DNA from: a virus
DNA: 26,410 nt
IMG/VR virus record: IMGVR_UViG_3300030090_002763
Coordinates: 1-26,410 of that record
Direction: 5' to 3' (one strand)
This document shows, in pieces, positions 1-26,410 of the stretch. The notes under the pieces were generated by a model that saw nothing but the letters and a program-made list of their open reading frames with translations, was not told the DNA's origin and did no database searches. The position numbers were made by a program, and so were the translations under genes. How positions within the stretch are numbered: position 1 is the first letter of the stretch; every line of letters starts with the position of its first letter.

Positions 1-3000
1 TATCTTTGGTTGTCAATCCATCAAGTAAGTCAACGTTCAAGTTTACACACTTGGCAGTAGATGATGTCTTGATTGGAGGTACGTTTGCAGCAACGGATTC
101 AAACTGGAATGACTTAATCTGTCCAGCAGGACCTGCATCAATGGTCATGTTTGCATTGTTACCAGCACTGAGGTTAGTAATAATACCAACGTTTGCGGTG
201 ACTTTAGGAGCACATAGACCATCACCACCTGATACCATATTGATTCTCTCTATCGTTGCAGCGAAACCAACGATACAAGTGTAGATACCAGCGTTAGCGC
301 AGATAGTTAATTGTTCTGCCTCATTGCCTGGGTTAGAGGGGTACTTACTACCAATATATCTTGTGGTTAAACCATCAGAATCAACATCATTAGAGAAGTA
401 AGCATCAGGCCCGATTAAGTCATCAGTGAATGTGATGTCTGTACAGGTTAGATCAGCAATATTTGCAAGTTCAATATCAGCATTACCACCACCAGCAGAA
501 GGAACTGTTAGGTTAGTGATAGTCGCATTTGTAACTGTCTCATTAGCAATAGTTGCGCTGTTAGTTACAGTTAAGTTAGTTACAATTCCAGTAAAGATGT
601 TTGCTTGGTTTACATATTCAGTTCCCACATGAGATAGAGTTGTAATACCAATATCAGAGTAGTTCTTGGAGATAGCTGCATCAGTAACTATAAGGTCTGT
701 AACTATACCAGCCTTAGCATATAGTTGTGTAACTGCTTCAATGACACCTATCGAGGCATTATCGGCATTAACAAATGTACCATTGAATGTACCACCTGTA
801 CTCTCAAGGTTTCCAACCTTAAGTGTACCAGCAAATGTACTTACACCAGCGAATGTGGACTTCCATGGCCCCTCAAAGTGTATAGCAGATGAAGGTTTGA
901 AGGTAGTATATGTACCAACAACTTCCATGTTGTAAAGTCTGGAAGTACCAGCTTCATGTACCTGTGTGTAGTAACCATGATCCTCCCAAGGTATTCCCTC
1001 GTAAGAAATACCACCTGTAGTGTTGTATCCCCAGAAGTTTGCGTTCTTCTTAATTACTAGAGTATCGTATGACACACCAGCGAATGACTGGTTGGCAGCA
1101 AATGTAACCATACCAGACACAAATAGGTCTTTGATCTTAGCAACACCATTGACCTCAAGTGAATCCTTGAAGTTGAATACACCAACGCCAGACTGTCCAA
1201 TACCAATCTGATCAAACTTATAGAATGCTCTATCTCTTTCCTGTGATACTGCACCAAATCTTCTCCATTCACCCTCCGCAAAGATATGTCCTACATAACC
1301 ACCAGCATTTGGAACACCAGCGAATGAAAGATCACCTGATCTTGCAGCATTTATTGGAGTTGAGATACCAACAGTGATGAGTTTACCCTGTGGGGCGTCT
1401 CCTCTGATATTTAAGTTTACAGTCTCAATACCATCATCTGATGTGTTGGTTAGTTTCTCAGTCATGTTGACTGGGCCATAGAACTGTGATGTTCTATTGT
1501 TATTGTCTCCACCCTCAACTGTGAGTGACTCTCTAACTAATACCTCATCAAATACACCAGCAGCTCTCTTAATTGTTTCTGCCTCTGCATCATCACCGAG
1601 GTAAGTAAATACAGGTGCCTCAAGAACTTCTTCTTCACCAGTAATAGATGATAGTTTCTTATATCCTGTAAAGAAATCTCCAGAGTCGTTCATACCAGTA
1701 TAAACAACTGTACCACCATCAAGTTCTTTCTTTTGTGCAGTCAGTGATTCAGTATCAGATAGAACTCTGTCCTGTTTCTGTGGTAATGATGTAGAGTAGT
1801 TTCCTGATCCATAACCAAGATATTCAAACGTATGTCCAGATGCACGAAGGATCGAAGGTCTGCGTAATTCCATAGCAAGAACCTTGATCTTCTTGATCGT
1901 AGTTCCTGTGATAGCTGAAGCTGAACGAGTACCAAATTGGCCACGAAGTATGTTGTTGATGTTATCGTTGGTGAATCTTACAATTTCACCATTGATCATA
2001 CAGTAATCACCTCTCCTAAAGCCCTCTGTTGATGAGAGTGTAATAGTCGTATCAGTAGATGTTAATGGAGAATTAAGAGTTGCAGATATACCAGTATAGA
2101 AGTATGAACCTCTACCAGCCAAATTATTTTCACCAGCACTTAACGATTTACCATTAGCAGATATACCAGTACCAAACAGTCTGCTATCAGTCGTGAGGTA
2201 TGAAGTGGCTATACCAGATGTTATAATACCAACATTACATGTAATACTTCTAAGTGGAATATCATCTTCCACACCATCAACTACAAGTTTTCTATCATCA
2301 AACAATGGGTTTTTAGTTCCTTGAATGACAAATGCGTTACCAGGCACAAGTGAATGGTTGCTGTCAACTCTAATAGTTGTCAAACCAGTAGCACCTGTAA
2401 CATCAATATAAGTTACACCAGCACCAATGTTTGCTAGATGATATGTTGGAACTCTTCTATCATCTCTTTCTTTGAAGTATGGTTCAAGATTTCTTGCAGT
2501 TCCTATTTCAACTGAAACTGATTTAGATGTAGGAATATCTACGATCTTGAATGTACCATTTAATTTTGGATCTTCAAAACCAGTTAAGTTTAATCCATCG
2601 CCTAGGTTATTAAAGATACCTGTGACTGATACCACACCAGCAACACTGGGAGAACCAGCAGGGAAGGCAGATATTGTCATAGTGTTACCTATGCCATAAC
2701 CACAACCGCCATCAATTAGATCGACACCTGTAATTGTACCAGCAGAGGATACTGTAACTTTAGCTGCAGCGTTTTGTCCTATCAACGCAGCATTTTCAAG
2801 ATCCGCAGCATATATGACTGTAGAAATTCCTGATCCGTTATTATACCCAGCACCAGCATTGATCAAAGATATTGATTTGACTGAGTTAAAATTATGTTCA
2901 ACATCAGTAAACAGAGTGACAGTGGTGTTACCAGTACCAGTGATAACTGCACCTGTAGCTGCAAAACCTACCTGTTGTCCCTGCATGAAATAACCAAGAG

Positions 3001-6000
3001 ATTCTTTGGTGATTGATCTCTTCTTATCGCTTGTTATAACATCACCAATAACTGAAGCACTAGCATGAGTTACACTTGGTTCTGGATCTGAATCGTAGTT
3101 GTCTCTATCTTGTTGTGGATATAGATTTCTTACGTCCTGTGAGAATGATTTGGTTGACACACCAAAACCTAGATCCTTATCTAGTGGTATTGAAGCACAA
3201 GTAAGGATTACGTTATAAACACCATCTTGTCCAGATGTGCCAGGCACATGAGGTTTGTTCTCTTGAACTCTATAAACTGCAAAACTGTCCTGAGCTTTTG
3301 ATCTCTGAACTGTTGGTAAGGCTTCTACCTGTTGTTGTGTAGTTCTCTGGTTTACTTGGTTGAGGAATAAGCCTGGATCTGTGGTTATACCAGTTACAGT
3401 AAACTTTTTAGTTGATGTAACATTTGATATTGGGTGTTCACCATTATAGCCTAACTTTTGATTACCTGTACTATTATTGACACTAACAATATTTTTTACT
3501 GTTACTGTGTCGCCATCCTGTAACCTATGAGGTTCTTCTGTGGTAAATGTAATAGTATTAGAACTATATGAAGCAGTCTTAATAATCTTGACGTTCTTAA
3601 GTTGAGTTGGGTTACTTAAATCTGCACTCAAGAATGATGCACTACCCACACCAACTGTCTTAGATTCCTGTAGAATGAAACCAGGCTTCGGAGCACGAGC
3701 ATTGATGTGTTCTTTAGGTATGACATATCTTGCTCTGTAAACTCTATCAAGTAGTGATCTGTTGTCAACTCTACGTTTGATAAATGTAGTTCCTGTTTCC
3801 TCTCCGATAACACCCACACCAATAGTGTTGAGGGCAGGGAATATACCATTGAATGTTGTACTTGGGTGTCCTAAAACATACCAACCACCAACTGTGTTAG
3901 GCACACTATTGATAGTATAGGTAGTTTCATCATACTGCATTGGGTGGCCAGGATCGCCAGGAGTCTTGTCGGATACTGTAGATACAACAGTCAGTTTACC
4001 ACCACCATTTGATATACCAGTAATCGGTCTACGAGTTGCAGCATCGTTAAATGTAGATGCCAACTGTATTCTATCCGCAGCAAGTGTGCCACCAGCAATA
4101 GCAAAGTAAACCTTATCATTGATGATTCCACTTGGAGTTTCACCAGTATTACTGAATACTCTTACTTTCTCTCCATTTACTAACTGATGATTAGTCTTGA
4201 ATTGTATTACGTTAGAGATAATAGCATTGACACCAGAATTTCTGATAACCTCATACTCTTTTTTAGATGAAGTTCCAATACCACTGGAAACTTGCATGAG
4301 CAGGGGAGATTCGTAAGTTTCTTGTACAGCCTGTCCTGATAAAGTATTAACTAAACTTAGGAACAATCTATCATCTTTTCTTGCACCAATCTTAAATGAG
4401 TCAATCTCATGTGGTGGAATAATCTCCTCGTTATCATATCCAAAGAGATATAATCTATCAGTAACACCAACACCAATAGTTTTTCTAGTGTCAATAGTTA
4501 GCCATGATACAGTTGAATCCTCTCTTACAATCTCTCTTGGTGGTATGATATGTGTAATATAACCAGTATCATCTCTATCAAATGACTCTGGACGGAATCC
4601 TGAGGCCTCAAGTGCAGTCTGTCCAAAGTTGGAGTTAGAGTTGGTGATTGATGCGTCACCGCCTCGTTCTGCATGGAAGTGTCTAGCATATGCAATAGCG
4701 AAAACAGACACCAACTGGATAACAGAATTATTCCTAGTCCTCATGTGTGAGGTTTCATAATTCGGTTTGTATATCGCCCTTGAGTTAGAGTGTAGTGGTT
4801 TCTCTGACTCTGCTACTGTTGTTGTATCATTGAAGATTGCAGTAGTAGGATTATAGAGAATGAATGAATTATCGTCTTTCTGAATTGAAATACCAGTGTA
4901 CTGGGCGCAAACCATAGATTTGAAACCAGTCGCTTTGTCTCCATCACAATCCAATCCATTCATACCAAACACTGAACGAAGTGATACGTTAAAGATGTAT
5001 GGAGAAGCAGATCCAACTGTGTCTGATTCTACAATAACACTAGAGTTCTGTATTTCCTGTGCAGTTGGTAAAGCATTGCCAGGAACATTTGAAGTCTGGA
5101 ATGTAAACTGGGTTGGACTTAATATCTCACCTACAAGGAATGAACCATTGTAAGATGTAATTGCAGTTGTAATACCAGCAATTAAGACAGGAGTATCTTT
5201 GAATAGTCCGTGTGGTTTGTTAGTATTGACTGTAATAGTTGCAGTCGGAGTATTACCATCACCAGCTTTAATAGACGTAACACCCACTGGGTCTGCTTGT
5301 AAGTCTCCAACGATTCTGAATTCATCTACACTTGGTTCAAAGTCATCAAATGTTGGGTAATCACCTACTGGGCGACCAGAAGCATCACCATATGCCTTTG
5401 CAATCTTGAAGTAGAACATATCAAGATCAGTCAATCCACTGTCAACACCATCAATTAAGACGTTGTTTACACCATCAGCATAGGTGAATGTGGCTAATTT
5501 GTGGTGAGAATATGAAGGAGTCTTTGTGTTACTATCGTAGTCATAGTATGCAGTCTTGGTGATATCCGCATCAAATATGGTGAAAGCAGTGAAATAACAA
5601 GTACCTGTAACTCTAAGAAGTCCAGCGTACTCCATATTTTCGTCCTGTGGATCAGGAACAAAAAGTGGTCTTAGTTTGGTTTTACGAAGATCTAAACCAA
5701 TAATAGATGTACCACGAGGCATGATAGCACCACCTTCGGTACTATTATACTTGTATAGTTCGTTATTAGGGTCTAATACATCAAAGTTTGTCTCAGTTGT
5801 GAACTGATTTAGACTTGTAGTTTGATATCCAGTATTCTTTCTACACTTATACTCTGCATTACCACTATTACTTGTAACAGTAAATCCTGGCCTATTATCA
5901 ATGTAATGTACGCCAGGGTATGCTAAGATAGTTGTTTTGTCTATCTTATCATTATTCTTACCAGTTTGATATGAGAACCTTGCAGCCTCTATCAATGCCC

Positions 6001-6139
6001 TTTGAATAGTTTTAAAGGGTCTTGTTTGAGAATTACCTCTATTTTCTATGCTGTCTGTAGCATCAAAGTCACTAGGGTTTACATAGAGTATATTTCCCTC
6101 AGCGTTCTTCAGAAAGTTTTCTAATCTTGATAGAGGCAT
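1..6139 (-). CDS. Giant fibre-like virion structural protein (5' part, runs off window)
   Basis: One uninterrupted minus-strand frame starts at the ATG at 6139 and stays open to base 2, giving at least 2046 codons, so the 3' end is missing. An AAGG ribosome site lies just before the ATG. The N-terminus (MPLSRLENFLKNAEGNILYV) leads into GNSQTRPFKTIQRALIEAA near residues 36-55, a motif typical of right-handed beta-helix phage adhesins. The rest is rich in Gly, Thr, Val and Asn. The last part seen here contains short repeats such as VTNLTVTN and VTNATITNLTV (about 500-720), as in beta-structured fibre shafts. Very large proteins of this kind are known from T4-like cyanophages, where they are annotated as structural or tail-fibre proteins; attachment to the host is inferred. 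The exact T4 counterpart is uncertain. Confidence 0.8.
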   Translation of the reverse strand, partial: MPLSRLENFLKNAEGNILYVNPSDFDATDSIENRGNSQTRPFKTIQRALIEAARFSYQTGKNNDKIDKTTILAYPGVHYIDNRPGFTVTSNSGNAEYKCRKNTGYQTTSLNQFTTETNFDVLDPNNELYKYNSTEGGAIMPRGTSIIGLDLRKTKLRPLFVPDPQDENMEYAGLLRVTGTCYFTAFTIFDADITKTAYYDYDSNTKTPSYSHHKLATFTYADGVNNVLIDGVDSGLTDLDMFYFKIAKAYGDASGRPVGDYPTFDDFEPSVDEFRIVGDLQADPVGVTSIKAGDGNTPTATITVNTNKPHGLFKDTPVLIAGITTAITSYNGSFLVGEILSPTQFTFQTSNVPGNALPTAQEIQNSSVIVESDTVGSASPYIFNVSLRSVFGMNGLDCDGDKATGFKSMVCAQYTGISIQKDDNSFILYNPTTAIFNDTTTVAESEKPLHSNSRAIYKPNYETSHMRTRNNSVIQLVSVFAIAYARHFHAERGGDASITNSNSNFGQTALEASGFRPESFDRDDTGYITHIIPPREIVREDSTVSWLTIDTRKTIGVGVTDRLYLFGYDNEEIIPPHEIDSFKIGARKDDRLFLSLVNTLSGQAVQETYESPLLMQVSSGIGTSSKKEYEVIRNSGVNAIISNVIQFKTNHQLVNGEKVRVFSNTGETPSGIINDKVYFAIAGGTLAADRIQLASTFNDAATRRPITGISNGGGKLTVVSTVSDKTPGDPGHPMQYDETTYTINSVPNTVGGWYVLGHPSTTFNGIFPALNTIGVGVIGEETGTTFIKRRVDNRSLLDRVYRARYVIPKEHINARAPKPGFILQESKTVGVGSASFLSADLSNPTQLKNVKIIKTASYSSNTITFTTEEPHRLQDGDTVTVKNIVSVNNSTGNQKLGYNGEHPISNVTSTKKFTVTGITTDPGLFLNQVNQRTTQQQVEALPTVQRSKAQDSFAVYRVQENKPHVPGTSGQDGVYNVILTCASIPLDKDLGFGVSTKSFSQDVRNLYPQQDRDNYDSDPEPSVTHASASVIGDVITSDKKRSITKESLGYFMQGQQVGFAATGAVITGTGNTTVTLFTDVEHNFNSVKSISLINAGAGYNNGSGISTVIYAADLENAALIGQNAAAKVTVSSAGTITGVDLIDGGCGYGIGNTMTISAFPAGSPSVAGVVSVTGIFNNLGDGLNLTGFEDPKLNGTFKIVDIPTSKSVSVEIGTARNLEPYFKERDDRRVPTYHLANIGAGVTYIDVTGATGLTTIRVDSNHSLVPGNAFVIQGTKNPLFDDRKLVVDGVEDDIPLRSITCNVGIITSGIATSYLTTDSRLFGTGISANGKSLSAGENNLAGRGSYFYTGISATLNSPLTSTDTTITLSSTEGFRRGDYCMINGEIVRFTNDNINNILRGQFGTRSASAITGTTIKKIKVLAMELRRPSILRASGHTFEYLGYGSGNYSTSLPQKQDRVLSDTESLTAQKKELDGGTVVYTGMNDSGDFFTGYKKLSSITGEEEVLEAPVFTYLGDDAEAETIKRAAGVFDEVLVRESLTVEGGDNNNRTSQFYGPVNMTEKLTNTSDDGIETVNLNIRGDAPQGKLITVGISTPINAARSGDLSFAGVPNAGGYVGHIFAEGEWRRFGAVSQERDRAFYKFDQIGIGQSGVGVFNFKDSLEVNGVAKIKDLFVSGMVTFAANQSFAGVSYDTLVIKKNANFWGYNTTGGISYEGIPWEDHGYYTQVHEAGTSRLYNMEVVGTYTTFKPSSAIHFEGPWKSTFAGVSTFAGTLKVGNLESTGGTFNGTFVNADNASIGVIEAVTQLYAKAGIVTDLIVTDAAISKNYSDIGITTLSHVGTEYVNQANIFTGIVTNLTVTNSATIANETVTNATITNLTVPSAGGGNADIELANIADLTCTDITFTDDLIGPDAYFSNDVDSDGLTTRYIGSKYPSNPGNEAEQLTICANAGIYTCIVGFAATIERINMVSGGDGLCAPKVTANVGIITNLSAGNNANMTIDAGPAGQIKSFQFESVAANVPPIKTSSTAKCVNLNVDLLDGLTTKD

Positions 6140-6170
6140 TTTACCTTCTTACTATAAATTTCTTCTAACC

Positions 6171-6178
6171 TATTTAGA
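6171..6178 (-). promoter_or_regulatory. Late-promoter-like motif TCTAAATA before the giant structural gene
   Basis: The minus strand reads TCTAAATA, one base from the T4 late consensus TATAAATA, with 31 nt between it and the ATG at 6139. It lies in the 56-base gap after the DUF6445-like gene. The same octamer precedes gp4 and gp26 in this window, which supports a phage late promoter. No transcript evidence is available. Confidence 0.45.
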
Positions 6179-6195
6179 CAGATACAAATAACTAT

Positions 6196-6900
6196 CTATA
6201 TGAATATAGCTTGTGTTATACGATCTATGTCTGTATATTTACCTGTATTCATAATAGGAGCTTGTAATATGTCAGCTGGAATGATCACTGCTCTATTATA
6301 TTTCATACCGAAAGTGAACTCTCTACCCCATGTAAATGTAGAGTCATAAACATCTTTTATAATATCAAAATGTTTTTTAGTGGCGTACATAGCCTTCATG
6401 TCCTCAACGATGGCATTCTTTCCAGCAAAGTTCCATATATTTGTACCACCAAAACATTCTTCTTCTTTGTTCAAGTATATCTCTATCTTAAATTGAAAAG
6501 GCGATGGGTTATGTTCATACCATAATTGAAAAGGTATAAGTCGATCTGGTTGATCTATCATTGTCTTTTCATTCAGATACTCTACAAGAAACCACATATA
6601 CTCCATATTGTCATGGAGAGTTGGTTTGTGGCATGGTCTGCCCCAATGTTCATCATCATGGCATATCTGTTTGAGTATGTGTTCTAGATTCTTTCTTACT
6701 TCCCCTGTCTCATATGCAGCTCTTTCTATACCAGTTGGATGATTAAGAAATGGTATATCTGTTCTTCTTGGCAACTTCAACGCAAGATCTCTTACTTCAT
6801 CTGGGTTTGCGTAGAAATTATCTATTACTACAGCACTTCTATCTTCTGGGCCAATGTCTGTGATGGCAGTTATTTCTAATGATGGGTTGACTTCAAACAT
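6196..6900 (-). CDS. DUF6445-like protein (2OG-oxygenase-related fold), 234 aa
   Basis: The N-terminal stretch VVIDNFYANPDEVRDLAL and the later IEIYLNKEEECFGGTNIWNF resemble DUF6445 proteins, which are related to 2OG-Fe(II) oxygenases and are common beside cyanophage structural genes. A clear HxD metal pair is not visible: the corresponding region reads YEHNPSPFQF. Catalytic activity is therefore doubtful and the family call is from memory of its motifs. I chose the ATG at 6900, which overlaps the upstream 62-aa gene by 8 nt (GATGTTTGA). A TTG 18 nt upstream would add six residues but has no better ribosome site. Its place before the giant fibre gene and after another oxygenase-like gene suggests modification of virion or host components, but this is speculative. 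Confidence 0.5.
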   Translation of the reverse strand: MFEVNPSLEITAITDIGPEDRSAVVIDNFYANPDEVRDLALKLPRRTDIPFLNHPTGIERAAYETGEVRKNLEHILKQICHDDEHWGRPCHKPTLHDNMEYMWFLVEYLNEKTMIDQPDRLIPFQLWYEHNPSPFQFKIEIYLNKEEECFGGTNIWNFAGKNAIVEDMKAMYATKKHFDIIKDVYDSTFTWGREFTFGMKYNRAVIIPADILQAPIMNTGKYTDIDRITQAIFI

Positions 6901-7081
6901 CTTTATTTCTTTCTTCAACTAAATGTTCAACTTCTGAGGCAACTTTATCCATTACCTCTCTTACATCAGTTCCTGATCCAGAGGTATGATAATAGTCTTG
7001 TCCCTTCGGAGCGTAATGTCTGGTGTGAAGTGTCCAATGCCACTGCTTTACACCTTTAGAATACCAAAATTGTAAACGCAT
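6893..7081 (-). CDS. Small hypothetical protein, 62 aa
   Basis: The reading frame begins MRLQFWYSKGVKQWHWTLHT and ends in a charged helical stretch (VMDKVASEVEHLVEERNKDV). It is rich in Trp, Tyr and His near the N-terminus. No family is recognised. It follows the tmRNA gene and its hairpin, and its stop overlaps the DUF6445-like start, so the two are probably translated together. No Shine-Dalgarno sequence precedes the ATG. Instead the 12-mer TAAATTAAAACT sits 2 nt upstream, a motif also found before the gene at 11197. Confidence 0.65.
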   Translation of the reverse strand: MRLQFWYSKGVKQWHWTLHTRHYAPKGQDYYHTSGSGTDVREVMDKVASEVEHLVEERNKDV

Positions 7082-7083
7082 AA

Positions 7084-7097
7084 AGTTTTAATTTATA
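7084..7097 (-). promoter_or_regulatory. TATAAATTAAAACT element directly before a start codon
   Basis: The minus strand reads TATAAATT followed by AAAACT, ending 2 nt before the ATG at 7081. TATAAATT is one base from the T4 late consensus TATAAATA. The position would make any resulting transcript almost leaderless. The 12-mer TAAATTAAAACT recurs at 11198-11209 immediately before another ATG. It could be a late promoter or an AT-rich translation signal. Confidence 0.3.
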
Positions 7098-7103
7098 TAT
7101 GAA

Positions 7104-7120
7104 AGGGGGCAGAGCCCCCT
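7104..7120 (-). terminator. Hairpin at the end of the tmRNA gene
   Basis: The minus strand forms AGGGGGC-TCT-GCCCCCT, a perfect 7-bp GC-rich stem with a 3-nt loop, followed by TTTC. The T tract is short, so termination may be partial and let transcription continue into the next genes. It may instead be the last helix of the tmRNA coding piece. Confidence 0.55.
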
Positions 7121-7411
7121 ATGGTCACTTGGGTAACAAGGAGTAACCAATCCCCGATTGCCCCTTAGGCAGTGACGAGTTCGTCAGTGCGGGCAAATTC
7201 TCTCGTAAGAATACGAGAGAACGCTACGATGTTGTTCGCAGCAGTGTCAGATGATTTTGCATCTGTGGTTTGCTCTCCGAGCAGGTTTTCAGTCATGCTC
7301 CGTATACCCTGTCGAAATCCTTGGCACCCCCTAGCTTATGGAGGTGAGGGGAATCGAACCCCTGTCCAGAATGTCGGTCACACCACCTACATGGCTTTTT
7401 TAAAGTCGTCC
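7121..7411 (-). ncRNA. ssrA: Circularly permuted two-piece tmRNA
   Basis: In minus-strand order the mature 3' half comes first: a T arm with loop TTCGATT (about 7364-7347), then CACCTCC plus discriminator A (7346-7339). Seven bases, TAAGCTA, separate it from the mature 5' half, which starts GGGGGTGCCAAGGATTTCGACAGG at 7331. GGGGGTG pairs with CACCTCC over 7 bp with G-U at the third pair, the alanyl-tRNA synthetase identity element. AGGGUAUACGG of the 5' half can pair with CCGACAUUCU of the 3' half as helix H2. A tag frame follows at 7239. A hairpin UUGCCC/GGGCAA with inner GCA/UGC and GACG/CGUC pairings holds the tag stop, as H5 does. The permuted order is that of marine picocyanobacterial tmRNA. 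The outer ends are approximate. The RNA would rescue stalled ribosomes by trans-translation with SmpB. Confidence 0.92.
7165..7239 (-). other. tmRNA tag reading frame, 24 codons
   Basis: The frame resumes at GCG (7239-7237) and ends at TAA (7167-7165). It begins ANNIVAFSR, matching the start of cyanobacterial tags, so the resume codon is well supported. It then departs from the host pattern: instead of a short tail ending in VAA it continues for 15 residues and ends DELVTA. A perfect 10-bp inverted repeat with a 4-nt loop (7198-7221) encodes the point of divergence. The C-terminal VTA differs from the AA end that ClpXP recognises in host tags. Confidence 0.8.
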
Positions 7412-7412
7412 A

Positions 7413-7556
7413 TCAGGACTTAACAGGTTTGTCTTTAAGAACCTCTTTACCAGTTTGTTTGGCAATGTATGCTGCTAGTTCTGGAGTCTCCTCCCACTCC
7501 CACACCTGATTATGTTGGGGATTTTTTTTCTCAATCGTGTGTGTGCGTTTTACCAT
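7413..7556 (-). CDS. Small hypothetical protein, 47 aa
   Basis: The ATG at 7556 has a good ribosome site (AGGAG, 8 nt upstream) and opens a frame beginning MVKRTHTIEKKNPQHNQVW, followed by WEETPELAAYIAKQTGKEVL, ending KDKPVKS. The stretch WEETPELAAYIAKQTG suggests a short amphipathic helix. It overlaps the end of the 93-aa gene by 26 nt in another frame. Its stop codon falls in a small hairpin (GTCC-TGAT-GGAC) at the probable upstream edge of the tmRNA acceptor piece, so message and pre-tmRNA may be cut from one transcript. No family is recognised. Confidence 0.7.
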   Translation of the reverse strand: MVKRTHTIEKKNPQHNQVWEWEETPELAAYIAKQTGKEVLKDKPVKS

Positions 7557-7812
7557 TTTCAATCTCCTGTGTTAGTAGTTCGATTTCGTGTTCGAGTCCA
7601 ATAATTCTGAGTTCTGCGTCACTGGCAGATCTCTCAAGGGCTCTTACTTTGGTACTTAAGTTTGCAATTTCTACTCCAAAAGCATTAATATTTTGAAGTA
7701 ACAACTCATTACCATAAGTGGTAGGATTACCCTGTTGAGCATAAGCAGTATCTTTTACTTTCTCACACTCTGCCAAGTATTCCTCTCTAGTCATTCGATT
7801 TTCTTTTGCCAT
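7531..7812 (-). CDS. Hypothetical coiled-coil protein, 93 aa
   Basis: The N-terminal part is charged (MAKENRMTREEYLAECEKV). Residues about 45-86 carry regular Leu/Ile spacing (VEIANLSTKVRALERSASDA onward to LEHEIELLTQEIE), typical of a coiled coil. It ends in THTHD. The start overlaps the stop of the oxygenase-like gene by one base (TAATG), so coupled translation is likely. It has no obvious enzymatic motif, and a structural or assembly role is only a guess. Confidence 0.7.
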   Translation of the reverse strand: MAKENRMTREEYLAECEKVKDTAYAQQGNPTTYGNELLLQNINAFGVEIANLSTKVRALERSASDAELRIIGLEHEIELLTQEIENGKTHTHD

Positions 7813-8336
7813 TACTGATAGTCCATGTAAATGTTTCCTGAGATTGTAGTTCCTCCGACTCCATTGTTTACCATGTGCATGAGGAAAGATGGAAATATAA
7901 TTATACTTCCTGGCCCTAGATTTGGTTTATAATCTAGTGGGAACTGTACTACTTGATTCCCTATTTGATTTTGAATATCCTTCATGGAAGGATTTAAGAA
8001 TGAAGTCTTAGAATATGTATCAACATAAATTACAAAACTCCACTGGCAGTTGGGGTGTATGTGAACATCTTGATAGTCATGTTTACCATAAACATTCTTC
8101 CATATATGACCAAATCTGGGATTTGCACCCATACATTCGCCATAATATAGATTCCGTTCCACTACTTCAGACAAATATTTCCACGTTTCTTGTGGAACAT
8201 CATCCACTTTTTGTGTTCCAAAAGTTGTGGGTGTGCCTGAATCCCATGTGTTTTCTAGTTCTGCATCAGGTAACACTATTTTTTCTAGATCAACCTTATC
8301 TTCAAAGATAGGAATACCAAATAGTTCTTTCTTCAT
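7812..8336 (-). CDS. 2OG-Fe(II) oxygenase-like protein, 174 aa
   Basis: The pattern WKNVYGKHDYQDVHIHPNC (residues 79-97) followed by SFVIYVD, then GSIIIFPSFLMHMV (143-156), matches the double-stranded beta-helix oxygenase family PF13759 (2OG-FeII_Oxy_5), frequent in T4-like cyanophages. His92 or His94 and His154 would be metal ligands. The arginine usually found about ten residues after the distal His, in an R-I-S-I-S-F-N-like strand, is replaced: the strand reads TTISGNIY. Co-substrate binding may therefore be altered or lost. Substrate unknown. The gene starts 2 nt after the 104-aa gene and overlaps the next by 1 nt. Confidence 0.8.
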   Translation of the reverse strand: MKKELFGIPIFEDKVDLEKIVLPDAELENTWDSGTPTTFGTQKVDDVPQETWKYLSEVVERNLYYGECMGANPRFGHIWKNVYGKHDYQDVHIHPNCQWSFVIYVDTYSKTSFLNPSMKDIQNQIGNQVVQFPLDYKPNLGPGSIIIFPSFLMHMVNNGVGGTTISGNIYMDYQ

Positions 8337-8338
8337 AG

Positions 8339-8653
8339 TTAGTAAAGCCAGTCCTGATACTCGCCATCTGTGTCCAATTCAGCAAGTTTACTCTCTTCTA
8401 ACTGTTGTCTTATGTCATCATGTAATCTCTCCACAGCTGGGTTGATCCCACGTTGGCCAGGCAACTCTCCCTCTCTATGTGCATCTACATCAATTATCAC
8501 TGGTGGCAGTGGTTTAGGAGCATCTATTCTTTTATAAGTAAACTCCTCACCCTCATGCAACTCTAAAGTTTTAATTGCATATTTTTCGTGACTACAATCA
8601 CAGTATTTTTGTCCTAGTCCATCATAAACAGACCAGTAGGGGTAGTGTGGCAT
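8339..8653 (-). CDS. Hypothetical protein, 104 aa
   Basis: It begins MPHYPYWSVYDGLGQKYCDC and ends DGEYQDWLY, with an acidic helical C-terminal third (NPAVERLHDDIRQQLEESKL). A CDCSH cluster near residues 18-22 could bind a metal, but only as a possibility. No family is recognised. It is the first gene after a sigma-70-like promoter whose predicted start point falls on or next to this ATG, and there is no ribosome site, so it may be translated from a leaderless message or from read-through of the late operon. Confidence 0.7.
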   Translation of the reverse strand: MPHYPYWSVYDGLGQKYCDCSHEKYAIKTLELHEGEEFTYKRIDAPKPLPPVIIDVDAHREGELPGQRGINPAVERLHDDIRQQLEESKLAELDTDGEYQDWLY

Positions 8654-8659
8654 AATGTT

Positions 8660-8688
8660 ATTGTACTATAATAATGAGCAAATGTCAA
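8660..8688 (-). promoter_or_regulatory. Sigma-70-type promoter TTGACA-N17-TACAAT
   Basis: On the minus strand a perfect -35 (TTGACA, 8688-8683) is followed by a 17-nt spacer and TACAAT (8665-8660), one base from the consensus -10. The -35 overlaps the stop codon of the 538-aa gene. It reads into the oxygenase, small-gene and tmRNA cassette. The start codon at 8653 lies only 6 nt after the -10, so transcription would begin at about the first codon. Confidence 0.6.
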
Positions 8689-10301
8689 CGAAGTCCGTCT
8701 TCCCAATCAAAATCCTCTATTGCTTCTGCCTGTCCAAGTTGCCTTGCCGCCTTATTAGTATTGTATCCAAGGCACTGTAAAAGACCCCATGCTTGCGTTT
8801 CATCATCATTTCTTAGTTGTCGCAATGCATCTGCTCCATTTATATAGTGGTTTATTATGGGTACATTTTGAGCAATCTCTTCTGCCAGATTGTTTTCTGC
8901 GGTGACGATGGCCGTGTCATAGTCTCCACAATCGCCTGGGATTGCTCCAGATGGAGGAGTGCCTGTATATCCTATTGACGTTCCAACTGAAGCTCCTGAT
9001 CCAACGATAACTCTTTGGCCTATAACCGCATGAGTAGAACTAACATCTCCATCTGCATTACGAGTGGTGATGGTTGGCCACTGAAAATTACCCACATAAT
9101 ACTCTACTCTACCAGCACCTACTAATGGTTCTGGTTCTTCTTGTACTTCTTTCCATTGAGCTATAATTTTTGGATCTCCACTGTTTGTGAGTTCTAATTT
9201 GTGACCTTTTCCTATATTCCTACCTTCAGCTATGCCTATCTCCACTGGGTCTATGGGATTCTTAGAAGAATCAAATATGATATCACTTGTATCTTGTCTA
9301 ATAACTATAAATGAACTACCAAGTCCCGATACTACTGGTTCGGCAGATAACTCCGCAAAATAGTATGAAGATACCATTCCAACATAGAATGTAGTTCCAA
9401 TATTAGCATCTATAGTTCCTGTAACTGGTTTGCTCAGAGTCATAAAATCCAAAACAACTTCCACACCTGTAGAGATACCAGAGTCATTTGCAATGGTCAC
9501 AATACCAACGGCAGTTCCAAAACCTGTAATAGTAGTTCCAGTAGCAATGATACCAGCACCACTCTTGAACTGATCACCATATACCTCATCACCAATATTA
9601 AATGATGTTATTATTCCTATCTTTTGATCTGAATATATCTTGTTGTCAGATGTGGTACAAAATCCACTGACAGGATAATTATATGCAGCATAATCAGTTA
9701 ATCCAGTTCCCACAACAGATGTTCCAGCACCAGCTAAAAATATTTCTGGATTATCTAAATCATCTGTGATAAAATCTCCTGTTTGAATACCAGATCTGAC
9801 ACCTGTGGTTAATCCAGCCTGACTCTCCGCATCAAAGTCAAGTAAAATTAATGCTGTACTACCTACATTAGCATCTGCCTTATCAATAGTCTCTACTACG
9901 TTTGCTCCATAATCTCTGTTCTTGGGAAACTTATAGAACTTTGCTCCATAGAATCCTAAGAATCTAAATGTGCTGGGATCTTTTTGGACTTCATATACTA
10001 TTACATCCTGTTCTCCACCACCAAAGTAATTCATACGTCCAGAACCAACATTTATCCATGTCAAATCATTTCTACATCCATGACTAATTCGGGCATGGTA
10101 GGCATTACTTACTTGTTGTACTCTGGTATTCAAAGGTTGTATATAGCCTGGCAATTTATTATCTAATTTATTGATTACTTCATCATACTCATCAATAACT
10201 GCATCAATTATTGCTAATTGTTCAGTGAGAGCAGTAGACTCATCTTTAGTTGTTTCTCTTGCCTCTCTTAGTCTCTTGGCAATTACTTGTGGGTCAATCA
10301 T
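8685..10301 (-). CDS. Putative virion structural protein, 538 aa
   Basis: The N-terminal 70 residues look helical and coiled-coil-like (VIAKRLREARETTKDESTAL and LAIIDAVIDEYDEVINKLD). The long middle is beta-rich with Gly/Thr/Ile runs (TGTTITGFGTAVGIVTIAND), and the last 100 residues are again helical, ending AEAIEDFDWEDGLR. This helix-beta-helix build and its place at the end of the hub operon suggest a baseplate or fibre component. I do not recognise a T4 equivalent; similar proteins in T4-like cyanophages are annotated as structural. The start overlaps the upstream stop as ATGA, indicating coupled translation. Confidence 0.7.
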   Translation of the reverse strand: MIDPQVIAKRLREARETTKDESTALTEQLAIIDAVIDEYDEVINKLDNKLPGYIQPLNTRVQQVSNAYHARISHGCRNDLTWINVGSGRMNYFGGGEQDVIVYEVQKDPSTFRFLGFYGAKFYKFPKNRDYGANVVETIDKADANVGSTALILLDFDAESQAGLTTGVRSGIQTGDFITDDLDNPEIFLAGAGTSVVGTGLTDYAAYNYPVSGFCTTSDNKIYSDQKIGIITSFNIGDEVYGDQFKSGAGIIATGTTITGFGTAVGIVTIANDSGISTGVEVVLDFMTLSKPVTGTIDANIGTTFYVGMVSSYYFAELSAEPVVSGLGSSFIVIRQDTSDIIFDSSKNPIDPVEIGIAEGRNIGKGHKLELTNSGDPKIIAQWKEVQEEPEPLVGAGRVEYYVGNFQWPTITTRNADGDVSSTHAVIGQRVIVGSGASVGTSIGYTGTPPSGAIPGDCGDYDTAIVTAENNLAEEIAQNVPIINHYINGADALRQLRNDDETQAWGLLQCLGYNTNKAARQLGQAEAIEDFDWEDGLR

Positions 10302-11197
10302 TCAACACTCTCCGATATTCTCTTAACACCCAAATAGTCTTGGCCAGGATAGGCATCTGGAGTTTCACCTTCATATTCAACAATCATTGGATCTAAATCT
10401 TTTCTTGTACCATGAACTATGTAACTACAATGAATCGTGTGTGTATTGAAACCATGTGGGTTCACTAATATACTAACTTTATCTTTCATTTTAGCAACAG
10501 CATAACATAAACTTTGATGAGATCCAATAGGTGTTAACTGAACTGTAATACTATCCTCATCTACAAGATCTTTCCAGTAATCAGGTAATTCAATTTCATT
10601 TGTGCCTTGTAGAACTCCCCTTACATATACACCCAACTCTGGGCCTTCTAAACATCCATATCTAAGTCTATGTCCTTTACCTTTTGTAGGATGAACTATA
10701 TCGAATGATTTGCCAGGTAATGCTCTACCTTGTGCTAATTGAGCAGATAACCAAGGAGAAATTATTCTGGCACATGATATAACACCTGTGACTAACAGTT
10801 TACCCTGTACAGTTACAAGTCCATTGAATGTTGATGGGGCGTTTCCTACGTTAAGTCCGTTTTTATTATTAACACCATTGGTAATACTTGCTGAGTTTCT
10901 TACTGTGAGTCCATTCTTTGTACACAATCCTGTAAAATTACTTACTGCAATAACATTTAAGACACCGAAGTAATTAGCTATTCCTGTCACCTCCAAACTT
11001 GCTGGTGTAGGAACATTCATTGGTGGGCCAATCATGACTCCAGCGGTAGGAACTGGTTTACATAAACCCATGAAAGTAGGGCCATTAAAAACACATGTGC
11101 CTGGAATAATTGGTACAGCAGGGCCTAAAAATGAGCAGTCTAATGCTCCAACGACTTCCTTGTCGCCAACCATAGATATCGAACAAGATGCAGGCAT
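10298..11197 (-). CDS. Fibre or spike-tip-like structural protein, 299 aa
   Basis: The first 60 residues are rich in Gly, Pro and Cys with no helices (MVGDKEVVGALDCSFLGPAV), then come short beta repeats such as NGLTVRN and NGLNVGN. The C-terminal half starts KSFDIVHPTKGKGHRLRYGC and continues LEGPELGVYVRG, a domain that recurs at the ends of cyanophage fibre-like proteins. Its position after the beta-helix spike gene equals that of the PAAR tip protein gp5.4 in T4, but a PAAR motif is not clear. No Shine-Dalgarno site is seen; TAAATTAAAACT directly precedes the ATG. The gene overlaps the next by 4 nt. Confidence 0.65.
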   Translation of the reverse strand: MPASCSISMVGDKEVVGALDCSFLGPAVPIIPGTCVFNGPTFMGLCKPVPTAGVMIGPPMNVPTPASLEVTGIANYFGVLNVIAVSNFTGLCTKNGLTVRNSASITNGVNNKNGLNVGNAPSTFNGLVTVQGKLLVTGVISCARIISPWLSAQLAQGRALPGKSFDIVHPTKGKGHRLRYGCLEGPELGVYVRGVLQGTNEIELPDYWKDLVDEDSITVQLTPIGSHQSLCYAVAKMKDKVSILVNPHGFNTHTIHCSYIVHGTRKDLDPMIVEYEGETPDAYPGQDYLGVKRISESVE

Positions 11198-11211
11198 AGT
11201 TTTAATTTAGA
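11198..11211 (-). promoter_or_regulatory. TCTAAATTAAAACT element directly before a start codon
   Basis: The minus strand reads TCTAAATTAAAACT immediately before the ATG at 11197, overlapping the stop codon of the 188-aa gene. Its last 12 bases are identical to those before the gene at 7081. It is either a weak late promoter giving a nearly leaderless RNA or an AT-rich translation initiation signal standing in for a ribosome site. Confidence 0.3.
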
Positions 11212-11768
11212 GGGTTGTCACCGAATCCAAAGATCCTTCCGAGGAAAGATCCTTTCTTTGAATCAGCCTTCGTTCCAGACTCATTTGATGCTCCACCCAT
11301 AGTTTTTACAAATTGTCCTCCCATTGTTAATTTTTGACTGACCAAAATATTAGTATTTGTTGCCTTACAATGCAAAGTTGAGGCCTCCAAATTCATAATA
11401 CCAGTGGATCTGAGGGTTAATTCATCTTCCGCATCAAATCTTATGTTTCTACCTTTAAGTAATATATCTCCGTCCTGAGCTTCTATAACAATATTTCCAG
11501 TTGCAGCTGCAATAATTTTAGCTGGTTGATCTTGTTTCTGTTGTTGGCCAACACCTACTGTTTCATATGAACATCCATTTACTACTAATCTTTGTAATCC
11601 ATTTTTATACCATCCTATACCTTGATACTCGTCTGTATATACAGTATAGTCAGTAATAAATTCTTTTAGTTCACCATCAACCAATTTGACACCAGAAGTT
11701 ACTCTGAACCCTGGCTTGTTTTCAAAGAACTTTTTGGTGGTGGGTGTTTGTACGTCTTTATTAGCCAC
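11202..11768 (-). CDS. Spike beta-helix protein (gp5 C-terminal domain as a separate gene), 188 aa
   Basis: Residues about 85-155 form alternating short strands (GNIVIEAQDGDILLKGRNIR, then FDAEDELTLRSTGIMNLEAS), the pattern of the triple-stranded beta-helix of T4 gp5 and VgrG needles. The C-terminus is Gly/Lys rich. The start is GTG at 11768, overlapping the gp5 stop as TAGTG, with a strong AGGAGG site encoded inside the Gly-rich tail of gp5. In T4 this beta-helix belongs to gp5 itself; here it is a separate coupled cistron. It probably forms the membrane-piercing needle under the hub. Confidence is good for the fold, moderate for the role. Confidence 0.75.
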   Translation of the reverse strand: MANKDVQTPTTKKFFENKPGFRVTSGVKLVDGELKEFITDYTVYTDEYQGIGWYKNGLQRLVVNGCSYETVGVGQQQKQDQPAKIIAAATGNIVIEAQDGDILLKGRNIRFDAEDELTLRSTGIMNLEASTLHCKATNTNILVSQKLTMGGQFVKTMGGASNESGTKADSKKGSFLGRIFGFGDNPLN

Positions 11769-14700
11769 TAGTATCCTCCTCCATAGCCACCGCCACCGCT
11801 GGATCCTCCGCTCCCACTTGATCCAGTAGACCCAGTGTTATCAGTATTGTTAGTAGTATCAGTAGTGTTAGGTTGTTGAGGTATTTGCTGAGTTGAAGTT
11901 GTATCACTTGTGTTAGACTGACTCGTTGTAGTGGTGTCGGAAACATTTGTCTGTGGTAATGTAGATTGTTCTATGGCAGATAATTCTGCCTCAGTATAAG
12001 TCACTGGAGCTGCCTGTCCAAGACTTTCTTCTTTTGTATTATATATTGTGGCATGGTAAGTGTTTACATGAACCGCTCCTACCATTTTAGTGCCTGTTGT
12101 TGGGTGAACGTGGAAGTCACCATAATAGGGATTTCCATTTACCCAACCAATTTGTGTTTTAGGTAAACTGTATACACAATCCACAACATTAACTACAAGC
12201 ATTCCAGAGGTAGGTCTTTCCCCAATATCTGCAACATAGTCTGGACTGAATGAAATAATTGGAATAAGTTTTGCTCCCAATCCTGTTTTTGTAACTATCT
12301 TTACTTCTGGGCTGACATTATGTTTATCCAAACAGTTTATATTTTGAACTCCAGCGATTGAACCAGCAGGGGTTAGTAAGAAATCAAATTTACATTGTCC
12401 CACCATACCATAATCGCCAGGTTCATATCCTAGTCCAGGCTTGACAGGTCTTAGGTTGGTAACAATACCAACTGCTTGACTACCTATTCCAGAAACACCT
12501 CTGGTAGTAAAGTTATAAGTATCAGTTTTCGCTATACCAGCAAAAGCATTATCATTCAAGTCTTTAAATGAACCTTCCGACATTGATATGAAGTATTCAG
12601 TATTAGGTCTTAGATCATTTTTTGGATCAACTTTTATGATTCTATCCGAAAGATATGTTATTGATTTATCATTAACATTTATTCTTTCATGAACAATATT
12701 ATTAATTGATTCTGTAATAACGACTTCTCCCTCACCTTTTACAATCGGTTCATTAAAAGTGAGTGAAAGGGATGCGGCAGTTTCAACACCAACTGCATCA
12801 TCAGATGGAGTGGTGAATGTAATGTATGGGGCTATGGTATCTAAATTAGTTCCATCATCACCGTATCCACCAGTAATACCGATGCCAGGCCCTTCTGTGA
12901 CAGGGTACTTAGGTGGAACTACGTTAGTTGATGGGCAATATCCACCACCATTTGACATCATGTAAATATCAACAATCTTTCCATCTGCATCTATAATTGC
13001 CTCTGCTTGAGCACCGCCACCATGTCGAGTCTTATCAATAATTGTTATCTGTGGAGGAACACTATATCCAAATCCTGGCTCTAGTATCTCTAGTGTCAAA
13101 ATACTTCCGTCTATTGAGGATACAATGGGGAATAAGAATGCTGTTTTTGTGCCGTCTCCACCAACCTCTACCTTTGGAGGTATACAATCTTTCCATGTAA
13201 ACCCAGGCGGAACTCCTCTACCTAAATCATCTTGGTTCTGTGGATTTTGAGTTTTCTGATTACAATCAAAGAAATCAGCTACATCATTACCTAATATACT
13301 GAGTAGAGAGAATCTGTCACCATAGTTTATTGGATCGTCTTCCAAAGCTAACTCATTGAGAGTTGCAAATATGTTATTTGCTCTCCAGTTTTTCTTCCTA
13401 TCACTGTCTTGATTTTTTACATAAGCTTTTAGTTGAGTTTTAAGATCATCGGTCACTTTAACTCCACCACCAGCAACAGATACCTGTCCTGTGTCAGTTT
13501 CTAATACACTATTGATTTGTCCATCAGAGAAAGTATCAAACACAGCTTTATTTGATGGGTCAATTTTGACTGGTTTATTCATCTTCTCTGTCGCATTTAA
13601 GATATTCAGCCAACTTCTAGGTGGTTTCTTAAATCCTCCCTCTCCTTGAAGATAATCTTCATATTCCTTACATTGTAGAGTATCACAAGCCAAGAAACCT
13701 AATAACATATCAACATAAGTACTCACCTTTGATAATAGGCCACCAATTCCACTTAACGCTCCCATCAACCAATCTAAACCACCCATTATTGGTTTTAGTA
13801 ACCCATTAATAGAGTCATTAACTGATCCCATAATTGCAGCAACAGTCTGTTCGATAGCACATACAGTAGGATTTAAAGCTTTTCCCACCATGTCCTTGAA
13901 GAGATCCATGAGCATATCTTTGAGACTAAATCCAAGTTTATCAAAAATACAGAAAATTATATCCATTATTCTCTCAAATGCCTTACCAATAGGACTTTGC
14001 TGTGGCTCTGGAACAAGAAACGCTATGAAGTCTTGGAACCTCTTGCCCAAAAACTTCATAACCTTATCTCTAATTAATTTTATAATTTTCTTTATTGCAC
14101 CATTTACTATCCTAACAACTTTTCCAAGCAATTGCTGGATGTCCACTAAGGTATTTCTTGCAGTGTCGATATACTCACCAGCAAACTCTGTCAGGCCATT
14201 TATTGTTGTAAGGAAACTACCTATAGCGTGAGTTACGTCACTGATAGCATCATTCTCACACGCATTACTAAAAGTATGGGGGCCAAGTCCTTTAGGAGCA
14301 TGTTGATCTACATTACTTCCAGAACTAAAAACTCCCTCAAAGTCATTTGGATTGAGCTCAGTGGATTGGCCTACCTTATTATCAGCATTATTTTTTGGTG
14401 TTGATGATATGTTGTTATCACTAACTTTCCTCGTAGTTTCACCAGTGGCATCTCTAGCACCAAATATGCCTAGTTCTGAGTAATCATTGTTTTTAGGGCC
14501 ATATGGTTCAGTAGGTTTTATAGACCTTGCCAATGCACCGAAGATAACTGGTTGTTGTCCGTCCTCTCCATCTAAGAAGAATCCGAACACAGTTTCTCCA
14601 CCAAGCATCATGCTACTGGAACCTAAAGCACCCTGACCAGCTCCTTTAGAGGCATCAACCAGAACATGAGCCCAAGGCAAATCTTCATCTACTATTCCTG

Positions 14701-14878
14701 CCTCAGTGTCATCAAATGTATGATAACCAATTATTCTTACTTTACATCTATATGCCCAACCTTCTTCGTCGTCGGTGGCTTCGTCACGCCAAACCTCTTT
14801 AGGAGCAACTCTGCCTATCCACCAGACAAAGCCGTCCCTTCCAACAAAGTTGGTCTTTAGTAAAGAACTCTCTAACAT
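11768..14878 (-). CDS. gp5: Baseplate central spike/hub protein gp5-like, 1036 aa
   Basis: The N-terminal ~120 residues (FVWWIGRVAP, AYRCKVRIIGYHT, LPWAHVLVD, VFGFFLDG, PVIFGALAR) fit the OB-fold of gp5 hub proteins. Residues ~215-400 are a long hydrophobic helical region. Gly-Tyr loops (EPGFGYSVPPQITI) follow at ~600-650, then an Ig-like Big_5 domain at ~682-793 (TPSDDAVGVETAASLSLTFN), a YYGDFHVHPTTGTKMVGAVH segment near 918-937, a Thr/Ser/Asn-rich linker and a GGGGYGGGY end. The T4 lysozyme-type domain and the beta-helix are not present, so the protein is much longer than T4 gp5 (575 aa) yet lacks two of its domains. It overlaps the CP12 stop by one base and lies close to gp27, its expected partner. 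Confidence 0.85.
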   Translation of the reverse strand: MLESSLLKTNFVGRDGFVWWIGRVAPKEVWRDEATDDEEGWAYRCKVRIIGYHTFDDTEAGIVDEDLPWAHVLVDASKGAGQGALGSSSMMLGGETVFGFFLDGEDGQQPVIFGALARSIKPTEPYGPKNNDYSELGIFGARDATGETTRKVSDNNISSTPKNNADNKVGQSTELNPNDFEGVFSSGSNVDQHAPKGLGPHTFSNACENDAISDVTHAIGSFLTTINGLTEFAGEYIDTARNTLVDIQQLLGKVVRIVNGAIKKIIKLIRDKVMKFLGKRFQDFIAFLVPEPQQSPIGKAFERIMDIIFCIFDKLGFSLKDMLMDLFKDMVGKALNPTVCAIEQTVAAIMGSVNDSINGLLKPIMGGLDWLMGALSGIGGLLSKVSTYVDMLLGFLACDTLQCKEYEDYLQGEGGFKKPPRSWLNILNATEKMNKPVKIDPSNKAVFDTFSDGQINSVLETDTGQVSVAGGGVKVTDDLKTQLKAYVKNQDSDRKKNWRANNIFATLNELALEDDPINYGDRFSLLSILGNDVADFFDCNQKTQNPQNQDDLGRGVPPGFTWKDCIPPKVEVGGDGTKTAFLFPIVSSIDGSILTLEILEPGFGYSVPPQITIIDKTRHGGGAQAEAIIDADGKIVDIYMMSNGGGYCPSTNVVPPKYPVTEGPGIGITGGYGDDGTNLDTIAPYITFTTPSDDAVGVETAASLSLTFNEPIVKGEGEVVITESINNIVHERINVNDKSITYLSDRIIKVDPKNDLRPNTEYFISMSEGSFKDLNDNAFAGIAKTDTYNFTTRGVSGIGSQAVGIVTNLRPVKPGLGYEPGDYGMVGQCKFDFLLTPAGSIAGVQNINCLDKHNVSPEVKIVTKTGLGAKLIPIISFSPDYVADIGERPTSGMLVVNVVDCVYSLPKTQIGWVNGNPYYGDFHVHPTTGTKMVGAVHVNTYHATIYNTKEESLGQAAPVTYTEAELSAIEQSTLPQTNVSDTTTTSQSNTSDTTSTQQIPQQPNTTDTTNNTDNTGSTGSSGSGGSSGGGGYGGGY

Positions 14879-15105
14879 TAGTCGTCATAAACCAAGCATT
14901 CTGGTTCGTCTGGATGCATATCACAGAAAAGTTCTAGTGCATTAGGGTCATGATGATCCCCTGCTTCGATCTCCTCTTTATGATGATCTGCATATGTTTC
15001 TAATTCCTCTAGTTCTACTTTAGCGTGTCTGCGTGCTGCAGGGCTTGCTAGAGGATCTTCTGCGATTTTCCTATCTTTTTCGATGTGTTTTTCTATACTT
15101 TCCAT
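14878..15105 (-). CDS. cp12: CP12-like Calvin-cycle regulator, 75 aa
   Basis: The C-terminus ALELFCDMHPDEPECLVYDD carries the CP12 signature C-x8-C followed by VYDD (Cys61, Cys70), the part that binds glyceraldehyde-3-phosphate dehydrogenase. The N-terminal half is helical and acidic with VELEELETY, a weak echo of the central AWD-VEEL motif; the N-terminal cysteine pair is absent. Host CP12 joins GAPDH and phosphoribulokinase into an inactive complex. Cyanophage CP12 is known as an auxiliary metabolic gene thought to shut down carbon fixation and favour the pentose phosphate pathway. Here it sits between gp27 and gp5, with its AGGAGA site overlapping the gp27 end and its stop overlapping the gp5 start, so it is made with late structural proteins. 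Confidence 0.85.
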   Translation of the reverse strand: MESIEKHIEKDRKIAEDPLASPAARRHAKVELEELETYADHHKEEIEAGDHHDPNALELFCDMHPDEPECLVYDD

Positions 15106-15113
15106 AGTTTCTC

Positions 15114-16556
15114 CTAATTGAGTCCGTAAGAATCTCTGACGAGATTTAAAGACGTTACATTTTTACCGTCACCTAATTCAAAGTGGTGTCTCATAGCTCT
15201 CACTAAGTAGATACCGCTTAACTCTTGATCAGCCTGTTTCTGGTCTTTACCACCGTCACCCTGTTCGGAAGGGCCTACGTCAGGTAAAACTACCTTCACG
15301 ACTTGACCAACTCGTATTTCATTATTACATGGTATAGTTATATTTAGCGACTGTTGGAAGAGCAACGAATACCGAGAGAAGGATTTTGCCATGTCTTGAG
15401 GATCTCTGCCAGATGTCAATGCTTCACCATCATCATCTTTTTTAAGATCCTTATCAATCATACCATGATCGGTTATCCTAACCAAACGTCTTGATGGTTC
15501 GTCACCAAAAACGTCAGATGTAGGAATAGGAGTCTCTACTCCCATAGTACTCGTTCCGTCAGATCCATTGACCTGATCTTTCAACTTAAATGTATTGTTC
15601 TCTACCTTCCAGTTTAACGGATTTACGGTAGTTGTCAAGTTACTGTAAAGACCAACTCTTAAATTTTTCTGTATATTTACAGTTTTCTCAATGTAATGGT
15701 CTATGATCTTAAAATTATTTTCTGGTTCAGTATCTCTACCAATAGCCGTAGTGTATGTGAATTCGGGTACTCTAGGTTTATTTTTCGGATCATTGAGATA
15801 CTGCACTTCATCATCTGCTGCCTTTATCAAACTGTCAATTGATTTGAATTTATATCCACCATAATCTTCAAAGAATACAAATCCAGATGTACCACTTGCT
15901 TTCCCTTCTTTTATTGGTTGTGCCTTAGGAGCTAATCCAACTATTGTAAAGAATGGTTTTCTATTATTTCCCATGAAGGTATACTGGGTTGCACTATTGT
16001 CTAATTCTATTCTTTCCTGATCTATCTTTAAAGTATCTAACAATATTTCTTCGATGTGAGAAGTGATTGAAGCTCTTTGATATTTCTTGATACATCTCGA
16101 TACTTCATTTCTTAAGTTACCAACTGTACTAAGAACTAAAGTGAAAGTTTCTTGGCTCTCTGTTCTTTGTATATTTTCAATACCCATCACAAAGAATGGA
16201 GTATTGTTTTCATTAAAAGAAAAAGAATCTTGTTCAGACAATATTACCTCAAGGTCTACTCTTTCATATCCCCTAATAGGCATCTTAGCAATAAGGTTGT
16301 TAGTATCTGAAACATGAACGTAACATGTGACTGCTGGAGAGAGAATGTCCTCAAAATAATCAATGTGAGTTATTGATTTTGATACAGCTAAATCAGGAAA
16401 CTTATCTTTATCATCTGGTTCGTCTTCCAAGTTACCTTTATCAATATTTGAATCCCCTCTACCTGTTATACCATCAGGGTTATCTTTTAAAAATGACTTT
16501 ACATCAGTAGGATGAATTAAACATTGTTTTATGTTTACTTTGTTAAGAGTTGACAT
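15114..16556 (-). CDS. gp27: Baseplate central hub protein gp27-like, 480 aa
   Basis: The segment DLAVSKSITHIDYFEDILSP (about 55-74), then VTCYVHVSD, PIRGYERVDLEVI and TFTLVLST fits the tube-like first domain of gp27, which forms the trimeric hub above gp5. The C-terminal part (NITIPCNNEIRVGQVVKVVL, GIYLVRAMRHHFELGD) fits the last hub domain shared with VgrG-type proteins. T4 gp27 has 391 residues; this is longer, with a charged insert near 30-55. It overlaps the upstream muralytic gene by one base (TAATG) and is followed by CP12 and gp5. Confidence 0.85.
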   Translation of the reverse strand: MSTLNKVNIKQCLIHPTDVKSFLKDNPDGITGRGDSNIDKGNLEDEPDDKDKFPDLAVSKSITHIDYFEDILSPAVTCYVHVSDTNNLIAKMPIRGYERVDLEVILSEQDSFSFNENNTPFFVMGIENIQRTESQETFTLVLSTVGNLRNEVSRCIKKYQRASITSHIEEILLDTLKIDQERIELDNSATQYTFMGNNRKPFFTIVGLAPKAQPIKEGKASGTSGFVFFEDYGGYKFKSIDSLIKAADDEVQYLNDPKNKPRVPEFTYTTAIGRDTEPENNFKIIDHYIEKTVNIQKNLRVGLYSNLTTTVNPLNWKVENNTFKLKDQVNGSDGTSTMGVETPIPTSDVFGDEPSRRLVRITDHGMIDKDLKKDDDGEALTSGRDPQDMAKSFSRYSLLFQQSLNITIPCNNEIRVGQVVKVVLPDVGPSEQGDGGKDQKQADQELSGIYLVRAMRHHFELGDGKNVTSLNLVRDSYGLN

Positions 16557-18265
16557 TATGAACCTCCTAAAGCTTGTACTGTAAGCATAGTCAATGAGTC
16601 ATTTGGATTAGTACGGCCACCACCAAAACCGTCACCACCTCCACTTGCAGATGGTGGGGGTGTTGATAGTGGTAACATGCTATTTCTCTTAGCAGGAGCT
16701 TTCAAAATAACGATAGTATTTCCCATGTCAGTTTCAATATCAGTTGATGAGTAATCTTCAATATCTTCTATTTCATCTTTCATCATTAAATTTTTCATAG
16801 ATGACATCAACAAAGATCCACCATCTTTAATTTTTTCTACAAGTGGTTTATTTTCAGACAATATTTTAATTAACTTATCAGCATATACTGGTTTGCCCGT
16901 TACCTCGTCTTTATCTGTTGCAAATCCTTCTTTTTCTAGGTTTCTTGCTACGTCTTCAGCAGATTCGGCATTTGTCTCTACACCAGTATATCCTTTATAA
17001 TCTTTATACCATACTTTTACCAAATAGTCAACTGCCTCCTGAGCATTTTTAAAGTTGATGAAATTAGCCTTCTCTTGATATTTTTTGCCATCTTTTTCAT
17101 ATTCATCTACTACTGCCTCTGTAGAATCCATTCCCTCTACTGCTTTTAAGTTGAAGAAATTATTTGTTCCAATATTGTTCTCACCAGAGGTAGTTTCTAA
17201 TTGATACTGAGCAACAACTGCCTCTGGGTACTTAGCTCCTGACTTCACAGCCATATCATATATAATTTTCTTTCTCTCTTCTATTGGAAGATTCTGATCA
17301 TACTCCAAAGGTTTCTCCACTGCTTGCCCCATGATATTTTCTTGTGGCTGTACTTCAGTGAAAGTTTCAGTTTCATTATTAGTTGTACTATCAGTTAATG
17401 ATACTGTTTTAACTCCACCCAAACTAAATGTTTGAGACATGTCCGCAGCAGCTGCTGGGGGCGTAAATGCATTAACCAGACCTCTACTCAAAACACCAAC
17501 TATGCCACCCCTACTGACATCCACACCAAACAATTTTTTTGATGATTTTTTACCAACACCAGCCATAGGAGTTCCAGACTCCACTAATTTAGTGAATCTC
17601 TCTATCAACTCCGTCAATCTGTCTATTCCCATGGCCTTGGGTTTTTTCTTTTTCTTTTCTTTTTTCTCTTCCTCCTCCTCTCTCTTCTCTTTATCTTCTG
17701 TCTTTTCACCTTCCTCTAATTCTTTAGCATCCAAATTATCTTTCTTCGCCTCTACCTCAGACTTCTTATCATCTGTTTCCTTTTGATCTTGTTCTGGTTC
17801 TTTTATCTTGTCAACATCAACTTTCTTTTCTGTACTAACTTTATTATCTTCATCCACCTGTTTATCAATCACCTCTTTACCTTCATCTCTTTGTTTCTTC
17901 TCCTCGTCTAACTTTTCCTTCATTAATTCATCATCACCACCGTATACTTGCCTTAGTTCTGTTTCTGGATCTACTTCATTGGTTTTAGATCCTCTACCAA
18001 GAAGAAATGGCAACATGAAAAGGGTGCTGAATACGCCTGGTAGTTCGTTGTTTTTCTTTCCTTTACCAACTCTTTTAGAGACAAACTCTTCTGCTTTTTT
18101 AATTGTAGATTCTGATGGTATATCATTCTTTCTTGTGGTACGATCAAAAAGTCTCGTGAATCTTGAAATTTTTGACTCGGCACCATCAACCGCCTTCGTA
18201 GCCTTATTTTGAAGGTCTAATTCAGCTACAGTGAGTTTACCACCTGACGTTGTTATTTTAGCCAT
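16556..18265 (-). CDS. Tape-measure-associated protein with GH73-like muralytic domain, 569 aa
   Basis: Residues ~1-110 are basic and helical with a short hydrophobic patch (GVFSTLFMLPFLLG, ~77-90). Residues ~110-212 are extremely charged Lys/Glu/Asp. Residues ~330-475 resemble a GH73 N-acetylglucosaminidase domain: PEAVVAQYQLETTSGENNIG, FFNLKAVEG, FINFKNAQEAVDYLVKVWY and YADKLIKIL. Glu357 in the QLETTSG motif would be the catalytic acid by analogy with FlgJ-type enzymes. The Gly-rich C-terminus ends LTVQALGGS. The likely role is local peptidoglycan cutting during DNA injection. It lies between the tape measure and gp27 and overlaps the gp27 start; the first codon overlaps the tape measure stop. 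A second tape-measure part is an alternative reading of the N-terminal half. Confidence 0.75.
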   Translation of the reverse strand: MAKITTSGGKLTVAELDLQNKATKAVDGAESKISRFTRLFDRTTRKNDIPSESTIKKAEEFVSKRVGKGKKNNELPGVFSTLFMLPFLLGRGSKTNEVDPETELRQVYGGDDELMKEKLDEEKKQRDEGKEVIDKQVDEDNKVSTEKKVDVDKIKEPEQDQKETDDKKSEVEAKKDNLDAKELEEGEKTEDKEKREEEEEKKEKKKKKPKAMGIDRLTELIERFTKLVESGTPMAGVGKKSSKKLFGVDVSRGGIVGVLSRGLVNAFTPPAAAADMSQTFSLGGVKTVSLTDSTTNNETETFTEVQPQENIMGQAVEKPLEYDQNLPIEERKKIIYDMAVKSGAKYPEAVVAQYQLETTSGENNIGTNNFFNLKAVEGMDSTEAVVDEYEKDGKKYQEKANFINFKNAQEAVDYLVKVWYKDYKGYTGVETNAESAEDVARNLEKEGFATDKDEVTGKPVYADKLIKILSENKPLVEKIKDGGSLLMSSMKNLMMKDEIEDIEDYSSTDIETDMGNTIVILKAPAKRNSMLPLSTPPPSASGGGDGFGGGRTNPNDSLTMLTVQALGGS

Positions 18266-19929
18266 TAATTAGTATCCACAATGTTGAACACAGATTTTGT
18301 GTAAGGTATATGTATGTTTGTGATGTCTATAGGAACAAGTATAGGAACTTTGTTTCCAGTTTTAGACATAGTAGGAACACTAGGCCTCTCTTGACTAGTT
18401 TCTGTTCCTCCTTGTTCTCTAGACATATCAATCACACTAGGTGGAGCCCCAGATCCAAAGTCTGATCCACGTTTATTTGGTTGTTTGGATATATCTTTTG
18501 AAGACTCATATCTTAAATCGGATTCTTCAGTGGAGGCTTCTATCTTAGATGGATCTACCTCTAACTCTGAAAAACCTGAGCCAGGCACATTTGGTTTTTG
18601 CGCTGCTTCAGTTGGTTTTCCTAATCCTAAGAATTCTTTAACATTGTTAACTACGTTCTTAATCTGCATCATTGGATTGAAAGCAAATTCTTGGGATTTC
18701 TCGTTTATATTTCTAGATGAGGATTCTAAATTAGATCCAGACAAACCTAGGCCACCTCTAACACCCTTTTCGCCATCCTTTCCATCTGTTCCATCTTTAG
18801 CACCCTTTACATTAATTCTTAACGCTTTTAAACCCTGTTCCTCCATTAATGCAATTACTTTTTCATAATATTTGATATACCTCTGTGTTCCCGCCATTCT
18901 TTTATTGTCACCAGACTCTTCATACCCTTTGTATTGCTCCTTCTTTTTTTCTAAAAGTTTTTCATAATCTTCTTTTGTTCTGATGATTGTTTTATTATCT
19001 GATGATAAACTTTTTCTTTCTATGACTAACTTACCATCGTCAGTAACAGATATGGTGGCATCAGAAAGAGTTTCACCGCCCATCACATTTTCCTGTGAAT
19101 CAATAGTGGATGTTCCTTCTAACTTCTGTTCCTCTTCCTTAATTATTTGTTTCTTTGCTGCTGCAGCTGCAATAGTATCAAGGTTCTTCTCAAGAAGAGC
19201 ATTTATCTTTGCAAACTTATCTTCCTCTTTCTTTTTCTTTACTTTTTCTTTTCTGTCTTTAAATAAACCCTTTCCAGTAACAAAGTCAGATATTCCTTTT
19301 GCAGCAAGAACTACTCCACCAGTGATCGCACCAACTGTAGCGACTGCACCTAGAACTGGGCCAACAAATGGTGCCGCCAATGCAGCCACACCAATACCAG
19401 CTGCAATCTTTAATATATTACCTACTACTCTCAGAAAACCTCCGCCACCCTTGCCACTGGCCAATTTTTCAACAAACTCTGTTGCTAATCTATTTGCTCT
19501 TTCAAGAAATTCTAGTTGACCAGAATTGGCCATCCTATCCAAAGAATTTCCAAAATCAGTAAGTTTGCTTAATCCACCATCAAATATCTTACTTAAAAAC
19601 TTTTTAGGATCAAATGATTCTACCTGTTGTTCTATCTTATCCGCAGCACCTGAGATGAATGATTTTACCTCATTCCTAGCCATTCTAGCAATAGATGGCT
19701 TTTTGATGGGCGTATCTGCATTTAATGGTAGTTCCAACTGTTTAGGAACATTTAATAAATTATTCTTTCCTTTTGCAGTTGTCTTATTGATATCTGCAAA
19801 CTTCTTTGCTATAGTCCTTCCTTTTCTACCAATCTTTCTTCCTATAAAGGCATTAGTTCTTCTAACAAGACTATTACCTTTTGTAGCCTTCTTGCCTATG
19901 TTTAGTAATCCAGATTTTACTTTAGCCAT
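18265..19929 (-). CDS. Tape measure protein, gp29-like, 554 aa
   Basis: The N-terminus is strongly basic (IGRKIGRKGRTIAKKF). A long hydrophobic Gly/Ala segment at ~164-217 (LKIAAGIGVAALAAPFVGPV) is typical of tape measure proteins that insert into the cell membrane. Charged helical regions (KEKVKKKKEEDKFAKINALL) follow, then a short collagen-like run (DGTDGKDGEKG, ~380-390) and a Pro/Ser-rich end. T4 gp29 has 590 residues, close in size. It follows the gp26/gp51 pair, the usual place for a tape measure after its chaperones, with an 8-nt overlap of gp51 (ATGGCTAA). The assignment rests on composition and position more than on clear sequence identity. Confidence 0.7.
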   Translation of the reverse strand: MAKVKSGLLNIGKKATKGNSLVRRTNAFIGRKIGRKGRTIAKKFADINKTTAKGKNNLLNVPKQLELPLNADTPIKKPSIARMARNEVKSFISGAADKIEQQVESFDPKKFLSKIFDGGLSKLTDFGNSLDRMANSGQLEFLERANRLATEFVEKLASGKGGGGFLRVVGNILKIAAGIGVAALAAPFVGPVLGAVATVGAITGGVVLAAKGISDFVTGKGLFKDRKEKVKKKKEEDKFAKINALLEKNLDTIAAAAAKKQIIKEEEQKLEGTSTIDSQENVMGGETLSDATISVTDDGKLVIERKSLSSDNKTIIRTKEDYEKLLEKKKEQYKGYEESGDNKRMAGTQRYIKYYEKVIALMEEQGLKALRINVKGAKDGTDGKDGEKGVRGGLGLSGSNLESSSRNINEKSQEFAFNPMMQIKNVVNNVKEFLGLGKPTEAAQKPNVPGSGFSELEVDPSKIEASTEESDLRYESSKDISKQPNKRGSDFGSGAPPSVIDMSREQGGTETSQERPSVPTMSKTGNKVPILVPIDITNIHIPYTKSVFNIVDTN

Positions 19930-20113
19930 TGTTTGCTTTTGCTTCTCTAGCTCTTTGTTTTAGTTGTTCTTCTTCAATGTGTAATTTAAGTAGTCCAACA
20001 TAAATGTCTCTCTCCCAAGGAGGCATATTCTCAATTTCTGTTAGAGAGTATTTATGGTACTGCATGAGAGCGAAATTGATTCGGAAGTATGTCTCAAGAT
20101 CAACATGAGACAT
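19922..20113 (-). CDS. gp51: gp51-like tail/hub assembly protein, 63 aa
   Basis: The protein is small and helical: YFRINFALMQYHKYSLTEIE, then MPPWERDIYVGLLKLHIEEE. The 'M-P-x-W-E-R-x-I-Y' pattern recalls the T domain of long tail-assembly chaperones, and the position corresponds to gp51 in T4, although T4 gp51 is much longer (249 aa). It has no ribosome site of its own: the bases before the ATG are TTTTTTCGTCTAAGT. It lies in the -1 frame relative to gp26, with a slippery heptamer just before the gp26 stop, so it is probably made mainly as a gp26-gp51 fusion. Confidence 0.7.
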   Translation of the reverse strand: MSHVDLETYFRINFALMQYHKYSLTEIENMPPWERDIYVGLLKLHIEEEQLKQRAREAKANNG

Positions 20114-20115
20114 AC

Positions 20116-20835
20116 TTAGACGAAAAAATCCGTTAGCCCCTCTAGTACCACAGTATTTTCTTTCTTAGTGTTGGGATTTATTACTTTTAAAGTATGTTGT
20201 AACTTAGGCATAGTCTCAAAAAACTTTTCAATTTTTTGAAAATGTTCTGATGTCAATGATTCGACCCATTCTTTAAGTTCTTTTTTAGTACATTCAGATG
20301 CTGAAAACATCTCTTTATCATTATAAACCATATCAATGGATGAAGCCACAACATTAAATGATTTTTCAACCTGATCCTGTTCATCATCTGTGAAGTTAGT
20401 TTCTATAAACTGACTCAATGATGGATATTTCATTTTCACAGTGTACCCATCTGATAATTCTACATCAGGCGAGTGATCTTCGGATTTCATAACTTTTATA
20501 TCATCAATGTTCACAGTTACAGGAACTTCTGTTTTGCCATCATCACCACATGTAACAACAAGTTCAATAGTCTCACCTACAGATTTGGCACGAATATTTA
20601 AAAATAAGTATTCAATGTCAAAACTCGGTAGAGTATCAATCTTGATGCCTTTGGTTATAACACATTCTTTAAGAACCTGTTTTACAGCATTAGTAATTTG
20701 TTTTTGATCTTGCGATTCAAGTGCTAGTATGAGAATTTTTTCTTCTCTCACCAAAAATGGTCTATACTTTACAGTTTTTCCATTTGATGGCAATGTCAAC
20801 TCATACTCAGCCGTCGTAATTTTAGGTAAGGGCAT
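20116..20835 (-). CDS. gp26: Baseplate hub assembly protein gp26-like (short form of a frameshift pair), 239 aa
   Basis: The N-terminus MPLPKITTAEYELTLPSNGK, then VKYRPFLVREEKILILALES, matches the T4 baseplate assembly family PF12322 (T4 gp26, 208 aa). The middle has a beta-rich part with IELVVTCGDDGKTEVPVTVN, and the C-terminal third is helical. It is not expected in the finished virion and probably assists hub or tape-measure assembly. A late-promoter-like TCTAAATA ends 20 nt before the ATG, and no ribosome site is clear. The gene ends GAT TTT TTC GTC TAA, which carries a canonical -1 slippery site. A shift there would give a 304-residue gp26-gp51 protein. Confidence 0.85.
   Translation of the reverse strand: MPLPKITTAEYELTLPSNGKTVKYRPFLVREEKILILALESQDQKQITNAVKQVLKECVITKGIKIDTLPSFDIEYLFLNIRAKSVGETIELVVTCGDDGKTEVPVTVNIDDIKVMKSEDHSPDVELSDGYTVKMKYPSLSQFIETNFTDDEQDQVEKSFNVVASSIDMVYNDKEMFSASECTKKELKEWVESLTSEHFQKIEKFFETMPKLQHTLKVINPNTKKENTVVLEGLTDFFV
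20122..20128 (-). promoter_or_regulatory. -1 ribosomal frameshift site T TTT TTC
   Basis: The heptamer is in the gp26 frame exactly as X XXY YYZ, two codons before the gp26 stop. After a -1 slip the reading continues CGT CTA AGT ATG TCT CAT, straight into gp51 with no stop. The pair lies immediately upstream of the tape measure gene, the position of lambda G/GT and many other tail chaperone frameshifts. Confidence 0.65.
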
Positions 20836-20855
20836 AATAAGTAATTATTCGTTAT

Positions 20856-20863
20856 TATTTAGA
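20856..20863 (-). promoter_or_regulatory. Late-promoter-like motif TCTAAATA before gp26
   Basis: TCTAAATA on the minus strand begins just after the stop of the gp54-like gene, with 20 nt between it and the gp26 ATG. It is identical to the motifs before gp4 and the giant structural gene and one base from TATAAATA. Confidence 0.45.
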
Positions 20864-20866
20864 GGG

Positions 20867-21904
20867 TCAGCCGAGAGCTGATTTATTGGCTGGATCTATT
20901 TTCTTTTCTTCAGCCATTTGTTCAAGGTCATCAGTCTGTACAACATAGTATCTGTCATATGAAAAATCAACTTGGACTTGTAATACTTGACCGTTTCCAT
21001 AATTCAATGGAATATCCTGTATTGCTATTGGAAATGCATTTATAAAGTTATAACTTATGACATCGGGTGTAGCTTCGGGCCCACCAAAATCGTATATGGT
21101 TGGTTCTTCACTCGGAGGAAATACTTTATTAAATCCCTCAAATACATCTTTACCACCAATACCAATATCTGTGTAAGAGGGCCCTAAATTTGAGGAGTAT
21201 CTGTTTTTTGTTCTTTCATAAGGTTTTAGATGCATGTCTCTTTCAAATTTAGTAATTTGGATATCTCTCTTATATTGATTAGGATATCTAAATCTATGAA
21301 ATCCATTTAATGCTCCTGATGTAGGATATCCGCCTGGAGCTCCTGTAGGGAAAGGTTGTCCATCATTGCCTGTGAAAAGAGGATTCATATAGTTAATCCA
21401 TTCTTGGAATAATCTAAGAGATTTATAATCACTTGTTACATAAAATCCAATAGAGATATCAGTATATTGTCTTTGTGTCGCAAATCTTTCTCGTATTCCC
21501 TGTCTACTACCAACTTCTTGTACAACAGACATACTTGTTCCAGGCAGGGTAGCATCTGTTGCTAGTAATTCAAATCTTCTATGTTTATCTGTATCTCTAA
21601 AAACTCCACAACTTGTCAACCAATCATCTAAAGTTTTGGCCACAAGTTGATTCTTAGAGGCTGTTTGTATTTGAGATAACGTTAATCCACCACCATCTAT
21701 CGGAAACTGTGTTCTTGGTGGAGGATTAGAAGGAGCTAAATCCATAGACACTTTAAAATAATTAGATAGAGAAGGAGCTCCTAGTGCCTGTTGAAAGTTC
21801 TGCAAATCAGCAGGGTTCTTTATATCTGCCGACCCTAAATCAACACTTGCACCAAGTGGCCCTACCTTATTGAAATAATTTTTTATGTGATTTATCCCTG
21901 CCAT
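20867..21904 (-). CDS. gp54: Baseplate tail-tube initiator gp54-like, 345 aa
   Basis: The C-terminal part YNFINAFPIAIQDIPLNYGN followed by VLQVQVDFSYDRYYV has the tail-tube fold signature shared by tube, gp48 and gp54 proteins. SMSVVQEVG, RQYTDISIGFYVTSDY and FQEWINYMNP (about 130-175) also fit tube-type proteins. T4 gp54 (320 aa) starts tube polymerisation on gp48, and gp48 is encoded across the divergent spacer. It is the first gene of the long leftward operon and has a late-promoter-like TATACATA upstream but no ribosome site. Another tube-like baseplate protein is possible. Confidence 0.65.
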   Translation of the reverse strand: MAGINHIKNYFNKVGPLGASVDLGSADIKNPADLQNFQQALGAPSLSNYFKVSMDLAPSNPPPRTQFPIDGGGLTLSQIQTASKNQLVAKTLDDWLTSCGVFRDTDKHRRFELLATDATLPGTSMSVVQEVGSRQGIRERFATQRQYTDISIGFYVTSDYKSLRLFQEWINYMNPLFTGNDGQPFPTGAPGGYPTSGALNGFHRFRYPNQYKRDIQITKFERDMHLKPYERTKNRYSSNLGPSYTDIGIGGKDVFEGFNKVFPPSEEPTIYDFGGPEATPDVISYNFINAFPIAIQDIPLNYGNGQVLQVQVDFSYDRYYVVQTDDLEQMAEEKKIDPANKSALG

Positions 21905-21911
21905 CTAAATA
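21904..21911 (+). promoter_or_regulatory. Late-promoter-like motif TCTAAATA before gp4
   Basis: The plus strand reads TCTAAATA, 36 nt before the gp4 ATG, and overlaps the first codon of the divergent gp54-like gene. It is the same octamer as that before gp26 and the giant structural gene on the other strand. Confidence 0.45.
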
Positions 21912-21930
21912 AACATATGACTTACCATAC

Positions 21931-21938
21931 TATGTATA
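21931..21938 (-). promoter_or_regulatory. Late-promoter-like motif TATACATA before the gp54-like gene
   Basis: The minus strand reads TATACATA, one base from the T4 late consensus TATAAATA, 26 nt before the gp54-like ATG. With the plus-strand motif at 21904 it makes a compact divergent late-promoter pair. Confidence 0.4.
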
Positions 21939-21947
21939 AGGGTTTTT

Positions 21948-22406
21948 ATGGCTTATAAGGGGAAATTCAAACCAAGACATATTAAAAAGTATAAAGGTGA
22001 TCCCACTCAGATCATTTATCGTTCTCTTTGGGAGAAAAAGTTTATGGAATACTGTGATCTGACAGAGAACATAAGTCAATGGCAGTCAGAGGAATTTTGG
22101 ATACCATACAAAAATCCTTTAGATAGAAAAATACACAGATACTTTCCAGACTTTTTTATTAAGTATACAGATGCAAATGGAAAGAAAAGATCTGTGGTTA
22201 TAGAAGTGAAACCCAAGAAACAATGCAAGGCTCCACCAAAGAATCCCAAAAAGAGAAATAAAGCGTGGGCCAACAGTGTTCAAACATGGGTTATAAATGA
22301 AGCAAAGTGGAAAGCAGCAGAACAATACTGTGCTGATAGAAAATATGAATTTAAAATCTTAACAGAAGACGATTTAGGTATCTCACATGATCGCAGAAGA
22401 TATTAA
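21948..22406 (+). CDS. gp4: Head completion protein gp4-like with nuclease-like motif, 152 aa
   Basis: The sequence MAYKGKFKPRHIKKYKGDPT, then YRSLWEKKFMEYCD, matches T4 gp4, needed to finish DNA-filled heads before tail joining. A PD-(D/E)XK arrangement is visible: Glu29 in the first helix, Pro67-Asp68 in YFPDFF, and Glu86-Val-Lys88 in VVIEVKPKK, followed by a helix and the C-terminal strand FKILTEDDL. This is the layout of TnsA/Holliday-type nuclease folds. The length equals the T4 protein (about 150 aa). An AAGGG site precedes the ATG. The last 20 nt overlap the next gene. Confidence 0.88.
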   Translation: MAYKGKFKPRHIKKYKGDPTQIIYRSLWEKKFMEYCDLTENISQWQSEEFWIPYKNPLDRKIHRYFPDFFIKYTDANGKKRSVVIEVKPKKQCKAPPKNPKKRNKAWANSVQTWVINEAKWKAAEQYCADRKYEFKILTEDDLGISHDRRRY

Positions 22407-22881
22407 AGAACAAGCTGGTGCTGGTAGAAGAACTAGTGCTTGGTATGCCAATGCTCTAGAAAATGCTTTAGCCAACTTACAAGAGGAAGATTCGGATACA
22501 ATAGACACTGGTGGCATCACATTAGGATCTTTATTCTTCTTCTCATATAGCGTGGCATATCCAGAAAGATATCCATTTTGGGATGTTCAACCGTTAGCAG
22601 TGGCTCTAAGATTCGATGGTGATGGGTTTCTAGGATGTAATTTACATTACATTAATCCAGATTATCGTGATGCAGTTGCAGAAAGCTTACTAAATAGCGG
22701 TGGCGGGTCTGTCGTACCTAAAAATAGCATACACAAATACCTGTTTTCTGGAATGGGTACTCTATATAAAGTTCCTGATGATGAAGATTGGGGTAGTATA
22801 GCACTACTTCCCACAGAAAGATTTATTAGTAAATCAGGCAGAGCATATCCCAAAAACAGAGCATTCAACTGGAGGAAATAG
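22387..22881 (+). CDS. Hypothetical protein between gp4 and gp48, 164 aa
   Basis: The N-terminus is helical (GRRTSAWYANALENALANLQ), followed by a mixed region with ITLGSLFFFSYSVAYPERYP, PLAVALRFDGDGFLGCNLHY and KYLFSGMGTLYKVPDDEDWG, ending in a basic tail (RAYPKNRAFNWRK). No signal peptide or catalytic motif is evident and I do not recognise a T4 counterpart. It overlaps gp4 by 20 nt and shares one base with the gp48 start, so it is translated with head-completion and baseplate genes. A minor structural or assembly protein is the natural guess. The start uses an AGGT site about 8 nt upstream. Confidence 0.7.
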   Translation: MIAEDIKEQAGAGRRTSAWYANALENALANLQEEDSDTIDTGGITLGSLFFFSYSVAYPERYPFWDVQPLAVALRFDGDGFLGCNLHYINPDYRDAVAESLLNSGGGSVVPKNSIHKYLFSGMGTLYKVPDDEDWGSIALLPTERFISKSGRAYPKNRAFNWRK

Positions 22882-24632
22882 TGGCAGAAGAACAAAACAT
22901 AGTAGAAGGAGCCAATCTTGGGGACGGATTTAGTTATGATGAACTAAATCCTAAGATAGATGCTCTTAGAGATTTAACAATAGAAAGTGCTGACCTACCA
23001 GATACTAATTTTGAGAGTAATAGAGTTAGTTACAGAGTTTTTTACAGTGCAGATGGTCAATCAGTTAAGGTAATGCCTGTTGACAATAACGGTCAAGTTG
23101 CGGCTGGTGCTGAACCAATATATGAGAATGGAAAATGGTATACAGATAGGATGGAAGTTAAATTATCAAAACATCCTAGAAATGGTAAGATAACATATGG
23201 CCCTTTCCTAAACGAAGAAGAAAGAGAAAAAATCAACAATACCATAAAAGATGGAGTAACTGCATATTCTCAAGCTACTGGTACGCCACTTCCTAAATTT
23301 ATCACTCAAGATGGTGAATCTACTAACATTGAGAGTTCAGCAATAGAAAATAGTGAAATAACATCAGGATTGGTGAATGAAAGTTCGAGTGTTGAACAAT
23401 CAAATTTTTATCAGAATACTGAAAATAATAACAACTCGAAAACTAATAAAGGAGAGGTTCTAATATTTGGTAGTTACAATGATGTAAATAGGAACAGGAA
23501 ACAAGAGGAGGGTTTTGGTAGAAAACATAGTTTATCTGACTATGATGATGCTGCTGATATAATGTTTAGAAAGATAGTTAGATATCCAATAGACATGGCA
23601 GACAATATGGATCACATGATGATTCAATGTTATTCTTATCAACCACCATATGCTCCAGCATTTAGAAGAGACTTTGCAACAACAAAGGTAAATTATACTA
23701 CTAACGATAAGGGGAAAAAAGTTCCAACAACTAGTCCTGGCTTTGGTATACCAAGAACAACTCCTTTTAGAAAGAAATTAGGTGCTGGTATTAAACTTCC
23801 TATGCCTAATAATATGATGGATCAAAACCCAAGAAATTGGGATGAAGGATCAATGAACACTGGATCTATGGCGGCAGTTCAATCATCTAGTAAAAGAGCA
23901 GTTCAATCGTTCTTCTCATTTGATATGTTTAATTTTGGTGGATTTTTTAGAAGAAATGCCATAGCGATGGAGAGATTAAAGAGGGAAGCTGGTAGAGCTG
24001 ATATGCTTGCAAGTCAGATTAGTCAGTTGGCTGATAACATGGGTTATGACATACCCCCAGAACAAATACTTTCTAGAAGTATAGGAGTTGTTGCAAACGC
24101 AAACACCGAGTTATTATTCAGTGGAGTATCTCTAAGAACATTTGAATTTCAATGGCAGATGAGTCCTAGAGATGAATTAGAAGCAGCAAATGTCAGAATG
24201 ATTATCCGTGCGTTTAAACAATGGTCTGCTCCCAGAAAACTTAAAAAGATAGACACAGCTGGCACTGGTATTGGCCAGGCTGGTGGGCCCTCATTCTTTT
24301 TGGGAACTCCTAATATATTCCGATTGAGATATCTCACCAGAGATAAAGAAGATATTATGGGAGTCAACAAATTCAAGCCATGTGCATTGACAAACGTTGC
24401 AGTCAACTATACACCAGAAGGCCAATGGATGGCATATGATAAGGGTATGCCTATTTCTGTTGTAATGACTTTATCATTTAACGAACTAGAACCCATATAC
24501 AACACAGATTACTCATCAGACATTAAAGAGGGTAGAGAGTATATACCAGGCAAAGAAGACAATAGAGGAGATATGTTCCCTATCAGTATTATAAAACAAA
24601 ATGAACCTCAAAACGCACAGATAGGTTATTAA
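22881..24632 (+). CDS. gp48: Baseplate tail-tube cap gp48-like, 583 aa
   Basis: The start is GTG at 22881, overlapping the previous stop as TAGTG behind a GGAGG site. The C-terminal half is the conserved part: ELLFSGVSLRTFEFQWQMSP followed by RDELEAANVRMIIRAFKQWS, then FRLRYLTRDKED, CALTNVAVNYTPEGQWMAYD and PISVVMTLSFNELEPIY, which fit T4 gp48, the tube cap on the central hub. T4 gp48 has 364 residues; the extra length is in the N-terminal half, with a Ser/Asn-rich stretch at ~160-195. Partner of the gp54-like protein encoded divergently. Confidence 0.88.
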   Translation: MAEEQNIVEGANLGDGFSYDELNPKIDALRDLTIESADLPDTNFESNRVSYRVFYSADGQSVKVMPVDNNGQVAAGAEPIYENGKWYTDRMEVKLSKHPRNGKITYGPFLNEEEREKINNTIKDGVTAYSQATGTPLPKFITQDGESTNIESSAIENSEITSGLVNESSSVEQSNFYQNTENNNNSKTNKGEVLIFGSYNDVNRNRKQEEGFGRKHSLSDYDDAADIMFRKIVRYPIDMADNMDHMMIQCYSYQPPYAPAFRRDFATTKVNYTTNDKGKKVPTTSPGFGIPRTTPFRKKLGAGIKLPMPNNMMDQNPRNWDEGSMNTGSMAAVQSSSKRAVQSFFSFDMFNFGGFFRRNAIAMERLKREAGRADMLASQISQLADNMGYDIPPEQILSRSIGVVANANTELLFSGVSLRTFEFQWQMSPRDELEAANVRMIIRAFKQWSAPRKLKKIDTAGTGIGQAGGPSFFLGTPNIFRLRYLTRDKEDIMGVNKFKPCALTNVAVNYTPEGQWMAYDKGMPISVVMTLSFNELEPIYNTDYSSDIKEGREYIPGKEDNRGDMFPISIIKQNEPQNAQIGY

Positions 24633-24633
24633 G

Positions 24634-25377
24634 ATGGCCAGTTATTTTTCTTATTTCCCAAATATAGAATACGTCTCAAGAACTACAGACAGAAGTTCTG
24701 CTGAGGAATATATTACTGTAAAAAATATTTTTAGGAGAGCAAAGATTCGTAATGATTTTTACAATGTAGCAACTGCATTTGAAGATTATATGATCATCGC
24801 TAATGAAAGACCAGATCAGGTAGCAGAAGCTGTGTATGGAGATCCTCGTTATGATTGGGTTATTCTCACTGCTAATAATATTACAAACATGAGAGAACAA
24901 TGGCCTCTCAATGCTCAAGATTTCCAAAATTATATTTTAGAGAAATATAAAACTGAAAGTGCATTGGAAGAGATCCATCATTACATAACTGAAATTAGTA
25001 TTGATAGTAGAAAAAGAATTGTTGTGCCAGAAGGTCTAAGGGTAGATTCTAATTTTAATTCTCAATATCTAGATCAATCTACAAGAGTAGAAATTGATTA
25101 CGGTGGCACATTAAATGATATAGCTACAGTTGATAATGTAGGAACTGTTAGAGATTCTAATGGTAATATAGTAACTCATGATAATATTCTTCCAGTAACC
25201 AACTATGAATATGAAGAAAACTTAAATGATGGTAAAAGAAGAATTAAAATATTGAAAGAAGATTACTTAAACGTAGTTATAAATGATATGAGAACAATAA
25301 TGAAATATAAACCATCGAGTCAATATATTGATAGGGGTCTAAAACAAGCTTACAATCCTAGATTAAGTGGGTCATAA
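24634..25377 (+). CDS. gp53: Baseplate wedge protein gp53-like, 247 aa
   Basis: The N-terminus MASYFSYFPNIEYVSRTTDR, then VKNIFRRAKIRND and YGDPRYDWVILTANNITNMR, is characteristic of gp53, the wedge component that links wedges to the hub (T4 196 aa). PDQVAEAVYGDPRYDWVILT contains the LysM-like 'YGDpryWWvI' turn common to wedge proteins. The C-terminus is longer and basic. It starts one base after the gp48 stop and ends just before a hairpin terminator. Confidence 0.9.
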   Translation: MASYFSYFPNIEYVSRTTDRSSAEEYITVKNIFRRAKIRNDFYNVATAFEDYMIIANERPDQVAEAVYGDPRYDWVILTANNITNMREQWPLNAQDFQNYILEKYKTESALEEIHHYITEISIDSRKRIVVPEGLRVDSNFNSQYLDQSTRVEIDYGGTLNDIATVDNVGTVRDSNGNIVTHDNILPVTNYEYEENLNDGKRRIKILKEDYLNVVINDMRTIMKYKPSSQYIDRGLKQAYNPRLSGS

Positions 25378-25379
25378 AA

Positions 25380-25401
25380 AAAGGGGTCGTAAGACCCCTT
25401 T
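25380..25401. terminator. Bidirectional terminator between gp53 and gp32
   Basis: AAAGGGGTC-GTAA-GACCCCTTT forms a perfect 9-bp stem with a 4-nt loop. It is preceded by further A residues and followed by TTCTTATT-like T-rich DNA, so it can end transcripts from both strands. It sits in the 32-base gap between convergent gp53 and gp32. Confidence 0.85.
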
Positions 25402-25409
25402 CTTATTGT

Positions 25410-26300
25410 TTACTCTTCAGCGAGTTTTTGAAAATAACTCAGTGCGTCATCTTCCTCTTCCGTAGTCTCCTCCACAGCAGCAACTGGTTCTGGTGTAGGG
25501 GTAAGACCCTCACTTAAATCCTCAAGATCTTCAGTATCTATCTTAGGTGTAACAACTGCCTTTCTAGCAAGAACTGCATCTAAACGTCCTTTGAGTTCTT
25601 CATAACTCTTGAACTGATCAGGAGCGGTAAACTCACTTAGATCATAGATTTTGTCATAGATCTTTTCTAGTTCAGCATCATCATCTAAAAGTGCTTCTGT
25701 CTTTCCAAACTCTGAACTGTCGTAGTTCCAGAATCCAGCGACCTGTTTAATCTTCAACTTGAAGTTAGCACCTTTCCAGAAATCAAATGGATTGATTGGT
25801 TCTTCATCTTCAAACTCAGGTTGCATTGCAGCAGTGATCTTATCAAAGATCTTTTTACCAAACTTGTATAGTTTGACTTGTCCTTCGTTCTCAGGGTTTG
25901 CAGAATCTTTTACAATGTAAACGTTTGCATAGTAAGATAACTTACGCTTCTGTTTACGAGCAATATCTTTATCTGACTCACGACCACTGTTCCATAGAGT
26001 TCTGTTAAGTTCTCCTACAGGATCGTTTTTGCCAACAGTAGTTAAACTGTTTTCAATGTACCATCCACCTGGCCCTTGAAATGCATGACTCCATACTTGA
26101 GTCCATGGCAATTCAGCATTGGCATGTGCAGGGAGGAATCGTATCACAGCGAATCCGTTACCCGCTTTATCTACAGATGGTTTCCATAGACGTTCATCTG
26201 TATTACTTCCACCTTTTTCGTTGAGTTTCTCAACTTTTTTCATCAATCTCTCTGTTAGAGAGCCTGCTTTAGATTGTTTTTTTAATGCAGCAAATGACAT
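25410..26300 (-). CDS. gp32: Single-stranded DNA-binding protein gp32, 296 aa
   Basis: The basic N-terminus (MSFAALKKQSKAGSLTERLM) and core with YYANVYIVKDSANPENEGQV, KLYKFGKKIFDKI, WKGANFKLKIKQVAGFWNYD and FTAPDQFKSYEELK align well by eye to T4 gp32 (301 aa). The C-terminus is acidic (EETTEEEDDALSYFQKLAEE), as expected for the partner-binding tail. The T4 zinc ligands are missing: only His72 is kept and the protein has no cysteine at all. It coats ssDNA during replication, repair and recombination and represses its own mRNA in T4. A GGAG site lies 9 nt before the ATG and a strong sigma-70-like promoter upstream. Confidence 0.95.
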   Translation of the reverse strand: MSFAALKKQSKAGSLTERLMKKVEKLNEKGGSNTDERLWKPSVDKAGNGFAVIRFLPAHANAELPWTQVWSHAFQGPGGWYIENSLTTVGKNDPVGELNRTLWNSGRESDKDIARKQKRKLSYYANVYIVKDSANPENEGQVKLYKFGKKIFDKITAAMQPEFEDEEPINPFDFWKGANFKLKIKQVAGFWNYDSSEFGKTEALLDDDAELEKIYDKIYDLSEFTAPDQFKSYEELKGRLDAVLARKAVVTPKIDTEDLEDLSEGLTPTPEPVAAVEETTEEEDDALSYFQKLAEE

Positions 26301-26339
26301 TTAGTATTCTCCGTATTTTTGTATTGTTGGATTGTTTGT

Positions 26340-26368
26340 ATTATAACATGTAATGATGTATTAGTCAA
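26340..26368 (-). promoter_or_regulatory. Sigma-70-type promoter TTGACT-N17-TATAAT before gp32
   Basis: On the minus strand TTGACT (26368-26363), a 17-nt spacer and a perfect TATAAT (26345-26340) precede gp32, giving a leader of about 33 nt with the ribosome site CGGAGA. This fits early or middle expression by host RNA polymerase, apart from the late tail operon. Confidence 0.75.
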
Positions 26369-26410
26369 TCTGGTATATCTTTTTCAAGTTTATCCAGAGT
26401 GATAGAAAGA

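Follow-up and report, generated by a model that had tools for sequence, protein, structure and literature searches.

Does a T4-like phage make gp26 and gp51 from two genes, or from one gene read in two frames? The question is raised by a 26.4-kb IMG/VR virus record (26,410 nucleotides, analysed over its whole length and called the window here), which comes from a marine T4-like cyanophage-type myovirus. Very probably, a share of the ribosomes shifts back by one base shortly before the end of gp26, which yields a longer gp26-gp51 protein, and the two forms, short and long, very probably serve as the tail-assembly chaperones (TACs) of the phage. We give a probability of about 0.88 to the full reading, in which gp26-gp51 is one gene with two products made by -1 frameshifting, both acting as tail-assembly chaperones. 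The site, its phase and conservation, the open -1 frame, the start-less relatives, the stimulator candidates, the predicted fold and the two-gene version in T4 are derived from sequence. We infer the slippage and its rate, the chaperone function and its partners, and the tape measure role of a 554-aa ORF. The answer matters because tail-assembly chaperones were long believed to be missing from T4-like phages, and in many database entries a single gene is cut into 'gp26' and 'gp51', or gp51 is overlooked.

The gp26-gp51 junction and its surroundings

On the minus strand of the window, the gene order is tail tube, gp26, gp51, the 554-aa ORF, a 569-aa ORF, a phrog_350 tail protein and a gp5-like protein. 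The relevant features are as follows.

20867..21904, minus strand: tail tube protein gene, directly upstream of gp26 (PF23849, E 2e-13; phrog_45, E 2.8e-37)
20116..20835, minus strand: gp26, 239 aa, putative short form TAC-N and equivalent of lambda gpG (PF12322, E 2.5e-74; phrog_150, E 3e-80)
20137..20142, minus strand: Shine-Dalgarno-like GAGGGG, a possible frameshift stimulator, 8 nt 5' of the heptamer and 23 nt from the gp51 ATG
20122..20128, minus strand: slippery heptamer T TTT TTC, its A-site codon two codons ahead of the gp26 stop
20085..20117, minus strand: stem-loop with arms 20117-20106 and 20096-20085, the 5' arm containing the gp51 ATG
20111..20113, minus strand: annotated gp51 ATG, probably just a Met codon at a position that is M or L in relatives, with no Shine-Dalgarno at initiation distance
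19922-20113, minus strand: gp51 as annotated
19922..20122, minus strand: -1 frame extension (putative TAC-C, 'gp51'), R-L-S plus 63 aa (phrog_634, E 1e-25)
19922..20835, minus strand: predicted gp26-gp51 fusion (putative TAC-NC and equivalent of lambda gpGT), 304 aa, with the layout of the single-gene T4 gp51
18265..19929, minus strand: 554-aa ORF, presumed tape measure, overlapping the end of gp51

The 554-aa ORF is taken as the tape measure gene from its position and length. Family or tape measure matches were sought for the 554-aa and 569-aa ORFs and none was found, apart from a glucosaminidase domain in the 569-aa ORF (16556-18265, minus strand; PF01832, E 5e-12). This second ORF is flanked by the presumed tape measure gene and by the gene of the phrog_350 tail protein, and its product is probably a tail-borne cell-wall enzyme. 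Elsewhere in the window, the head closure protein gp4 (21948-22406, plus strand) matches a TnsA-like endonuclease fold (PF08722, E 1.8e-23), and the gp5-like protein (11768-14878, minus strand, 1036 aa) carries a Gp5 OB domain and an Ig-like Big_5 domain.

Read along the minus strand, the junction is ...CTA GAG GGG CTA ACG GA[T TTT TTC] GTC TAA GT ATG TCT CAT..., with the heptamer in brackets. That is, gp26 ends with the codons GAT TTT TTC GTC TAA, its stop occupying 20118-20116. The preliminary description had placed the heptamer in the exact 0-frame slip phase two codons 5' of this stop, had described the -1 frame as open via R-L-S into gp51 with a product of about 304 aa, and had seen no ribosome site for gp51; all of this is borne out. 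The -1 reading is F-F-R-L-S-M-S-H..., open to 19922, and translation of the predicted fusion, complement(join(19922..20122,20122..20835)), gives 304 aa. The sole purine-rich element near gp51 is the one 23 nt from its ATG. In the window and in nearly all of its relatives, the site has the X XXY YYZ form of a bacterial-type -1 ribosomal frameshift site in 0-frame phase. Within the window, T TTT TTN occurs in phase only once in about 8,460 codons. All in-phase X XXY YYZ motifs together number 44, however, so the heptamer alone is weak evidence, and the case for a frameshift site becomes strong through conservation among relatives.

In the proposed mechanism, the majority of ribosomes would end at the gp26 stop and release the 239-aa protein, and a fraction would slip by -1 on U UUU UUC and continue into the 304-aa fusion. 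Slippage would be aided from upstream, where the Shine-Dalgarno-like element would pair with 16S rRNA, and from downstream, where the stem-loop would meet the ribosome entrance. The short and long proteins would serve as the tail-assembly chaperones TAC-N and TAC-NC. Both would coat the tape measure protein, with the gp51 portion recruiting the tail tube subunit, like lambda gpG/gpGT.

Predicted fold and function of gp26 and gp51

gp26 lies just after the tail tube gene (20867-21904), the place expected of a TAC gene. Its predicted model (window gp26, pLDDT 89) best matches three solved structures, namely 3FGX (Z 8.0, rmsd 4.0, 86 aligned), 2OB9, the HK97 chaperone (Z 7.9, rmsd 3.9, 84 aligned), and 3KLU (Z 7.3, rmsd 4.2, 86 aligned), all of which are recognised tail-assembly chaperones (PMC9603447). 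The next match falls to Z 4.9. With three solved TACs ranking top at moderate Z, residues 1-96 of gp26 are predicted to adopt the TAC fold. Support from family sequence searches was weak (Phage_TAC_3 and TAC_7 at E 0.07-0.13), and a sequence search with the gp26 profile against solved structures returned no useful match. A fold search with a T4-like gp51 model likewise gave no TAC match and no clear match of any kind, which weighs neither for nor against the TAC fold. The Z 4.9 structure is PDB 5IR0, ORF19 of a Vibrio cholerae PICI-like element, which may itself be a chaperone-like protein.

It had been suggested from the window's letters that the locus mirrors the G/GT arrangement and that gp26 and gp51 are the equivalent chaperones of T4-like phages. 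The first proposal is backed by the gene order on the tail-tube side, the predicted fold and the short/long logic, and the second is supported by the match of the predicted gp26 fold to solved chaperones. For Acinetobacter phage Konradin, 'tape measure protein assembly chaperone' is already the GenBank label of gp26 and gp51. Another view grants the fusion but sees in gp26 and gp51, instead of chaperones of the tape measure, components of the baseplate hub or catalysts of its assembly. It follows the historic T4 annotation, and genetic studies support gp26 in the hub according to one review, but the same review lists both T4 proteins as hub assembly chaperones and describes T4 gp51 as required, yet absent from the particle (PMC3004832). 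A hub role also sits poorly with the resemblance of the gp26 model to tail-assembly chaperones, and with a short/long frameshift logic and a tail-tube neighbour that are typical of the chaperone family. We consider it improbable.

Conservation of the site and the route to gp51

Relatives were collected by six gp26-seeded scans of viral contigs and from a set of named phages, which yielded 382 loci, 366 of them with enough sequence. T TTT TTN is found in phase, 1-9 codons ahead of the gp26 stop, in 364/366; the seeds share this layout, so the figure holds for the single-copy lineages and does not extend to the T4 clade. Conservation across relatives had been named as a check on the frameshift claim, which thus survives it. 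KVP40, Aeh1, HTVC008M and PhiW-14 keep the motif, and the -1 extension is open, at 56-73 aa, in all 364 heptamer-bearing relatives. The codon ahead of TTT is invariably NNT, though it encodes S, D, N, A, T, H or R. Conditioned on amino acids and gp26 codon usage, the joint probability of this constancy is about 10^-36 for 97 dereplicated relatives, on the not fully justified assumption that they are independent. In the rest of these genes slippery codons are rare (13/19,982). The observation is accurate and goes far beyond what chance would produce.

The two exceptions among the 366 are Vibrio K362 and Vibrio YC. As a point against the reading, they and the Vi01-type Ackermannviridae (18 loci plus Vi01) keep gp51 in the -1 frame in the absence of the canonical heptamer. 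In the Ackermannviridae the end of gp26 is a conserved GAR ATT TTC ATY TAA in place of the heptamer, which suggests that a different slip may be used, perhaps with T TTC in the P site. In these loci (L426-L443 and L412), gp51 mostly lacks a usual start near the junction.

How else might gp51 be made? It could be a separate protein produced by termination-reinitiation at UAAGUAUG, the T-run being a by-product of a conserved Phe-Phe. An ATG does stand within 2 nt after the stop in the window's clade, and stop and start overlap (TAATG) in some relatives. Against this, 45/97 dereplicated relatives have an ATG no more than 7 codons from the slip and 52/97 have none, so that in about half of them gp51 seems reachable solely by frameshifting. 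At the position of the gp51 ATG itself, 36 of 79 relatives have M and 41 have L. The -1 frame is also the constrained one 5' of the ATG: across 193 loci with an ATG, the residue that follows the slip in the -1 frame is R in 176 and Q in 17, but the same bases read in the 0 frame give a varying residue (G/A/V/S). A conserved Phe-Phe would hardly account for the T-run, given that just 5/100 other Phe-Phe pairs in the same genes are slippery. Finally, T4 has both domains in one protein, and in the window's clade the gp51 ATG sits inside the stem. The strong separate gp51 start that had been named as a refutation of frameshifting is not seen in the sequences, and we regard reinitiation as very unlikely.

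Annotations reflect the same difficulty. In phage DSL-LC03 and Aeromonas phage Ah1, gp51 is unannotated and has no ATG near the junction. Public annotations of four loci (L001, L049, L050 and L054) omit gp51 or begin it at an internal ATG, as is expected if gp51 has no start of its own.

Frameshifting at the heptamer would be helped by two candidate stimulators, neither of which the preliminary description had noticed; it also passed over the two-gene arrangement of T4 and the 2022 publication discussed below. The Shine-Dalgarno-like element keeps a spacing of 8-11 nt to the heptamer among relatives, its anti-Shine-Dalgarno pairing exceeds a synonymous null (p 5e-11), and GAG is preferred over GAA there (48/73, vs 578/1982 elsewhere; p 3e-10). 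In presence and spacing it is the putative upstream stimulator of a bacterial-type -1 site. Downstream, a 12-bp stem begins 4 nt 3' of the heptamer in the window. Its folding z is -6.2 against synonymous-codon shuffles (computed on the relative L003, identical in sequence here) and -2.7 against dinucleotide shuffles, and over 97 relatives the mean z is -1.8 (Wilcoxon p 7e-14, kinship ignored). Pairing in the stem amounts to 86% across 93 distinct relatives, vs 28-43% at slid registers, and compensatory pairs are present. The window's clade thus appears to have the covarying downstream RNA structure of a bacterial-type -1 site.

The stem-loop is not universal: many start-less lineages form it poorly or not at all, and a strong stem is mostly lacking in such lineages. 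Mean folding energy is -6.3 kcal/mol in relatives with no nearby start codon vs -11.2 kcal/mol in those with one, kinship again being ignored. In the S-PM2 group there is a different stem in another register, and a single structure shared by all relatives was rejected because of this difference between the two clades. A tentative and somewhat doubtful extension is that, in cyanophages with a nearby gp51-frame start, the stem-loop would both stimulate frameshifting and hide the start, so that gp51 is never made alone.

The same signals bear on the idea that the frame change stems from transcriptional slippage and not from the ribosome: the tract is indeed a homopolymer of 6-7 T, but it always reads NNT TTT TTN, a tandem-slip phase that RNA polymerase slippage does not need, and the Shine-Dalgarno-like element and stem-loop stand at spacings typical of ribosomal frameshifting, which together make this origin highly unlikely.

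T4 and other known systems

In T4 the -1 frameshift appears to have been replaced by a second gene. In T4 gp51 (249 aa), residues 1-201 match PF12322 and residues 147-246 the gp51 extension family; T4 gp51 is thus a full gp26-like protein plus the gp51 extension, that is, the fusion encoded as one gene. On these domain matches T4 gp51 is the predicted long form, and T4 gp26 the predicted short form. Two PF12322 genes are present in T4, the T4-like record G002, 44RR, RB49, KP15 and Konradin, and those T4-type gp26 genes that were inspected showed no T TTT TTN near the gene end. A single PF12322 gene was seen in 18 other genomes, among them the Straboviridae Aeh1, Ah1 and KVP40; the heptamer is kept in 15/18, the other three being K362, YC and Vi01. 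With two genes and no heptamer, T4 appears to have swapped frameshifting for gene duplication, the direction of change being inferred.

A 2016 review described G-T frameshifting as conserved in long-tailed phages except T4 (PMC5009743). Lambda gpG and gpGT are a short and a frameshift-extended chaperone that serve the tape measure and tail tube proteins (PMC5009743), like the pair proposed here; by comparison, gp26 has an additional domain and is the larger protein, the slippery site reads T TTT TTC, and no recognisable sequence similarity to gpG/gpGT was found in this analysis. In Pseudomonas phage Adele and the Vandenendeviridae, a -1 frameshift likewise occurs at a T-rich site, leading into a downstream ORF formerly called 'hypothetical', with an invariant GTTTTT motif in contrast to the T TTT TTN seen here (PMC12846349). 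A passage of that paper (its ref 76) cites T4-like chaperone work for polyT slippery sequences in TAC-N genes (PMC12846349).

Our data agree with the later view that frameshifting is widespread in T4-like phages and that T4 uses two genes. Vladimirov, Gautam and Davidson (Virology 2022, 566:9-15) reportedly identified the T4-like tail-assembly chaperones and frameshifting in several T4-like groups, with T4 genes 26 and 51 said to encode the short and long forms separately. The genes and the -1 frameshift idea are the same here, and the window comes from a relative that has not been cultivated; the reading of gp26/gp51 as chaperones and T4-like frameshifting, already proposed in 2022, are hence supported but not new. 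The cassette of Shine-Dalgarno-like element and stem-loop, and the start-less lineages, may be additions to published knowledge. In the E. coli dnaX signal, a Shine-Dalgarno-like element lies about 10 nt upstream of the heptamer and a stem-loop a few nt downstream. The window site has the same layout, in a different gene; the dnaX heptamer is A AAA AAG and dnaX has no chaperone role. For T4-like phages, the putative RNA signal set of the window site is unusually complete, which makes it a good natural test bed for how a phage sets its short:long chaperone ratio.
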